Shown here in pieces: positions 1-64,000 of a stretch of DNA of 64,000 nucleotides. The translations under genes were made by a program, and so were the position numbers. The notes beneath the pieces were generated by a model. It saw only the letters and a list, made by a program, of their open reading frames with translations. It searched no databases and was not told where the DNA came from. The stretch covers positions 162,876 through 226,875 of the forward strand of contig MPMG01000005.1 of the NCBI GenBank assembly GCA_002238485.1, written 5' to 3'. The stretch comes from Chloroflexi bacterium bin20 (GTDB lineage Bacteria; Chloroflexota; Anaerolineae; Aggregatilineales; Phototrophicaceae). The number at the start of each line of letters is the position of its first letter. The stretch's first letter is position 1.

Positions 1-42
1 AAAGCGAACGCATGATCGTGTTCGCCAGTGGAAAGGCTGCGC

Positions 43-1179
43 ATGACTGAGCTGCTCACTCACTTCCGCGCCCGCAAAGACGACATGCTGGACCTGCTCG
101 GCGAATTGGTGCGGCGCGAATCGTTCACCGCCGATAAAGCCCGTGTTGACCAGTTGGCAGATTATCTGGAAGGCCTGCTGGGCCATTTCGGCGCCAAGAG
201 CCTGCAGCGGCTGCCACAGCCCGAAGTCGGGGATTTCCTGCTGGCGGCATGGAATCCGACCGCGCCCGGAAAACCCGTTCTCGTGCTCTGCCACATCGAC
301 ACCGTGCATCCGCTCGGCACATTGGTCGAGTCGCCCATCCGCCACGATGGAGACCGCTGGTATGGTCCCGGCGCGCTGGACATGAAAGCCGGCGCAGTCA
401 TCGTTCTCACAGCCTTGCAATCGCTGCACAATCAGAAGCGGCTGGCGCGACCTGTCAAGCTGCTGATGACCACAGACGAAGAGATCGGCAGCCCGCAGAG
501 CCGCGCTGTCATAGAAGCCGAGGCTGCGGATGCCGAGCTCGTGCTGGTGTTGGAGCCAGCCACCCCAGAAGGCGCAATCAAAACTGCGCGCAAAGGCGGC
601 GCAAAATACACGTTGACTATCGAAGGGCGACCTGCTCATGCTGGCATCGCGCCACAGCTGGGCATCAACGCCATCATTGAATTTGCTCAGCAGGCGCTGG
701 AAATCAACGGGCTGAACGACCTAAAATATGGCACATCGGTTTCGGTTACGCGGGTGACCGGCGGCAGCGCGGGCAATGTCATCCCGGCGCATGTCGAAGC
801 GCATATCGACACGCGCGCCATCACCAGCGCAGAAATGCAGCGAGTCGAGCAGGCGCTAGCCAGCCTCTACCCCAAGATGCCTGGCGCGATCGTTCGCTGC
901 CAGCGACAGGGCTTTCGTCCGCCCATGGAACGGCAGGCCGGCATCTTTGAACGCGCGGCAGAGATCGCTGCCCGGCAGGGCATCACGCTGGAAGAAGGCG
1001 CGAGCGGCGGCGGCTCTGATGGCAACTTCACTGCGGCCATGGGCATCCCGACGCTGGACGGCTTGGGCGCGCACGGCGATGGAGCGCATACCTTGCACGA
1101 GCATATCATCACCGACAGCCTGCCTCGCCAAGCCGCTGTGATCGCGGCGCTGCTGCTGGAATGGAATGCCGGCGGCTAG
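43..1179 (+). CDS. M20-family metallopeptidase (carboxypeptidase G2-like)
   Basis: This is a zinc-dependent exopeptidase or deacylase of the M20/ArgE/DapE/CPG2 family, about 378 aa and full length. Visible family motifs are CHIDTVHPLG near residue 85 (metal-binding His and Asp), a GPGALDMKAG segment with the second Asp, TTDEEIGS with the catalytic Glu pair, and a late HTLHEH histidine. The middle of the protein (GGAKYTLTIEGRPAHAG) is the usual dimerisation or lid domain. The ORF track opens at a GTG at 28, but the ATG at 43 is better because GAAAGG lies 6 bases before it. There is no signal peptide, so it is cytoplasmic. The substrate (glutamyl or other N-acyl amino acid) cannot be read from sequence. 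It is a single gene; the 27 bases before it contain no other recognisable gene. Confidence 0.85.
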   Translation: MTELLTHFRARKDDMLDLLGELVRRESFTADKARVDQLADYLEGLLGHFGAKSLQRLPQPEVGDFLLAAWNPTAPGKPVLVLCHIDTVHPLGTLVESPIRHDGDRWYGPGALDMKAGAVIVLTALQSLHNQKRLARPVKLLMTTDEEIGSPQSRAVIEAEAADAELVLVLEPATPEGAIKTARKGGAKYTLTIEGRPAHAGIAPQLGINAIIEFAQQALEINGLNDLKYGTSVSVTRVTGGSAGNVIPAHVEAHIDTRAITSAEMQRVEQALASLYPKMPGAIVRCQRQGFRPPMERQAGIFERAAEIAARQGITLEEGASGGGSDGNFTAAMGIPTLDGLGAHGDGAHTLHEHIITDSLPRQAAVIAALLLEWNAGG

Positions 1180-1332
1180 CTAGCTGCCGCTCCACAGAAC
1201 TCGCATAAAGCAACGCAAATTGTCATTTTCAAACAAGATATGGCTCTCGGTCTTGGTGGATAGTTCCTATTCTGCTTCGCGCTCGGATTGGTACGATAGG
1301 TCAAGTATCGATCCGCTCGGGACGATCACAAG

Positions 1333-1968
1333 ATGGAAGTTCTGTTCTTTTCCGCATTCGCCATGTCGCTGGCCTTTGCTGTTCAGCCGGGCGTCATTGG
1401 TTTTGAATCGCTGCGGCGGGGCATCGCGCATGGCTGGACGGCGGCTCTGCATGTGGAATTGGGCTCGCTGCTGGGCGATGGCGTGTGGGCGATCATCGCG
1501 CTGCTGGGCGCATCGATTCTCTTCCAAAATCGCCTGGTGACCATGCTGCTGGGCTTGTTCGGCTGCGTCCTGCTGCTGCGCTTCGCCTGGGATGCCTGGC
1601 GAGCCTCGCGGGCGGATGTTGAGATGGCTGGCGCGGGCGATGAACAGTCGAATCATCTGCTGGCAGGCGCGATGCTTTCGCTGTCCAATCCGCAGAATAT
1701 CACCTTTTGGGTGGGCATGAGCGGCACGATCATCGGCATCGGCTTCCTGGATCCACAACCGATTCATCTCTTCGTCTTTTTCGCCGGTTTCATGATCGCG
1801 CAGGTTTGCTGGTGTTTCTTTTTCGCCACGCTGGTCGAATTTGGACGCCGCCTGCTCAGCCAGCGCCTCTTCCGCTGGATCAACCTGGCCTGCGCCGCTT
1901 TCCTGGCCTGCATGGGCTTATCCTTGCTCGCGCAGACTGCCCACATGAGCCTGGCGCAATTTGTCTAG
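1333..1968 (+). CDS. LysE/RhtB-family amino-acid exporter
   Basis: This is a 211-aa integral membrane protein with about six hydrophobic segments. It has the family N-terminus in which a first helix is followed by a QPGVIGFESLRRG-type stretch, equivalent to the GPxxxxV(I)...G signature of LysE/RhtB exporters. Such proteins export basic or neutral amino acids by proton antiport. A conserved LSNPQNITFW segment before the fourth helix also fits the family. There is no strong Shine-Dalgarno site before the ATG (GGGACGATCACAAG). The gene ends convergently with a 66-aa minus-strand ORF, overlapping it by 4 bases. The substrate is unknown. Confidence 0.8.
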   Translation: MEVLFFSAFAMSLAFAVQPGVIGFESLRRGIAHGWTAALHVELGSLLGDGVWAIIALLGASILFQNRLVTMLLGLFGCVLLLRFAWDAWRASRADVEMAGAGDEQSNHLLAGAMLSLSNPQNITFWVGMSGTIIGIGFLDPQPIHLFVFFAGFMIAQVCWCFFFATLVEFGRRLLSQRLFRWINLACAAFLACMGLSLLAQTAHMSLAQFV

Positions 1969-2165
1969 GCCTCTGCTTTGCTGCTGGCAATCACGCGGCA
2001 AATGAAAGCGGGCACATTGTATCTGCGCCCGTCGCGCCTCGATACCAGGCCCAGCCAGCCATTGCGATAGATGTACACGATGATATAGGGACCGCGCGCC
2101 GCTTCTCGGTAGGGCGTCGTCATGCGCACAACCGCGCCACACGATAATTCTCCATCCGTCTGCAT
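1965..2165 (-). CDS. small hypothetical protein, 66 aa
   Basis: I do not recognise the family. It is a 66-aa ORF starting MQTDGELSCG on the minus strand, with AAGGGA 7-8 bases before the ATG. A near-perfect sigma70 promoter (TTGACA-N17-TATAGT) lies about 80 bases upstream in the same direction. The sequence is basic and strand-rich (PYIIVYIYRNGWLGLV) and may be a small folded beta protein. The longer 179-aa ORF in the track only extends it through the promoter region and is unlikely to be translated. The promoter and ribosome site support expression; the function is unknown. Its last codons overlap the end of the LysE gene. Confidence 0.5.
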   Translation of the reverse strand: MQTDGELSCGAVVRMTTPYREAARGPYIIVYIYRNGWLGLVSRRDGRRYNVPAFICRVIASSKAEA

Positions 2166-2243
2166 TGGAATTCGTCCCTTGCCTGACCTGGACGAGCGCG
2201 GCGAAAAGGGCCGGGCTGCCCTGCGCAAACGTTCTGCGATCCG

Positions 2244-2272
2244 ACTATAGAACAAATATGCTAGTCTGTCAA
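2244..2272 (-). promoter_or_regulatory. strong sigma70-type promoter, minus strand
   Basis: Reading the minus strand gives TTGACA, a 17-base spacer and TATAGT, which is a full -35 match and a 5/6 -10 match with ideal spacing. It points at the 66-aa ORF whose start codon lies about 80 bases further on. The spacer holds GCATATTTGTTC, which resembles one half of a GAAC-N4-GTTC SOS box but lacks a good second half, so I do not claim a LexA site. Confidence 0.7.
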
Positions 2273-2324
2273 GGGATTTTGTGATGGGGGAGTGTCGAAC
2301 TTGCTGGATTAAGACCCCCCTCAG

Positions 2325-2346
2325 TCCCCCCGAAAAGTCGGGGGGA
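2325..2346. terminator. perfect G/C-rich palindrome, terminator-like
   Basis: TCCCCCCGA and TCGGGGGGA form a perfect 9-bp inverted repeat around a four-base AAAG loop. No T-run follows on either strand. It lies about 180 bases beyond the stop codon of the minus-strand secreted protein, so it could end that transcript. It could equally be a dispersed palindromic repeat; a related CCCCTCCC/GGGAGGGG hairpin occurs at 53485. Confidence 0.45.
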
Positions 2347-2525
2347 GGCAACGGCGCGCGCGGATTTCTACGCATGTCGGGGGAAGGAGAAAGCCCCGCA
2401 TACGCGAAAATAGACACTTCCTGTGATGGAGGAGTGGCAATACCGACGCGAAGAAAAAGGCGAAGGACCCCGCCTCGGAATCGCCCGCCGGTACGATCTG
2501 TCACGCGGTCTTGCGCGCGAGTTTG

Positions 2526-3068
2526 TTACTTGTAGGGCTGTGACGCTTTCCCGCCAGTGATCCCGTTCACAAATGTTCGGGTATCAGCCGCATGGTCAAA
2601 GATTATGGAATGCTCGGAATCCCGAAAGGTGACGACGGAGACGGTGGGAGACAGCGCGATTATTGTCATCCCGTGAGGATAATTGGTTGCTATGGCGGCG
2701 CCCGATTTGGTCGTAGGGAGTGGCTTGGTAATTCTTGGCTCCGTGCCTCGCGGGGGGTGGGAGACTTCGTTTGTCACCTCGACATGGTTGGTCTTTGCAG
2801 TGATCACGAGAAAGTCACGATTTATGAATACCCATGCCCCGCCATGGCGGTATGCATACCATCCGGCTGTCCAATCGTCTGGTGTTCTGCATTCGCCAGC
2901 CCAGCCGTTTTCCGATACAGGTATCTGGCAGAGGTTGTCGATGTGGTCATCGGCGTAGGACGGGGCAGCCGCGAAGGCGATCAGCAGACAGACCAGCGCG
3001 ATGAGGATTAACTTGACGAGGAGGGCGGGACGGAAATCAAGCGAAGCAGTATGATTACGAGATGGTAC
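2526..3068 (-). CDS. secreted hypothetical protein, 5' end lost in a poly-C tract
   Basis: The ORF track lists only a 93-aa fragment, but the frame stays open upstream to the homopolymer at 3070. Read through, it gives a hydrophobic signal peptide (VKLILIALVCLLIAF, then APSYA as a likely signal peptidase I site). A mature domain of about 145 residues follows, beginning DDHIDNLCQIP and rich in Trp, Thr and Pro with two Cys. No start codon exists in this frame between the signal peptide and a stop at 3180-3182, so the true start is in, or replaced by, the tract. A promoter, ribosome site and ATG upstream (3183) are in a different frame. I do not recognise the domain. As sequenced the gene is broken or phase-off. 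Confidence 0.5.
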   Translation of the reverse strand, partial: VPSRNHTASLDFRPALLVKLILIALVCLLIAFAAAPSYADDHIDNLCQIPVSENGWAGECRTPDDWTAGWYAYRHGGAWVFINRDFLVITAKTNHVEVTNEVSHPPRGTEPRITKPLPTTKSGAAIATNYPHGMTIIALSPTVSVVTFRDSEHSIIFDHAADTRTFVNGITGGKASQPYK

Positions 3069-3069
3069 A

Positions 3070-3127
3070 GGGGGGGGGGGGGGGGGGGTGGGGGGGGGGG
3101 GGGGAGGGGGGGGGGGGGGGGGGGGGG
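3070..3127. repeat. 58-nt G homopolymer tract with two interruptions
   Basis: The plus strand reads as G except for a T at 3089 and an A at 3105. On the minus strand it would encode poly-proline. It separates a start region (3183) from the signal peptide of the secreted protein. It may be an assembly or base-calling artefact (dark-cycle poly-G, or a bridged gap) or a real hypermutable tract. Confidence 0.9.
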
Positions 3128-3183
3128 AGCGGAGATAGCAACAAGTCTCCTGCCGCGCGCGTCGGAATGCCTGCCATTTTCAT
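3128..3183 (-). other. start region of an interrupted minus-strand reading frame
   Basis: On the minus strand an ATG at 3183 follows CAGGAG with a 7-base spacer and opens MKMAGIPTRAAGDLLL before running into the poly-C tract. In this frame the tract exits into a stop (TCG TAA) about 18 bases beyond it. Removing one base from the tract, or adding two, would join this start to the signal-peptide protein at 2526-3068. Either the two pieces are one gene, or they are two genes with the junction lost. Confidence 0.45.
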
Positions 3184-3219
3184 CGCCAAACTCCTGGATT
3201 GAACAGCTTCACTGCGATA

Positions 3220-3247
3220 AATATAAGCGAATTGTGGCGGCTGTCAA
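3220..3247 (-). promoter_or_regulatory. sigma70-type promoter for the interrupted gene
   Basis: The minus strand reads TTGACA, a 16-base spacer and TATATT. It lies about 35 bases before the CAGGAG ribosome site and the ATG at 3183, which is the geometry of a real promoter-leader-start arrangement. Confidence 0.6.
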
Positions 3248-3391
3248 GCGGACGGAGGAGATTGCCAAGGAATTTCCAGTTTCTCTATATGCTCTGCTTG
3301 CTTGCGGGTCGCGTGGACACTGATCGCGGAGGAGGGGTTTAGGGGGAGGGAAATGCGGGGTATACCGATGTTTTTGCTGCTTCCTCTGCGC

Positions 3392-3922
3392 CTAGATCTC
3401 TACATAGCGCTTCCACACTTCGGGACCAGACCCCAGCGCGATGACCAGGTAGCTGGTGCGCGGCGTCTTGGGTTCCCACCGCAGCCGCATGCCAGCGACA
3501 TTGTGCAGCCGATTGCCCTTGCGGTGGTTGCAGCGCGCGCAGGCGCAAGCTGTGTTCGACCAGGTGTCTTTGCCGCCTTGGCAGCGCGGGATGATGTGAT
3601 CAATCGTAAAGTCGCGCTTTGTCAGCACTCGGCCTCGGACCTGCGATCCCAGCTGGACGCCGCAATAGATGCAGGTGTAGTTGTCTCGCACCAGCACGCC
3701 CTTGCGGCTCCAGTGCGATTTGCGGCGCGGCACATTGACATACGATCTCAACGCGATGACCGACGGCACGGCAAATTTGGCGCGCACCGTATTCAAGTAT
3801 TGTCCCGTCTGTTCCACCGCGATGGCTTTGCCCGCCAGCAGCAGGTTCATCGCCCGCGGCACTGTGATGACAGACAGGGGCTCCCACGTGCTGCCGTTCA
3901 ACAGCAGCACACGCAACTGCAT
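3392..3922 (-). CDS. HNH endonuclease
   Basis: This is a 176-aa protein of the common RRXRR/HNH type. The N-terminus (MQLRVLLLNGSTWEPL, then a PRAMNLLLAGKA stretch) is the usual beginning of this family, so I start at 3922 rather than at the track's 4150. The C-terminal half carries the nuclease: CIYC as the first zinc pair, the DHIIPRCQGG core with the catalytic His, the WSNTACAC Asn region, and a second CxxC-type pair (CARCNHRKGN). Such standalone HNH proteins are often near-housekeeping and of unproven role. A TCGGCA-N17-TATACT promoter lies 75 bases upstream. It diverges from the kinase gene at 4101. Confidence 0.8.
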   Translation of the reverse strand: MQLRVLLLNGSTWEPLSVITVPRAMNLLLAGKAIAVEQTGQYLNTVRAKFAVPSVIALRSYVNVPRRKSHWSRKGVLVRDNYTCIYCGVQLGSQVRGRVLTKRDFTIDHIIPRCQGGKDTWSNTACACARCNHRKGNRLHNVAGMRLRWEPKTPRTSYLVIALGSGPEVWKRYVEI

Positions 3923-3995
3923 GACACTTGCGCTGGACACTGCTCGAATCGCCTCTCTGCTCGCTTGCCACACCTGTTTTGGGGCGCCGCCAATG

Positions 3996-4024
3996 AGTAT
4001 AACAAAGTTCAGCCAGCCTGCCGA
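3996..4024 (-). promoter_or_regulatory. promoter of the HNH gene
   Basis: The minus strand reads TCGGCA (4/6 to the -35 consensus), a 17-base spacer and TATACT (5/6), ending about 75 bases before the HNH start codon. Confidence 0.5.
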
Positions 4025-4100
4025 GCGCATGTCAGCTAGGGAGCGACTATTTTCGTGTATGCTGGGTTTGCCCCATCCCTCTGTGCTAGGAATCGTCAAT

Positions 4101-5105
4101 ATGCTGAGCAAACCCAACCTGCCCGACCAATGCATACTAGATGTCCTCATCGCTGCCTATGGCATCGCGCCGACTGTGCTGGAATTTCTGCCGATAGGCA
4201 ACGACTCGCGCGCCTGGTCCTATCGCCTTGAAGCTGGAACGACCCGCTACTTCGCAAAGCTGCGCCGCGGAGAACTGAAACAGGCTGCCCTTCTTGTGCC
4301 GCAAACCTTGCAGCGCCTGGGCATCGAGCCGGTTGTCGCGCCGCTGCCCACGCTGGCTGGCGGTTTGTCTGCGCCTGTCGATGATGCGTTTTCGCTGATC
4401 CTCTACCCGTTTGTGTTGGGCAGATCGGCTTGGGACAAGCCACTGGAGCCAGCGCAATGGCGAGCCTGGGGAGAAATCGTGCGCGCCATCCATAACGCGC
4501 CGGTCAGCAGCCAACTGGCGCAAGTTGTCGAGCGCGAAGTCTTCGCATTGAAGTGGCTGCCCAATATAGCCCGTGTCGAACGGGCCATGCGGAAGGGTAG
4601 CTTCAAAAGCCAAGCCGCAAAGCGCTTTGCCATGATCTGGCAGGAACAATCTGACGAGATCGCGCTGTGCAAAGAGCGGTTCTGCGCCTTGGGAGAAAGG
4701 CTGGCAAAGGAAGCGCCGCCTTTTGTCATCTGCCACGCCGATATCCACACCGCCAACCTCCTTGTTTCTGACGAAGTCGGCCTAAAAATCGTCGACTGGG
4801 ACGAAGTTCTGCTCGCGCCAATAGAACGCGACCTGATGTTTTTCTTGGGCGATGGGCACAGTCCGCAGAGCGAAGTCGCATTTATGGCTGGTTATGGCGA
4901 CTGCCACATCGACCGCGCCGCGATAGCCTACTACCGCTACGACTGGACGCTGCAAGAATTTGCGGATTATGGCGAGCGAGTCTTCTTCACCAGCGACCTC
5001 GGCGAGCAAGAACTGGCATTGGCCCTGCGGGAATTCGAGAAACTCTTTGCGCCCGGCGATGTCGTTCAGCGAGCGCAGGCAGCCTTCGCCCGCATCCACG
5101 ACTAA
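4101..5105 (+). CDS. APH-family phosphotransferase (aminoglycoside or homoserine kinase-like)
   Basis: This is a 334-aa kinase-like protein of the APH/choline kinase superfamily. The catalytic loop HADIHTANLL (Asp base and Asn) and the following metal-binding IVDWDEVLLAP motif are both present, so it should be active on a small-molecule hydroxyl. The N-lobe shows a nucleotide-binding beta sheet with a YFAKLRRG lysine. I take the ATG at 4101 (MLSKPNLPDQ) preceded by TAGGA; the track's 474-aa version reads backwards over the HNH gene and its promoter. The substrate is not predictable. It may be a real resistance kinase, but most chromosomal members phosphorylate metabolites. Confidence 0.8.
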   Translation: MLSKPNLPDQCILDVLIAAYGIAPTVLEFLPIGNDSRAWSYRLEAGTTRYFAKLRRGELKQAALLVPQTLQRLGIEPVVAPLPTLAGGLSAPVDDAFSLILYPFVLGRSAWDKPLEPAQWRAWGEIVRAIHNAPVSSQLAQVVEREVFALKWLPNIARVERAMRKGSFKSQAAKRFAMIWQEQSDEIALCKERFCALGERLAKEAPPFVICHADIHTANLLVSDEVGLKIVDWDEVLLAPIERDLMFFLGDGHSPQSEVAFMAGYGDCHIDRAAIAYYRYDWTLQEFADYGERVFFTSDLGEQELALALREFEKLFAPGDVVQRAQAAFARIHD

Positions 5106-5172
5106 GCTGAAGACCCCTTGTTGCTATCAAGTATACTTGTCTGCGAAGGGTGTCCATCGGGAGACAAAATCC

Positions 5173-8100
5173 ATGCGTAGACAGATCTGTCTTGCATTTG
5201 CCTTAATCAATCTGCTGATGCTGGCTGGCGCGGTTCACATCAGCGCCCAGGTCACTCAAATTGCCTACCTGGAGGTGATTGATGTTCAGCCATCTCCAGC
5301 CGGTCAACTGGGGCTGAGGGACGCGGTTACCTTGTGGTTCAATCGCCGGGTCGATTGCGCGGATGCAGAAGCGGCTCTTTCTTGGCAGCCCGCCATTCGC
5401 GGGGAGCTGAGCTGCGATGAATACTCGGTCAGCTTCGAGCCAGGTGGCGCTTACCAGCGAGACCAGCGCTACGCCTTCAGCTTGAATACGCCGCTGCGTG
5501 CCAAAGATGGCGCGCCATTGCTCGATCCGTTCCAGGTTGTTTTTTCTACTGTTGGCTTTCTAACGATTGCGGACGCGTTTCCGCAGCCTGGCAGTTCGCT
5601 TGCGCCAGCAGATTCCGCCATCAGCGTGGCATTTGATGCGCCGGTGGTTCCACTCGCCTTGTCGCCGGATCTGGACGATCTGCCGCAACCGCTGAGTTTG
5701 TCGCCCGTGGTCGCTGGGCTTGGCGAATGGGTCAACAGCGCCGTTTATGTCTTTAGGCCATCGCAACCGCTGGATGGCGATACGGAATACACTGTGACAA
5801 TTTCCGCCGACTTGGCCGCGGTTGATGGTTCGGTCATTGCCGGCGCTGCAAGCTGGTCCTTCAAAACGGCGCCACCCACAATCGTCGCCATCGATCCGCC
5901 GCCCGGCACAGACGATCTGATTCTGAATCCGCAGATCCAGATCCGCTTCGACCAGCCGCTTGCGCAAAACCTGGTCGAGCGCGCATTCCGCTTTCAGGCC
6001 CAGCCCAATAGCAGCGACCCCAAGCTCGGCGGCGCATTCAAATGGGCGGAAGACGGCCTGGGTTTCGCTTTTGTTCCCGGTCGGCGGCTGGCGCTGGACA
6101 CGGTCTACCAAGCCAGTTTTGACGGCGAATTGCTGCCGGGCCTGCGCATGGCTGCCGACTCCCAAGCGCCCAGTTGGCGATACACCACAGTCGGCGCGCC
6201 GAGCATTATTGACACAGAGCCGAGAGATGGCGAGCGCGACGCCTATACGCACGGTCTGTCGCTCTACTTCGCATCGCCAATGAACATCGACTCGCTAGAC
6301 GGCAAAGTCCGCATCGAGCCAGCGCCCGACGAAGCGCCGATCACTTATTACAGCGACTGGAACAAGCGCTATGCCCTGTCTTTTGACGCCCAGCCGGATA
6401 CCAACTATCGCGTCACAGTCGATGCTGGCATGCAGGACATCTATGGGAATGCTATCGCCGAACCGCTGACTGTCGCATACAAGACCGAGCCGCGTCCGCC
6501 CGAAGTCGGCTTTGTCATGCCTGGCGCTGTCGCCTTCTACAACGCCCATCAGCCGCCGACGCAGTTGCAGCTTTACCATCGCGGAATAGAACAGGCCGAT
6601 CTGTCGCTGTATCGGGTTTCGCTGGAAAACTTCGTCGCCCGACTCACCAACCCAGAAGTATATTCTCCATCCGCGGACTACGAGCCGTCGCCATCTGAAT
6701 TGCTGCAGAGTTGGCAAATCGACGGTGGCGAAAACCAGTCACGCCAAACCCAAATGCTGACCCTGTCCGAAGCGGGATTGGCGCCGGGCCTGTACTTCGC
6801 TGAACTGAACGCGCCCGGGCTGGACTTGCGCTGGGCGCCCAACAAGCAATTCCTCCATGTCGCAACGGCTGTTTTGACGATCAAGCAATCGGCAGACCAG
6901 TTGACGATTTGGGCGGTTGACCTTGGCAGCGGCGCGCCAATCAGCGGCGAGCGCATCAAAGTCTTTGGAGCCGAGTCTATTGAGATAGGCAGCGGCATCA
7001 GCGACGAACAGGGCATCGTGCAGATCGACCTGCCGGCAGCGAAAGGGCGATATGCGGGCTACGCAGTTGTGCTGGATGCCGGCGAGCACTTCGGCATCGG
7101 CTACTCAAATTGGACGGACGGGGCAGAGCCTTGGGAGTTTGGCGTTCATGCTGACTTTTATCCAAGCGACTACCAAGTGCTTGTGTATACCGATCGACCG
7201 ATTTACCGCCCTGGGCAACCTGTTTACTTCCGCGGTCTTGTGCGCGCCAAAGACGATGTGCGCTATACGCCTCCCCAGCACGCCAGCGTTCAGTTGACAA
7301 TCAGAGACTCGCGTGGCGAACGGATACACGAGACCGAATTGCCATTGAGCAAGGTTGGCAGCTTTCATGGCGAATACGCTCTGCCTGCGGATGTTGCGCC
7401 TGGTCCCTTCTACATATCCATATCTTTGCCAGTCGATGATAATTGGCAGGAAGAGGCTGATGGCGTCGCCTTTCAAGTAGCGGAATATCGCCTGCCCGAA
7501 TATGCAGTGTCGCTGAATGCGCAGCCAGCACAGATTGTGCAAGGCGACACAGCCGAAATCGAGCTGAGGGGCAAGTATTACTTCGGCGGCGCTGTCTCGT
7601 TTGCCGATGCCGAATACGCTGTGGTTTCTGCGCCCTATGCGTTCCAGTACAGCGGCGACGGCGATTATGACTTCGGCGAATACGATCCCTACGCCGAACC
7701 AGCCATGTATGGCATAGACGAAAACATGGTCAGCCAGGGTACGCTGCGCACAGATGCGTTGGGAACAGCGCGCTTCCAGCTGATCGGCAACCTGGAGGCG
7801 GAGGCCGGCAGCCAGCGCTGGCTTGTTGAAGCTTCTGTCGCAGACGAGTCTGGACAGGCGATCTATGAACAGACCCGCCTGATCGTGCATCAGGGCCTTT
7901 TCTATATTGGCGCGCGCCCCGAAAGCGCCGTTGTCCAGGCGGGCGAAGACAGCCGCATTCAACTCATCGCCGTCGACTGGGACAGCCAGCCTGTCGCCAG
8001 CCAGCGGATTGACATCGAAGTTGTCGAACGCCGCTGGAGGCGCGTCCAAGAGCAAGACCCGATCAGCGGACGTGTCAGCACAAGCTGGCAAGTCGATGAG

Positions 8101-11100
8101 ATACCCGTCAGCAGCGGCAGCCTGGTCACGGACGCCGCTGGCCAAGCGGCATTTGTCTACCAGCCGCCGGTAGGTGGCGTCTACAAAATCACTGCTTCGT
8201 CAAGCGATTCTGTGGGCAATGATGTCAAGACCGCGACAACTACCTGGGTAGCCGGCGATGACTACATCCCTTGGCGCGCGCAAAACGACCGAGTCATCGA
8301 GCTGGTGCCCGCCCAGAGCGACTATCGCATCGGCGATACAGCCAAAGTCCTCATCACTTCGCCCTGGCGTGGCGAGACACTGGCATGGGTCACCATCGAG
8401 CGTGGTGATGTGCTCGCTGCGGAAGTGATCACGCTGCGCAGCAATTCGCAGCTCTATGAATTTGAGGTCTTGCCAGAGCACGCGCCCAACATCTTTGTCA
8501 GCGTCTTCTTGATGAAGCCCCCCGACGCGGACAACCCGTCCACCAGCTGGCGAATGGGCATGACGCAGTTGACTGTCGACACGGAACAAAAGGCGCTTTC
8601 TATTGGCATTCGCCCCGACCGCAGCGTGGCCGCGCCGCAGGACATCGTCTCTTTTCAGTTGCAGGTCCAAGATTATCGCGGTGAAGGGGTCGAGGCAGAA
8701 GTCGGTGTGAGTCTTTCTGATCTGGCAGCGCTGTCACTCGCTGAACGCAACAGCCCGCCTTTGCTGAAGCAATTCTATGGCTTGCAGGGCTTGGGCGTGC
8801 AGACCTCCAGCCCGCTTGTTGTGAATGTCGCTGAAGCGCGCGCGGTTATGGAATCGGCTGCGATGCCCGATATGTGCTGCTTCGGCGGTGGCGGTGGATT
8901 TTCCGACGAAGCCATTGTCGATATCCGCAGCGAGTTCATCGACACGCCCTATTGGAATCCGCTTGTCTTGACAGACGCGCAGGGCGAGGCAATCGTGGAG
9001 ATGCGCCTTCCCGACAACTTGACAACCTGGCAGCTCGATGCCCGCGCCTGGACGAATTCGCCCGATGGCGAGCTGCTGCTGGGCGAAAACACGGCTGACC
9101 TGCGCAGCACGCGCCCGCTCTTGATTCGCCCCATCACGCCGCGTTTCTTCATTGTGGGCGACCGCGCGCAATTGGCGGCTATCGTCAATAACAACACAGA
9201 TGCTGCCGTGGCTGCTCGTGTCTCGATTGAGAATTTGGCTGGACTGCGATTGGCGGGCGAAAGCAATGCACAGCCTGTCCATGTCCCGGCGGGCGGCCGA
9301 CAACGTGTCACCTGGCTGGTTGAGGTGGAAGATGTCGAGTCAGTCGCGCCCTATTTCCTTGTACGCAGCGACGATGGCGCATTCAGCGACGCCAGCATTT
9401 CTCCCGTGAGCGACGATGACGAAGGCAGCTTGCCTGTGTACCGTTATGCCGTGCCCGAGACTGTCGGGACAGCCGGCATGTTGCGAGAAGCTGGAACGAC
9501 TGTCGAGGCGCTGCGATTGCCCGCGGATTTGGACTTGCGCGACGGCAGCCTGGATATCCGCATTGACAAGTCGCTGGCTGGCGTCATCACCGAGAGCCTG
9601 AGCTATGTTGATCACATGGCTTTGCGCCACTGGGACTGCACAGCCAGCGTCGTCAGCCGCCTCTTGCCCAACATTGCCAACTTCCGCGCCCTAGAGAAGC
9701 TGGACCTGGCGGACGCTGTGCTGAAAGCCAAACTGGACAGCTTGGTTGCCGAAAGCCTGGAAGAATTGGCAGCACGCCAGCAAGGCACTGGCGGCTGGAG
9801 CTGGTGCAGCGGCGATGACAGCGACACGATGACCACTGCCTATGCGCTCTATGCTTTGGCACAGGCGCAGTTGGTCGGTTATCCGGTCGACCACAGCGTG
9901 ATCAGCCGCGCGCAAGGGTTCTTGCGTTCTAGTTTGGTCTTGCCATCGCTTTCGGTTACAACTTGGCAACTCAATCGGCAGGCATTCATCTTGTTTGCGC
10001 TGGAGCAAAGTGGCGCGCCCGATAGAGCACGCAGCGCCGCGCTCTATGAAAGCCGCCAAGTCCTCAACACCGATGCGATCGCCTTCCTGGCGCAAACCCT
10101 GCATGGCATCGACTCCAGCGACACCGAGCGTTTGGATGCTTTGACGCAGCAGATCCTCAGCCGCGCCGTGTTCCGCGCCACTGGCACATTCTTCGAAGAC
10201 AGCCAAGTCGACCGCTGGACTTGGTCGACCGACATCCGCAGGACCGCGTTGGCATTGGACACGCTGCTGACTCTGCGCCCCGAAAGCGAGCTGCTGCCCA
10301 ATATCGTGCGGCATCTGGTTCGCGTCCGCGAGGGCAAAAGTCACTGGGGATCGCTGCAAGAGTCGGCCTGGACGATCCTCGCGCTGACAAATTGGATGCT
10401 GCACAGTGGCGAGCTAGTTCCCGACTTCATTTACAGCGCCGCGGTCAACGATGATCAACTGCTGGCCAATGCCGCCGTGCCCGACAATGCGCTGCATGCC
10501 GACGCGCTGCAAGTCGACTTGGCGCAGCTCTTGCCCGGCGAGACCAATCTGCTGGCATTTCAGCGTGGAGACGGGGCCGGGGCGCTCTATTACACCGCCC
10601 ACCTGAATGCCGATTTGCCCGTGCCAGCCATTGCGCCACTGAGCCGCGGCATTGAGGTCTCACGCACATACACGCTCTTGGGTGACGAAACGAAGACGCC
10701 TATTGATAACGCCACGGTCGGGGAAACGCTGCAAGTGCGTTTGCAGATCGTCGCGCCCAATACGCTGCGTTATGTCGTCATAGAGGATACCTTCCCCGCT
10801 GGCGCAGAAGCGGTCGATCCCGCGCTGGCGACCAGCCAACAGATCGGCGCCATGCCCGGCGGCGAAGTCATCGACCAAGAGGTCGGCTGGGGCTGGTGGC
10901 ACTTCGACCACATTGAGTTTCGCGATGAGAAAGCCAGCATCTATGCCAGCTATCTGCCACGCGGCGTCTATGAATATGTCTATACGATCCGACCGTCTGT
11001 TGCTGGCGAATACCAGGTCATCCCGCCGACTGCGCAGGAGATGAACTTCCCGGAGGTCTATGGCCGGGGCGCGGGCGGCTTATTCGTCATCACGGACTGA
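5173..11100 (+). CDS. giant secreted alpha-2-macroglobulin-family protein, thioester-deficient
   Basis: This is a 1975-aa envelope protein. Residues 1-26 are a signal peptide (start at 5173, after GGGAGA); there is no lipobox Cys, so it is secreted or surface-retained rather than a lipoprotein. Residues 30-520 hold several bacterial Ig-like (Big_5/SbsA) domains. An MG2 domain follows (DRPIYRPGQP near 675), then the A2M core motif (PYWNPLVLTD and LPDNLTTWQL near 1258-1284). Next is an alpha-helical thioester-type domain (GGWSW near 1540) and a C-terminal receptor-binding-like domain. Bacterial A2Ms trap attacking proteases. The cysteine of the usual C-x-E-Q thioester is present (C1489) but the motif reads CTAS, so the Gln is missing and no thioester can form. 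It is not next to a pbpC-like transglycosylase gene, as the E. coli type is. It stands alone between unrelated genes. Confidence 0.85.
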   Translation: MRRQICLAFALINLLMLAGAVHISAQVTQIAYLEVIDVQPSPAGQLGLRDAVTLWFNRRVDCADAEAALSWQPAIRGELSCDEYSVSFEPGGAYQRDQRYAFSLNTPLRAKDGAPLLDPFQVVFSTVGFLTIADAFPQPGSSLAPADSAISVAFDAPVVPLALSPDLDDLPQPLSLSPVVAGLGEWVNSAVYVFRPSQPLDGDTEYTVTISADLAAVDGSVIAGAASWSFKTAPPTIVAIDPPPGTDDLILNPQIQIRFDQPLAQNLVERAFRFQAQPNSSDPKLGGAFKWAEDGLGFAFVPGRRLALDTVYQASFDGELLPGLRMAADSQAPSWRYTTVGAPSIIDTEPRDGERDAYTHGLSLYFASPMNIDSLDGKVRIEPAPDEAPITYYSDWNKRYALSFDAQPDTNYRVTVDAGMQDIYGNAIAEPLTVAYKTEPRPPEVGFVMPGAVAFYNAHQPPTQLQLYHRGIEQADLSLYRVSLENFVARLTNPEVYSPSADYEPSPSELLQSWQIDGGENQSRQTQMLTLSEAGLAPGLYFAELNAPGLDLRWAPNKQFLHVATAVLTIKQSADQLTIWAVDLGSGAPISGERIKVFGAESIEIGSGISDEQGIVQIDLPAAKGRYAGYAVVLDAGEHFGIGYSNWTDGAEPWEFGVHADFYPSDYQVLVYTDRPIYRPGQPVYFRGLVRAKDDVRYTPPQHASVQLTIRDSRGERIHETELPLSKVGSFHGEYALPADVAPGPFYISISLPVDDNWQEEADGVAFQVAEYRLPEYAVSLNAQPAQIVQGDTAEIELRGKYYFGGAVSFADAEYAVVSAPYAFQYSGDGDYDFGEYDPYAEPAMYGIDENMVSQGTLRTDALGTARFQLIGNLEAEAGSQRWLVEASVADESGQAIYEQTRLIVHQGLFYIGARPESAVVQAGEDSRIQLIAVDWDSQPVASQRIDIEVVERRWRRVQEQDPISGRVSTSWQVDEIPVSSGSLVTDAAGQAAFVYQPPVGGVYKITASSSDSVGNDVKTATTTWVAGDDYIPWRAQNDRVIELVPAQSDYRIGDTAKVLITSPWRGETLAWVTIERGDVLAAEVITLRSNSQLYEFEVLPEHAPNIFVSVFLMKPPDADNPSTSWRMGMTQLTVDTEQKALSIGIRPDRSVAAPQDIVSFQLQVQDYRGEGVEAEVGVSLSDLAALSLAERNSPPLLKQFYGLQGLGVQTSSPLVVNVAEARAVMESAAMPDMCCFGGGGGFSDEAIVDIRSEFIDTPYWNPLVLTDAQGEAIVEMRLPDNLTTWQLDARAWTNSPDGELLLGENTADLRSTRPLLIRPITPRFFIVGDRAQLAAIVNNNTDAAVAARVSIENLAGLRLAGESNAQPVHVPAGGRQRVTWLVEVEDVESVAPYFLVRSDDGAFSDASISPVSDDDEGSLPVYRYAVPETVGTAGMLREAGTTVEALRLPADLDLRDGSLDIRIDKSLAGVITESLSYVDHMALRHWDCTASVVSRLLPNIANFRALEKLDLADAVLKAKLDSLVAESLEELAARQQGTGGWSWCSGDDSDTMTTAYALYALAQAQLVGYPVDHSVISRAQGFLRSSLVLPSLSVTTWQLNRQAFILFALEQSGAPDRARSAALYESRQVLNTDAIAFLAQTLHGIDSSDTERLDALTQQILSRAVFRATGTFFEDSQVDRWTWSTDIRRTALALDTLLTLRPESELLPNIVRHLVRVREGKSHWGSLQESAWTILALTNWMLHSGELVPDFIYSAAVNDDQLLANAAVPDNALHADALQVDLAQLLPGETNLLAFQRGDGAGALYYTAHLNADLPVPAIAPLSRGIEVSRTYTLLGDETKTPIDNATVGETLQVRLQIVAPNTLRYVVIEDTFPAGAEAVDPALATSQQIGAMPGGEVIDQEVGWGWWHFDHIEFRDEKASIYASYLPRGVYEYVYTIRPSVAGEYQVIPPTAQEMNFPEVYGRGAGGLFVITD

Positions 11101-11128
11101 TGGCTTGTGGCGAAATTGCTGGATTGAC

Positions 11129-11149
11129 GGGCGACCCAATGGCTCGCCC
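11129..11149. terminator. inverted repeat between convergent genes
   Basis: GGGCGA-CCA and TGG-TCGCCC form a compact palindrome with one symmetrical mismatch. It sits between the stop codons of the A2M gene (+) and the PhyH gene (-), so it can serve both. The GGGCGAxCCATTGGxTCGCCC type also occurs as a dispersed repeat in many Chloroflexota genomes, from memory. Confidence 0.5.
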
Positions 11150-11157
11150 CTACGCGA

Positions 11158-11979
11158 CTATACGGGGGGATATGGCGCGACCATCATAATGGCTGGTTCT
11201 TCGTCATCGACGAAGATGCCACAGGGTCCGCCGGCCTCGCTCTCTTCCAGGCCGACTTCATCGCCAGCGAATGTCAGCAGCGGATGATAAAACTCCGCCA
11301 CTTGCTGCGCCTCGCCGACCACATAATGCCCGATGAGCGAGCGGCGGAAACGGGTCTGGCTGCGGTTGGGATAGCTGCCGTGGATCACCTGCCCATTAAA
11401 AAAGAGCACATCGCCGGCTCGCATGGGCACGGGCTCGGGCGCGCTGCCTGGCGGGACGGGCACAGTCCTGGAGCTGAAACTTTGTGACAGGTCGGCTTCA
11501 ATCAGGCACAGTTGCGGCAGGTCTTGTGTGCGCGGCACGATCTGCATGCAGCCATTCTCTTCATCGCAATCATCCACGGCCATCCAGGCAGCCAGGCAAG
11601 TGCCAGGACGCACGCGCAGCGACTTTTGATCTTGATGCAGGGCTTGACCGCGCGCGCCGGGCGGCTTGAAATAGAACATGGTCTGCGCGGCGTATGGCTG
11701 CCTGCCCAGCAGCGCTGTCGTCCAATGCCGCAATCGCTCGTCCAGCAGCCAATCCAGCGAGAGATTGTCGAAGCGATGTGGATGTACCAGGCGCGGATAG
11801 GCTGCTAGAGGATCTTCATCGCCCAGCAGGGTGGCGCGATCGCCTTCATAGCCATGCCCTTGCGCGTTGAGCTGCATGAAGCGCTTCTTGATAGTTGTGA
11901 TCTCGCGCGCGGCAAACAGTCCCGGCACGACGACAAAGCCCTGGTCGCGAAAAAGCTGAACTTGCTCATGTTGGTCCAT
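11158..11979 (-). CDS. phytanoyl-CoA dioxygenase (PhyH) family oxygenase
   Basis: This is a 273-aa Fe(II)/2-oxoglutarate oxygenase of the PhyH superfamily. The start MDQHEQVQLFRDQGFVVVPG is the family's typical N-terminus. LHQDQKSL gives the HxD iron ligands, and the QVIHGSYPNRS segment supplies the distal His with the Arg (RRSLIGHY) for 2-oxoglutarate. Members hydroxylate small molecules, lipids or secondary metabolites. It overlaps the end of the upstream FemAB gene by 14 bases, which suggests translational coupling and possibly a common envelope-related substrate. The real substrate is unknown. Confidence 0.8.
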   Translation of the reverse strand: MDQHEQVQLFRDQGFVVVPGLFAAREITTIKKRFMQLNAQGHGYEGDRATLLGDEDPLAAYPRLVHPHRFDNLSLDWLLDERLRHWTTALLGRQPYAAQTMFYFKPPGARGQALHQDQKSLRVRPGTCLAAWMAVDDCDEENGCMQIVPRTQDLPQLCLIEADLSQSFSSRTVPVPPGSAPEPVPMRAGDVLFFNGQVIHGSYPNRSQTRFRRSLIGHYVVGEAQQVAEFYHPLLTFAGDEVGLEESEAGGPCGIFVDDEEPAIMMVAPYPPV

Positions 11980-13054
11980 CGTGATCCTCCTGGTTTCTCA
12001 TGCGATCCAGCAGGCGCGGCATAAAGGTCTCGTAAGCCCGGTAGAGCCAGGGCTGTGGCGCGAAATCCCAAGCGCCGACATGCCGCAGAATCTTCCCGCG
12101 AAAACCGCGCTTGAACTGATACACGCCCCACAACGGGTCGCTTTCGTCAAAGGCATCAGGCGCGCCCCACATATCATACGTCGCGCAGCCTTGCGCCTTC
12201 GCCCACTGCATCGCCGCCCATTGCAGCGCGTAATTGGGCATGCGCGCACGCTCTTCGTTAGCCGACGCTCCATAAAAATACCAGCAAGTCTGCCCAAAAC
12301 GAAACAAGATGACATGGGCGATGGCTCTGCCCGCATATTCGGCGATCAAGGCATGCGCCAAGCCCACCCGCAGAAAATCACGCCAGGCGCGCTGATAATA
12401 GTCAAAAGGGCGGATCAGAAAGTGGTCTCGCGAGCCCGTGACTAGATAGAGTTGATACAGCAGTGGCAAGTCGTCCAGCGTGGCGTCGCGGATGGTCACG
12501 CCTTTCTTGGCCGCCACACGCACTTTGCGCCGCGTATTGCCGCTGAAGGACATCAGAATTTCGTCCAGTGGGCTTTGCAAGTCGATGGTCAGCGTATTAC
12601 GGAATTGCACTTGCGAGGCAGAAAAGCGCCAGCCGCGCGCCGACAGCATCTCCATAAGCTGGCTGCCCAGCGCGTCGCAGCGGTCGTCTTCGCTGCCGGG
12701 CAGGCCAGTAGCCGCGATGACATCGGGGTCGATCTTCAACCAGACATTGCCCAGCCGCCGGGCGCGTTTCTCCAGTTCCGCCAGCACAGCCTCTGCCAAA
12801 GGGGAATCGCGATAATCCAGCGCCGGACCTTTGCTGACCATCATGACCGTTAGCGGACCGATGCGGCGCGTCGCCAGGCTGGCCAGCGCCACGACCTGCC
12901 CGCCGCGTTGAAAAGCAAGCCGTGTGGGCTGCCAGCCGCCAGTTGCCTGCTTGAAGGCGCCCCAGTCCCAGGTCTGAAGCACATGCGCGCAGGGCAGTTC
13001 GCTCAGCCTATCATTCCAGCTTTGACGATCGCCGATTTCTGCTACTGTCAGCAA
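11966..13054 (-). CDS. FemAB-family peptidoglycan bridge ligase
   Basis: This 362-aa member of the FemABX/GNAT-fold family uses aminoacyl-tRNA to add amino acids to the side chain of lipid II or peptidoglycan precursors. Visible features are the N-terminal THVLQTWDWG-like stretch (here CAHVLQTWDWGAFK), the first acyltransferase-like domain, a helical SGNTRRKVRVAAKKG linker, and the second domain. That second domain ends with the signature WYFYGAS, NYALQWAAMQWAKAQG and YDMWGAPD. It is the second of two tandem FemAB genes on this strand (75 bases apart) and overlaps PhyH downstream. Family members in this phylum have not been assigned precise amino acids that I know of. Confidence 0.85.
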   Translation of the reverse strand: MLTVAEIGDRQSWNDRLSELPCAHVLQTWDWGAFKQATGGWQPTRLAFQRGGQVVALASLATRRIGPLTVMMVSKGPALDYRDSPLAEAVLAELEKRARRLGNVWLKIDPDVIAATGLPGSEDDRCDALGSQLMEMLSARGWRFSASQVQFRNTLTIDLQSPLDEILMSFSGNTRRKVRVAAKKGVTIRDATLDDLPLLYQLYLVTGSRDHFLIRPFDYYQRAWRDFLRVGLAHALIAEYAGRAIAHVILFRFGQTCWYFYGASANEERARMPNYALQWAAMQWAKAQGCATYDMWGAPDAFDESDPLWGVYQFKRGFRGKILRHVGAWDFAPQPWLYRAYETFMPRLLDRMRNQEDHDGPT

Positions 13055-13129
13055 CTTGTTGGATTGCCCCTGGTACTTTGTATTCGTCGCATGAAGTCTA
13101 GCGCAACTTGTAACTAGCCCGCTGGGTTT

Positions 13130-14188
13130 CTAGGGGCTGAAAAGACCGATCTTTCTGGCTCGCAGCGCCGCCCGATAAGCCGCGTAGACCGGTCGACTGA
13201 AGGGCAGATCCCATGCGCCCAGCGTGCGCCGAACTTCGCCTCCCCAGCCGCGCTTGAAGCCATAGACGCCCCACAAGCCATCGCGGCGGTCGCGGAATTG
13301 CGCTTCCAGAGTCTCTTCGTCATGGTCGGGCACGCCCCACATGTCATAGCTGTGACAGCGCCGATCTTTTGCCCAGCGAATGGCCGCCCACTGCAGGCCA
13401 TAACTTGCGTTTACATGGTTGTGCGCGCGCGTCGATGCGCCATACATATACCAGGCTGTGCCGCCCAGCGCGAAGACCATCAGGCCCGCCAGCAGCTCGC
13501 CATCCAGCTCCGCCAGCAGCAGCGTCCCATATCGCGGCATAAACAGATCGAAGACCATTTCGTAATATGCCGCGCTGTGCACGCCGAAGCTGTTGCGATC
13601 GCCGGTCTCTTGCATCAACTGGCAGAAAGCCCGCAAATCGCGCTGCTTGCCTGTGCGAACGCGCAAATCGCTGGCCAGGCTCTTGCGGATTTTGCGGCGC
13701 GTGCTCTGATTCATGTTCGCCAATATCTCGTCTTGGCTGCTGCGTATGTCAATGACGATGGTACGCGGCGGCTGTATCGTCTGCGGGCTGGGACGGAAGC
13801 CCATGTTGCGCAGATCCAGCTCTTCGCTTGGCGCAAGGTGGCCCGGCTCGATCTTGAGGAATGCCGCACCGGTTTCTCTGCCAATATCAGACCAGAGCGC
13901 ATCGTAAACCATCTCATGTTCGGCATAGGGTCCCATGGGCACATAAGCCATTTTGCCCAGCCGCATGGGCAGGTCTTTGACTAGCGTCAACGCCGACGCC
14001 CGCATGCCGTCCCTATCGCCGACCGTAAATTCGTAAGCATCCCAGTCGAAGCAGTCCTTGAGCATGCCCCATTCCATCAGCTGCAAGATGTGCGCGCGCG
14101 GCTGCCTCGCCACGAATTTCGCCCACTCTGCGGGACTGTCATCCTGCGAATTTCCCTGGCGTCGGCGCTGTCTGCGTCGATCGACCAT
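13130..14188 (-). CDS. FemAB-family peptidoglycan bridge ligase, second copy
   Basis: This 352-aa protein has the same architecture as the next gene: HILQLMEWGMLKD near the N-terminus, NQSTRRKIRKSLAS in the middle, then AWYMYGAST, YGLQWAAIRWAK and YDMWGVPD. I start at 14188 (MVDRRRQRRRQG), which has AAGGAA 6-7 bases upstream; the track's 400-aa start is not supported. The very basic first ten residues may contact RNA or membrane. The two copies are divergent enough to suggest successive additions of different residues rather than a recent duplication. Partner MurE is encoded at 27 kb. Confidence 0.85.
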   Translation of the reverse strand: MVDRRRQRRRQGNSQDDSPAEWAKFVARQPRAHILQLMEWGMLKDCFDWDAYEFTVGDRDGMRASALTLVKDLPMRLGKMAYVPMGPYAEHEMVYDALWSDIGRETGAAFLKIEPGHLAPSEELDLRNMGFRPSPQTIQPPRTIVIDIRSSQDEILANMNQSTRRKIRKSLASDLRVRTGKQRDLRAFCQLMQETGDRNSFGVHSAAYYEMVFDLFMPRYGTLLLAELDGELLAGLMVFALGGTAWYMYGASTRAHNHVNASYGLQWAAIRWAKDRRCHSYDMWGVPDHDEETLEAQFRDRRDGLWGVYGFKRGWGGEVRRTLGAWDLPFSRPVYAAYRAALRARKIGLFSP

Positions 14189-14497
14189 GGCAGATTCCTT
14201 TTCAAAATGGCGATGCGGATCTCGGCGAGATTCTAGCACATTGCAAACATTGGCACAGCCTGTCGGGGTGTCTCTAACCAGGCGAAACCCGGTCAATTCA
14301 ATCGAATTCGCGCTGGCAATCATCGGTTGCATTCGTACAATCGCGCTGATATACTTGCCGCGTTTGTGATAAATGGCGCAAAGACGCCAAGCGCGGTCTG
14401 GAATCGGGGGGCGTTTTGGGCGACACTGGCGCGCAGAAGGGTGTTTCTGGCTTGCGGCAGCCGCAGCAATTGAGACCGATGGCAGGGTGACTCGGCA
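14189..14497. other. divergent intergenic region FemAB/nuoA
   Basis: No gene is seen. It contains the nuo promoter at 14327-14355 and a roughly 140-base nuoA leader with a small TGGCG-CAAAGA-CGCCA hairpin at 14376. Confidence 0.5.
14327..14355 (+). promoter_or_regulatory. promoter of the nuo cluster
   Basis: TTGCAT (5/6), a 17-base spacer and TATACT (5/6) precede nuoA by about 140 bases. It is the only good promoter seen before the eight-gene run. Confidence 0.6.
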
Positions 14498-14860
14498 ATG
14501 AATGTATTGAACGAATGGGCTTTTATTGGCGTTTTTGCTGTGATGGCGCCTGTTTTCCCGGCGCTGCCGATCGTGATTGCCTGGCTCTTTCGTCCGCGCA
14601 AGCCCAATGTATTAAAGAGTTCTACTTATGAATGCGGCGTGGAAACGATCGGCGACACCTGGGTGCAATTTCGCGTGCAGTATTACATCTACGGTTTGAT
14701 CTTCTTGGTCTTTGATGTGGAAATGGTCTTCCTTTTCCCGTGGGCTGCCGCCTACAACGAGATGAGCTTGTTCGGCTTTGTAGCTGGCTTCTTGTTCATC
14801 TTTTTGCTTACGGACGCGCTTTTCTACGCTTGGCAGAAAAACGCGCTGGACTGGAAATAG
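14498..14860 (+). CDS. nuoA: NADH-quinone oxidoreductase subunit A
   Basis: This is the 120-aa, three-helix membrane subunit of complex I that holds the junction between the hydrophilic and membrane arms. It shows the conserved YECGVE motif with the quinone-channel Cys loop and the FDVEMVFLFPW helix of the family. A Shine-Dalgarno AGGGTGA lies 9 bases before the ATG. It is followed after 28 bases by nuoH, not nuoB, so the peripheral-arm genes usually found between A and H are absent from this cluster. Confidence 0.95.
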   Translation: MNVLNEWAFIGVFAVMAPVFPALPIVIAWLFRPRKPNVLKSSTYECGVETIGDTWVQFRVQYYIYGLIFLVFDVEMVFLFPWAAAYNEMSLFGFVAGFLFIFLLTDALFYAWQKNALDWK

Positions 14861-14888
14861 CCGCCGGCTGGACGATCTGGAGGCGACG

Positions 14889-16106
14889 ATGGACGAAATC
14901 TGTACGGGCTTGTGCCGCTTGATGGTCGATTCGGGCGCGGATGCCGGGCTTGCGCAATTCGTCTCTCTGCTGGTCGGCGTCTTGCTGGTCAGTGGCGTGC
15001 CCCTGCTCACAGTCATCTTGCTGATTTGGATCGAGCGTAAGGTCGCCGCCCGCATCCAAGACCGCATCGGTCCCAATCGCGTCGGTCCCATCGGACTGAT
15101 GCAGACCTTCGCCGACCTCTTGAAACTGCTGGGCAAAGAAGACATCACCCCAACGGCCGCCGACCGCCTGCTCTACAATGTCGCGCCGCTGGTGTCTTTT
15201 GCGTCGGTGGTGCTGATCTGGGCGGTCGTGCCTTTCACGCCTTTCCATTATGGAGTCGACCTGGAGATCGGCGTGCTGTTCTTCGTGGCGGTGGCTTCGT
15301 TTGGCACCTTGGCCATTATGGTGGCGGGCTGGGCGAGCAACAATAAATACGCGCTGCTGGGCGCATTTCGCGTGGTGTCGCTGCTGGTGAGCTACGAGGT
15401 GCCGCTGGTCTTCGCGCTGCTGGCGCCGGTGATGCTGGCGGGCAGCATGAGCATGCTGGATATCGTCAACGCCCAGAGTGGCATGTGGTTTGTGGTGCTG
15501 TCGCCGCTGGCATTCGTCATCTTCTACGTTTCGTCACAGGCAGAGACCGGGCGCGCGCCTTTCGACCTGATCGAAGCCGAGTCGGAGCTGGTGGCTGGCT
15601 TCAATATCGAATATTCCGGCATGAAGTTCGGCATGTTCTTCGCGGCCGAGTTTTTGCATGTTTTTACCAACGGCATCTTGATGGCGCTGCTCTTCTTCGG
15701 CGGCTGGATGGGTCCGCTCTATTACGAATCGCCTTTGATCGCTTTTGCCTGGCTGGGTGCGAAAGGCGGCATCATCTATCTGACGACATTGTGGCTGCGC
15801 AATACCGTGCCGCGCTTGCGCATCGACCAGATCATGGCTTTCAACTGGAAGTGCCTGGTGCCGCTGTCTATCGCCAATATCGTATTGGTTTCTTTGGCGC
15901 TGAAGGTGCTGCAAGAACTGGACATGGCGCCCCGCCAGTTGATCGGCGCAAGCCTCGTTGACATGCTGCCGGCGACCATCGTGCTGCTGATCATCAATGG
16001 CGCGCTGACTATTTACTTGCTGGGCATATTGCGCCGTCGAGGCAAAGATGCCCGCCGCGAAGCCCAAGCCGCCCCGGTTCAGTTCGCGCGCGCAAGCGCC
16101 GATTGA
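14889..16106 (+). CDS. nuoH: NADH-quinone oxidoreductase subunit H
   Basis: This 405-aa, eight-helix subunit forms much of the quinone-binding chamber. RIGPNRVGPIGLMQTFAD is the classic NuoH signature, and the acidic ETGRAPFDLIEAESELVAGFNIEYSG loop is intact, so it should be functional. GGAGG lies at the usual distance before the ATG. It is longer than the E. coli protein (325 aa), mostly at the N-terminus and in a charged C-terminal tail. Confidence 0.95.
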   Translation: MDEICTGLCRLMVDSGADAGLAQFVSLLVGVLLVSGVPLLTVILLIWIERKVAARIQDRIGPNRVGPIGLMQTFADLLKLLGKEDITPTAADRLLYNVAPLVSFASVVLIWAVVPFTPFHYGVDLEIGVLFFVAVASFGTLAIMVAGWASNNKYALLGAFRVVSLLVSYEVPLVFALLAPVMLAGSMSMLDIVNAQSGMWFVVLSPLAFVIFYVSSQAETGRAPFDLIEAESELVAGFNIEYSGMKFGMFFAAEFLHVFTNGILMALLFFGGWMGPLYYESPLIAFAWLGAKGGIIYLTTLWLRNTVPRLRIDQIMAFNWKCLVPLSIANIVLVSLALKVLQELDMAPRQLIGASLVDMLPATIVLLIINGALTIYLLGILRRRGKDARREAQAAPVQFARASAD

Positions 16107-16117
16107 GGGAGCCGACC

Positions 16118-16630
16118 ATGGAACTCAACGCAATTTCAATCGGCTTTGTGGTGTTTACGATATTCACGCTGGGCGGCGGCATCGGCGTCGTCACCACGCG
16201 CAACCTCTTTCGCGGCACGATCTGGCTGATGGTCAGTTTGTTCGGTGTGGCGGGCTATTTCGTACTGCTGAGCGCGCCCTTCCTGGCGGCGGTGCAGATT
16301 TTGGTGTATATCGGCGCGATAGCCATTTTGATCACGTTTGCTGTCATGCTCACGCGCAGCGTAACCCGTATCAAGACCCGTTACATCCGCCTCGTGCCCA
16401 GTCTGATCGCTTCTTTGGCGCTTTTTCTGATCCTGTTGCTAGGCGTGACTGTGCCCATCTTTGGCGGGGTTTCGCCAGAGCTTGCGCCAGAGACAGTCGC
16501 ATCAACGCGCGATCTTGGGGCGGCGCTGGTGGACGAAAATGGCTATGTTGTGCCCTTCTTGCTGGCATCGGTCTTGCTGACGGGCGCCATGATCGGCGCG
16601 ATCTTCATCGCCCGCGACGACACGGACTAG
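16118..16630 (+). CDS. nuoJ: NADH-quinone oxidoreductase subunit J
   Basis: This 170-aa membrane subunit has five helices and the family's NLFRGTIWLMVSLFGVAGYF and YIGAIAILITFAVML segments (the pi-bulge helix). I start at the ATG at 16118, which follows GAGGGAG; the TTG at 16103 in the track overlaps nuoH. It is co-directional with nuoH (12 bases) and nuoK (16 bases). Confidence 0.95.
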   Translation: MELNAISIGFVVFTIFTLGGGIGVVTTRNLFRGTIWLMVSLFGVAGYFVLLSAPFLAAVQILVYIGAIAILITFAVMLTRSVTRIKTRYIRLVPSLIASLALFLILLLGVTVPIFGGVSPELAPETVASTRDLGAALVDENGYVVPFLLASVLLTGAMIGAIFIARDDTD

Positions 16631-16646
16631 GGAGGATAACGAAAGC

Positions 16647-16964
16647 ATGGTACCTCTCTGGATGTATCTGGCGGTGGCCGCGGCGCTCTTTTCGCTGGGT
16701 GTCTTCGGCGCGCTTTCGCGGCGCAACGCTGTGGCTGTGCTGATGAGCGTGGAATTGATGCTGAACGCGGTCAATATCAACCTGGTGGCATTCTGGCGCT
16801 ACAGCGAATCCAGCACCGACCTGCTGCTCAATGGCTACGCATTCACAGCCTTTGTGCTGATTGTGGCGGCGGCAGAAGCGGCGGTCGGCTTGGCGATCAT
16901 CATCACGGTATATCGCAATCGGCGCTCGGTGATCCCCGAAGAAGCGGCGGCGCTGAAAGGATAA
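16647..16964 (+). CDS. nuoK: NADH-quinone oxidoreductase subunit K
   Basis: This is the 105-aa three-helix subunit of the E-channel. VLMSVELMLNAVNINLVAFWRY carries the conserved membrane Glu, and the following AAAEAAVGLAI carries the second one. GGGAGGAT is the ribosome site. Its TAA shares a base with the nuoL ATG (TAATG), so translation is coupled. Confidence 0.95.
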   Translation: MVPLWMYLAVAAALFSLGVFGALSRRNAVAVLMSVELMLNAVNINLVAFWRYSESSTDLLLNGYAFTAFVLIVAAAEAAVGLAIIITVYRNRRSVIPEEAAALKG

Positions 16965-19285
16965 TGACCGCTATGGACTTCCTCAACGATCCCAACGCGC
17001 TGCCCTGGCTCATTCCCGCCGGTCCGCTGCTGGCTTTCTTCATCATCACGCTGCTGACCAACAAGTCGAAGCTCGTGCCAGCTAGCGACCATCAGGAATA
17101 TGGCGGGCATCATCCGGACTATGACGGCATGCTGGTGCCGGTCGTGGCGCGCTACAACCGCGTCATCAGCATCGTGGCCGGCATGTGCGGCGTTCTGGCA
17201 GCGCTCGTCATCAGTTGGATCACGCTCTACAACGCCTCGCAGCTGCATCACATCGGGCAGGAAGTGTTGGCCAGCAGCATCGCCTGGATGGACACGGGCG
17301 ATACCGTTTTCCAGATGGGCGTGCTGGTCGACCCGGCCACCGTCATCATGCTGGTCATGGTGCCCATCGCCGTGCTGATGATTTTCATTTATTCCATTGG
17401 TTACATGGCGCAAGATCCTCGCCAGGCGCGCTTCTTCGCATTGATATCGCTCTTTGCGGGCGCCATGCTGACGCTGGTGGTGGCGGACAATGTGCTGCTG
17501 CTCTTCGTCGGCTGGGAGATCATGGGACTTTGTTCCTACATGCTCATCGGCTTCTGGTTCGAAAAAGAAAGCGCCTATAAAGCCGCTATCAAAGCCTTCA
17601 CCACCACGCGCATCGCCGATGTCGTCATGCTGCTGGGAATCGCCTATCTCTACAGCTTGACGGGTACGCTCAACTACCGCGACATCATGTACAACCCCGA
17701 GACGCTGGATATGCTGGCGACCACCGCGCCCATCATCTTCGGCGGTTGGACAGTCAGTGCGGCCAGCATCATCGGCATCTTTCTCATCATCGGCACAGTC
17801 GGCAAGTCGGCGCAATTCCCGCTGCATGTCTGGCTGCCCGATGCCATGGAAGGTCCTACGCCGGTTAGCGCGATGATCCATGCTGCGGCGATGGTGTCGG
17901 CGGGCATTTTCTCGCTGATCCGCTTGTTCCCGCTTTTTGCAGCCGGTGGTGACCCGCATCATGGCATCTTAACCGAGCCGCTGGCCTTCATGGCGGTGGT
18001 CGGCGCGTTCACGGCGCTGCTCGCGGCGACCATGGCGGTGGCGCAGAACGATGTCAAAGCTGTGCTGGCTTATTCGACCATCTCGCAGCTGGGCTTCATG
18101 ATGGCGGCGCTGGGCATCGGCGCATACATCGCGGCCGCCTTCCATCTGATTACGCACGCATTCTTCAAAGCGCTGCTCTTCATGGCGGCTGGCAGCGTCA
18201 TCCATGGCATGGAACACGGCGAGCACCATGTCCACGAACATGGACACGATGACCACAGCCACCATTTCGACCCGCAAGACATGTTTAATATGGGTGGTTT
18301 GCGCAAGACCATGCCGGTCACCTTCTGGACGTTTCTGATCGGTGGCTTGTCGCTTTCGGGCTTGCCTATCATCACAGCCGGCTTTTGGTCGAAGGACGAG
18401 ATCCTGGCCGATGCCTGGCTGGGCATTCAGAATTATGGCAGCGGCGCGCATGGCCTGGTCTTTGTGATGCTGGCGCTGGCCGCCTTCATGACCGCCTTCT
18501 ATACCATGCGCCAGATCGCCCTGACCTTCGGCGGCGAGGCGCGCACAGAAGCCGCCAAACACGCCAACCTGGGCAAGGGCGTCGTCAGCATCACGATGAC
18601 CTTGCCTTTGATTATCCTGGCGATCTTTGCGATAGGCGCGGGTTTCGTGGGCGTCCCCGCTGATTTCCCCGTGTTGAACGCCATCTTTTCGCCCGAGTAC
18701 AACGCCTTCCATCACCTGACAGTCGAGGCGCTGCCCAGCCCCGAGGCGACCGCTGCATTCTCCAGCCTGCCGAATTATCATGCCAAAGCGCCACCTTTCA
18801 ACATCATTCCCGTGGCCACCTCTGTCCTTGTGGCTTTGCTGGGATTGTGGCTGGGCTGGCTGATCTATTGGCGCAAGCCACTCAAAGCTGGTCAGCGCGA
18901 TCCCATGGAAAACTTCCTCGGTCCGCTGCACGCCGTGCTGAAGAACCGCTATTACCTGGACGAGATCTACGGTCGCGTTTTCGTCGCGCCGTCACAATGG
19001 CTGAGCGCGCAGATTATCGTCTTTCTCGACCGCGGCATCATCGATGCGCTGCTGCACATCATCGCGCGCCTGTTCACCTGGCTGGGTGATCTGGTCAAAG
19101 TCTTGAACCTGTGGCTGATCGACGGCGTGGGCGATGGCATCCCGATCGCCATATTTAACTTTGGCGGCTGGCTGCGGCGCATGCAGAGCGGGCGCGTCCA
19201 ACAATACATGCTCTTGGTTCTGGCGGCGGCGGTGGCGATCGGCATTGTGCTGGTGCTGTCGGCGGACGCGGCGCTTGCGCAATAA
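16964..19285 (+). CDS. nuoL: NADH-quinone oxidoreductase subunit L, long form
   Basis: This 773-aa protein is the distal antiporter-like proton pump (about 610 aa in E. coli). The core motifs are intact: VGWEIMGLCSYMLIGFW, VGKSAQFPLHVWLPDAMEGPTPVSAMIHAAAMV and LAYSTISQLGFM with the key Lys and Glu. Two insertions stand out. A His-rich loop (EHHVHEHGHDDHSHHF, about 418-437) lies after the lateral antiporter core. A linker of about 110 residues sits between the penultimate and last transmembrane helices, versus roughly 75-80 in E. coli from memory. That linker is the lateral helix HL that braces the neighbouring pumps. An alternative ATG lies at 16973. Confidence 0.93.
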   Translation: MTAMDFLNDPNALPWLIPAGPLLAFFIITLLTNKSKLVPASDHQEYGGHHPDYDGMLVPVVARYNRVISIVAGMCGVLAALVISWITLYNASQLHHIGQEVLASSIAWMDTGDTVFQMGVLVDPATVIMLVMVPIAVLMIFIYSIGYMAQDPRQARFFALISLFAGAMLTLVVADNVLLLFVGWEIMGLCSYMLIGFWFEKESAYKAAIKAFTTTRIADVVMLLGIAYLYSLTGTLNYRDIMYNPETLDMLATTAPIIFGGWTVSAASIIGIFLIIGTVGKSAQFPLHVWLPDAMEGPTPVSAMIHAAAMVSAGIFSLIRLFPLFAAGGDPHHGILTEPLAFMAVVGAFTALLAATMAVAQNDVKAVLAYSTISQLGFMMAALGIGAYIAAAFHLITHAFFKALLFMAAGSVIHGMEHGEHHVHEHGHDDHSHHFDPQDMFNMGGLRKTMPVTFWTFLIGGLSLSGLPIITAGFWSKDEILADAWLGIQNYGSGAHGLVFVMLALAAFMTAFYTMRQIALTFGGEARTEAAKHANLGKGVVSITMTLPLIILAIFAIGAGFVGVPADFPVLNAIFSPEYNAFHHLTVEALPSPEATAAFSSLPNYHAKAPPFNIIPVATSVLVALLGLWLGWLIYWRKPLKAGQRDPMENFLGPLHAVLKNRYYLDEIYGRVFVAPSQWLSAQIIVFLDRGIIDALLHIIARLFTWLGDLVKVLNLWLIDGVGDGIPIAIFNFGGWLRRMQSGRVQQYMLLVLAAAVAIGIVLVLSADAALAQ

Positions 19286-19297
19286 GGGGGCGCATCC

Positions 19298-20932
19298 ATG
19301 GTAGAAATCTTTGGCATCGACGCGCTCTCTGTCCTGGTCTTCGCTCCGGCGCTCAGTGCGTTGCTGGTGGCGGCGCTGGCGTCGCTTGTGCCCAGCAAAC
19401 AGATAGGCCGCTGGACAGCGCTGGTTCTCTCGCTGTTCATCGCGCTATTGAGCATCCAGGTTTTCTTCGACTATCAGGCGGCTGGACGGGCTATCGGCGA
19501 CGAGCAATTCATCATCACACAAGACTCGGCCTGGTTTGAGGCGATCGGCGCGCGCTGGACCTTGGGCATAGACGGCATCAGCGCCGTGATGATTTTGCTC
19601 ACGGGCATTTTGACGCCGCTGGCGATCTTGGCGAGCTGGAATATAGACGACCGCGCCAATATGCACCTGGCGCTGCTGCTGCTCTTTGAGACCGGCAGCA
19701 TGGGCGTCTTCGCCGCTATGGACTTGATGGTCTTCTTCCTTTTCTACGAGTTGACGTTGGTGCCGATGTACTTCCTCATCAACCAGTGGGGTAGTATGCC
19801 CAAGGCGGGCGTCAAGTATTCGGGACGCTTTTACGCTTCGACCAAGTTCATGATTTATTCTTTCGGCGGCACGTTGGGCATGCTGCTGGCAACGCAGCTG
19901 ATCGGCTGGTCGGCTGGCAGTTTCAGCATTCCCGGGCTGGTTGAGGCATGGCCCACATTCCGCGAAGGACAGGCGCTGCTGGGCATCGATGTCGGCGCGG
20001 TCAAGGCGCTGGCATTTATCGGCTTCTTCGTGGCATTCAGCATCAAAGTGCCGATCTGGCCCTTTCACACCTGGCTGCCTGATGCGCATGGCGAAGCGCC
20101 GACGGCTGGCTCTATGCTGCTGGCTGGCATCATGCTCAAGCTGGGCGCCTATGGCTTCATCCGCCTGGTCATCCCGCTCTTCCCCGATGTCTGGCTGACC
20201 GAAGTGGCGGTCATCGGCGTGAATGTGGCCATGCTTTTTGCCATTCTGTCGGTCGCGGGCATCGTGCTGGGCGCATTCGCCGCCTTTGGGCAAACGGACA
20301 TCAAACGACTGGTCGCCTACAGCTCGGTCAATCACATGGGCTTCGTGGGCATTGGCATCGCTGTGCTGGCGCAGACCTATGCTCAACTGTGGACAGGCGC
20401 AAATCCCGCCGCCGATGTGCATTCCGCCATCCTCGCCGCCAACGGCACCGTCTTGCAAATGTTCAATCACGGGCTCAGCTCGGCTGGCATGTTTTTGCTG
20501 GCGGGCGCGCTCTATCACAAAACACACACGAGAGAGCTATCGGACTATGGCGGACTTTGGGTCAAAGCGCCGGTGATGGGCGCGATCCTGCTTTTCACCA
20601 GTTTCGCCAGTTTGGGCTTGCCGGGCTTGAACGGCTTCGTCAGCGAATTCTTGATCGTGCGCGGCAGCTGGACGACCTTCACCGCGCTGACGGCAATCGC
20701 CATGCTGGGTTTGCTATTCACGGGCGGCTACATCTTGAAAGGCATTCGCGCTGTGCTGCACGGCCCATTCAACCTGCGCTGGCGTGATACCAGCCTGGAA
20801 TTGACTCGCGCCGAACTGGTTGCCATGATCCCGCTGATTGCGCTGATGCTGCTGACAGGCCTGTATCCCAACTGGATTCTGCCCATGATCAACACCACAG
20901 TCTCGACCATTTTCGCCGGCTTGGCGAGCTAG
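19298..20932 (+). CDS. nuoM: NADH-quinone oxidoreductase subunit M, copy 1
   Basis: This is a 544-aa antiporter-like subunit. FYELTLVPMYFLINQWG, FSIKVPIWPFHTWLPDAHGEAPT and LVAYSSVNHMGFVGIG are the NuoM signatures, with the proton-path Glu (FYELTLVP) and Lys residues retained. It has a good Shine-Dalgarno (AAGGGGGC). It is followed after 10 bases by a second, non-identical nuoM, which is unusual. Confidence 0.92.
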   Translation: MVEIFGIDALSVLVFAPALSALLVAALASLVPSKQIGRWTALVLSLFIALLSIQVFFDYQAAGRAIGDEQFIITQDSAWFEAIGARWTLGIDGISAVMILLTGILTPLAILASWNIDDRANMHLALLLLFETGSMGVFAAMDLMVFFLFYELTLVPMYFLINQWGSMPKAGVKYSGRFYASTKFMIYSFGGTLGMLLATQLIGWSAGSFSIPGLVEAWPTFREGQALLGIDVGAVKALAFIGFFVAFSIKVPIWPFHTWLPDAHGEAPTAGSMLLAGIMLKLGAYGFIRLVIPLFPDVWLTEVAVIGVNVAMLFAILSVAGIVLGAFAAFGQTDIKRLVAYSSVNHMGFVGIGIAVLAQTYAQLWTGANPAADVHSAILAANGTVLQMFNHGLSSAGMFLLAGALYHKTHTRELSDYGGLWVKAPVMGAILLFTSFASLGLPGLNGFVSEFLIVRGSWTTFTALTAIAMLGLLFTGGYILKGIRAVLHGPFNLRWRDTSLELTRAELVAMIPLIALMLLTGLYPNWILPMINTTVSTIFAGLAS

Positions 20933-20942
20933 GACTGCCATT

Positions 20943-22664
20943 ATGGAAGCGACTGGCTTCTCCATCCTGACAGCCATCATCTTCATCCCCATCATCGCGG
21001 GCGTGGTCATCCTCTTTCTGGATGGCAAAAATCGCGACCTCGTGCGTGGTGTGGGGATCACGGCGGCTTCTGCGGTGCTGGCTTTGTCGCTGGCGGTTTT
21101 CTTCGGCTATGACAACTTCGTCAAGGCAGGCGGGGGCTTGGTCGAGCAGCAGATGTCCATGCTGGCGGCTGGCGGGCAGCTGAGCGGGACGCAGATGTTT
21201 GCGGACGCACTGGCTTTTGAGCAGCGCGTCGTCTGGGTCGAGTCGCTGGGCATCGCCTATCATGTCGGCGTGGATGGCGTGAGCGCGCCAATGGTGCTGC
21301 TGACTGGCATGGTCGCCGTGGCTGGCGTGCTGATATCTTGGAATATCACCGACCGCCTGCGCGAGTTCATGGCCTTCTTCATGTTCCTGGTTGCGGGCGT
21401 CTTTGGCGTCTTCATCGCTGTCGATCTTTTTATGCTCTTCTTCTTTTATGAACTGGCCATCTTCCCTATGTACTTGCTGATCGCGGGCTGGGGCTGGGTC
21501 AAGCTGCGCGAATACGCCTCGATGAAGCTCACGCTCTACATTCTAGTCGGCTCGGTCTTTGCCCTGGTCGGCGCGGTGGCGATGTACTTCACGGCTGGCA
21601 GCTATTTCAGTGGGCCTGGCGCAGAGGTGTTGCGGGCTGCGGTCGAAAGCGGCATCTTGCCAGCCGACAGCGGCGCCTACAGCTGGAGCATCGTGCAGCT
21701 GACCCTGGCTGCGGAAAACGGCGCATACGCCATCGACATCCTGGGTGTTGAAGGGCTCAGCTTCGCTAAGTTTTGGTTCCCCTTCATGTTCATGGGCTTT
21801 GGCGTGCTGGCCGGACTGTTTCCATTCCACAACTGGTCGCCGGATGGTCATGTGGCCGCGCCCACTGCTGTATCCATGATTCATGCCGGCGTGCTGATGA
21901 AAGTCGGCGCATTCGCTGCCTTGCGCGCGGGCGTGCAGCTGCTGCCAGAAGGCGCGGAGTCGCATCTGCCCTGGATGGTCTTCCTCACGCTCATCAATGT
22001 CGTCTATGGCGCGCTGATCGCTTTCCGCCAGAGAGATTTCAAATATGTCATCGGTTTTTCGTCTGTCAGTCACATGGGCTTGGTGAGCATGGGCTGGGCG
22101 ACCATGAATCTGACCGGGATGACCGGCGCAGGCATCCAGATGTTCAGCCACGGCGCGATGACAGCGCTCTTCTTTGGCGTGGTTGGCATGGTCTATGACC
22201 GCGCGCACACCCGTGATATCCCCAGCCTGGGCGGATTCATGAAAGTCATGCCTTGGGTCGGCATCGCCTTTGTCATCGGTGGTCTGACCAGCATGGGCAT
22301 GCCCGGCTTGAGCGGCTTCATTGCGGAGTTTCCAATATTTCAGGGCATGTGGGCGGCTTCGGAGCAGATCACGTTGCAGCTGGGCATTTTCGAGCTGAGC
22401 AATTACTACAGCGTGCTGGTGATCATCTCGGCTTTGGGCATCGTCATCACGGCGGCTTATGTGCTGCGTGTGGCGGGGCAGGTATTCTTCGGCGAGTTCG
22501 ACGCCGCGCGCTTTCATGATGTCGGCAATATCGAAATGACCGACCGCATTGTTCTCATCATTCTCGGCGCGCCGCTGATTATCCTGGGGCTTTATCCGCC
22601 TATCATGGCGCCGATGATCGAAAGTGGCATCCGACCGCTAATCGCCCTGCTGGGAGGTGGCTAG
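20943..22664 (+). CDS. nuoM: NADH-quinone oxidoreductase subunit M, copy 2
   Basis: This 573-aa paralogue of the preceding subunit has its own intact pump motifs (FFYELAIFPMYLLIAGWGW, LFPFHNWSPDGHVAAPTAVSMIHAGV, VIGFSSVSHMGLVSMG). The two copies differ throughout, so this is not a recent duplication. A second NuoM predicts a membrane arm with an extra antiporter-like unit. The start ATG lies 10 bases after the upstream stop, preceded by TAGGA. The nuoN ATG follows its TAG directly. Confidence 0.9.
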   Translation: MEATGFSILTAIIFIPIIAGVVILFLDGKNRDLVRGVGITAASAVLALSLAVFFGYDNFVKAGGGLVEQQMSMLAAGGQLSGTQMFADALAFEQRVVWVESLGIAYHVGVDGVSAPMVLLTGMVAVAGVLISWNITDRLREFMAFFMFLVAGVFGVFIAVDLFMLFFFYELAIFPMYLLIAGWGWVKLREYASMKLTLYILVGSVFALVGAVAMYFTAGSYFSGPGAEVLRAAVESGILPADSGAYSWSIVQLTLAAENGAYAIDILGVEGLSFAKFWFPFMFMGFGVLAGLFPFHNWSPDGHVAAPTAVSMIHAGVLMKVGAFAALRAGVQLLPEGAESHLPWMVFLTLINVVYGALIAFRQRDFKYVIGFSSVSHMGLVSMGWATMNLTGMTGAGIQMFSHGAMTALFFGVVGMVYDRAHTRDIPSLGGFMKVMPWVGIAFVIGGLTSMGMPGLSGFIAEFPIFQGMWAASEQITLQLGIFELSNYYSVLVIISALGIVITAAYVLRVAGQVFFGEFDAARFHDVGNIEMTDRIVLIILGAPLIILGLYPPIMAPMIESGIRPLIALLGGG

Positions 22665-24158
22665 ATGGAATTCGACCTCTGGGCACAGCTGCCCTCGGTC
22701 TTGCCCGAGATCGGCTTGACGGCCTTGGCAATCGTGGTGCTCTTCGCCGATTGTTATGGCTCGCAGATCACGCGGCGCAATGTCGTTTATATCTCGGCTT
22801 TGGCGATGGCGCTGCTGGCGCTGGTGCCGCTGATCTGGCTTCCCGACCCCGCGCTCTATGAAAATGGCACGTTGCTCTGGGGCGGCATGGTCAACTATGA
22901 CCCGCTTGCGCAGATCTTCAAAGTGATGCTGCTGCTGGGCGGCGCGGTTACCTGCGTGCTGGCGGCTGGTGACAAGGGAGTCGGCGACAAAGGCGAATTT
23001 TATCTCATCGTCATCATTGCCACGCTCGGCGGCCTGATGATGTCCAGCGCCAGCGACTTGATCCTGGTTTTCGTCGCGCTCGAGACCCTGTCTATCCCGC
23101 TCTACATGCTGGCGAGTTTTCGCCGTGGCGATGCGCGCTCTGCCGAAAGCGGTATGAAATACTTCCTGTATGGCGCATTCGCCTCGGCCATCATGCTCTT
23201 TGGCTTCAGCCTGCTCTATGGTTTCACCGGCACGACCAACCTGGCTGCAATCGCCGATTCGATGAACAGTCTGGACGATGGGCTGGTGGCGGTGATGGCG
23301 GCGCTGGTGATGGTGGTGGTCGGCTTCGGTTTCAAGATCGGCGCGGCGCCTTTTCACTTTTGGACGCCCGATGTCTATGAAGGCGCGCCAACGCCGGTAA
23401 CCGCCTTCGTCAGCGTATCCAGCAAAGCCGCCAGTTTCGCGCTGTTGCTGCGCTTCATGACCGCGGTTTTCCCGGCCGATCTGGTCATTGCTGGCGTGGT
23501 CATCCAGGACTTCTGGATCAATCTGCTGGTGGTCGTTTCCATCATCAGCATGAGCCTGGGCAATATCGTCGCCTTGCGGCAGACCAATATCAAGCGCCTG
23601 CTGGCCTACTCGTCTATCGCGCAAGCCGGTTATACGCTTATCGGCGTGGCGGCGCTGCAAGGGGCAGACCCCGACCTGGCGGTGGCGTCGGTCAGCTTTT
23701 ATATGTTCATGTACATCTTCACCAATCTGCTGGTTTTCGGTGGCGCGATTCTCTTCATCGCCAAAACGGATAGCGAGGAGATCAGCGATCTGGCGGGCTT
23801 GAATCGGCGCAGTCCTTGGCTGGCGCTATTCATGACCATCGGTTTGCTTTCGCTGGGTGGCATCCCGCCGACAGCCGGATTCTTTGGCAAGTTCTTTTTG
23901 TTCCAGGCAGCGGTCAATGCCAATCTGGTCGGCTTGGCGCTGATCGCGGTTAGCAATGCCATTATCGCGCTCTATTATTACCTGGTCGTCATCAAAGTGA
24001 TGTATGTTGATGTGGGACCAGACGATGATGTTGCCATTGGCATACCGCGCGTCTATGGCTGGTCGCTGGGCATCACGGCGCTGGTGGTGATATTGCTGGG
24101 CACGATCGCCGTAACGCCCATCTATAACTGGGCGACATTGGGCGCGGCGGGATTGTAA
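22665..24158 (+). CDS. nuoN: NADH-quinone oxidoreductase subunit N
   Basis: This is the 497-aa antiporter-like subunit nearest the quinone end. FVALETLSIPLYMLASF, GFKIGAAPFHFWTPDVYEGAPTPVTAF and RLLAYSSIAQAGYTLIG are the family motifs. The ribosome site (GGGAGG) lies inside nuoM copy 2. It is the last complex I gene here; the next gene begins the ATP synthase Fo cluster after 98 bases. No nuoB, C, D, E, F, G or I is found in the window. Confidence 0.94.
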   Translation: MEFDLWAQLPSVLPEIGLTALAIVVLFADCYGSQITRRNVVYISALAMALLALVPLIWLPDPALYENGTLLWGGMVNYDPLAQIFKVMLLLGGAVTCVLAAGDKGVGDKGEFYLIVIIATLGGLMMSSASDLILVFVALETLSIPLYMLASFRRGDARSAESGMKYFLYGAFASAIMLFGFSLLYGFTGTTNLAAIADSMNSLDDGLVAVMAALVMVVVGFGFKIGAAPFHFWTPDVYEGAPTPVTAFVSVSSKAASFALLLRFMTAVFPADLVIAGVVIQDFWINLLVVVSIISMSLGNIVALRQTNIKRLLAYSSIAQAGYTLIGVAALQGADPDLAVASVSFYMFMYIFTNLLVFGGAILFIAKTDSEEISDLAGLNRRSPWLALFMTIGLLSLGGIPPTAGFFGKFFLFQAAVNANLVGLALIAVSNAIIALYYYLVVIKVMYVDVGPDDDVAIGIPRVYGWSLGITALVVILLGTIAVTPIYNWATLGAAGL

Positions 24159-24256
24159 GTCGCTGTAGGCAGTGCTGGGCGATTGTGATAAACTTCACGC
24201 AGTCTGCCCGGATGAGTTTTGGGTAGCCGAGTGCACAATGAGACGACAAGCGATAG

Positions 24257-24526
24257 ATGAAGCCAAATAGCAACCCCCTTTCGACATATGGACTGGTCGC
24301 GGGGGTGGTCGGGCAGGTGGGATGTCTCTTGCTGCTCGTCATTTTGGGGACATGTTTGCTTGGCTTGGCTTTGGACGAGGCGCTGGGGACGCGCCCCACA
24401 TTTGTGTTTATCATGCTTGTGGCGAGCGTGCCTGTCAGTACCGGGATCATTTTCTGGTATACCCGTTACAAAGCCAAACAGTTGCACGGCGCTGCTAGAC
24501 AGAAGGAGGAAGGTATAAGTGAATAG
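24257..24526 (+). CDS. atpI: AtpI/AtpZ-like membrane protein of the ATP synthase cluster
   Basis: This is an 89-aa protein with two hydrophobic segments (about 13-38 and 47-67). A GLALDEALGTRPTF stretch between them resembles the AtpZ/AtpI family that precedes atpB in many operons. These proteins assist c-ring assembly or Mg uptake. Assignment is by position and topology more than by sequence, so it stays tentative. Its 3' end overlaps the atpB GTG start by 8 bases. Confidence 0.65.
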   Translation: MKPNSNPLSTYGLVAGVVGQVGCLLLLVILGTCLLGLALDEALGTRPTFVFIMLVASVPVSTGIIFWYTRYKAKQLHGAARQKEEGISE

Positions 24527-25886
24527 CTTTTGGAACGGAAAACGCCGGTTCATCGCTCTGTTGATGTTCCTCTCTGGTGTTTTCGTCGCCCTGCGGGTGC
24601 CGCCGGTCATTCCCTTTATCCAACTGCCCGGCGAGAAGTACCCGGCAGGCTACGATATCCCCTTCCTTGATATCCGCCTGACAAACACCTTTGTCGGCTC
24701 GGTCATCGTTTGGATCGTGCTGCTGCTGTTTGCGGTGTATGTGTCGCGGCGGCGTCCACAAGCTGGCAACGAAGTCCCGCCAGGCGGCTTTTACAACATG
24801 TTCGAGGCGCTCTTTGAAGGGCTGATGAATTTCGTCGGCGGCATCGCTGGCGGGCGGCACTTCCGCCTCATTTTCAACATGTTCATGACCATCTTCCTCA
24901 TCGTGCTGATGGCAAACTGGATGGAACTGGTGCCGGGCGTCGACACAGTCGGCTTCATCCATCCGCATGTCAAAGAGAAGTACGATGCCGAGAAAGATGA
25001 AGTCAAGGTCGTCACCACCGATGGCTACGAGATCTATCAGGGCTTTCTGGGCATCTCGTATGTTAATGGTCAGTGCGACTGGGTGAGCCCGGCTGACGAA
25101 GCGGCCGCCGACCAGGCAGCGCTGGCCAATGCAGAAGCCGCTCGTGCAGCAGCCCTGGATGACCAACGCCAGGCCGCTGCGCAAGCTCGCTACGATGCCG
25201 CGCATGGCGACCATGGCGAAATTGCAGCGGATTCGGACGAGGCATCTGCCGCTTATGACGAAGTCCTGGCCGCGCGCGAAGCGGAAAAACAGGCGCGAGA
25301 AGACCGCGGCTGCTATACCGATGCAGGACCCGTGCCCTGGGCGATGGACGACCATGCCGATGACGCGCATGGCGATGGCGAATATCACGGCATCCCCCTG
25401 CATCCCGACCCCAGCAGCGAAGAAGCCAAGCTCGTGCCTTGGGTCGTGCTGCCATTCGTGCGCGTGCCCTCGACCGACCTGAACATGACCTTGTCGATCG
25501 CGCTGATCGCCTTTGTCATGATCCAGTACATTGGTTTCAAGGCGCTGGGCATCGGCTATCTGACCAAGTTCTTCAACTTTGCTACACTCTTCAAATCGCC
25601 GCTTGGCGGTATTGACGTAGCGGTGGGCTTGCTGGAGTTGATCGGCGACTTCGCCAAGATCCTCTCGTTCAGCTTCCGTCTCTTGGGCAATATCTTCGCT
25701 GGGTCGATTCTGCTCTTCGTCATGAGCTTCCTGGTGCCGATCCTGCCCTGGCCCTTCTTCATCCTGGAGTTCTTCGTGGGCGTGATCCAGGCGCTGGTAT
25801 TCGCCCTGTTGACAGCGATATTCATGAATCTGGCGACGGTCAGCCACCATCATGATGATGAACACGACCATGCCGAAGCACACTAA
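24519..25886 (+). CDS. atpB: ATP synthase Fo subunit a with large extracytoplasmic insertion
   Basis: This 455-aa subunit a is normally 230-300 aa. The conserved parts are present: PSTDLNMTLSIAL before the third helix and SFRLLGNIFAG with the essential Arg (about R387). Between the second helix (ending MELVPG, about 140) and the PSTDLNMT motif lie some 170 extra residues. These are a short beta segment, an Ala/Glu/Asp-rich helical stretch (about 190-262) flanked by Cys186 and Cys265, and an acidic His-containing tail. By E. coli topology this loop is outside the membrane, where the Cys pair could form a disulfide. The C-terminus is also His/Asp-rich. The start is GTG, following AGGAGG. Confidence 0.9.
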   Translation: MNSFWNGKRRFIALLMFLSGVFVALRVPPVIPFIQLPGEKYPAGYDIPFLDIRLTNTFVGSVIVWIVLLLFAVYVSRRRPQAGNEVPPGGFYNMFEALFEGLMNFVGGIAGGRHFRLIFNMFMTIFLIVLMANWMELVPGVDTVGFIHPHVKEKYDAEKDEVKVVTTDGYEIYQGFLGISYVNGQCDWVSPADEAAADQAALANAEAARAAALDDQRQAAAQARYDAAHGDHGEIAADSDEASAAYDEVLAAREAEKQAREDRGCYTDAGPVPWAMDDHADDAHGDGEYHGIPLHPDPSSEEAKLVPWVVLPFVRVPSTDLNMTLSIALIAFVMIQYIGFKALGIGYLTKFFNFATLFKSPLGGIDVAVGLLELIGDFAKILSFSFRLLGNIFAGSILLFVMSFLVPILPWPFFILEFFVGVIQALVFALLTAIFMNLATVSHHHDDEHDHAEAH

Positions 25887-25920
25887 AGCGATTAGACACA
25901 GCTCACTGGAGGAAAGCTAG

Positions 25921-26163
25921 ATGGATGCACAAGCAACAATTCTGATGGGTAAAGCAATCGGCGCGGGTCTTGCCATGATTGGCGCGGCTGGCGGCGGCAT
26001 CGGCATCGGCTTGGCGGTCGGTGGCGCGGTAATGGCGATGGGGCGCAACCCCGACCATACAGCCACCATCCAGACCAACATGATCCTCGGCGTGGCTTTT
26101 GCCGAAGCGGTCGCCATCTATGCGCTGGTTGTTTCGCTGATCATCCTCTTCGTACTCAGCTAG
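25921..26163 (+). CDS. atpE: ATP synthase Fo subunit c
   Basis: This is an 80-aa two-helix protein. Helix 1 has the GxGxG packing motif (GGGIGIGLAVGG). The polar loop is RNPDH. Helix 2 carries the ion-binding Glu in GVAFAEAVAIYALVV. The Gln of helix 1 and the Ser/Thr after the Glu that mark sodium-type rings are absent, so a proton ring is expected. GGAGG lies before the ATG. Confidence 0.95.
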   Translation: MDAQATILMGKAIGAGLAMIGAAGGGIGIGLAVGGAVMAMGRNPDHTATIQTNMILGVAFAEAVAIYALVVSLIILFVLS

Positions 26164-26192
26164 CCAGTGCGGGAGGCAATGAGGAGAACATT

Positions 26193-26903
26193 ATGAGCGT
26201 ACTTGACACTTTGGGCATCAATCCCGGTCTGATGCTGATCTGGCTGATCGCTTTCATCGTGCTCTACACGGTGCTGACGCGCTTCATCTATGATCCGCTG
26301 ACCAATGTGCTGAACGAGCGGCGCAATCGCATCGCCAAGGGCTTGGATGATGCCGCAGCCGCAGCAGCAGCCCGTCAAAATGCCGAAGCCGAAGCCGAGA
26401 AGATCCTGGCGCAGGCGCGCAGCGAAGCGCAAAAGGTCATCGACGAAGCGCGGGGCCGAGGCGAAGATGTCGCTAGTGGCATTGAGCAAGAAGCCCGTCA
26501 AACTGCCGCCAAGATCCAATACGACGCCCAGACCGAAGCAGTCGCGACGCGCAATGCCGAGTTGGGCAACCTGCGCGAGCAAGTCCTGCAGATTTCGGTC
26601 GCCGTCGCCAGCCGCATCCTGGGCGAAAGCATCGACTCAGCCAAGCAGCAATCGCTGGTCAACAGCTTCATCGCCGAACTGCCAGCCGATGCGCGTGGAC
26701 TGGGCGGCAGCATCGAAGTCGTCAGCGCCATGCCTTTGACAGAAGGCGAGCAAAGTCAAATAACTGGCGAAGTCGGCGCGTCCGACGCTAGCTTCAGCGT
26801 AGACCCATCTATCCTGGGCGGCTTGATCGTGCGCTGGTCGGGCGGCATGGTCGATGGCAGCGTGCGCTCACAACTGAGCCAGATGGCGCGCAACCTGAAT
26901 TAA
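26193..26903 (+). CDS. atpF: ATP synthase subunit b fused to a delta C-terminal domain
   Basis: This 236-aa protein is longer than a standard b subunit (about 160 aa). Residues 10-30 are the membrane helix, and 35-155 the charged coiled-coil stalk with the usual TRFIYDPLTNVLNERR junction. From about 165 it becomes a beta domain matching the C-terminal third of subunit delta/OSCP: VVSAMPLTEGE and then GGLIVRWSGGMVDGSVRSQL, which parallels the E. coli delta ending GVIIRAGDMVIDGSVRGRL (from memory). The N-terminal helical domain of delta is not present. The next gene is not atpH but murE, behind a terminator. Confidence 0.88.
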   Translation: MSVLDTLGINPGLMLIWLIAFIVLYTVLTRFIYDPLTNVLNERRNRIAKGLDDAAAAAAARQNAEAEAEKILAQARSEAQKVIDEARGRGEDVASGIEQEARQTAAKIQYDAQTEAVATRNAELGNLREQVLQISVAVASRILGESIDSAKQQSLVNSFIAELPADARGLGGSIEVVSAMPLTEGEQSQITGEVGASDASFSVDPSILGGLIVRWSGGMVDGSVRSQLSQMARNLN

Positions 26904-26935
26904 GCGATCCTCGCAGCCCAAAACCCAAGAACTAG

Positions 26936-26971
26936 ACGCGCTGGAGTGCATTCCGGCGCGTTTGTGTTTGT
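26936..26971 (+). terminator. Rho-independent terminator after atpF
   Basis: ACGCGC-TGGA and TTCC-GGCGCGT form a 10-bp stem with one G-U pair around a GTGCAT loop. It is followed by TTTGTGTTTGT. It shows that the Fo transcript ends after atpF, without F1 genes. Confidence 0.7.
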
Positions 26972-27027
26972 CAGGCCTGCGGAATCGTGTTTGAATACGG
27001 GTGCGCCAATCCTTGGACCCATAGGCC

Positions 27028-28581
27028 ATGCCCAAAACCCTGCGCGACTTGCTTGCCGCTCTCCCCGCCTCAGACATCCTCTCCAGCGCTGGCGACTTGG
27101 CCACGCCCATCGGCGCGCCCGTGGTCGAATCCAGCCTGGATATGCAGCCGGGCGGAGTCTTTGTGGCTCGCAAAGGACAATCCAGCGATGGCCACTGTTT
27201 CATCGGCTCTGCCCTGGCTGCTGGCGCGGCCGCAATCGTGGGCGAGGCGGACATTTCTTCGCTGCCCGTCCCCTACATTCGACTGCGAAATGCCCAGCAA
27301 GCTATCGGCAAACTGGCGGCAGCATACTACGAGTTCCCGTCTCGCAAATTGGTCGTCATCGGCGTGACCGGCACCGATGGCAAGACGACTACTTGTCACC
27401 TGCTGCACAGCATTCTCAAGCGCGCAGATGGCATCCGACCCGGCTACATCAGCACGATATCAGCCGACTTCGGTGCTGAGACCGCGCCGACTGGCTTGCA
27501 TGTGACCACGCCGGGCGCCCCGCGGATTCAAGCCTATCTGGCGAAAATGGTCGAAGCTCGCCTTAGTCATTGCATCCTGGAGATGACCAGTCACGGCCTG
27601 GCACAGGGACGGCTCTCTGGGGTCGATATCGATTTGGCGGCGCTGACCAATGTCCAGCACGAGCATCTCGATTATCACGGCAGTTGGGAAGCCTACCGCG
27701 ATGCCAAAGCCATCCTGTTTCGTATGCTCGCCGATTCCTGGCGCATGCAGGCTATTCCCAAAGTTTCTATCATAAATGCCGACGACCAATCGGCAAATTA
27801 TTTTGCCGCGATACCTGCGAGCCGCGTCTCGCGATACGGTATCGAGAATGCGGCCGATTACCGCGCCAGCGACATCATCCACGGGGCGGCTGCCACCAGC
27901 TTCCAAACCTGTGGACAGACGATACAGTTGCCTCTGCCGGGCGACTTCAACATTTCCAACGCCCTGGCTGCCATCGCTGCGGCGCGTGCACTGGGTGTCG
28001 AATGGGACGCGATAAAGCATGGCATCGCCGCTGTAGAGTTGATCTCCGGGCGCATGGAACGGATTGACGCAGGGCAAGACTTCATCGCCATGGTCGACTT
28101 CGCGCATAGTCCCAATGCCCTGAAAAGCGCGCTGAATGCTTGTCGGACCATGCTGGCGGATAGCAAGCGCATCATCGCCGTATTTGGCAGCGCTGGCTTG
28201 CGCGATGTGCAGAAGCGCCGCTTGATGGCAGAGACCTCGGCAGAGCTGGCGGACTTGTCCATCCTCACTGCCGAAGACCCACGCACGGAGTCGCTGGACG
28301 ACATCCTCGAGATGATGGCGCAGGGCTGTCGCGCGCATGGCGGCATCGAGGGCGAGACTTTCTGGCGCATACCCGATCGTGGCTTGGCCATATACCGAGC
28401 CTGTAGACTGGCGCAGACAGGCGACCTGGTCATCGTCTGTGGCAAGGGACACGAGCAGAGCATGTGTTTTGGCAGCACCGAGTTTCCCTGGGATGACCGC
28501 GAGGCGCTGCGTTCGGCGCTGGCTGGCGCGCCGCTGGCCACCTTGCCCACAGCAGACAAGCACCCCTATGCGGCGAATTGA
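27028..28581 (+). CDS. murE: UDP-N-acetylmuramoyl-tripeptide synthetase (MurE-like)
   Basis: This 517-aa Mur ligase adds the third amino acid to UDP-MurNAc-L-Ala-D-Glu. The ATP loop GVTGTDGKTTT, the TTPGAPRIQ UDP-substrate region, the EMTSHGLAQGR segment (with the usual S-H pair) and TNVQHEHLDYHGSWEAY are clear. The specificity motif, DNPR in Dap enzymes and DNPA in Staphylococcus Lys enzymes, reads EDPR here. This fits a Lys/Orn-type or relaxed enzyme, but that is inference. The ribosome site is weak. It overlaps the downstream glycosyltransferase by 14 bases, heading an envelope operon. Confidence 0.88.
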   Translation: MPKTLRDLLAALPASDILSSAGDLATPIGAPVVESSLDMQPGGVFVARKGQSSDGHCFIGSALAAGAAAIVGEADISSLPVPYIRLRNAQQAIGKLAAAYYEFPSRKLVVIGVTGTDGKTTTCHLLHSILKRADGIRPGYISTISADFGAETAPTGLHVTTPGAPRIQAYLAKMVEARLSHCILEMTSHGLAQGRLSGVDIDLAALTNVQHEHLDYHGSWEAYRDAKAILFRMLADSWRMQAIPKVSIINADDQSANYFAAIPASRVSRYGIENAADYRASDIIHGAAATSFQTCGQTIQLPLPGDFNISNALAAIAAARALGVEWDAIKHGIAAVELISGRMERIDAGQDFIAMVDFAHSPNALKSALNACRTMLADSKRIIAVFGSAGLRDVQKRRLMAETSAELADLSILTAEDPRTESLDDILEMMAQGCRAHGGIEGETFWRIPDRGLAIYRACRLAQTGDLVIVCGKGHEQSMCFGSTEFPWDDREALRSALAGAPLATLPTADKHPYAAN

Positions 28582-30259
28582 CTGGCTGGCGGTTACGCTG
28601 CTGCTCCTGTTTGCCGCGGCTCTTCGCATCATCGGCATCAGCTATGGCGGCTTGAATCCCGATTATTTCCCGTCGTATACGCTCTTTGGCATGGTGCATG
28701 ACCAGCTGCCCATCCAGCCGGACGAATACCTCAATGTCACCACGCCGGTCAACATGGCGCTGCGCAAGCGACTCAATCCGGATTTCTTTGAATATCCGTC
28801 TCTGATTATGAACAGCAACCTGGCGCTGTTTACGCTGACGGGTTCGCTGGAAGGCTATTCGCTGGAGCCGCGGGATGGACGGTCGCTGCGCAGTTATGCC
28901 GAGCACCGGCTTTATGTCCTATCGCGCATGTATTCACTGGCGGGTGGCATGCTGCAAGTAGCCTGCGCGTATGCGATTGGACGCTTGCTGGCTGGGCATT
29001 ACGCGGCGCTGTGCAGTGGTCTGCTGGTGGCGGTTTGTTTCACGCTGGTGCAACATGCGCATTACATCAAGCCGGGCACGCTGGCGACGGGCTGGATGAT
29101 GCTGGCGGCCTGGGCGGCGCTGGCTTCGTTGCATGCCCATGATGCGCGCGCTCGTTTTCGGCTGGTTCTGCTGACGGGCATCGCCACGGGCTTGGCGGCG
29201 ACAACGCGATACAATGCCGCTGCTGTCGCGCCCCTCGTGCTCGCAGTTGGCTTGATTCTGGCATACCGACATCGAGCCAGGGCATTTTGGCGCTGGGTCT
29301 TGGCTTCCTGGATGCTGATGCCGCTGGTTTTCTTCGTGGGCAGCCCCTACATCCTGCGCGACTTCAGGCGCTTTTGGCAGGACTTCAGTTATATCGTCGG
29401 TCAGTTCACGACCACGGGCGCCAATGTCGCCGACTACTTCCTGGTCGATCACATGACTGGGCTGGCGTATATTGTGCTGTATACAGCTGTCTTGGGTCTG
29501 GGCATCCCGGCCCTGGGCTTCGCAGCCATGTCATTGGTCGCCTGCTGGCGTGGCAACGGCGCATGGGGAGCGCGCTCGCGTGGATCGTCGCGTTTGGGCG
29601 TCGCGCTGATAGCTGGGCTGGTCCTTTTGTATGCGGCGGTCGCTCTGCGCACCATCCGCCCCGGGCACAGCGACAATCTCGCTATGTTGATGATGCCCTT
29701 CGTGGCGACCCTGGCGGGAATCGGCGCGGGCTGCTTGGTCGAGCGGTTGCCATTGCCCCAGCGCATAAGCATGCCAGCCCTGCTGCTGTTGCTGATCATC
29801 CAGCCGCTGACTTTGTCGCTGCAAGTCGTGCAGATATTCAGCCTGCCCGATACACGCCATATCATGCTGGACTTTGTGCATGAGCATATTGAACCGGGCG
29901 CGCGTTTCTTCCTCAATGGACCCTACAACCTGCCACTGGACGAGTCGATTTATCCCAATACGCAGCAGTTTGTCGTCTATGCGCCCACGCTGCCCAGCGG
30001 CGATGACTATGATTACTTGGTCTATTCGGACGCGCTGGCATTCGACATTCTGCGTTCGGTGGACATCGTGCCGCCGGCGGTCATCCAGCATCAGCATGAG
30101 ATTTTGGCTGTGCATGATGAGACGTACACGCGCGTCGCCGAGATCGATCGTTCGCATTGGTTGGGTTCACAAGCCATGATGAACACCGCCTCGTATTGGC
30201 ACCAGCCAAGGCTGATTCTCTATTGCCTCAATTCCGCCAGTTGTGAGACTTTCGGCTAG
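28568..30259 (+). CDS. membrane glycosyltransferase, PMT/GT39-like
   Basis: This is a 563-aa polytopic protein with roughly ten to twelve membrane helices. The first extracytoplasmic loop has PDEYLNVTTP, an acidic pair like the catalytic Asp-Glu of PMT/ArnT GT-C enzymes that use polyprenyl-phosphate sugars. The hydrophobic part is followed by a soluble C-terminal segment of about 120 residues. I start at the ATG at 28568, inside the murE end; the track's 640-aa form starts well inside murE. The acceptor is unknown; the neighbourhood suggests a cell-surface glycan or glycoprotein. Confidence 0.7.
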   Translation: MRRIDWLAVTLLLLFAAALRIIGISYGGLNPDYFPSYTLFGMVHDQLPIQPDEYLNVTTPVNMALRKRLNPDFFEYPSLIMNSNLALFTLTGSLEGYSLEPRDGRSLRSYAEHRLYVLSRMYSLAGGMLQVACAYAIGRLLAGHYAALCSGLLVAVCFTLVQHAHYIKPGTLATGWMMLAAWAALASLHAHDARARFRLVLLTGIATGLAATTRYNAAAVAPLVLAVGLILAYRHRARAFWRWVLASWMLMPLVFFVGSPYILRDFRRFWQDFSYIVGQFTTTGANVADYFLVDHMTGLAYIVLYTAVLGLGIPALGFAAMSLVACWRGNGAWGARSRGSSRLGVALIAGLVLLYAAVALRTIRPGHSDNLAMLMMPFVATLAGIGAGCLVERLPLPQRISMPALLLLLIIQPLTLSLQVVQIFSLPDTRHIMLDFVHEHIEPGARFFLNGPYNLPLDESIYPNTQQFVVYAPTLPSGDDYDYLVYSDALAFDILRSVDIVPPAVIQHQHEILAVHDETYTRVAEIDRSHWLGSQAMMNTASYWHQPRLILYCLNSASCETFG

Positions 30260-30322
30260 CGCAGTTGTACAAAATCCCAGGTGAGGCAGGCGCTCGCCGC
30301 GAAAAACGCAATGTGAAGCTTA

Positions 30323-30331
30323 TGCTAGAAT
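30323..30331 (+). promoter_or_regulatory. candidate extended -10 promoter
   Basis: TG-C-TAGAAT lies about 30 bases before the GTG of the GT2 gene. No good -35 is seen, which an extended -10 does not require. Confidence 0.35.
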
Positions 30332-30361
30332 GAGCGCTGGTTGATTCGGCGAGAGGCGCTC

Positions 30362-31267
30362 GTGCACGATATCGGCATCGTCATCGTCAACTGGAATACC
30401 TGCGATTTGCTGCGGCGCTGTCTGGAGACGGTCTTCGCCAGCCGGGGTGAGTTGAGCAAGCGCGTCGTGGTCGTCGACAACGCCTCCAGCGATGGCAGCG
30501 CAGACATGGTTGCCGACTGTTTCCCGCAGGTCGAGTTGATCGCCAAAACCGACAATCTGGGCTATCCGCGCGGCAACAATGTCGGCTTGCGGCATTTGGG
30601 ATTCCATGCAAAAAGCGATGTTTCCGCCGAAGCGCCACGGTATGCTCTGCTGCTGAACCCCGATACCGAATTGCCGCCCGCCGCGCTGGAAGATATGCTG
30701 GCATTCATGGATGCGCGGCTGGATATCGGCGCTGCTGGTCCAAAGCTGATATTGCCCGATGGCAGCCTGGACCGAGCCTGCCGCCGCGGTTTTCCCACGC
30801 CCTTGGTCAGCTTCTATCACTATGCTGGTTTTGCCAGGCTCTTCCCGCGCAGCCGCCGCTTTGGACTGTATAACATGACCTTCGCCGATGAAAACCAGGA
30901 CATAGAAGTCGACTCGGTGGTGGGCGCGTTCATGCAGGTGCGTCGCGAAGCCATCGAGCGCGTCGGCTTGCTGGACGAAGCCTTCTTCATGTATGGCGAA
31001 GACCTGGACTGGGCGTATCGAGTCAAGGCGGCTGGCTACAAAATCTGGTATCATGCTGGTGTAACGGTCAAGCATGTCAAGCGCGCCGCCAGTCGTCAAA
31101 GTCCACGCGCTCAATTTGAGTTTTGGCGGGCGATGCTGATCTTTTACCGCAAGCACTTTCGCCGCGACACAGTGCTGCCTGTCCACCTGCTGATCTTGAC
31201 TGCGCTGTTGTACAAGGGAGGTCCTAGCTTATGGCAGGAAATCCGCCGACCGACGTCAACACCATAA
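30362..31267 (+). CDS. GT2-family glycosyltransferase (rhamnosyltransferase-like)
   Basis: This 301-aa cytoplasmic GT-A enzyme has the family opening IVIVNWNTCDLLRRCL, then VVVDNASSDGS for the nucleotide-sugar Asp. A long insertion precedes the LLNPDTELPP (DxD-like) motif, and FFMYGEDLDWAYRVKAAGY is the acceptor-side ED motif seen in WbbL-like rhamnosyltransferases. I choose GTG at 30362 because GAGAGG lies 6 bases upstream; the track's TTG at 30341 is less likely. It overlaps the next gene by 37 bases, so the two are coupled and likely act on one polyprenyl-linked glycan. Confidence 0.82.
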   Translation: MHDIGIVIVNWNTCDLLRRCLETVFASRGELSKRVVVVDNASSDGSADMVADCFPQVELIAKTDNLGYPRGNNVGLRHLGFHAKSDVSAEAPRYALLLNPDTELPPAALEDMLAFMDARLDIGAAGPKLILPDGSLDRACRRGFPTPLVSFYHYAGFARLFPRSRRFGLYNMTFADENQDIEVDSVVGAFMQVRREAIERVGLLDEAFFMYGEDLDWAYRVKAAGYKIWYHAGVTVKHVKRAASRQSPRAQFEFWRAMLIFYRKHFRRDTVLPVHLLILTALLYKGGPSLWQEIRRPTSTP

Positions 31268-32703
31268 GTCCTCGCTCGCTTAGCCTCAGCAACGACCATC
31301 TCAAGGCGCTTTCGACAGCCACACTGCTGCTTGCAGACGCCATCATGCTGGTGGTGGCATTTATTGCCAGTTATGAAGCCCGCGAGTTTTTGCCTTTCTT
31401 TGCGCGTCCGCAAGAACAGCCCGCGCCATCGCAATACCTGCCCACCATCATTCTGCATACCTCGACCGTGGTGGCCATGTTTTATTTCTCGCAACTGTAT
31501 CACCTCAAGCGCGCTTTTAGCCGCATCGACCAACTGCGCAACGTCATCGGCACGGTCACGCTGGGAACCCTGCTGGCCAGCGGCATGCAAGAATTTTTGC
31601 TGCAAAATACATCGCTAGAAACAGCCTATCCGCGCAGCCTGCTGTTTTATGTCTGGTTCTTCAGCGTCGTCTTCACAGTCATGGGACGCGAGGTGCATCG
31701 CCGGCTGTGGACACTGCTGCGGCGGCGGGGCGTGGTTCGCGACAACCTGCTGATCGTTGGCGATGGTCCCTTCGCCCATGACATCACCAGCCACATCCGC
31801 AACAACCCGGAACTCGGTTATGTCATCGTGGGCATCGTCACTGACGAGCCAAAACAGGGCGAGATGCTGGGTTATCCTTTCATCGGCGTATATACCGATA
31901 TCCCGCGCCTGATTGATGACCTGCAAGTCGAGCAGGTGATTGTCGCGCTGACCGACTACCGACGGGGCGAAGTGCTAGATTTGATTGAACTGTGCCAGCG
32001 CGGCAAAGTCGATATCAAAGTCTTCCCGGACATGTTTTCTTATGTTGTGGGCGACTTGAATGTCGATGACCTGGGCGGCATGGCGCTGCTGACCGTGCGA
32101 GATATCGCGCTGCGCGGCTGGAAGCTGAGTCTCAAGCGAGCCATGGACCTCTTTGGCGCTGGCATGGGCTTGGTCGTTCTGTCGCCGCTGATGCTGCTGA
32201 CGGCGCTGCTGATCCGCCTGGAGTCGCGCGGGTCGGTCTTTTATTCGCAAGTGCGCATGGGCTTGGACGGCCGCCCCTTCCCGATGATCAAATTTCGCTC
32301 TATGCGCGCCGATGCCGAAACCAATGGCCGTACCTGGACGGTCGAAAATGACGAACGGGTAACCCGCCTGGGGCGTTTCATGCGCGGCAACAACTGGGAC
32401 GAAATCCCGCAGTTGATCAATGTGCTGCTCGGCCAGATGAGCCTGGTCGGTCCACGCCCGGAACGTCCCATGTATGTGCAAGAGTTTGGGCGTCAGATAC
32501 CCGATTATATGATGCGCCATCGCGAGAAAGCCGGCATGACCGGTTGGGCGCAGGTCAATGGAATGCGCGGCGATACCTCGATCGCCCTGCGCACCGAATT
32601 CGACCGCCATTATGTCGAAAACTGGTCGCTTTGGCTGGATATCGTCATCATCATCCGCACCATCTGGCAGACCGTCACGCGCTCCAACCGCAACGCGTAT
32701 TGA
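31231..32703 (+). CDS. polyprenyl-phosphate sugar-1-phosphate transferase (WcaJ/CpsE type)
   Basis: This 490-aa initiating enzyme of exopolysaccharide or surface glycan synthesis has four N-terminal membrane helices (about 25-160) and a Rossmann-like domain (LLIVGDGPFAHDI near 172). The C-terminal sugar transferase domain has KRAMDLFGAG, VRMGLDGRPFPMIKFRSM, LVGPRPERP and MTGWAQVNGMRGDT, all family signatures. It transfers a hexose-1-phosphate from UDP-sugar to undecaprenyl phosphate at the membrane. GGGAGG precedes the ATG. With the GT2 and PMT-like genes it forms a small glycan module downstream of murE. Confidence 0.88.
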   Translation: MAGNPPTDVNTISPRSLSLSNDHLKALSTATLLLADAIMLVVAFIASYEAREFLPFFARPQEQPAPSQYLPTIILHTSTVVAMFYFSQLYHLKRAFSRIDQLRNVIGTVTLGTLLASGMQEFLLQNTSLETAYPRSLLFYVWFFSVVFTVMGREVHRRLWTLLRRRGVVRDNLLIVGDGPFAHDITSHIRNNPELGYVIVGIVTDEPKQGEMLGYPFIGVYTDIPRLIDDLQVEQVIVALTDYRRGEVLDLIELCQRGKVDIKVFPDMFSYVVGDLNVDDLGGMALLTVRDIALRGWKLSLKRAMDLFGAGMGLVVLSPLMLLTALLIRLESRGSVFYSQVRMGLDGRPFPMIKFRSMRADAETNGRTWTVENDERVTRLGRFMRGNNWDEIPQLINVLLGQMSLVGPRPERPMYVQEFGRQIPDYMMRHREKAGMTGWAQVNGMRGDTSIALRTEFDRHYVENWSLWLDIVIIIRTIWQTVTRSNRNAY

Positions 32704-32711
32704 GCGCCGAA

Positions 32712-33044
32712 ATGGATCTGGATACGCTTACCCGCGAGATGTACGCCTTTGTCGAAAGCAAGGGCTGGCTCGATGGCGATTCGCCAAAGCAGCAGACTTC
32801 GCGCAACCTGGCGATCTCGCTGGCGCTGGAGGCAAGCGAAGTGCTGGAACACTTCCAATGGAGCGAAGAGGCGCAGCAGCCCGAAGCCCTGGCGGAGGAA
32901 CTGGCTGATGTCATGCTCTATCTTTTGCAGCTGGCGAGCCTCAGCGGCATCGATCTGGGCGAGGCAGTGATGCACAAACTGCGCAAGAATCAGTCGCGCG
33001 ACTGGGCAGCGCCCGCTGGAGATGACGCACCATCGGGTCTGTGA
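32712..33044 (+). CDS. MazG-like nucleotide pyrophosphohydrolase
   Basis: This 110-aa all-alpha NTP pyrophosphatase is of the MazG/dCTPase fold. The metal-binding pattern appears as LALEASEVLEHFQW (first ExxE) and EELADVMLYLLQL (the EExxD helix), the hallmark of the fold. It is likely a house-cleaning enzyme for non-canonical nucleotides. The ATG at 32712 starts 8 bases after the transferase stop; the track's 166-aa version reads back into that gene. Confidence 0.8.
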   Translation: MDLDTLTREMYAFVESKGWLDGDSPKQQTSRNLAISLALEASEVLEHFQWSEEAQQPEALAEELADVMLYLLQLASLSGIDLGEAVMHKLRKNQSRDWAAPAGDDAPSGL

Positions 33045-33067
33045 ATTCCGTCAGCAGCCTGTATAAT
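33039..33067 (+). promoter_or_regulatory. promoter of proS
   Basis: A perfect TATAAT (33062-33067) lies 46 bases before the proS ATG. The matching -35 (CTGTGA at 17 bases) is weak. Confidence 0.5.
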
Positions 33068-33113
33068 GCCCCTGGCCTGCAGACGGCAGCGCCGCATCTG
33101 GGAAGGAAGCCGC

Positions 33114-34556
33114 ATGGCTGAACAAGCTGTAACTGCGCAGAGCGCAGACTTTTCGCGCTGGTACAACGAGATCGTCTATCGTGCTGATCTGGCTGCTCCA
33201 TCGCCGGTGCGCGGTTGTGTCATCATCAAGCCCTATGGCTATGAGATCTGGGAAGGCATCAAAGCCGGCCTGGACAGGCGCTTCAAAGCCACGGGCCATC
33301 AAAATGCGTACTTCCCGCTGTTCATCCCAGAAAGTTACATTCGCCGCGAAGCCCAGCATGTCGAAGGCTTCAGCCCCGAGCTGGCGGTGGTCACCCATGC
33401 TGGCGGCAAAGAACTGGAAGAGCCGCTGGTCGTGCGTCCCACTTCGGAGACTGTCATCGGCGAGGCTTTCAGCGACTGGATCCAGTCCTACCGCGACCTG
33501 CCGCTGTTGATCAACCAGTGGGCAAATGTCGTCCGCTGGGAGCTGCGCACGCGGCCCTTCCTGCGCACCGCCGAGTTCTTGTGGCAAGAAGGTCACACCG
33601 CGCATGCCACGCATGGCGAAGCCGAAGCAGAAACGCGCCAGATGCTGGATATCTATGCCGATTTCGCCATGGAAGATGCGGCGATACCGGTGATCAAAGG
33701 CGAAAAGAGCCGCATGGAGCGCTTTGCGGGCGCCTTGCGCACCTACACAATCGAAGCCATGATGCGCGACAAGCGAGCGCTGCAATCGGGCACCAGCCAC
33801 AATCTGGGGCAGAACTTCGCCAAAGCTTTCGACATCCACTACCTGTCCGAGAACAATGTGCAAGAGTATTGCTGGACGACCAGCTGGGGTCTGAGTACGC
33901 GCATGGTGGGCGCAGTCGTCATGACGCACGGCGATGACAAGGGCTTGCGACTGCCGCCCAAGTTGGCGCCCTATCAGGTAGTGATCGTGCCTATTATCCG
34001 CCGCGATGCCCAACGCAGCGCTGTCATGGAAACGGTCGAACGCCTGTGTGCCGAGCTGGTCGCCGCTGGCATTCGCGTGCATGTCGATCGGCGCGAGGGT
34101 CAATCGCCCGGCTTCAAGTTCAATGACTGGGAGATGCGCGGTGTGCCAGTGCGCATAGAGATCGGTCCCAAAGATGTTGAGAACGACAATGCGGTGCTTG
34201 CGCGGCGCGATGTGCCGGGCAGGGCGGGTAAGCAATTTGTGCCCCAAGCGGGTATAACAGATGTCGTGCGCGACCTGCTCGCCGATATTCAGCGCAGCTT
34301 GCTGGATGACGCTCGTGCCTTCCGCGACGCGCATATTGTCGATGTCGACGATTATGCCCAGCTCTGCGCTGCGGTCGAAGCGGGCGAGTGGGCGAGGGCA
34401 GCCTGGGCGGGCAGCGATGCCGATGAACAGCGAGTCAAGGACGAGACGGGCGCTACCATCCGCTGCTTTCCGTTTGATCAGCCGGAACGAGTGGGCAACT
34501 GTATCGTATCCGGGCACAGTGCCGACAAGGTGGCTTTGTTCGCCAAAGCCTATTGA
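33114..34556 (+). CDS. proS: prolyl-tRNA synthetase, short (type 3 / eukaryote-like)
   Basis: This 480-aa class II enzyme has class II motifs visible in GYEIWEGIKAGLD (motif 1 region), VVRPTSETVIG, RWELRTRPFLRTAEFLWQEGHTAH (motif 2) and TTSWGLSTRMVGAVVMTHGDDKG (motif 3). The length and the absence of the insertion editing domain between motifs 2 and 3 place it in the short, archaeal/eukaryote-like class found in several bacterial phyla. I start at the ATG at 33114, which has GGAAGGA upstream. Confidence 0.93.
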   Translation: MAEQAVTAQSADFSRWYNEIVYRADLAAPSPVRGCVIIKPYGYEIWEGIKAGLDRRFKATGHQNAYFPLFIPESYIRREAQHVEGFSPELAVVTHAGGKELEEPLVVRPTSETVIGEAFSDWIQSYRDLPLLINQWANVVRWELRTRPFLRTAEFLWQEGHTAHATHGEAEAETRQMLDIYADFAMEDAAIPVIKGEKSRMERFAGALRTYTIEAMMRDKRALQSGTSHNLGQNFAKAFDIHYLSENNVQEYCWTTSWGLSTRMVGAVVMTHGDDKGLRLPPKLAPYQVVIVPIIRRDAQRSAVMETVERLCAELVAAGIRVHVDRREGQSPGFKFNDWEMRGVPVRIEIGPKDVENDNAVLARRDVPGRAGKQFVPQAGITDVVRDLLADIQRSLLDDARAFRDAHIVDVDDYAQLCAAVEAGEWARAAWAGSDADEQRVKDETGATIRCFPFDQPERVGNCIVSGHSADKVALFAKAY

Positions 34557-34603
34557 ACACGCTGACGGCGCGAAACGCTAACGAAGTTCTAAGGCTTTTC
34601 GCA

Positions 34604-34623
34604 ATTGTGAAAATTGACACAAT
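34604..34623. promoter_or_regulatory. inverted repeat overlapping the -35, possible operator
   Basis: ATTGTG, 8 bases, CACAAT: a perfect 6-bp inverted repeat that overlaps the TTGACA of the NYN promoter, where a repressor would act. No cognate regulator is identified. Confidence 0.35.
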
Positions 34624-34642
34624 CGAACTATTGCTGTAGACT
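34614..34642 (+). promoter_or_regulatory. strong promoter of the NYN gene
   Basis: TTGACA, a 17-base spacer and TAGACT. The leader to the start codon is about 160 bases and holds no gene I can see. Confidence 0.65.
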
Positions 34643-34807
34643 GCTAATTGGCGTACGGGAAAGCAACCCAGATTCTTATTACGATGAGATGATTTTCTAT
34701 CGCAGCACTTATCGCAAATTGAACTCTCGCCCTGCCACATGGACACAGCGGGTTTGATGTCGGTGTTTCATTAGGGCATGACGGGTTCGTGATTCTTGGA
34801 AATGAAG

Positions 34808-36958
34808 ATGAAAGCTTACTTGCTCGTAGATGTAGACGATTTGCTGAATCACGCCGCCAATAGCAAAGTCGACTTGCAGGAATTGGCGGTGGCTATCCGC
34901 GCCAACGCCATCATGGTGGCTGGCTTGATTGAATCGACCCTTTTGCGGGCGATCGCCTTTGCCAGCTGGAGCGCAGAAAACGCCAGCTTGCCCAAAGAAA
35001 CGCTAGCCATTTTTCAGAATGCTGGCTACGAAACGTTTGATATCAACGATCCGGCGCGCGCCAACGAATGTCTGCAAGCAGAGTTCTTCCCGCCCGAGCA
35101 CAGTCCGCTGAGCTGGCTCATCATGGCGACAACGCGCAAAGACTTGCTGGAGCTGCTGCCAAAGATCGAGTTCTCAGCCAATTCGCGCATTCGGCTGTGG
35201 GGAATCGACGAAGCTGCGCTGGACATCGGTCCTCTGAGCGATCGCACTGTCGTTCAGGGCTTTGACTCGCTGGTTGGCATCCAGAAGATCAAGAATGTCG
35301 CGGTTTACATCGACTTTGAGAATATCTCGATCAGCCTCAACGAGCAGGGCTATGTTGTCAACCTGGATCATCTTATCGACCGGATGGCCTCCCAAGCCCA
35401 GGCGCACGGACAGCTAGTCAAGACAGCGGCTTATGCGCCCTGGGGTCAGCGCGGGGCATTGCCGCCCCTGGTCGACAGCGGTGGCCGCGAAGTGGCGGAT
35501 GATGCCCCGGCGCGCCTGATGAAGTCAAATATCGACCCCGTCTTTCACCTGCCCGGCAAGCAAAGCGCCGATATCCGCATCGCCCGCGATGTCTTGGCAG
35601 ATGCCGATTATCCCGAATCGGGCGATGTCATCATCTTGGCGACTGGCGACCGCGATTTCAACGATGTCATCAACACACTGCTGCAAAAGCGCAAGACTGT
35701 GGTCGTCTGGGGCGTGCGTGGCAGCACCGGTCGCTTGTTGCAAGACCATCCCTCGCTGCGACTGGATTATATCGATGACTTCACCGATCTGCGCACCCAT
35801 CAGTCGCTCAGCGTTGTCGAGACCGAACACGACACCGAAAGCTTCATCCCTTCGCAGTGGTCCAGCGTCATCATCCAATTCTTCCGCTTGAGCGCCGCCA
35901 ATCCACAAGAGATCATCACGGTCGACGATCTCATCGCGCAGCTCAACGATGTCGGCGGCGTCATTTCGCGAGAACGCGGGCAAGATCTGGTTTCGCAAGC
36001 CTTGTCTCTGGGCATATTGGCAGAGCAAGAGGGTCCCGGCGCCATTCGCTTGAACTTTCAACATCCTATCGTCGACAAGACTCTGCTGATCGTCAATCGG
36101 CTGGTACGCCGTGTCGCCAATACGCTGTCCACGCGCAGTTGGGAATATGTCAACTATGGCTTCTTGCTCAAGGGCATCGCCATGGAGCGCGACCTCAGCC
36201 GCACGGGCATGAACGACAGCGACCAATGGCGCTCGCACTGGATCGACTGCCTGGTGCGCGAACGCGTCTTGCAGCGCGACCTCGTGCCGCATCGCCACAA
36301 TCCGGACGACCTCGTGCCCGTCATCCGCCTGCCCGAAACCCGCGATGCGCTCACCTTGTCGCAGCCAGAGACCGAACCGGTAAGTATCGACATCAGCGCG
36401 CAGAAGTGGAAAGGCGTGCCGCCACACCAGATGGTTGAGATCGACAGCGATGTCGCGCGCATGGTCGCCCGCATTGTGATAAGCGTCCAGCAATTCACCA
36501 GCTTCCGCAACTTCGCCTGGTGTCCACTGGGCAGCCTGCACAGACGTCTGCGCGAACACGATGGCGGCATGGCATTCCAAAACGCGGTCGAATACCTGCT
36601 GGTCAACGAAATGGTCAGCGTCAACGAATACGCCAATCCGCGCAGCGACTACAACACCAAGGGCATCGAGCTGAACGAGAGCAACTCTTTTGTGGCGGCG
36701 CTGCTGGCGGAGCGAGACGAATTCGTGCGCGTGCTGCTGGCAATGTATCGAAACAACGACGGCATCACACAAGAGACGATCGCGCTGCAGCTCAACAGCA
36801 ATTGGGATGTCGGACTGTGGCTGTCCATTATGCGCAGCGAGAATGTGCTCAACCCGCTGCCGGGCAGAACCGACCAATTCAGCTTGTTCCGCACGCATCA
36901 TACGGTGAAGCTGGTCGCCAACGACGATGTCGACGAGATGCAGGAAGTCGCCAGCTAG
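34808..36958 (+). CDS. tandem NYN-domain protein with helical C-terminal region
   Basis: This 716-aa protein contains a NYN (PIN-like RNase) domain at about 165-345. VAVYIDFENISI, SADIRIARDV and IILATGDRDFNDVI supply the acidic catalytic residues, and TVVVWGVRGS the closing strand. The first 150 residues look like a second, degenerate copy: AYLLVDVDDLL aligns with the first strand, and WLIMATTRKDLLELL with the central motif, but the acidic residues are mostly lost. Residues 350-716 are likely several winged-helix or LOTUS-like units (repeats of VDDLIAQLNDVGG type). NYN proteins cleave RNA in decay or surveillance. ATG at 34808 is favoured by GGA 7 bases before; 34802 is an alternative. It is upstream of rpsO-pnp. 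Confidence 0.75.
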   Translation: MKAYLLVDVDDLLNHAANSKVDLQELAVAIRANAIMVAGLIESTLLRAIAFASWSAENASLPKETLAIFQNAGYETFDINDPARANECLQAEFFPPEHSPLSWLIMATTRKDLLELLPKIEFSANSRIRLWGIDEAALDIGPLSDRTVVQGFDSLVGIQKIKNVAVYIDFENISISLNEQGYVVNLDHLIDRMASQAQAHGQLVKTAAYAPWGQRGALPPLVDSGGREVADDAPARLMKSNIDPVFHLPGKQSADIRIARDVLADADYPESGDVIILATGDRDFNDVINTLLQKRKTVVVWGVRGSTGRLLQDHPSLRLDYIDDFTDLRTHQSLSVVETEHDTESFIPSQWSSVIIQFFRLSAANPQEIITVDDLIAQLNDVGGVISRERGQDLVSQALSLGILAEQEGPGAIRLNFQHPIVDKTLLIVNRLVRRVANTLSTRSWEYVNYGFLLKGIAMERDLSRTGMNDSDQWRSHWIDCLVRERVLQRDLVPHRHNPDDLVPVIRLPETRDALTLSQPETEPVSIDISAQKWKGVPPHQMVEIDSDVARMVARIVISVQQFTSFRNFAWCPLGSLHRRLREHDGGMAFQNAVEYLLVNEMVSVNEYANPRSDYNTKGIELNESNSFVAALLAERDEFVRVLLAMYRNNDGITQETIALQLNSNWDVGLWLSIMRSENVLNPLPGRTDQFSLFRTHHTVKLVANDDVDEMQEVAS

Positions 36959-36965
36959 CTGGCAC

Positions 36966-36994
36966 TTGTCGCCCCTTGGTGCGACTGCTACAAT
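36966..36994 (+). promoter_or_regulatory. promoter of rpsO
   Basis: TTGTCG, a 17-base spacer and TACAAT, immediately after the NYN gene and 70 bases before the rpsO start. Confidence 0.55.
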
Positions 36995-37014
36995 CGCCGC
37001 GTTTATCTTGACCA

Positions 37015-37036
37015 ACAGGCAACCGCTCCTGCCTGT
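37015..37036 (+). promoter_or_regulatory. rpsO leader hairpin
   Basis: ACAGGCA and TGCCTGT pair perfectly around an 8-base loop, in the transcribed leader about 27 bases before the rpsO ATG. S15 often controls its own mRNA through leader structures, so this is a plausible S15 site. Confidence 0.4.
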
Positions 37037-37063
37037 CTGGTGGCTAGCGAAGGGACGGAAAGC

Positions 37064-37333
37064 ATGCCATTGGATAAAGTAACAAAGACGCAGATCATCA
37101 AAGACTATGCCCGCGAAGACGGCGACACCGGCTCGCCCGAGGTGCAGATCGCACTGCTCACCCAGCGAATCCTGCAGTTGACTGAGCACCTGAAGATTCA
37201 CAACCACGACGAACATTCGCGGCGCGGCTTGCTGAAGCTGGTCGGACAACGCCGCCGCCACCTGAAGTACATCGCACGCAAAAAGCCGGAAGTCTATCGG
37301 GAGTTGCTGGCGCGGCTAGGCTTGCGCCGCTGA
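37064..37333 (+). CDS. rpsO: 30S ribosomal protein S15
   Basis: This 89-aa primary binder of 16S rRNA in the small subunit has the hallmark [12 protein letters not shown] and [24 protein letters not shown] segments. The start ATG at 37064 has AAGGGACGG upstream. It is followed by pnp, the common rpsO-pnp order, with 139 bases between. Confidence 0.97.
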
Positions 37334-37472
37334 TGAACCTGCTCGCCCCGCAGTGCCGCATTACGACAATGCCGACAGGCAATCATCCACCGAAAGCCAA
37401 TGCGTCTACAACAGTGGACGCCAGGCGCTTGTGCGCTAGCAACGCGCGCGCCTTCAATCTATGGAGAATTGT

Positions 37473-39743
37473 ATGACACTGGATATACGCGAATACCGCT
37501 GCAATGTTGGCGGCAAGGAAGTCATCATCGAAACCGGACGCTTTGCCCAGCAGGCCGGCGGCGCAGTGACTGTACGCATGGGCGATACCATGCTTTTCTG
37601 CTCGACGACCATGGGCTCGCCGCGCCCTGGGCTGGATTTCTTCCCGCTCAGCGTCGATTACGAAGAAAAGATGTACGCTGGCGGACGCGTGCCGGGCGGG
37701 TTCTTCCGCCGCGAAGGCCGACCGTCCGAAGGCGCGATCCTCACCTCGCGCGTCATCGACCGCACGCTGCGCCCGCTCTTCCCCAAGAACATGCGCAACG
37801 AAGTGCAAGTCATTTTGATGTCGCTTTCTCATGATAAAGAGCATCATGTCGATATGCTGGGCATCATTGCCGCCAGCACGGCGCTGATGATCTCCGATAT
37901 CCCCTGGAATGGTCCGGTTGCTGGCGCGCGCGTCGGTCTGGTCGATGGCGAGTTGGCTGTCAACCCAACTTACAGCGATATGGCCGACAGCGCGCTCGAC
38001 CTGCGTGTCTCTGGCACAGCCGAAGCCATCAACATGGTGGAGTGCAACGCCGACCAGGTCGACGAAGACACCATGCTGGAAGCGCTATTCCTGGCGCACG
38101 ACTCGGTGCAAGACATTATCGCCCTGCAACAGCGCATCCGCGGCGAGATCGGCAAAGACAAAAACGCCCCTTCCGTAGACGACATCAGCGAAGCGCTGCA
38201 AGCCGAAGTCGCCGCCAAGGTCGAAGCGCCGATACGCGAAGTTATGTCTGCGCACAGCGACCGCGCCGCCCGCCGCCAACCCCTGCGCGATATCCAGGAT
38301 GGGCTGTTGGCGGAATACGGCGCTCGCCAGGAAGCCGGCGACAGCTCAATCAACCTGAAGCATGTCGAACGCGCCTATGACACGGTGATGAAACAGGTCG
38401 TGCGTGAGCGCATCGTCAATGAAGGCATCCGCCCCGATGGCCGAGATCCCGCCAGCATCCGTGCGCTGGCTGCCGAAGTCGGGCTGGTGCCGCGAGTTCA
38501 CGGCTCGGGCATGTTCATGCGCGGCGAAACACAGGTCTTGACCATCGCTACGCTGGGCACTCCGCGTGACTCGCAATTCCTCGATGGCTTAAGCCCCGAA
38601 GACGACAAGCGCTATATGCACCATTACAATTTCCCGCCCTACAGCACAGGCGAAACCTATCCCATGCGCGGTCCGCGTCGCCGCGAAGTCGGTCATGGCG
38701 CGTTGGCGGAGAAAGCCCTGCTGGCCATGATCCCGCCTGCCGAAGAGTTCCCCTATGTCCTGCGCCTCGTCAGCGAGGTGATGAGCTCGAACGGCAGCAC
38801 GTCTATGGCGAGCGTCTGCGGGAGTACGTTGGCGCTGCTGGATGCGGGCGTGCCCATCAAAAATCCGGTCGGCGGCATCGCCATGGGCTTGATCAAAGAA
38901 GGCGACAAGCTCGCTGTATTGACCGACATCCAGGGCTTGGAAGATCATCTTGGCGATATGGACTTCAAGGTCGCGGGCACGGCGGATGGCATCACAGCGC
39001 TGCAAATGGATATCAAGATCGCCGGTGTAACGCGCGACATCATGGGGCAGGCGCTGGCGCAAGCCAAAGATGCCCGCCTGGAAATCCTCGCTGTCATCCA
39101 GGCCGCCATGCCACAGAAGCGCGCCAAGCTCAGCGACTTCGCCCCGCGCATGGAGAGCTTCAAAATTGCCGTCGACAAGATCGGCGCAGTCATTGGTCCT
39201 GGCGGCAAGAATGTGCGCGGGCTGCAAGACGAGCATCAAGTCAAGGTCGATATTCAAGAAGACGGCTTGATCTATGTGGCCGGCGATTCTGGCGCAGAAG
39301 TCGATCGCGCGATCGAGAAAATCAAAGCCATGGTGCAGGAACCTGAGCTGGGTCATATCTACACCGGCAAGGTGGTACGCACCGAAAATTACGGCGCTTT
39401 TGTGGAATTCCTGCCCGGCTCGGAAGGCATGGTGCATGTCTCGCAGCTGGCGGATTACCATGTCAAAAGCGTCGAAGACGAAGTCAGCGTGGGCGACGAA
39501 ATCATGGTCATGGTCATCAATATCGATGGCACGGGCAGAGTGCGCCTCAGCCGCCAAGCCGTCTTGGAAGGCTGGGATGTCGAAGAAGCCAAACGCCGCG
39601 ATGCCGCTGGTTCGCGCGGGGGCGGACGCCGCGGGGGTGGTGACCGCCGCGGACCACGCCGTGATGGCAACCGTGGTGGTGGCGACCGCCGTGGGCCGCG
39701 CCGCGATGGCAATCGGAGCGGTGGCGACCGCAACCGCAGCTAA
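37473..39743 (+). CDS. pnp: polyribonucleotide nucleotidyltransferase
   Basis: This 756-aa phosphorolytic 3'-to-5' exoribonuclease of mRNA decay has two RNase PH-like domains (about 10-225 and 315-540), the second with GGIAMGLI and the DIQGLEDHLGDMDFKVAGT active region. A KH domain (IGAVIGPGGKNVR near 570) and an S1 domain (GKVVRTENYGAFVEFLPG near 633) follow. The C-terminus is an Arg/Gly-rich tail with two 14-residue repeats. I start at 37473 because GGAG lies 6 bases before it; the 37461 ATG in the track has no ribosome site. Confidence 0.95.
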   Translation: MTLDIREYRCNVGGKEVIIETGRFAQQAGGAVTVRMGDTMLFCSTTMGSPRPGLDFFPLSVDYEEKMYAGGRVPGGFFRREGRPSEGAILTSRVIDRTLRPLFPKNMRNEVQVILMSLSHDKEHHVDMLGIIAASTALMISDIPWNGPVAGARVGLVDGELAVNPTYSDMADSALDLRVSGTAEAINMVECNADQVDEDTMLEALFLAHDSVQDIIALQQRIRGEIGKDKNAPSVDDISEALQAEVAAKVEAPIREVMSAHSDRAARRQPLRDIQDGLLAEYGARQEAGDSSINLKHVERAYDTVMKQVVRERIVNEGIRPDGRDPASIRALAAEVGLVPRVHGSGMFMRGETQVLTIATLGTPRDSQFLDGLSPEDDKRYMHHYNFPPYSTGETYPMRGPRRREVGHGALAEKALLAMIPPAEEFPYVLRLVSEVMSSNGSTSMASVCGSTLALLDAGVPIKNPVGGIAMGLIKEGDKLAVLTDIQGLEDHLGDMDFKVAGTADGITALQMDIKIAGVTRDIMGQALAQAKDARLEILAVIQAAMPQKRAKLSDFAPRMESFKIAVDKIGAVIGPGGKNVRGLQDEHQVKVDIQEDGLIYVAGDSGAEVDRAIEKIKAMVQEPELGHIYTGKVVRTENYGAFVEFLPGSEGMVHVSQLADYHVKSVEDEVSVGDEIMVMVINIDGTGRVRLSRQAVLEGWDVEEAKRRDAAGSRGGGRRGGGDRRGPRRDGNRGGGDRRGPRRDGNRSGGDRNRS
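39633..39740 (+). repeat. 42-bp tandem repeats in the pnp tail
   Basis: Two full 42-bp units (39633-39674 and 39675-39716) and a partial third encode GGGDRRGPRRDGNR repeats. They differ only by a few bases. Confidence 0.8.
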
Positions 39744-39793
39744 GAAATGCAAATGGATAGCGGCGCAGCGAAGACCAGAATTTGCAAATCGAG

Positions 39794-39982
39794 ATGATCG
39801 ACAGTAACAGCAGCGACAACAACGCGCTCGCCGAGACCGACAATTATCTGGTCTGGGAAGTGCGCCAGGCCGATGACGAGATGACTTATCATGTCGAGTT
39901 GGGCGCGGTTACCCTGCACTTCTTCCGCGAAGAATGGGAAGAATTTCTGCAGTTGATCAAGGTGGCGGCGAGCAACAGCTGA
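39794..39982 (+). CDS. small acidic hypothetical protein, 62 aa
   Basis: I do not recognise the family. It is a 62-aa acidic protein (MIDSNSSDNNALAE..., EEWEEFLQLIKVA) with a predicted strand-rich middle (LVWEVRQAD, TYHVELGAVTLHFF) and a C-terminal helix. Its TGA shares bases with the ATG of the next gene (ATGA), which supports translation and coupling. The ribosome site is poor; a TTG at 39782 would add four residues. It lies between pnp and a methyltransferase-like gene. Confidence 0.55.
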   Translation: MIDSNSSDNNALAETDNYLVWEVRQADDEMTYHVELGAVTLHFFREEWEEFLQLIKVAASNS

Positions 39983-40788
39983 TGACAGCGCTGCGGCTGC
40001 GGCGGCACTTCGTCTTGGCGATGGCAAAGCAACTGCCGCCCAGCTCCGCCACGCTGCGATTGCTGGATCTGGATGGTGGCTCGGCTGCCATCTTGTCCGA
40101 GGCCCGCACAGATTTGCAAGCCCTGCCCAGGCAAGCCTGCCAGCCCAACAGCCTCGATGCCGTTGTCGCCTGCGATGTGCCGCTGACGAGAGAATTGTTG
40201 GACGATGCGCTCAAGTTGCTGCGCCGCGGCGGTCGTTTCGTCGCTGTGCAGTCGCAGGGCACGGTTAGCCAGCAGCTTGGCGAGTTTTTGGGCGAACGCG
40301 GTTATGTGCGCATCCTGATAGAGCCGGCGCTCGACGATCTGGGCCTGTTGATCCGCGGCGAAAAACCTCACAGCACTGGTGAACCACAGTTGCGCATCCA
40401 AAACGTCGCGCGCATGGATACCGACTCACTGACCATGGAGCGCTTCCGCGGGCGCTACTTGCATCTGCTGATCCAGCAGCAGCCCAACCTGCCGGCCTGG
40501 GCGCGAAGCGCAAACGACATAATCAGCTGGCGCGCCGCCGCCATCGAAGCGCTGCCACAACCGATTCTGCTGGCATTCAGCAGCTTGCCCAAAGCTGTCG
40601 GCTTCATGCAGCGGGCCGTGCTCGCTGGAGTCGTTCGCGATATCAACAAAGTCGGCAAGTTCAGCCGCGAAACCGCGCAAACATGGTCCTGTCGGCCGCG
40701 CATAAACCCGACTCTGGAGTCGCTGCGTGACGAAAGGCTCGTCTACATCGACATCGACCCCGCGTCTGCCGAAGCGCCTGACGAGTAG
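39982..40788 (+). CDS. divergent methyltransferase-like protein
   Basis: This 268-aa protein has a class I methyltransferase-like layout: LRLLDLDGGSA in the place of the SAM-binding glycine loop, SLDAVVACDVP as motif II-IV, and LLRRGGRFVAVQSQG as the typical post-motif strand. The glycine loop is degenerate (LDLDGGSA instead of LDLGxGxG), so SAM binding is uncertain. The C-terminal half is unrecognised. It starts at the ATG overlapping the upstream stop and is followed 8 bases later by another methyltransferase gene. The track's 284-aa version adds unsupported residues. Confidence 0.55.
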   Translation: MTALRLRRHFVLAMAKQLPPSSATLRLLDLDGGSAAILSEARTDLQALPRQACQPNSLDAVVACDVPLTRELLDDALKLLRRGGRFVAVQSQGTVSQQLGEFLGERGYVRILIEPALDDLGLLIRGEKPHSTGEPQLRIQNVARMDTDSLTMERFRGRYLHLLIQQQPNLPAWARSANDIISWRAAAIEALPQPILLAFSSLPKAVGFMQRAVLAGVVRDINKVGKFSRETAQTWSCRPRINPTLESLRDERLVYIDIDPASAEAPDE

Positions 40789-40796
40789 CCTGCTGT

Positions 40797-41996
40797 ATGC
40801 CGCTGAGCCTGGACGACATCGCCTTCTTGCAAACCGACCGCGCTCAAAAGCAACTGGACTCGCTGGCAAATGCCGACCTGTCCGATACCAATGCATTGCC
40901 TTTGCTCAGCCAGTTGCGCCGATCACTGACTGCCCGCGAAGCCGGCGCTGTACTGACTACGTTGCGACTGCGGAAAACAGCAGCAGCCAAGTTCCCTGCC
41001 CAAGGTGGGCGCATGCTCTTCACCGATGCGGGTTTGCAGCAAGCCAGTGGTCAGCTCCTGCGCCAATATCGCGCGCGCCAGTTTGAATCGAGGCGACTGC
41101 TGGATCTGTGCTGTGGCATCGGCGCAGACAGCCTGGCCTTCGCCGCAGCGCATCGCGAGGTACATGGTTTGGACATCGACCCCGTCCACATCGCCATCGC
41201 CCGACACAACGGGGCCGTGCTGCAGCTGCCAACGCAATTCACTGTTTGTGATATCCGCAACGGCATCCCCATTGGTTATGAGGCGATCTTCTTCGACCCC
41301 GCCCGTCGCGATGACAAAGGCAGGCGCATCCATCATGTGGAGGCGTATCGGCCGCCGCTTTCGCTGCTGCGACAATGGCAAGCGCGCGAAATCGCCGTCA
41401 AGCTATCTCCAGGCCTCAACCTGCGCCAGATCGTAGCGTATGGCGGCGCCTTGGAATTCATTTCTGTGAAGGGACGGCTGAGCGAGGCCCTGCTGTGGCT
41501 GCATCGTGAGGCCGCCCAGCCCTTCGCCACCCTGCTGCGAGAAGCAGATGCCCTGCACATGCGGAATGATGACGAGGCTGGCATCGCTATCACTGAGCCG
41601 CGAGACTGGCTGCTCGAGCCCGACCCGGCTGTGCTGCGCGCTGGCTTGGTGCAGACCCTGGGGCGGCAGCTTGATGCGTCTATGCTTGACGAAACCATCG
41701 CCTACTTGACGGTCGACCAGCCTGCACCGACTCCCTGGGCACGCTGCTGGAAAATCCGCGAATGGCTGCCCTTTCAGCTGAAGCGGCTGCGGCGTCATTT
41801 GCATGCGCGAGGCATCGGACGCGTCACGATCAAGAAACGCGGCTTTGCCATGAGTCCCGACGAGTTGATCGCCCGCTTGCGATTGAGCGGCGAAGGCGAT
41901 TCTTGTGTGCTTGTCATGACTCGCTGCCGTGGCAAGCCCATCGCCATCCTCTGTGAAGAACCCAAACTTGGGCAAGCGCCACGAATCTCACTATAA
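40797..41996 (+). CDS. class I SAM methyltransferase with THUMP-like C-terminus
   Basis: This is a 399-aa protein. The methyltransferase core is at about 95-200: LLDLCCGIGADSLAFA (motif I), VHGLDIDPVHIAIA (motif II) and EAIFFDPARRD, a DPA(R/Y)-type motif IV as in nucleic-acid methylases. The last 80 residues (ARGIGRVTIKKRGFAMSPDEL... and CRGKPIAILCE) match the THUMP-like domain of a conserved but poorly characterised bacterial family. The substrate is probably RNA or a protein of the translation apparatus, by inference from the neighbours. Confidence 0.75.
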   Translation: MPLSLDDIAFLQTDRAQKQLDSLANADLSDTNALPLLSQLRRSLTAREAGAVLTTLRLRKTAAAKFPAQGGRMLFTDAGLQQASGQLLRQYRARQFESRRLLDLCCGIGADSLAFAAAHREVHGLDIDPVHIAIARHNGAVLQLPTQFTVCDIRNGIPIGYEAIFFDPARRDDKGRRIHHVEAYRPPLSLLRQWQAREIAVKLSPGLNLRQIVAYGGALEFISVKGRLSEALLWLHREAAQPFATLLREADALHMRNDDEAGIAITEPRDWLLEPDPAVLRAGLVQTLGRQLDASMLDETIAYLTVDQPAPTPWARCWKIREWLPFQLKRLRRHLHARGIGRVTIKKRGFAMSPDELIARLRLSGEGDSCVLVMTRCRGKPIAILCEEPKLGQAPRISL

Positions 41997-41997
41997 T
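41968..41997 (+). promoter_or_regulatory. promoter of the phosphoribosyltransferase gene
   Basis: TTGGGC, an 18-base spacer and a perfect TATAAT that overlaps the upstream stop codon. Confidence 0.5.
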
Positions 41998-42042
41998 TGC
42001 TGAGGTGCCGGTTTTTTGCCGCTGCAGGGAAAGGGAGATAGC

Positions 42043-42573
42043 ATGCTGATGCGCCCGGAAGATTCCGGACCACCGCGATTGATCAGCTGGGACGAAGTCG
42101 ATGAGTTGATAGACGGGTTGATACCGCGCATCCAGTTGCTGGGTCCCTTCGGCGCTATGGTGATGATCACCCGTGGCGGGGTCATCCCCGGCGGTCTGTT
42201 GGCAGAGGCGCTGAGCATCCAGCATCTGCTTACGGCATCCGTGGACTTTGTGGCTGCCTCGCGCGCCAGCATGATGGCTTGGCCCAGCTTCCTGCAATTC
42301 CCCGATCCGGATTTACTGCGCGGTCGCCGCACCCTGGTGGTCGATGATGTTTGGGGCAGCGGTCGAACCAGCATTGCCGTGCGCGACCGGGTCGGCGCGG
42401 CCGGGGGCAGTCCCATCAGTTGCGTGCTGCACTTCCATCCATACCGCAGCTTGTTTTCCGATACCAAGCCCGACTTGTATGGCGATGTAACCGATGGTTA
42501 TGTCATCTATCCTTGGGAGATCGACCGTGGCTTGCTGGGGCGCGATTATGCTGACGCGCCGCCGCAAAATTGA
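42043..42573 (+). CDS. phosphoribosyltransferase family protein
   Basis: This 176-aa type I PRTase has the PRPP loop RRTLVVDDVWGSGRTS (two acids followed by the G-S-G-R-T turn) and the early MVMITRGGVIPGGLLAEAL loop that binds pyrophosphate. The overall look is of xanthine/hypoxanthine-type or regulatory PRTases. I start at 42043 (GGGAG 5-6 bases upstream); the track's 185-aa start is inside the leader. It may act in purine salvage. Confidence 0.78.
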   Translation: MLMRPEDSGPPRLISWDEVDELIDGLIPRIQLLGPFGAMVMITRGGVIPGGLLAEALSIQHLLTASVDFVAASRASMMAWPSFLQFPDPDLLRGRRTLVVDDVWGSGRTSIAVRDRVGAAGGSPISCVLHFHPYRSLFSDTKPDLYGDVTDGYVIYPWEIDRGLLGRDYADAPPQN

Positions 42574-42597
42574 TGTGCTGGCGCAATGCCGCGACCT

Positions 42598-42628
42598 TTG
42601 TGCCTGGCACGACAATTTGCGCTATACT
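42598..42628 (+). promoter_or_regulatory. candidate promoter upstream of the first S1-like gene
   Basis: TATACT (42623-42628) with TTGTGC at a rather long 19-base spacing; the leader to 42823 is about 190 bases. Confidence 0.35.
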
Positions 42629-42670
42629 GGATGATGTTGCCACTCGGCGCGAGGAGGTTGCGCGGTCATT

Positions 42671-42724
42671 ATGTGCGCAAACTCGTCTGTTCATGTTAGA
42701 GTAGGCGCGCAGAGCAACTATTGA
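42671..42724 (+). other. candidate leader ORF, 17 aa
   Basis: ATG TGC opens a 17-codon ORF (MCANSSVHVRVG...) in the S1 leader, preceded by GAGGAGG at 13 bases, the same spacing as the S1 gene itself. It may be a regulatory uORF or chance. Confidence 0.25.
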
Positions 42725-42735
42725 AGGCAGTAATC

Positions 42736-42792
42736 ATGTGCGACATAGCAGCCTATATGCCAATGCGCAGACAAGCTGCGACGCGACAATGA
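42736..42792 (+). other. candidate second leader ORF, 18 aa
   Basis: ATG TGC again opens an 18-codon ORF (MCDIAAYMPMRR...) with AAGG upstream, ending 30 bases before the S1 start. Two such ORFs in a row are suggestive but unproven. Confidence 0.25.
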
Positions 42793-42822
42793 CCTGCACA
42801 AGCAGGAGGCTTGCCCAAACCC

Positions 42823-43980
42823 ATGAGTGAACATACGGCAATCGGCGGCGAAGAAGAGAGCTTCGAGGAGATGCTGGCCTCGTCTTTCGATTTCGCCTTT
42901 ACACCACCGCGGCGCGGCGAAATCCGCGAAGCGACCATTTTGCAAATTGATGAGCGCGAGATCATCGTCGACCTGGGCGCAAAACAAGATGGCATCGTGC
43001 CCTCGCAAGACCTGGAGCGGATGGACGACGACTTCCGAGCCAGCCTCGAGTCGGGCGCCAACGTGCCTGTGTACATCGTCAATCCGCGCGACCAAAACGA
43101 CAATCTCATCGTCTCCATCAACATGGGATTGCAGCGCTATGACTGGGAAAAGGCGCGCGAGTTGCTCAAATCGCAGGATGCGGTTGATGTCAAAGTCAGC
43201 GGCTATAACAAAGGGGGCGCGCTCGTCCGCTGGAATCGACTGGAGGGCTTCATCCCTGGCTCGCACCTGGTTTCTGTCCGCTTGTCCGCCGACCGCCGCG
43301 AGGCCATGAGCGAACTCATCGGCAATACCTTGAGCGTCAAGATCATTGAAGTCGATCAAGACCGACGCCGGCTGATCTTCAGCGAACGAGAAGCCCAGCG
43401 TGAATGGCGCGCCCGCCGCAAAGCCCAGCTTTTGGCCGAGCTTAATGTTGGCGATGTCGTCAAAGGCGTGGTAACCGGCATCCGAGACTTCGGCGCATTT
43501 GTCAATATCGGCGGCGCAGACGGCTTGATCCACGTCAGCGAGCTGGCTTGGCACCGCGTCGATCATCCGCGTGATATCTTGCAGATTGGCCAAGAAATCG
43601 AAGTCTTCGTGCTCAACCTGGACCGCCAGACCAATCGAATCGCGCTCAGCCGCAAACGCTTGCTCAGTGACCCCTGGGACGATGCGCAATTCCGCTATCA
43701 CGAAGGCCAGCTGGTGGAAGGCTATGTCACCAATGTGGTCGACTTTGGCGCATTTGTCGCGCTGGAAGATGGCTTGGAAGGCTTGCTGCACCTCAGCGAG
43801 ATGGGCGATGGCGCGCTGAAAGAACCGCACTCCTATGTGCAAAAGGGCGACCAGATGTCATTGCGCATCAGCCATCTGGAGCCAGACAAGCGCCGCGTCG
43901 GCTTCACACAGCGCTGGGGAACAGAATCCGACGAACCAGAAGCGCCTCGCCAGGACGAAGAAGACGCCAGCTTGGCCTAG
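42823..43980 (+). CDS. S1 RNA-binding domain protein, ribosomal protein S1-like, copy 1
   Basis: This 385-aa protein consists of four S1/OB domains: about 30-95 (EIREATILQIDEREIIVDLG), 110-180 (AVDVKVSGYNKGGALVRW), 198-268 (GDVVKGVVTGIRDFGAFVNIGGADGLIHVSEL) and 285-352 (GQLVEGYVTNVVDFGAFVAL). E. coli S1 has six. It should bind mRNA on the 30S subunit. The start is the ATG at 42823 with AGGAGG 13 bases before, a rather long spacing; the TTG at 42811 lies too near the site. Confidence 0.85.
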   Translation: MSEHTAIGGEEESFEEMLASSFDFAFTPPRRGEIREATILQIDEREIIVDLGAKQDGIVPSQDLERMDDDFRASLESGANVPVYIVNPRDQNDNLIVSINMGLQRYDWEKARELLKSQDAVDVKVSGYNKGGALVRWNRLEGFIPGSHLVSVRLSADRREAMSELIGNTLSVKIIEVDQDRRRLIFSEREAQREWRARRKAQLLAELNVGDVVKGVVTGIRDFGAFVNIGGADGLIHVSELAWHRVDHPRDILQIGQEIEVFVLNLDRQTNRIALSRKRLLSDPWDDAQFRYHEGQLVEGYVTNVVDFGAFVALEDGLEGLLHLSEMGDGALKEPHSYVQKGDQMSLRISHLEPDKRRVGFTQRWGTESDEPEAPRQDEEDASLA

Positions 43981-44012
43981 CGCTGCCCAAGCGTATTCCC
44001 CGCCAGCCGCGG

Positions 44013-44041
44013 TTGACACTGCGCTTCCGCGTCTGTACAAT
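44013..44041 (+). promoter_or_regulatory. strong promoter of the second S1-like gene
   Basis: TTGACA, 17 bases, TACAAT. It lies just after the first S1 gene, so the two paralogues are transcribed separately. The leader is about 185 bases. Confidence 0.7.
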
Positions 44042-44228
44042 GCTGCCGATTGTTGGCGAGGTCAGATCTGTCGTGTAGCGTTGCTCACTTCGCAGACACA
44101 GACGAACTGATGTACCCGAGCCTGGTCGTGCAGCATTGGCTGTAGCCGGGCTTTATGTTGTCTGCGCCGCGCGTGCGCCAAGCCTCGCCGCAAATCCGCA
44201 AGTCAATCGTTCGGGGAGAGTTTTGGTT

Positions 44229-45500
44229 ATGCAGGCACAAACCGTAGTAGACACAATGATGGAAGAACTGGACTTCGCAGCCCTGCTGGAAGAATCGCTG
44301 GCAGAAAGCAGCATTGAACGCGGCGATATCGTCAGCGGCACTGTTATGGGAATCGACAGCCAGGGACTGATCGTGGATATAGGCTGGAAGCAAGATGGAA
44401 TCGTCACGCGCAGCGATATAGAGCGCATGGGCATGAGCACGCGCGACTTTGAAGTCAATGCGCAGATCGCTGTGGCTGTTGTCAACCTCAATGACAACGA
44501 CGGCAACCTCATTTTGTCCGCAGCCCAGGCGCGTCAAAACGAAGACTGGGTGCGCGCGGAAGAAATGATGAACGACGAAACCCTCTATAGCGGTGAAATC
44601 ACCGATTCTAACAAAGGCGGCGTCATCGTCAGCTTTGGGCATCTGCGCGGTTTTGTGCCAGCCAGTCATGTTGTTGACTTGCCACGCGGATTGAAAGAAG
44701 ACGATCGCATCACGCATTTGCAGAACCTCATCGGCAAGGAAATCTCGGTCAAAGTCATTGAAGTCAATCGCAAACGCCGGCGTTTGGTCTTCAGCCAGCT
44801 GGAAGCCGAGCAAGAGAATCGTGTCGCCCGCAAAGAGAAGTTGCTGCGCGAGCTGCAAGAAGGCACATCCCGCAGCGGCGTGGTCAGCGGCTTATGCGAC
44901 TTTGGCGCATTTGTCGATTTGGGCGGCGCAGACGGCTTGGTCCATATCTCCGAGCTGGCTTGGCACCGCGTGCGGCACCCCAGCCAGGTCTTGGCGGTGG
45001 GCGACAAGATTGATGTCTTCGTGCTGAATCTGGACGCGCAAGGCAAGCGCATCGGTTTGAGCCTGAAACGATTGCAGCCGAATCCCTGGACCCTGGTCGA
45101 CGATATGTATCACATCGGCCAGTTGGTAGAAGGCGTCATCAGCCGCCTGGAGTCATTCGGCGCATTCATCAGCCTCGACCCGGGTATAGAAGCGCTGCTG
45201 CATGTCAGTCAGATGTCCAGCAATCCCGATGACAACCCGCAGCGACACCTCTATGAAGGGCAGAAGCTGCTTATGCGCATCATTAGCATTGAATCCGAGC
45301 GACAACGTCTGGGCTTGAGCCTGAGCGAGGTAACTGGGACCGAAAAAGCCCAATGGGAAGAGCGTCAGCTGGAACTGGTTGTCGCCGCCCAGCAAGAAGC
45401 TGAAGCCGCGCAAGCGCAAGAAGAAACCGAAGCCATGCAGGCGCAAGAAGAAACCGAAGCCATGCAGGCCCAGCAAGTAGCCGAGAATCAGCCTGTATAA
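44229..45500 (+). CDS. rpsA: ribosomal protein S1-like, copy 2
   Basis: This 423-aa protein has the same four-S1-domain architecture as the preceding gene: GDIVSGTVMGIDSQGLIVDIGW, then ETLYSGEITDSNKGGVIVSFG, GTSRSGVVSGLCDFGAFVDLGGADGLVHISELAWHR and GQLVEGVISRLESFGAFISL. The last 60 residues are an acidic, Gln/Glu-rich tail with repeats of nine residues (QAQEETEAM). I start at the ATG at 44229 after GGGGAGAG; the track start at 44136 lies in the leader. Together with rpsU and infA downstream it forms a translation-initiation group. Confidence 0.85.
   Translation: MQAQTVVDTMMEELDFAALLEESLAESSIERGDIVSGTVMGIDSQGLIVDIGWKQDGIVTRSDIERMGMSTRDFEVNAQIAVAVVNLNDNDGNLILSAAQARQNEDWVRAEEMMNDETLYSGEITDSNKGGVIVSFGHLRGFVPASHVVDLPRGLKEDDRITHLQNLIGKEISVKVIEVNRKRRRLVFSQLEAEQENRVARKEKLLRELQEGTSRSGVVSGLCDFGAFVDLGGADGLVHISELAWHRVRHPSQVLAVGDKIDVFVLNLDAQGKRIGLSLKRLQPNPWTLVDDMYHIGQLVEGVISRLESFGAFISLDPGIEALLHVSQMSSNPDDNPQRHLYEGQKLLMRIISIESERQRLGLSLSEVTGTEKAQWEERQLELVVAAQQEAEAAQAQEETEAMQAQEETEAMQAQQVAENQPV
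45411..45470 (+). repeat. 27-bp direct repeats in the S1 copy 2 tail
   Basis: CARGCGCAAGAAGAAACCGAAGCCATG occurs twice in tandem (45411-45437 and 45438-45464), followed by a short partial copy. Each unit encodes QAQEETEAM. Confidence 0.85.
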
Positions 45501-45561
45501 GGCGCGCATTGTCGTGTACACTCTATGCCAATCCTAGTATTGCGAAGGTGGTGAGAACAGA

Positions 45562-45753
45562 ATGGCTTCTGTCAAACTCAAGCCAGGCGAAAGTCAAGAG
45601 CAGTTGCTGCGCCGCTTCCGCAAGCGCGTGACCAACGCGGGCATTTTGAGCACGGTGCGTCGCAAGCGCTGGCATATCTCCAAGAGCGAGTTGCGCCGCA
45701 TCGAGAAGAAAAAGGCGATCCGCCGGTCGCGCCGTCGCATGCGCCGCAACTAG
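45562..45753 (+). CDS. rpsU: 30S ribosomal protein S21
   Basis: This 63-aa, very basic protein has the bS21 pattern: VKLKPGESQEQLLRRFRK followed by the GILSTVRRKRW helix and an RRSRRRMRRN tail. It helps mRNA initiation near the 16S 3' end. AAGGTGGTGAG precedes the ATG. Confidence 0.92.
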   Translation: MASVKLKPGESQEQLLRRFRKRVTNAGILSTVRRKRWHISKSELRRIEKKKAIRRSRRRMRRN

Positions 45754-45797
45754 CTGATTTGCGGGTTGGCAATGCGCAGCTGGTTGACGAGATCAAT

Positions 45798-45818
45798 GGG
45801 CGGCTGAGACAGTCGCCC
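45798..45818. terminator. hairpin between rpsU and infA
   Basis: GGGCG-G-CTG and CAG-T-CGCCC form a 9-bp stem (one G-U pair) with an AGA loop. It has no T-run, so attenuation or partial termination is possible. Confidence 0.4.
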
Positions 45819-45903
45819 GCCTGGCATGGTATCCAAGATCTGTCGGGCAGATAATGAAAGCCGACCTATCGTGAACGATCAATAATTGAATAACAGGAGG
45901 CAC

Positions 45904-46140
45904 ATGGCAAAGAAAGAAGAAAAAATTGAAGTAGAAGGAACGGTCGTCGAGGCGCTGCCAAATACGCAATTCACGGTCGAGTTGGAAAATGGGCACCGCT
46001 TGCTCGCCTATTTGTCGGGCAAGATGCGCAAATTTTACATCCGTATTTTGTTGGGAGACCGCGTCAAGGTGGAAATGTCCCCTTACGATATGAATCGCGG
46101 TCGCATCACTTATCGCCATAAGGACAATGTGCGCACTTGA
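45904..46140 (+). CDS. infA: translation initiation factor IF-1
   Basis: This 78-aa single OB-fold factor binds the 30S A site. [63 protein letters not shown] is nearly the family consensus, split here only for quotation. AGGAGG lies 5-6 bases before the ATG; the TTG at 45886 in the track is not needed. Confidence 0.95.
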
Positions 46141-46169
46141 GCGCGCTTGTTGCCCCTATTCCACCTGGG

Positions 46170-46194
46170 ACGAGTCATCACTGCGATGGCTCGT
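46170..46194. terminator. bidirectional terminator infA / ubiE
   Basis: ACGAGTCAT and ATGGCTCGT form a 9-bp stem with one G-U pair between two converging genes; TATGTTTT follows on the plus strand. Confidence 0.6.
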
Positions 46195-46904
46195 TATGTT
46201 TTCCGCCCCCAATGCACAGCCATCGTGCCCAGCATAAACACCCGATAGCGCACATCACAGAAGCCTGCTGTCTCCACCAGTTGCGCCAATTCCTGTGGCG
46301 TCTTGAAAAGCGCGGTCGACTCGGGCAGATAACGATAGGCATCGGCAGCCGCTTTGCCAGCCACCAGTCGTCCCAGCAGGGGAATGCCCACATTCAGATG
46401 CAGATTGATCAGGGGCTTCAGCAAGGTATCTGGCGGTGGCGAAGTGTCCAGAATGACGATGCGCCCGCCGGCCTGTAAGACGCGCCGTTGTTCAGCCAGG
46501 GCTTGCGGAATATCAGTGACATTGCGCAGCAGATAAGCCGAGACAACGGCATCAAAACTGGCATCGGCATAAGGCAGGCGCAGGGCATCCGCTCCCGCCC
46601 AGTCGATCCTGTTTCCGCCGTGCCGTCCCTGCCCCACGCGCATCATTTCTAATGCAAAATCAGCGCCATGCACGCGGGCTTCTGGCTGCTGCTCTAGCGC
46701 TTCCCTGGCGATGTCTCCAGTCCCCGTGGCGATATCCAGCAGCCTGGCCCGCGCTGGCAATTCCGCCGCCTGGACAGCGAAACGCCGCCACTTGCGGTCT
46801 TGGCCACCAGTAATGAGCCGATTCATCAGATCGTAGCGCCCGGCGATGCGGTCGAACATGCCACGCACATACTCGGCGCGCGCTTTTCCCTGTAGCTGTG
46901 CCAT
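46194..46904 (-). CDS. ubiE: UbiE/MenG-family quinone methyltransferase
   Basis: This 236-aa SAM-dependent C-methyltransferase carries out the last step of menaquinone synthesis. It shows the family opening VRGMFDRIAGRYDLMNRLITGGQDRKWRR, motif I LLDIATGTGDIA, and LRLPYADASFDAVVSAYLLRNVTD. It starts at 46904 (MAQLQGKAR), 4 bases after prmA, rather than at the track's 46985, which overlaps prmA. Being at the end of the heat-shock operon is a chance or streamlining association. Confidence 0.88.
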   Translation of the reverse strand: MAQLQGKARAEYVRGMFDRIAGRYDLMNRLITGGQDRKWRRFAVQAAELPARARLLDIATGTGDIAREALEQQPEARVHGADFALEMMRVGQGRHGGNRIDWAGADALRLPYADASFDAVVSAYLLRNVTDIPQALAEQRRVLQAGGRIVILDTSPPPDTLLKPLINLHLNVGIPLLGRLVAGKAAADAYRYLPESTALFKTPQELAQLVETAGFCDVRYRVFMLGTMAVHWGRKT

Positions 46905-46908
46905 GTGC

Positions 46909-47826
46909 CTAATCCGCCAGCCGCCGCGCTTCATAGAGCAGCCAGTCGCCCTGCTGATGCCGCGCCACGATCTGAAGTCCCGCACGATCCAGCGCCGTTG
47001 CCACTTCGTCGGCTTGTTCGTCTATGATGCCGCTGAAGAGGGCTGTCCCGCCCGGACGCAGGATTTCGCCCAAGCCTTGCGCCGCCAGCTGGATGATCAC
47101 GCGCGCCAATATATTGACGATGAGCAGATCGAAGCGCCGTGCCGCCGACCGCAAGCTATCCAGGCTGCCTTGCTCTGCGCTGATGCGCTTTGCGACACCA
47201 TTGTAGGCAGCATTGTCCCGTGTTGCCGCCACAGCGATGGCATCAATATCCAGCGCCAGCACCTGCCGCGCGCCCAGCTTGACCGCCGCAATCGACAAGA
47301 TGCCACTGCCACAGCCCAGATCCAGCGCTACCTGCCCGGGTTGTATCACCCGCTCCAGAGCTTGCAAGCAAAGCTGCGTGGTCGGGTGCGTGCCCGTGCC
47401 GAATGCCATGCCAGGATCCAGCGCGATGACGATGTCCCCGTCCGCCAGCGTCACATCGATCCAACGCGGATGGATGAGCAGGCGTCTGCCTATGCGCAAC
47501 GGTTGATAATGCGCTTTCCAGGCTTGCGCCCAGTCTTCCTCGCGCAGCAGGCGATACGCTGGGTCTGGCATGGGGTAGAGCCGGCGCATATGCCCCAGCG
47601 CGGCTTCCAACTGCATTTTGGTGGCGTCTGCGCGGGCATCGTCAGGGAAGTAGGCGCGCAAGGTCAGGTTCTGTGCCGGCGGCAGGTCGGTTTCGTCCCA
47701 GGTGTCGGGCGCGATGTCAGCTTGTTCCAGCGAGACACCCTGGTGCCCATAACGACCCAGCACCTCGGCGATCGCTTCCGCGCTTTCGCCATCGACGCGC
47801 AGGCTGACCTCAATCCATCGGCTCAT
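46909..47826 (-). CDS. prmA: ribosomal protein L11 methyltransferase
   Basis: This 305-aa SAM enzyme methylates ribosomal protein L11. The N-terminal alpha/beta substrate domain (SRWIEVSLRVDGESAEAIAEVL) is followed by the methyltransferase core: MAFGTGTHPTTQLCL, ALDLGCGSGILSIAAVKLGA and the LIVNILARVII (NxLA) motif diagnostic of PrmA. It lies 6 bases after dnaJ, a frequent dnaJ-prmA pairing. Confidence 0.92.
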   Translation of the reverse strand: MSRWIEVSLRVDGESAEAIAEVLGRYGHQGVSLEQADIAPDTWDETDLPPAQNLTLRAYFPDDARADATKMQLEAALGHMRRLYPMPDPAYRLLREEDWAQAWKAHYQPLRIGRRLLIHPRWIDVTLADGDIVIALDPGMAFGTGTHPTTQLCLQALERVIQPGQVALDLGCGSGILSIAAVKLGARQVLALDIDAIAVAATRDNAAYNGVAKRISAEQGSLDSLRSAARRFDLLIVNILARVIIQLAAQGLGEILRPGGTALFSGIIDEQADEVATALDRAGLQIVARHQQGDWLLYEARRLAD

Positions 47827-47832
47827 GCGGAC

Positions 47833-48975
47833 TTAATTGTCGTCGCCGGCGAGAAAGTCAATCGCCCGTTCAAACAAGCCGCGACCGCTGCGCTGTGGTG
47901 ATATGTCGCGCCCAAAGGTTTCTGCCAGCTGCGAAAAGAGCTCTCGCTGGTCTTCGCTCAAATTGGTCGGCGTTAGGACCTGGACACCAACCAGCTGATC
48001 GCCGCGACCGCTGCTGCTGCCGTCCGCGCGCAGCCGGGGGAAGCCGCGTCCGCGCAAACGGAATATCTTGCCTGTCTGCGTGCCCGGCGAGATAGCCAGA
48101 TCGACCTTGCCGTCCACAGTCTCGACCTGGATGGTGTCGCCCAATGCCGCTTGAGCGATATTGATGTTGATATCGAGGATAATGTCGTTTTCGTTTCGCT
48201 TGAAATAGGCGTGGTCTTTCACATGCACGACCACAAACAAGTTGCCCGGCGGCGCGCCATTTTCGCCCGCATCGCCTTCGCCACGCACCTGGATCTGGAT
48301 GCCTTCGCTGACGCCAGGCGGGATTTTGACATTGAGCAGCGCGCGCTGACGGCGCCGTCCACTGCCATCGCAGCCGCGGCAGGGATTGGAGATGGCGCTG
48401 CCTTTGCCGCCACAGCTGGGGCAGGTCTGCGTGCGCACCATCGAGCCGAGCAGTGTCTGCTGCACCTGGCGCAGTTCGCCGCTGCCATTGCAGTTTCGGC
48501 AAGTAACGGTCCGCGAGCCTTCCGCTGCGCCGCTGCCGTCGCATTCTTCGCAGCTTTCCAGGCGCAAGAATTCGACTTCCTTTTCGATGCCAAATACCGA
48601 CTCGATGAAGTCGATCGTCACATCGACGCGACGGTCTTGCCCACGGCTTGGCGCGCGCCTTCGTCCACCGCGCTGTTCGCCAAATGCGCTATTGAATATG
48701 TCAAAAATATCTTCAAAGCCAAAGCCGCCCATACCCTGACCAAATCCGCTCGCGCCATTCAGCCCGGCATGCCCAAAGCGGTCATAGCGCGCGCGCATTT
48801 CATCATCCGAAAGCACTTCGTAGGCGGCGGTGATTTCTTTGAATTTGTCTTCGGCATCGGCTTCTTCGCTGACATCGGGATGATACTGCCGCGCCAGACG
48901 CCGGAATGCACTCTTTATTTGTTTGGTATCGGCGCTGCGCTGGATGCCTAGCACCTCATAATAGTCTCTGGGCAT
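47833..48975 (-). CDS. dnaJ: chaperone DnaJ
   Basis: This 380-aa type I Hsp40 has an N-terminal J domain with the HPD triad (RQYHPDVSEEAD), a Gly/Phe-rich linker (GASGFGQGMGGFGFEDIF) and four CxxCxGxG zinc motifs (CEECDGSG, CRNCNGSG, CPSCGGKG, CRGCDGSG). Two C-terminal peptide-binding domains follow. All features of an active DnaK partner are present. It lies 128 bases after dnaK. Confidence 0.96.
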   Translation of the reverse strand: MPRDYYEVLGIQRSADTKQIKSAFRRLARQYHPDVSEEADAEDKFKEITAAYEVLSDDEMRARYDRFGHAGLNGASGFGQGMGGFGFEDIFDIFNSAFGEQRGGRRRAPSRGQDRRVDVTIDFIESVFGIEKEVEFLRLESCEECDGSGAAEGSRTVTCRNCNGSGELRQVQQTLLGSMVRTQTCPSCGGKGSAISNPCRGCDGSGRRRQRALLNVKIPPGVSEGIQIQVRGEGDAGENGAPPGNLFVVVHVKDHAYFKRNENDIILDININIAQAALGDTIQVETVDGKVDLAISPGTQTGKIFRLRGRGFPRLRADGSSSGRGDQLVGVQVLTPTNLSEDQRELFSQLAETFGRDISPQRSGRGLFERAIDFLAGDDN

Positions 48976-49070
48976 GTGCCGGTCTCTCTTTCAACAGGAG
49001 GTATTTGACGGGCAGAGCATAATAAAGCGCGGCATTTGACCACGATGCCCCAGCCCAATGATAGCGCATT

Positions 49071-49095
49071 GCCCGGCTGTGGCGCACAACCGGGC
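49071..49095. terminator. hairpin between dnaK and dnaJ
   Basis: GCCCGGTTGTG and CACAGCCGGGC (minus strand) form an 11-bp stem with one G-U pair around CGC, directly after the dnaK stop. The T-run lies on the opposite strand, so it may reduce rather than end read-through into dnaJ. Confidence 0.5.
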
Positions 49096-49103
49096 TTTTG
49101 GGT

Positions 49104-50978
49104 CTAGGCTTCGGTGAACTCCGCGTCGATGACATCTTCGTCTTCGTTATTGCCCTGCGCGCCGTCTGCTTCGCCATCTTGGTACATCGCGCCGCCCAGC
49201 ACTTGCAAGTGCGCCATCAGCGCTTCGGTAGCCGACTTGATATCGCCGATGCTGTCGCTGGACATCGCCGTGCGCAGCGCCGCCATCTTGGCTTCGGTCT
49301 CGCTCACCATCTCTGGCGGCAGCTTGTCCTTGTGCTCGCTCAGCAGTTTCTCGGCTTGATAAATGACGCTTTCCGCCTGGTTATCAACTTCCGCCCTTTC
49401 CTTCTGCTCGGCATCCGCGCTGGCAAACTTCTCGGCTTCGGCGACGGCGCGGTCGACCTGCTCGTCGGTCAAGCCGCTGCCGGCGGTGATCACAATGGTC
49501 TGCTCGGCGCCAGTCGCCTTGTCTTTGGCGGCGACATTGAGCGTGCCATTGGCGTCAATATCAAAGGCAACTTCGATCTGTGGCATGCCGCGCGGGGCCG
49601 GCGGGATATTCGCCAGGATAAAGGTGCCCAGCGATTTGTTGTCGCGCGCCATGGAGCGCTCGCCTTGCAGAACATTGATCTCCACCTGGGTTTGCCCATC
49701 GGCCGCGGTGGAAAAGACCTGCGACTTCTTGGTGGGGATGGTGGTGTTGCGCTCGATCATGGCCGTGGCGACGCCGCCCAGCGTCTCGATAGCCAGGGTC
49801 AATGGCGTGACATCCAGCAGCAGGATATCTTTGACATCGCCGCCCAGCACGCCGCCTTGAATGGCCGCGCCCAGCGCAACAACTTCGTCTGGATTGACGC
49901 GCCTGGTGGGTTCTTTGCCAAAGAATCGCTGCACAGCCTCTTGCACTGCGGGCATGCGCGTCATGCCGCCAACCAGCAGCACCGTGTCCACATCGCTAGT
50001 GCTCAAGCCGGCTGCCTTCAGCGCATCGCGGCAGGGTTTGATGGAGGCGTCGATCAGGTCGTCTACCAGACTCTCCAGTTGCGAGCGCGTCAGGCTCTTG
50101 CTGAGATGCTTGGGACCACTGGCATCGGCGGTGATGAAAGGCAGGCTGATCTCGGCGCTGGTGGTGTTCGACAGTTCGATTTTGGCTTTTTCCGCCGCTT
50201 CTTTGAGCCGTTGCAGCGCCTGCAGGTCTTTGCGCAGGTCAATGCCCGACTCCTTCTGGAAGTCATCGGCGATCCAATTGATGATGCGCTCATCGAAGTT
50301 GTCGCCGCCCAGAAAAGTGTCGCCGCTGGTCGATTTGACCTCGAAGACGCCATCGGCGATCTCCAGGATAGAGATATCGAAGGTGCCGCCACCCATGTCA
50401 TACACCGCCACGATGCCTTCTTCACGGCTTTCCAGGCCGAATGACAAGCAAGACGCGGTCGGCTCGTTGATGATGCGCAGCACATCCAGCCCGGCGATCT
50501 TGCCAGCGTCTTTGGTGGCGTTGCGCTGTGTATCGTTGAAATAGGCTGGCACAGTGATGACGGCCTGGTCGACTGTCTGGCCCAGGTAGGCTTCGGCATC
50601 GGCTTTGAGCTTTTGCAAGACCATAGCCGAGATCTCGGGCGGGCTATAATCGCGCTCGTTCATGCGAATGCGCACATCGCCATTTTGCGCGGCGGAAAGC
50701 GTATAGGGCATCAATACGCGCGCTTCGGCAACCACCGAGTCCGCGAACTTGCGCCCCATGAAGCGCTTGACCGAAAATACGGTGTTCTCTGGATTGACGA
50801 CTGCCTGGTTGCGCGCCACCCGTCCGACCAGCCGCTCACCAGTCTTGGCGTTGATGGCCACCACCGATGGCACCAGATTGCCGCCTTCTGACGAGGGAAT
50901 GACGGTTGGTTCGCCAGATTCCATCACGGCGACCACCGAATTGGTTGTGCCCAGGTCGATGCCAATGATTCTACCCAT
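49104..50978 (-). CDS. dnaK: chaperone DnaK (Hsp70)
   Basis: This 624-aa protein has the ATPase domain opening [39 protein letters not shown] and [14 protein letters not shown]. The interdomain linker and substrate domain start with [15 protein letters not shown]. The acidic C-terminus ([12 protein letters not shown]) is typical. It lies between grpE and dnaJ in a complete hrcA-grpE-dnaK-dnaJ operon. Confidence 0.97.
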
Positions 50979-51029
50979 GTGTGTCTCCCTCTCTCCCTTT
51001 TCTGCGCAGATGCGGCAGGGCGCTTTCGC

Positions 51030-51764
51030 CTAGCCCGCCACCATCACCAACGCTTCTCGCAATACAAAGTCTCCAACGCGATACCCGCGTCGCAGTGTCT
51101 GCGCCACAGTCCCGCTTTCGTTTCCGCCGCTGCTATCAATGCCAATGGCTTGGTGCAGCTTGCCATCGAATGGATCGCCAGCTGCCGGGTCGATCGCTTC
51201 GACAGCCAGCGTAAATGCCTCGTCTTCAATTTTGGCGGCCTCTACTTCAACTGCCAACTCAGCAAATGTCAGCGCCGAGTCGGCATCCAGCTCGATCACG
51301 ATTTTGTCGGCGTCTATGTGGCTGACCAGCGCCGATTCCAGTTTGCGCTGCAGCATCTGCACGCCCATGACCCAGTCATGATCGCGGATGTCGTCCGGCG
51401 GAGTCGGCGAAGTGGTGAGGAATTCGTCGACCGCATAAATCAATGATTCCAGCTTTTGCGCTGCGGCCAGCAGAGCGCGCCGCTTAAATGCCTCGCTGCT
51501 CTTTTTTTGTCGTTCGATTTCTTTTTTGAGTTCATCTATCGTCTTGTTGGCGCTGTGCCAGCCAGCCAGATTCTCGTTCGCCAGCTGCGTTGCGACTTGC
51601 AGAGCCTCTTCTGCCGCGTGCCGTTCTTGAATGGCTTCTTGCAGCGCCTTTTTTGCCGCGCCCAGATCGTCCCATGCTTCCATGTCGGCGCTTTCTGTGG
51701 CGTTTGCCGGCGCCTCGCCTTTAGGATTGTCTTGCTGCTCTGTCTGCCGGGTTTCGTCGCTCAT
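51030..51764 (-). CDS. grpE: nucleotide exchange factor GrpE
   Basis: This 244-aa DnaK co-chaperone has a long N-terminal acidic and coiled-coil region (AKKALQEAIQERHAAEEALQ) that leads into the four-helix and beta-wing domain. The ending FDGKLHQAIG...GTVAQTLRRGYRVGDFVLREALVMV is the GrpE signature. It is somewhat longer than usual (180-200 aa). I start at 51764 (MSDETRQ) after AAGGACGG. A perfect TATAAT reads on the minus strand at 51852-51857 without a good -35, so an internal promoter in the 141-base hrcA-grpE gap is possible. Confidence 0.9.
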   Translation of the reverse strand: MSDETRQTEQQDNPKGEAPANATESADMEAWDDLGAAKKALQEAIQERHAAEEALQVATQLANENLAGWHSANKTIDELKKEIERQKKSSEAFKRRALLAAAQKLESLIYAVDEFLTTSPTPPDDIRDHDWVMGVQMLQRKLESALVSHIDADKIVIELDADSALTFAELAVEVEAAKIEDEAFTLAVEAIDPAAGDPFDGKLHQAIGIDSSGGNESGTVAQTLRRGYRVGDFVLREALVMVAG

Positions 51765-51905
51765 GAACCGTCCTTCTGCGCAAACCACCCGCTGCACGGG
51801 CACGCCACCATTGTTGCGAATGCGTATATGACCTGTATCAGAACAGACGGCATTATAGTTAGATTTGGCGGGAATATCGCGCGCAAAGCGGAAGTCTTAC
51901 GAAGT

Positions 51906-53000
51906 TTATATGTTGCCGCGCTCGGTCCCGTCTACGCCGTCTTGATAGAGCGTGGCCAAGACGTTCGTCATCAGGTTGGAAACATAACGCACCGTGCTGA
52001 TTGCGCGACCATAATTGATATGCGTTGGTCCTAGCACGCCAATTGCGCCGCTCATTTTTTCTGGATCGCCATAGCGGCTGAGCACCATGCTCAAGCGGTT
52101 GAGGTCCTGGTATCGGCCATCGCCGGCGATGACAACTCGCACATCGACCGCCTCGCCCTGGTCGTCTCTGGGCAGCCGTTCCAGCAGGTCGTTCAGCAGC
52201 GCATTGAGCACAGTGTGTTCTTCTAAAATGCGGATGGCTTGCTGTGCGCCTTCTTCATCGGCGAAGCTCTCGATGATGCGGCTTAGCCCGTCGCGGTAAA
52301 TGAAACGGGCCTGGTTGTTGTCGGCTGTTTCGATCAACTCCGCCGTCAATTCTGCCACTTCACGGTCGAGCATGGGCAGGTTGATGCTGCGCAAACGAAC
52401 TTGGCGCGCGCCCAAGCCGGCACACAGCTCATTGACGCGCTTGGCGGCTTCGGCGAGCTGCTGCTGGGGGACGGCATCGGCCAGGGTCAGCATGCGCTGG
52501 TGCACGCTGCCGCTTTGCAGCACCAAAACCATCAACGCGAGCCGACCTTGTATCGAAATCAGCTCTACATGCTTGAACGTATTGGTCTGGGCGATGGGTG
52601 GCGTCACGATCGAAGCAGTCTGCACCGAACGCGAAAGCAGCGCTGCAGTGCGCCGCATCCATTGCTCCATACCCACTTGCAAAGTGCCTACCCGCTCGGA
52701 GATGTGGCTTTGTTCGCCACGGGTCAAGCTGTGCGTTTGCAGCAGACGGCGCACGAAATAACGAAAGCCAGCCGCAGTCGGCAGCCTGCCCGCCGATGTA
52801 TGTGGCGCGGCGATGTATCCCAGCTCTTCCAGCTGCGCCATCTCGTTGCGCACCGTCGCCGAGCTGATATTCAGTTGATAATTGTCGACCAGATGCGCCG
52901 AACTGACCGGCTCCGGCTTTTCCGAGTAGGCTTGCACGATGCAGGTCAGGATGAATTCCTGGCGGCTGCTCAGGGCTGGCAAATGATAGTCGTCGGCCAT
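51906..53000 (-). CDS. hrcA: heat-inducible transcription repressor HrcA
   Basis: This 364-aa repressor has an N-terminal winged helix with the family sequence LSSRQEFILTCIVQAYSEKPEPV and SSATVRNEMAQLEELGYIAAPHTSAGR. A GAF-like dimer and inducer domain (NQARFIYRDGLSRIIESFADEE) and the ending IGVLGPTHINYGRAISTVRYVS follow. It normally represses groE and dnaK operons at CIRCE and is recycled by GroEL. No CIRCE sequence could be seen by eye in the flanking intergenic DNA. Confidence 0.94.
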   Translation of the reverse strand: MADDYHLPALSSRQEFILTCIVQAYSEKPEPVSSAHLVDNYQLNISSATVRNEMAQLEELGYIAAPHTSAGRLPTAAGFRYFVRRLLQTHSLTRGEQSHISERVGTLQVGMEQWMRRTAALLSRSVQTASIVTPPIAQTNTFKHVELISIQGRLALMVLVLQSGSVHQRMLTLADAVPQQQLAEAAKRVNELCAGLGARQVRLRSINLPMLDREVAELTAELIETADNNQARFIYRDGLSRIIESFADEEGAQQAIRILEEHTVLNALLNDLLERLPRDDQGEAVDVRVVIAGDGRYQDLNRLSMVLSRYGDPEKMSGAIGVLGPTHINYGRAISTVRYVSNLMTNVLATLYQDGVDGTERGNI

Positions 53001-53031
53001 GGCGTCTCTGCGATTGGAATGGCTTGCAGAG

Positions 53032-53061
53032 ATGCTAGCACGCCTGCTGCTGTTAAGGCAA
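53032..53061 (-). promoter_or_regulatory. promoter of the hrcA operon
   Basis: The minus strand reads TTGCCT, an 18-base spacer and TAGCAT with an extended TGC before it, 32 bases from the hrcA start codon. Confidence 0.45.
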
Positions 53062-53127
53062 TTCTGATGTAAGATGAACCGCCAGCTGCTCGTCTTATGA
53101 GCAGATCGTCAAAGAAAAGGAGACCAC

Positions 53128-53454
53128 ATGAGCAGCCAGACATTTGATGTCAACGAAGCTGAATTTCAAAGCGAGGTCTTGGACAGCGCAACGCCCGTAC
53201 TGGTCGATTTTTGGGCGGAGTGGTGCGGTCCTTGCAAGATGATCGCGCCGATTGTCGATGAAATTGCCAGCGAATACGCCGGCAAACTGCGCGTCGCCAA
53301 AGTCGATGCCGATGCCAACCAAGCTATCATCATGAATTACGGCATCATGGGCATCCCCACGTTGATCCTCTTCAAAGGCGGCCAGCCTGTCGAACGAATC
53401 ACCGGATTCAAACCCAAAGGCAAGATCGTCAGCACCATCGCCGCGCACATCTGA
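53128..53454 (+). CDS. trxA: thioredoxin
   Basis: This 108-aa redox protein has the active site WAEWCGPCKM, the cis-Pro loop GIPTLILFKGGQ and the overall length of Trx1. It reduces disulfides of cytoplasmic proteins. AAAGGAG precedes the ATG, and a CTGCTC/GAGCAG hairpin (53086-53104) lies in its leader. It diverges from hrcA. Confidence 0.95.
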   Translation: MSSQTFDVNEAEFQSEVLDSATPVLVDFWAEWCGPCKMIAPIVDEIASEYAGKLRVAKVDADANQAIIMNYGIMGIPTLILFKGGQPVERITGFKPKGKIVSTIAAHI

Positions 53455-53484
53455 TTCGCTTGGTTCCTCGTCCCCTCGAAATCG

Positions 53485-53509
53485 CCCCTCCCTCATTTTG
53501 GGGGAGGGG
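53485..53509 (+). terminator. hairpin after trxA
   Basis: CCCCTCCC and GGGAGGGG pair perfectly around a nine-base loop (TCATTTTGG), 30 bases after trxA. No T-run follows. Confidence 0.5.
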
Positions 53510-53568
53510 ATTGGTGTGGAGGGAAGCGCCATATCCACCACGAATGCCTCTCCCCGCTCCAGGGAGTC

Positions 53569-53597
53569 TAGACCGAGTGGCTCGGTCCTGCTATCAT
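53569..53597 (+). promoter_or_regulatory. prs promoter with a palindrome between -35 and -10
   Basis: TAGACC (4/6), a 17-base spacer and TATCAT (5/6). The perfect palindrome GACCGAG-TGG-CTCGGTC (53571-53587) overlaps the -35 and fills most of the spacer, the classic place for a repressor. It resembles TetR-type operators. Confidence 0.45.
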
Positions 53598-53646
53598 CAA
53601 AGATACTCACAGTTTCCTTCCTTGCCGCCCAGTTGCCGAAAGCGAC

Positions 53647-54720
53647 ATGATCACGAAAGACCAAAGCAAAGTGCCCGGCGCAAAGTACAATCCGGTCGTA
53701 GCCAGCCGCCTCGATCAGGAAGCGCCCGAACAATCTTCCACCATGCGCTTCGGCTCGATGAAGATCTTTTCTGGCAGCGCTTCGCAAGCCCTGGGCAGCG
53801 AGATCACCGACTATATCTCTCGCGTTTCTGCGTACAATATCAAGCCCGGCGCCTATTATCGCACTGTCTTTTCCAACGAAAATATCTTCATCAAGCTGGA
53901 AGAAAGCGTGCGCGGCAAGGATGTCTACCTCGTGCAGACCATGGCCTCGCCCGTGCACGACAACTTCATGGAAATGCTGATCATGATCGACGCGCTGAAG
54001 CGGGACTCGGCCTGGCGCATCAATCTGGTCGTGCCATATATGAGCTATACGCGCTCGGACAAGAAAGACCAGCCGCGCGTGCCCATCTCGGCTCGGCTCA
54101 TCGCCAATATGATCGAAACAGCCGGCGTCGATCGCTATATGACCATCGACCTGCATTCCGGGCAGATCCAGGGCTTCTTCAACATCCCCGGCGATGCGCT
54201 CACGGCTTTTCATTTATTGAGCGACCACATCATCGCCAGGCTGCGCGTTGGGGAACTCGACGATCTTGTCGTCGTGGCGACAGACTTGGGCTTTGCCAAG
54301 CAAGGCAGGAACTGGGCAGAAACGCTCGGTGTGCCGCTGGCATTTGTAGAGAAGCGCCGCGTCAGCAATGCCGAAAACCCGCGCGCCCTGTCGCTGATCG
54401 GCAGCGTCGAAGGCAAGAATGTGCTGCTGGTCGATGACGAGGTCAATACAGCTGGCAGTGTCGTCAATGCCGTGAATGTGGTCCGCGATTATGGCGCGCG
54501 CGATGTGCTCTTCGCTTTCACGCATCCCTTCTTCTCCGAGCAGGCTTATGAGCGGTTTGCCGACCTCGACCTGCGCGAAATCATTTTTACCAACACTCTC
54601 GCCATTCCCGAATCTCGCAAGCTGCCCAATATGACCGTGCTTTCCATTGCGCCATTGCTGGGCGAGGTCATCTTGCGGGCGCACGAGGGCAGAAGCGTGG
54701 GCGCGCTCTTCAATGAGTGA
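53647..54720 (+). CDS. prs: ribose-phosphate pyrophosphokinase, divergent
   Basis: This 357-aa enzyme makes PRPP from ribose-5-phosphate and ATP. The family layout is clear: MKIFSGSASQALGSEI, SPVHDNFMEMLIMIDALKRDSA, VPYMSYTRSDKKDQPRVPISARL, YMTIDLHSGQIQGFF, and the PRPP loop VLLVDDEVNTAGSV. The loop differs from the usual DDxIDTGGT, and about 37 residues precede the normal start (ATG 53743 is an alternative). These are typical of a divergent bacterial branch and not signs of inactivity in themselves. It overlaps the VTT gene by 8 bases. Confidence 0.85.
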   Translation: MITKDQSKVPGAKYNPVVASRLDQEAPEQSSTMRFGSMKIFSGSASQALGSEITDYISRVSAYNIKPGAYYRTVFSNENIFIKLEESVRGKDVYLVQTMASPVHDNFMEMLIMIDALKRDSAWRINLVVPYMSYTRSDKKDQPRVPISARLIANMIETAGVDRYMTIDLHSGQIQGFFNIPGDALTAFHLLSDHIIARLRVGELDDLVVVATDLGFAKQGRNWAETLGVPLAFVEKRRVSNAENPRALSLIGSVEGKNVLLVDDEVNTAGSVVNAVNVVRDYGARDVLFAFTHPFFSEQAYERFADLDLREIIFTNTLAIPESRKLPNMTVLSIAPLLGEVILRAHEGRSVGALFNE

Positions 54721-55423
54721 AGAAAAACGTTCCATCTACAGCCTATCCGACAATCCGCCCAGCCGACTGTCTGCCACGACGCTGGTTCTGGGCGCGGCGA
54801 TGTACATGGCGCTTTTTGCGCTGCTCTCGTGGATCGTACACATCGTCGGCTTGCAAGAATTGCAGCTGATTGTGGCTGGCGCGGGCATCTGGGGTCCGCT
54901 CTTTTATGTTAGCGTCAAAGCCATGACATTTACTTTTGCGCCGCTTTCCGCTGGGCCCATCCAGTTGGCGGCGGGCTTGCTCTTTGGCATCGAGCTGGGC
55001 ACTTTTTATTCGCTGCTGGGCGAGGTGATCGGCGGCACGATCAATGTCTGGATAGGGCGTCTCTACGGTCGGCCCCTCATCCTGCGTTTCGTCGGCGTGC
55101 AGGGTTTGGAGCGCATTGACAGCTTTTATCATCGCTACCTGAACGACTGGAAGCAGCTGCTCGCCGCGCGCCTGGTGCTTTTCTCCGTCTATGACTTCAT
55201 CAGCTATGCCGTGGGCTTGGGGCGCATACGCCTGCTGGTTTATATTCTGGTTTCCTTCTTCGGGGGCTGGGCGCCGACCTATATCTTTGTCCGCTTCGGC
55301 ACAGAAGTCGCCCAAGATATGCGTGTGCAGCTGGGCATCTATGTTGCGGCAGCGATATTGATCGTCGTCTTCATCCTCTTCCGCCGCCCCATAGAAGGCT
55401 TGCTGGAGCGGTTCAGGAAATAG
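54713..55423 (+). CDS. VTT/TVP38-family membrane protein
   Basis: This 236-aa protein has five to six helices and belongs to the DedA/TVP38/TMEM64 (VTT) superfamily. The re-entrant motif region reads PLSAGPIQLAAGLLFGIELGTFYSLLGEVIGGTINVWIGRLYG, with the conserved Gly-rich and Glu residues. Related proteins move or scramble lipids at the inner membrane. It starts at the ATG at 54713 inside the prs end; the track's 258-aa start is inside prs. Confidence 0.75.
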   Translation: MSEEKRSIYSLSDNPPSRLSATTLVLGAAMYMALFALLSWIVHIVGLQELQLIVAGAGIWGPLFYVSVKAMTFTFAPLSAGPIQLAAGLLFGIELGTFYSLLGEVIGGTINVWIGRLYGRPLILRFVGVQGLERIDSFYHRYLNDWKQLLAARLVLFSVYDFISYAVGLGRIRLLVYILVSFFGGWAPTYIFVRFGTEVAQDMRVQLGIYVAAAILIVVFILFRRPIEGLLERFRK

Positions 55424-55436
55424 GCGCCGCGCCCTG

Positions 55437-55445
55437 TGCTATACT
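55437..55445 (+). promoter_or_regulatory. extended -10 promoter of secA
   Basis: TG-C-TATACT lies 33 bases before the secA ATG; no -35 is seen. Confidence 0.45.
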
Positions 55446-55478
55446 GACGGCAAATAACCGAGGCAAAAGCGACAAGCC

Positions 55479-58286
55479 ATGTTCCGCAAGCTCGTCAAGT
55501 CCATCTTCGGCGACCCTATGCAAAAGGCGCTCGCTAACTACCAAGGCAAAGTCGACCAGATCAACGCGCTGGAGTCGGAATTGCAGCGGCTGGATGACAA
55601 GACGCTCAAAGAAAAGCTGCACAAGCTGAAAACGCAGCGGCAAAACGGCGCTTCTCTGGAAGAAATCTTGCCAGATGTCTTTGCCCTGGTGCGCGAGGCA
55701 TCGGTACGCACGATCGGCTTGCGGCATTATGATGTTCAGCTCATCGGCGGCATCGTCTTGCACGAGGGGCGCATCGCCGAAATGAAGACGGGCGAGGGCA
55801 AAACCCTGGTCGCCACGTTGCCGCTGGTGCTGAATGCGCTGGACGGGCGCGGCGCTCACCTGGTAACGCCCAACGACTACTTGTCCAAGCACGGCTTGCA
55901 GTTCATGGGCCCCATCTATAGCCTGCTCGGTTTGTCGGCTGCGGTCATCCAAAATACCGGCGGGCAGCCCGACAGCGGCTCCTTCCTGTTTGATCTTGAG
56001 TTCATTTCCGACGATGCGCGCTATCAAAACCTGCGTCCTATCAGTCGGCGCGAAGCCTACCAAGCCGATATCCTCTACGGCACAAACAACGAATTCGGCT
56101 TCGACTACCTGCGCGACAACATGGTGCTTTCTCATGAAGGGCTGGTGCAGCGCAACTTGAATTACGCAATCGTTGATGAAGTCGACAACATCCTCATCGA
56201 CGAAGCGCGCACGCCGCTGATCATTTCTGGTCCTTCTGATGAACCATCCGACTTTTATCGCCGTTTTGCTTCTATCGTAAAGCGACTGAAAAAAAGCAGC
56301 GAAGACAGCGTGGATGACGAAGCGCCCGATGGCGATTTTGTACTGGATATCGGCGATCGCATCGTCTATTTGACCGAGCAGGGCGTGGAAAAGGTCGAAA
56401 ATGCCCTGGGCCTTGCGCAGCTCTATCACCCCGACAACGCCGAGATGCTGCCCTATCTGGACAGCTGCCTGCGCGCCCAGACGCTCTTTGAGCGCGACAA
56501 AGAATACATCGTGCAGAATGGCGAAGTCGTTATCGTTGACGACTTTACAGGCAGACTCATGCCGGGCCGACGCTTTTCCGAAGGCTTGCACCAAGCCATC
56601 GAAGCCAAAGAAGGCGTGCAAATCCGCCGTGAGAATATCACCATGGCGACCATCACTTTCCAAAACTTCTTCCGCATGTACAACAAGCTGGCTGGCATGA
56701 CCGGCACAGCGCTCACCGAAGCCGAAGAGTTTGAGAAGACCTACGAACTGGATGTCGTGCCCATTCCCACGCATCGTCCGGTCATCCGCAGCGACGACAA
56801 CGACCTGATCTATGTCAACGAAACATCCAAGTGGAATGCCATTGTCAATGCGATCCAAGAGCATAACCAGCACAAGCAGCCTATCCTGGTCGGCACCGTT
56901 GCGGTCGAAACATCGGAGCGTCTGAGCAAGTATCTGCACAAAGCCAGCATCAAACACGAAGTGCTCAACGCCAAGCAGCACGAAAAAGAAGCCGAGATCA
57001 TCACCCAAGCGGGCCGACCGAGCGCGGTTACCATCGCTACCAACATGGCTGGTCGCGGCGTTGATATCTTGCTGGGCGGCAATCCAGAAGGCCTGGCGCG
57101 CGCCGCACTGCGCCGGCAGGGCATCGACTTGACCGCCGCCAGCGAGAAGCAATGGCAAGAGGCGCTGAAAGAAGCCGAAGCCCAGGTCGAGCGCGACCGT
57201 CAGGTGGTCCTGGAGGCTGGGGGCCTCTTTGTGCTGGGCACAGAACGGCACGATGCGCGCCGCATAGACAACCAGCTGCGCGGACGCTCGGGCAGGCAGG
57301 GAGACCCCGGCGAGTCGCGCTTTTATCTCAGCCTGGATGACGATTTGATGAAGCGCTTCGCCAACGACAATGTCAAACGCCTGATGAAAACCGCCGGCTT
57401 CCCCGAAAACGAAGCCATCCAGCATGGCATGATCAGCAAGTCGATCGAACAGGCGCAGATCCGCGTCGAGGGGCACAACTTCGATATGCGCAAGCGCGTT
57501 GTCGAATACGATGATGTCGTCAACCGCCAGCGCGAAATCATTTATTCGCAGCGCTTGCAGTGGCTGCAAAGAGACGCCGAATCCCTGCACAGCGATTATT
57601 TGGCCATGATTCAGGCGCAGGCCGCCGCCGCCATCGAAGAAGCCTACGCCGCCGACCACAACGGCGATCATCTCGATGCCGGCGCGATGTATCAACAGAT
57701 CGCCAGCGCGGGCTTCCCCCTGCCACAAGATATCAATCCCGAGTCCATAGACGAGCTGGAAGCCGAAGACCTGACCGAGCGCATCAGCCAGCATGTTGCC
57801 GATCTGCTTGATCTAAAGCGGCAGCAGCTGGAAGCGGCGCGCGAAGGACTGATGGAAATCGCCGAACGCCAGACGGTCATTCGCGCCCTGGACCACTACT
57901 GGCAGCGACATTTGACCGACCTGGACATCTTGCGCGAAGGCATCGGCTTGCAAGCGATCGCGCAGAAAGACCCGCTGGTTGAATACCAGCGGCAGGGTTT
58001 CCAGATGTTCCGCGTGGTCGAAGACACGTATCGCAAGGTGGCATCGCGCAATATCTATCTTGTGCAGCCAGCTGTGATGCAGACGCCGCAGCGTCGCCGT
58101 CAAATGCGCGAGCACCATCCAGATGCCGCCTTCAGCCAGGGTGAAAGCCGCAAACAGCAAACCGTGCGCAAAACCAGCCGCCGTCCCGGACCCAACAAAC
58201 CCTGCTGGTGCGGCAGCGGCAAGAAATACAAACACTGCCACCGGCGCGAAGACCAACTTTCGGGCCGCTTCCAACAAGCCGGCTGA
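55479..58286 (+). CDS. secA: preprotein translocase ATPase SecA
   Basis: This 935-aa SecYEG motor has nucleotide-binding folds with MKTGEGKTLVATLPL (Walker A), VDEVDNILIDEARTPLIISG (Walker B) and TNMAGRGVDILLGGNPEG. The preprotein-crosslinking region and the helical wing and scaffold domains are in order. The C-terminus ends with a zinc-binding SEC-C motif (CWCGSGKKYKHCH), needed for SecB or ribosome contact. About 40 extra residues lie around the first nucleotide domain (KRLKKSSEDSVDDEAPDGD). The ribosome site is weak. Confidence 0.96.
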   Translation: MFRKLVKSIFGDPMQKALANYQGKVDQINALESELQRLDDKTLKEKLHKLKTQRQNGASLEEILPDVFALVREASVRTIGLRHYDVQLIGGIVLHEGRIAEMKTGEGKTLVATLPLVLNALDGRGAHLVTPNDYLSKHGLQFMGPIYSLLGLSAAVIQNTGGQPDSGSFLFDLEFISDDARYQNLRPISRREAYQADILYGTNNEFGFDYLRDNMVLSHEGLVQRNLNYAIVDEVDNILIDEARTPLIISGPSDEPSDFYRRFASIVKRLKKSSEDSVDDEAPDGDFVLDIGDRIVYLTEQGVEKVENALGLAQLYHPDNAEMLPYLDSCLRAQTLFERDKEYIVQNGEVVIVDDFTGRLMPGRRFSEGLHQAIEAKEGVQIRRENITMATITFQNFFRMYNKLAGMTGTALTEAEEFEKTYELDVVPIPTHRPVIRSDDNDLIYVNETSKWNAIVNAIQEHNQHKQPILVGTVAVETSERLSKYLHKASIKHEVLNAKQHEKEAEIITQAGRPSAVTIATNMAGRGVDILLGGNPEGLARAALRRQGIDLTAASEKQWQEALKEAEAQVERDRQVVLEAGGLFVLGTERHDARRIDNQLRGRSGRQGDPGESRFYLSLDDDLMKRFANDNVKRLMKTAGFPENEAIQHGMISKSIEQAQIRVEGHNFDMRKRVVEYDDVVNRQREIIYSQRLQWLQRDAESLHSDYLAMIQAQAAAAIEEAYAADHNGDHLDAGAMYQQIASAGFPLPQDINPESIDELEAEDLTERISQHVADLLDLKRQQLEAAREGLMEIAERQTVIRALDHYWQRHLTDLDILREGIGLQAIAQKDPLVEYQRQGFQMFRVVEDTYRKVASRNIYLVQPAVMQTPQRRRQMREHHPDAAFSQGESRKQQTVRKTSRRPGPNKPCWCGSGKKYKHCHRREDQLSGRFQQAG

Positions 58287-58299
58287 GCCTCGCCCAGTC

Positions 58300-59145
58300 A
58301 TGTGGCGCATCGGCGATTTCGAGCTGCATTTGTTCAACGATGCCAGCGCCTGGGTCGATCCCGGCGGCATGTTCGGCCTCGTGCCACGGGCTTTGTGGTC
58401 GCGTTATTATGCGGTCGACCAACGACAGCTTTTGCAAACGGCGAATCACAACCTGCTGATCCGCGCGCGCGGGCGCAACATTCTCGTCGATACGGGCTTT
58501 GGCAATTGCCTGAGCGAAACGCAGCGCAAACGCCGCAGCATCACGCAATTTGATGGCACGCATGCAGGTTTGGCTGCGCTGGGAATCGCGGCCAGCGATA
58601 TCGACCTGGTCGTCAACACGCACTTGCACGATGATCACTGCACGGGCAATTTTCGGCTGGATGCAAATGGCGATCCCCAGCCCGCCTTCCCCAAAGCCCG
58701 TTATGTGGTGCAGCGCCGCGAATATGCCGAGGCCTGCGCGCCCAACGAACGCACGCGCGCCACCTACCTGCCGGCAAATTACCGACCGCTATATGAATCC
58801 GGTCAGCTGCAGTTGCTGGATGGTGATACCGAAGTCTTGCCGGGCATAGACGCGCTGGTGACGCCAGGCCACACGCCGGCGCACATGAGTCTGCGCATTA
58901 GCAGCCAGCATGAGCACGCCGCATTCGTCTGCGATCTGGCTTCGCTGGCCATACACTTTGAAAGGCTGGCTTGGATGAGCGCCTACGATGTCGAGCCACT
59001 GGTAACGCTGGAGACCAAACGTCGCTGGCAGCCCTGGGCCTTGGACAGTAATGCACTGCTCATCTTCCCGCACGATGCCAAGACGCCGGCCGGACGATTA
59101 ATTTTGGGCGAAAAGGGGCGTCCGCGGCTGGTCGCTGTCGACTGA
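58300..59145 (+). CDS. MBL-fold metallohydrolase
   Basis: This 281-aa metallo-beta-lactamase fold protein has the core motif THLHDDHCTGN (HxHxDH), a downstream TPGHTPAHMS loop with the third metal His, and an Asp in FVCDLASLAIHFE. The motif spacing is that of AttM/lactonase-like and hydrolase members. I start at the ATG at 58300, 13 bases after secA; the track's 340-aa frame reads back through the secA end. The substrate is unknown. Confidence 0.8.
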   Translation: MWRIGDFELHLFNDASAWVDPGGMFGLVPRALWSRYYAVDQRQLLQTANHNLLIRARGRNILVDTGFGNCLSETQRKRRSITQFDGTHAGLAALGIAASDIDLVVNTHLHDDHCTGNFRLDANGDPQPAFPKARYVVQRREYAEACAPNERTRATYLPANYRPLYESGQLQLLDGDTEVLPGIDALVTPGHTPAHMSLRISSQHEHAAFVCDLASLAIHFERLAWMSAYDVEPLVTLETKRRWQPWALDSNALLIFPHDAKTPAGRLILGEKGRPRLVAVD

Positions 59146-59161
59146 GGCAATCCGCCGACGG

Positions 59162-59989
59162 TCACTTTGATGATTCTGGCTGACAGTCGGGGCAGAAATG
59201 CGTTCCGCGCTGGGCCACGCGGATCTTGTTGATGTTCCTGCCGCAACGCAGGCAGGGCTGCTCGGCCCGTCCATAGACAAAGAAGTGATTCTGCGAGCTT
59301 CCTTTGTCGCCATCGGGCTTGCGATACCAATTGATGCTGGCGCCTTCGTGCTCAATGCCGGTTTGCAGCGCCTGCCGCAATGTCCCGTGCAAGCGCGCCG
59401 CTTCGTCGTCCGTTAGCGAACCGGCAGGGCGGGCAGGATGGATGCCCGCGCGAAACAGCGCCTCATCGGCATAGATATTGCCAAGTCCCGCCACGAACTC
59501 CTGTTGCAGCAGCCGTGCTTTGATCGCCAGCCGGCGTCCCTGCAATCCCGCGCGAAAACCGGCAATTGTGAAATTGCCCCCGAGCGGCTCGGGACCCAGG
59601 TGGCTAAGCAGCTCCGACACATCGTCTGTCAGGTAGACGCGCCCGAATTTGCGCACATCCGAGAATCGCAGTTGCCAGCCCTGATCCAGATCAAAGCGCA
59701 CATGCACCCACCGGTCTGCTTCGTGCCCTGCATCAGCTGCCGCCACATACAGCCGCCCCGACATCTTCAGATGAATCACCAATGTGTCATGATCCAGATG
59801 GATCAAGATATATTTGCCGCGCCGACCTATGCTTCTCACGACTTGTCCAGCCACTCGCGCCGCAAACTCATCGGGCGCAGGCGAATGAATGGCCCGCTGC
59901 CAATTGTGCCACATGGCTGTTATGCGCCGCCCGACCAGTGGCTCGCGCAAGCCGCGTACAACGGTCTCGACTTCTGGCAGCTCGGGCAT
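59162..59989 (-). CDS. mutM: formamidopyrimidine-DNA glycosylase
   Basis: This 275-aa base-excision repair enzyme removes 8-oxoguanine. It starts with the catalytic PELPEVETVVRGL (the N-terminal Pro is the nucleophile). It has the GRRGKYILIHL Lys region and the YADEALFRAGIHP helix-two-turn-helix, and ends with a zinc finger (CLRCGRNINKIRV...FCPDC). It converges with the MBL gene (16 bases) and diverges from dnaE. Confidence 0.95.
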   Translation of the reverse strand: MPELPEVETVVRGLREPLVGRRITAMWHNWQRAIHSPAPDEFAARVAGQVVRSIGRRGKYILIHLDHDTLVIHLKMSGRLYVAAADAGHEADRWVHVRFDLDQGWQLRFSDVRKFGRVYLTDDVSELLSHLGPEPLGGNFTIAGFRAGLQGRRLAIKARLLQQEFVAGLGNIYADEALFRAGIHPARPAGSLTDDEAARLHGTLRQALQTGIEHEGASINWYRKPDGDKGSSQNHFFVYGRAEQPCLRCGRNINKIRVAQRGTHFCPDCQPESSK

Positions 59990-60018
59990 GAATTCTCGTC
60001 AAAATCGCTGGGCAGTTT

Positions 60019-60027
60019 TGCTATAAT
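60019..60027 (+). promoter_or_regulatory. extended -10 promoter of dnaE
   Basis: TG-C-TATAAT, an ideal extended -10, lies 51 bases before the dnaE ATG in the 89-base divergent gap. Confidence 0.6.
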
Positions 60028-60078
60028 ACGCGCGCGAGACGGCGATTCCTACCCAAGAAAATCCGCAGAAGCGAGCTT

Positions 60079-63000
60079 ATGGCCGGCGACTTCGTACACT
60101 TGCATGTGCACAGCGAGTTCTCGTTATTGGATGGTCAAAGCCGCATCAAGCAACTGGTCGCGCGCGCGAAAGAGCTGGACATGCCGGCATTGGGGATCAC
60201 CGATCACGGCGTCATGTTCGGCGTGCTGGACTTTTACCGCGCTTGCACGGATGCTGGTATCACGCCAGTTGTGGGCATGGAAGCCTACCTTGCGCCGCGA
60301 GGCATGACCGACCGCGACCCCCGCCACGACCGCGAAGCCCACCATCTGCTGCTGCTGGCGAAGAATATGCGCGGTTATCAGAACCTGCTGACGATCGCCT
60401 CGGCCGCCCAGCTGGATGGCTTCTATTATCGTCCGCGCATCGACAAAGAGTATCTGGCTGCCCACGCCGAGGGTCTCATCGCTACCAGTGGCTGCCTGGC
60501 TGCGGAAATCCCGCGCTTGGCAAGCAAGGGCAATTTTGACGCCGCGCGCCAGCAGATTGGCTGGTATCAAGATGTCTTTGGCAGCGACAACTTCTTCCTG
60601 GAGCTGCAAGGGCATGACATTCCCGACCTGCATGAGCTGAACCGCTGGCTTTGCGAGTATCGAAGCAGCGGGCACAGCGCCGTCCAACTGGTGGCCAGCA
60701 ACGATGTGCATTATGTCGACAAGGACGATGCCGACGCCCACGATACCTTGCTGTGCATCCAAACCAGCAGCCTGAAGTCCGAGCAGGACCGCATGCGCAT
60801 GTTGCCAGCGAGCAGCTACTATCTGAAATCTGCCCAAGAAATGCGCGCCGACTTCGCCGATCTGCCTGCCGAACTGATCGATGAGGCATTTGCCAATTCA
60901 CTGCGGATCGCGCAGATGACGGATATCGACCTGACGCCCAAGGGCTATCACCTGCCGACTTTCCCTGTACCAGACGGCTTCGATGAAGCCAGCTACCTGC
61001 GTCATCTGACCGAAATCGGCATGGCTTGGCGCTTTGGGGGCAACTGGCAGCGAGAGCGAGCTTTCCAGGAGCGCATCGACCGCGAGCTGAACATCATCCA
61101 CAGTATGGGCTTCGACAGCTATTTTCTGATCGTGTGGGACTTGTGCGAATTCGCGCGCCACGCCGATATCTGGTGGAATGTGCGCGGTTCTGGGGCAGCC
61201 TCATTGGTCGCCTACAGCCTGGGCATCACCAATATCGACCCGATCCAAAACGGCTTGCTTTTCGAGCGATTCCTTAATCCCGGCCGCGTCAGCATGCCCG
61301 ATATTGACCTGGACTATCCCGACGACCGCCGCGGCGAGATGATCGCCTACACAGCCATGAAGTATGGCGAAGACAAAGTCGCTGCCATCATCACCTTCGG
61401 CACCATGGGCGCAAAAGCGGCTGTGCGCGATGTCGGACGCGCCCTGGATGTCGATCTGGGTCTGATCAATCGCGCTGCTGCCCTCATCCCGCAAGAGGCG
61501 CGCCAAAAGAAAATCCGCGAGTATGTCGATGCCAGCCCGGAGCTGAAAGCGCTGTATCAGGACGAGCCGCAGCTGCAGCGCGTCATCGACACAGCCATCG
61601 AATTGCAGGGCATGACACGCCACGCTTCCACGCACGCGGCCGGCGTGATCGTCGCCGATCGCCCCTTGGTCGAGCTGGTGCCTCTGCATCGCATCACCGG
61701 CAAAGATCCCTCGGGCGGCGCGCTGAAAGCCGTGACGCAATTCCCCATGGAAACTGCCGAGTCCATCGGCTTGCTCAAGATCGACTTTTTGGGTTTGTCC
61801 ACGTTGACCATCATGCGCAAAGCCTGTGAGTTGATCGCCAGACACCACGGCGTACATTATTCTTTCGACAACATTCCTTATCGCCATGACGATGCCACTG
61901 CCGAAGAGCGCGCGCGCCTGGATGTTGCCTTCGAGATGCTGGGTCGTGGCGAGACGGTGGGTGTCTTCCAGGTCGAATCCGGCGGCATGCAGCAGATGCT
62001 TCGGGGCATGCGTCCGCGCGCCTTTGAGAATATCGTGGCAGCTATCTCGTTGTATCGTCCCGGACCCATGGACTATATCCCCGCCTATTGCCGCCGCATG
62101 CACGGCGACGAAGAGATCAAACCCCTGCACCCGCGTCTGGAACCCATCCTTCGCGAGACCTACGGCATCTGTGTGTATCAGGAACAGATCGTACAAATCG
62201 CTGGCGAGCTTTTTGGCTACGAACTGGGCGAAGCCGACTTGATGCGTCGCGCGGTATCCAAGAAAAAAGCCGAAGACCTCAACAAGCACAAAGCCATTTT
62301 CATCGAACGCGGTCCAGAAAACGGAATCCCCGCCGATGACGCCGCCGCCATCTTCGACATGATCGCCGAATTCGCCAATTACGGCTTCAACAAGGCTCAC
62401 GCCGCCGACTACGCGGTCATCACCGTGCAGACAGCCTACCTCAAGTGCCACTATCCCGACGAGTATATGACCGCCATTTTGAGCGTGCAGCGCGATGACC
62501 TGGGCAAAGTCTCGACTGTGCTGGAAGAATGCCGCCGCTTGCACATCCCCATCTTGCCGCCCGATGTCAACAGCAGCCAGCTGGACTTTGATATCGAAAG
62601 CGGCGACGATGGCAAACGCGCGATCCGCTTTGGCTTGGCTGCCGTGAAGAATGCCAGCGTTTTTGCTGCGCGAGACCTGATCGCCCAGCGCGGTGAGCTG
62701 CCATTTGATAACCTGACCGATTTTTGCCAGCGCGTCGACTTGCGAAAAGTCGGCAAACGCTCGCTGGAAAGCCTCATCAAAGTGGGCGCGATGGATGCTT
62801 TTGGCACGCGCGCCAGCCTCTTGCAAGCCCTGGACGGCATCATCAGCGCCAGCGGTAAGCACCACCACGACCTGGAAGTCGGGCAGATCCAAATGTTTGG
62901 CGATGCCGCCAGCAGCCCCGACAATTTCGCCGAGTTTCATCACATCGACGAAGTGCACCCGCGCGATCGTTTGAAGTGGGAGAAAGAGTTGCTGGGCTTT

Positions 63001-63873
63001 TACCTGACAGGCCGCCCGGCCGACCGCCACCGCGAGCAGTTGGCACAGCAAAATCTGCAATCGATCGCCGAACTGAAGAGCCCGGCGCTGAAAAAGCCCG
63101 AGCGTGTTCGCGTTGCTGGCGAAATCACGGCGCTGCGCAGGCTCACAACCCGTAATGGCGATCCTATGGCTGTGCTGAGTCTGGAAGATTGGCACGACAG
63201 CGCAGGCATCATAGAAGTTGTGCTCTTCCCGGACACCTTCAGCAAAGTTGTGGAGACCTATGCCAGCGCCAGCCAGACAGCAGCCGAAGGCGCGCGTGAA
63301 CTGGCTATCGGCGAAATCGTGCTGATCAGCGGGCGCTACGACGACAGCCGCGGCGAAGCGCAGATCATCGCCGATCAGCTGCGCCTGGATTTCAGCGCTG
63401 TCAGCGCAGAGAGCGCAGCCACACCATACGACCAACCGCCGCCGGACTGGGCTCAAGAAGACATGCCGCCGCCGCCAGATGCCTTCCCCGATCCATCGCC
63501 ACCCGCCGAGCCAACACCAGCGCTTGCTCCTAACGACGAGCCGGCCTGGGCGAATGGCGCGAGCAACCTGAGCTTGCCCGACCACGATGATGGTCTTCCA
63601 AGCAGACCGCCGCGCACGATTACCGTGACGCTGGAAGCTACTGCCGACATCGACAAAGACCGCCGCAAGCTCGAGCGCATCCACCGCTGCTGTGTGGCAT
63701 TCCCTGGCAAAGACCGCTTCCGAATCATTATCGTCCGCGAGGATGATCGCACTGTCTTGCGCTTCCCCGACCACAGCACCGATATTTGCGACGAGCTCCA
63801 CCACGCTCTGCTTGAGATCGTGGGAAAGGGCGAATTGGTGCAGGTTGCGGAGACTAGCGTAAGCGGGACTTAA
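60079..63873 (+). CDS. dnaE: DNA polymerase III alpha subunit
   Basis: This 1264-aa replicative polymerase has an N-terminal PHP domain (HLHVHSEFSLLDG, ALGITDHGVMFG, VASNDVHYV) with most metal ligands retained, so a PHP exonuclease activity is possible. The palm carries the catalytic PDIDLDYPDDRRGEMI near residue 408 and FDNIPYRHDD further on. The tail has the helix-hairpin-helix and OB-fold (VRVAGEITALRRLTTRNGDPMAV). A Pro-rich linker (about 1120-1160) separates a last domain. GAAGCGAGC is a weak ribosome site. The stop is 2 bases before an IS-like element. Confidence 0.96.
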   Translation: MAGDFVHLHVHSEFSLLDGQSRIKQLVARAKELDMPALGITDHGVMFGVLDFYRACTDAGITPVVGMEAYLAPRGMTDRDPRHDREAHHLLLLAKNMRGYQNLLTIASAAQLDGFYYRPRIDKEYLAAHAEGLIATSGCLAAEIPRLASKGNFDAARQQIGWYQDVFGSDNFFLELQGHDIPDLHELNRWLCEYRSSGHSAVQLVASNDVHYVDKDDADAHDTLLCIQTSSLKSEQDRMRMLPASSYYLKSAQEMRADFADLPAELIDEAFANSLRIAQMTDIDLTPKGYHLPTFPVPDGFDEASYLRHLTEIGMAWRFGGNWQRERAFQERIDRELNIIHSMGFDSYFLIVWDLCEFARHADIWWNVRGSGAASLVAYSLGITNIDPIQNGLLFERFLNPGRVSMPDIDLDYPDDRRGEMIAYTAMKYGEDKVAAIITFGTMGAKAAVRDVGRALDVDLGLINRAAALIPQEARQKKIREYVDASPELKALYQDEPQLQRVIDTAIELQGMTRHASTHAAGVIVADRPLVELVPLHRITGKDPSGGALKAVTQFPMETAESIGLLKIDFLGLSTLTIMRKACELIARHHGVHYSFDNIPYRHDDATAEERARLDVAFEMLGRGETVGVFQVESGGMQQMLRGMRPRAFENIVAAISLYRPGPMDYIPAYCRRMHGDEEIKPLHPRLEPILRETYGICVYQEQIVQIAGELFGYELGEADLMRRAVSKKKAEDLNKHKAIFIERGPENGIPADDAAAIFDMIAEFANYGFNKAHAADYAVITVQTAYLKCHYPDEYMTAILSVQRDDLGKVSTVLEECRRLHIPILPPDVNSSQLDFDIESGDDGKRAIRFGLAAVKNASVFAARDLIAQRGELPFDNLTDFCQRVDLRKVGKRSLESLIKVGAMDAFGTRASLLQALDGIISASGKHHHDLEVGQIQMFGDAASSPDNFAEFHHIDEVHPRDRLKWEKELLGFYLTGRPADRHREQLAQQNLQSIAELKSPALKKPERVRVAGEITALRRLTTRNGDPMAVLSLEDWHDSAGIIEVVLFPDTFSKVVETYASASQTAAEGARELAIGEIVLISGRYDDSRGEAQIIADQLRLDFSAVSAESAATPYDQPPPDWAQEDMPPPPDAFPDPSPPAEPTPALAPNDEPAWANGASNLSLPDHDDGLPSRPPRTITVTLEATADIDKDRRKLERIHRCCVAFPGKDRFRIIIVREDDRTVLRFPDHSTDICDELHHALLEIVGKGELVQVAETSVSGT

Positions 63874-63875
63874 CC

Positions 63876-64000
63876 CAGGGCAATCGCATCAAATCTGCGA
63901 GAGCAGCTTTAGCCGGAAGTTGTCATCGAGCGCGGCGCGATAGCGTTTTTGTCTCAAGCTGCCCTTGGATGTATCCTGTTTCAAGATATTCAGGCTGATT
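63876..64000 (-). mobile_element. partial ISAs1-family insertion sequence
   Basis: Immediately after the dnaE stop the sequence CAGGGCAATCGCATCAAA begins, which matches the terminal repeat ends I know from ISAs1-family elements. A minus-strand transposase end follows. The element runs out of the window, so its other end and target duplication cannot be seen. Confidence 0.6.
63889..64000 (-). CDS. transposase C-terminus, ISAs1-like (partial)
   Basis: The last 36 codons read NILKQDTSKGSLRQKR and end in a RAALDDNFRLKLL helix. This is the usual C-terminal pattern (ALNLLKxDxSKGSL...KRxxAxxDDxFLLKLL) of ISAs1-family DDE transposases. The stop lies inside the terminal repeat, as is common for this family. 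The 5' part is outside the window. Confidence 0.6.
   Translation of the reverse strand, partial: ISLNILKQDTSKGSLRQKRYRAALDDNFRLKLLSQI

Follow-up and report, generated by a model that had tools for sequence, protein, structure and literature searches.

Between proS and the rpsO-pnp pair, Chloroflexi bacterium bin20 carries a gene whose product joins a degenerate NYN-like domain, an intact NYN nuclease domain and a tail of four winged helices. On balance, though with no great confidence, we favour the view that this protein, chromosomally encoded and inherited vertically, is an endoribonuclease that acts on single-stranded RNA in normal metabolism; the NYN domain would cut, the degenerate domain (pseudo-NYN) would grip, the winged helices would select and polynucleotide phosphorylase (PNPase) would trim. 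Throughout, "the window" denotes the whole stretch of 64,000 nucleotides that was analysed.

A first-pass annotation of the window gave the span 34604-36958. The open reading frame is real and does end at 36958, but position 34604 belongs to the promoter and the gene itself starts at 34808. Although the long open reading frame has an alternative start, the TTG at 34796, the ATG at 34808 was chosen because the orthologues begin MAAYLIVDVDDL; this gives a protein of 716 aa, and residues are counted from this ATG. A MazG-like gene and proS lie upstream, and rpsO and pnp lie downstream, as identified with Pfam:

33114..34556, + strand: proS (prolyl-tRNA synthetase), conserved upstream neighbour (Pfam)
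34808..36958, + strand: NYN gene, encoding the pseudo-NYN / NYN / four-winged-helix protein (716 aa; start set from orthologues)
36966..36994, + strand: promoter of rpsO-pnp's own, TTGTCG-N17-TACAAT, just after the NYN stop
37064..37333, + strand: rpsO (ribosomal protein S15), conserved downstream neighbour (Pfam)
37473..39743, + strand: pnp (polynucleotide phosphorylase) (Pfam)

The gene is under strong purifying selection: the NYN domain has a dN/dS of 0.01-0.03, the C-terminus one of 0.12-0.14 and the N-terminal domain (N-domain) one of 0.15-0.26.

Two NYN-like domains and a winged-helix tail

The protein is divided as follows:

34808..35281, + strand: N-terminal degenerate NYN-like domain, residues 1-158 (model, Foldseek, profile matches)
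35285..35797, + strand: catalytic NYN/LK-nuclease domain, residues 160-330 (PF01936, Foldseek, invariant acids)
35855..36052, + strand: winged helix W1, residues 350-415 (AF2 secondary structure H-H-H-E-E)
36065..36328, + strand: winged helix W2, residues 420-507 (AF2 model)
36446..36673, + strand: winged helix W3, residues 547-622 (AF2 model, alignment)
36686..36886, + strand: winged helix W4, residues 627-693 (AF2 model, alignment)

Residues 160-330 match PF01936 (NYN) with an E-value of 4e-17 and 63.5 bits, against a cut-off of 24.2. The same family is matched by all 54 members of the orthologue set, and this domain is the sole NYN match in the window's genome. Nine residues (D169, E171, N172, K251, D255, D281, R282, D283 and F284) are unchanged across the 54 orthologues. 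By motif and spacing, D169, D255 and D281 are the equivalents of the reported NYN Asp trio, which is D13/D118/D143 in the B. fragilis NYN protein and D358/D426/D452 in MARF1 and which clusters in the active sites of both and of VPA0982 (PMC11346440). A sequence search against solved structures yielded nothing useful for the protein. Foldseek with the full model places VPA0982 (PDB 2qip) first and the MARF1 NYN domain second (TMt 0.76 to 2qip and 0.79 to 5yaa), with MARF1 6fdl also matched. NYN enzymes that have been assayed cut single-stranded RNA with Mn2+ (PMC11346440), and MARF1 degrades mRNA (PMC6294520). Judged by its residues, the middle domain is apparently a complete, active-looking nuclease.

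The first-pass annotation had proposed two NYN-like folds, a claim that was to fall if a fold search showed the N-terminal part to be unrelated to NYN. When residues 1-160 are modelled alone (pLDDT 89, pTM 0.87), Foldseek finds the MARF1 NYN domain (TM 0.62/0.65, prob 1.00) and also VPA0982. Rossmann-type dehydrogenases are among the matches too, with similar E-values but lower TM; here the sequence evidence favours NYN as the fold. In an 18-protein set, a profile of the N-domain picks up NYN domains from other Chloroflexota proteins with a best E of 1.2e-6, compared with a best E of 3.3e-4 for 40 column-shuffled control profiles. Within the protein itself, hhalign gives a collinear alignment of the N-domain to the NYN domain (P 0.0014). 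Together with the PF01936 match, these results bear out the pair of folds. The further suggestion that the first of them is without the acidic site holds only in part. D8, equivalent to D169, is kept in 52/52 sequences and D112, equivalent to D283, in 50/54, whereas the first Asp of GDxDF is lost, being R110 here and mostly S, N or G in the other orthologues. The position of D87 is an Asp in 42/54 and a Glu in the window's protein; it aligns near D255/D261, and its exact equivalence is ambiguous. The complete catalytic Asp trio is absent from the N-domain in the alignment of 54 orthologues. Since the lost first Asp of GDxDF belongs to that trio, the N-domain is probably an inactive pseudo-nuclease.

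The helical tail had been described as possibly winged-helix or LOTUS-like, and the first of these descriptions stands. In the AF2 model of the full protein (pLDDT 83, pTM 0.53), residues 350-693 form four units, each of three helices and two strands, although how the units are arranged is uncertain because the pTM is low. W2 is the best conserved of them, with 35 of 90 columns invariant over residues 419-508. A LOTUS identity is rejected by sequence: OST-HTH (PF12872) finds no match at E <= 1 in the 54 members, whereas it does match other Chloroflexota NYN proteins (L108, E 2e-7; L126, E 0.001). An origin of the four winged helices by repeat duplication was likewise dropped, as the units share no pairwise profile similarity. 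Net charges are -4 for W1, +3 for W2, -2 for W3 and -2 for W4. Instead of RNA, the ligand of the four units might be DNA or protein. As a separate observation, L108 and L109, from one Caldilineaceae genome and another similar to it, encode NYN proteins of about 660-720 aa; OST-HTH was found in L108, and the proteins have roughly 400 further C-terminal residues that match nothing in Pfam.

Descent and chromosomal neighbours

A full-length orthologue is present in 53/61 related genomes (the window's genome counted), which make up an order-level clade of Anaerolineae, and each genome has one copy, save for one gene that is split over contigs. Orthologues occur at about 75 places in a GTDB-based collection, nearly all of them in Chloroflexota. 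Among 301 genomes sampled across the phylum, the NYN domain alone is matched outside the orthologue group. Distances between the NYN proteins track those of PNPase (Mantel r 0.89) and prolyl-tRNA synthetase (ProRS; r 0.88), with a permutation maximum of 0.24; thus, the gene has descended vertically. A search for phage or plasmid relatives of the protein found none. One record titled Pleurocapsa minor, a cyanobacterium, holds the NYN gene with proS adjoining (L104); it is probably contaminated or mislabelled, and L062 and L074 are similar cases.

Another Chloroflexota class (that of G301) contains a family of cousins (L148-L152) that are about 24% identical to the NYN protein and have GDGGY, with the second Asp of GDxDF replaced, where the window's protein has GDRDF. 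They have the NYN domain and the whole tail in common with it, the tail again being roughly 400 residues after NYN; tail against tail, hhalign gives a P of 5e-12 compared with 0.012 for a reversed control, and tblastn aligns the tail as well. In four of the five (L148-L151) an XRE-type helix-turn-helix (HTH) replaces the pseudo-NYN domain, and the fifth, L152, has no N-terminal module. Because four cousins carry an XRE HTH in its place, the pseudo-NYN domain is a lineage-specific module on a common chassis of NYN and winged helices. The short flanks of the cousin loci contain no match to rpsO, pnp or proS.

Within the orthologue group, the neighbourhood is well conserved. The most constant neighbour is proS, which lies directly upstream of the NYN gene in 61/67 testable loci, and rpsO lies <=400 bp downstream in 56/72. 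The order proS-NYN-rpsO-pnp is complete in 48/62 loci, in agreement with the first observation that the NYN gene precedes rpsO-pnp. At five loci (L066, L078, L085, L102 and L104) rpsO-pnp is not adjacent, yet proS is still beside the NYN gene. Conversely, families f2, f5 and f6 of the order have rpsO-pnp without the NYN gene; consequently, PNPase does not need the NYN protein. In one genome of these NYN-less families, proS is found divergent beside rpsO.

A simple operon of the NYN gene and pnp is unsupported, given the separate promoters for the NYN gene and rpsO-pnp. Of 17 orthologous loci that were examined, most have an equivalent rpsO promoter. The NYN gene and rpsO-pnp are thus strongly linked, though not demonstrably co-transcribed. 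Between this promoter and the rpsO ATG, the rpsO leader (37011-37063) has a hairpin, ACAGGC...GCCTGT, followed by GGTGGC; it recurs in related loci and looks like an S15 autoregulatory leader. An Rfam search of the window, the rpsO leader included, found no known RNA family.

The same neighbours can be read differently. If the link to proS and rpsO, and not that to pnp, is the meaningful one, then the protein could be a ribosome- or translation-linked endonuclease like Rae1/YacP, cutting mRNA on stalled ribosomes or maturing rRNA or tRNA. This is the main rival of the RNA-turnover reading, possible though on the unlikely side. It draws on the rank of proS and rpsO as first and second most constant neighbours and on YacP/Rae1 itself, a bacterial NYN-fold RNase that associates with the ribosome. 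However, the adjacency of proS and rpsO may be passive, both being housekeeping genes with high expression; no ribosome-binding domain is recognised in the NYN protein, and the protein is of the PF01936 type, with no YacP-family match seen.

An RNA surveillance or defence role had also been suggested at the outset. A part in surveillance or decay agrees with how the domains are ordered and with the conserved synteny. Defence does not: an anti-phage or toxin-like RNase is very improbable, and a defence gene is rejected on descent, neighbours and the absence of mobile homologues. Some NYN RNases do belong to type III CRISPR systems (PMC11346440), and the PADLOC "NYN" model gives a weak match to the protein, which spans 57 residues and scores 14.6 bits (E 0.0039). 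Against this, the gene is a single-copy core gene of its order, its neighbours are housekeeping genes, no defence partner is recognised beside it, and PADLOC gives no confident model match with system partners. Because the conserved gene usually adjoins pnp, an RNA-turnover factor is more likely than a phage-defence gene. RNase Y and RNase J are both encoded in the window's genome, which gave no match for RNase E/G; thus, alongside RNase Y, RNase J and the adjacent PNPase, the NYN enzyme would add to a standard decay set.

Promoter, leader hairpin and proposed mechanism

Two elements precede the NYN gene in the window:

34604..34623, no strand: inverted repeat ATTGTG-N8-CACAAT that covers the -35, a candidate repressor site (exact-copy search)
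34614..34642, + strand: sigma-70-type promoter of the NYN gene, TTGACA-N17-TAGACT (10/12 consensus bases)

Thus, the strong promoter with an inverted repeat at the -35 that was originally noticed is indeed there. Similar promoter elements are found upstream of L032-L035 and L054, where the inverted repeat also recurs. The sequence at 34604-34623, ATTGTGAAAATTGACACAAT, resembles the palindromes of the CRP/FNR type (TGTGA-N6-ACACA), and by this analogy its overlap with the -35 suggests repression by a CRP/FNR-type protein. A wider regulon was sought and discarded, as a search of the genome for exact copies of the repeat found this one alone. A small open reading frame in the NYN leader was dropped by eye, since frameshifts and in-frame stops occur in the leaders of relatives.

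Most orthologues have a leader hairpin whose end lies some 20-24 bases from the ATG and is directly followed by a U-run and AGGA. Many families have the stem ACCACC/GGTGGT, and others have GCCACC/GGTGGC, GCCAGC/GCTGGT or GCCGGC/GCCGGC; one pair of columns is A-U in 24 leaders, G-C in 8 and G-U in 7. For 71 leaders the mean folding z is -1.2, and 20 of them fall below -2. RNAalifold support is weak because the loops vary in length, with three pairs of which one has 8 double changes; the hairpin consequently rests mainly on the folding z-scores and the stem sequences. The exact motif (ACCACC..GGTGGT with UUUU(U)AGG) occurs in 4 of the 6 genomes searched, once in each and just upstream of the NYN gene (L061, L069, L072 and L085). 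The window's own subclade shows no evident hairpin of this kind (z -0.1). Where it is present, it suggests gene-specific control, possibly by the NYN enzyme itself.

In another explanation, the protein is a DNA- or RNA-binding regulator with few targets, for example its own gene; the winged helices, and the XRE domain of the cousins, would read DNA, and the nuclease would act on the nascent transcript. The four winged helices of the tail, the XRE-type HTH in place of pseudo-NYN among the cousins, and the inverted repeat, which has no second exact copy in the genome and covers the gene's own -35, are all in keeping with it. We consider it improbable, however. A pure DNA binder would have no use for a full acidic site, yet here that site is invariant; none of the domains carries the kind of net positive charge that marks DNA binders; and the inverted repeat is confined to the window's subclade and L054.

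In the RNA-turnover reading, by contrast, the middle NYN domain would make metal-dependent internal cuts in RNA. The pseudo-NYN domain, without an essential Asp, would act as a structural or RNA-gripping partner, perhaps replacing the second subunit of a nuclease dimer, and the four winged helices would choose the substrate RNA. The new 3' ends would then be cleared by exonucleases, most plausibly the PNPase encoded next door, a partnership that is plausible but unproven. In many orthologues, control could be exerted through the hairpin beside the gene's own Shine-Dalgarno sequence; this would fit autoregulation by cleavage or binding, and both RNase E and PNPase are known to autoregulate. A more specific version seems to us rather doubtful: that the protein is an order-specific initiator of decay, combining NYN, a pseudo-nuclease in cis and a four-winged-helix RNA reader, which feeds PNPase, limits itself via the Shine-Dalgarno hairpin and works in parallel to RNase Y where RNase E is absent.

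Comparison with known NYN proteins

No description of the architecture pseudo-NYN / NYN / four winged helices was found in the open-access literature, subscription journals lying outside the scope of the search. With its pairing of a broken and an intact nuclease, the protein is a naturally occurring example of a pseudo-enzyme retained in cis as a partner. YacP/Rae1 of B. subtilis is comparable in being a bacterial NYN-fold endoribonuclease of normal mRNA metabolism; YacP/Rae1, however, belongs to a different Pfam family and is a small protein without a winged-helix array. VPA0982 (PDB 2qip) and the CRISPR-associated B. fragilis NYN protein consist of a single NYN fold with the same Asp trio. 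As described, neither has a pseudo-NYN domain or a winged-helix array, and the B. fragilis enzyme is linked to CRISPR.

MARF1, an mRNA-decay enzyme of animals, is related to the bacterial NYN/LK nucleases that carry winged-helix tails. The LK-nuclease of the paper on OST-HTH is the NYN domain, PF01936 (PMC2848206). Proteins that join it to OST-HTH, such as Limkain b1/MARF1, share both the nuclease family and the order of the window's protein, a nuclease followed by winged-helix readers (PMC2848206, PMC6294520). Unlike them, the window's protein has no OST-HTH match in any of its 54 members and has an extra N-terminal pseudo-NYN domain. A survey in 2010 reported no conserved linkage of bacterial LK + OST-HTH genes to known RNA-processing genes (PMC2848206), whereas the NYN gene of the window is linked to pnp. 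Relative to that statement the pnp linkage is new, though for a different branch. A distinct NYN branch that is core and single-copy and, in several families, keeps its link to proS and rpsO-pnp suggests a concrete candidate for the substrate pathway.
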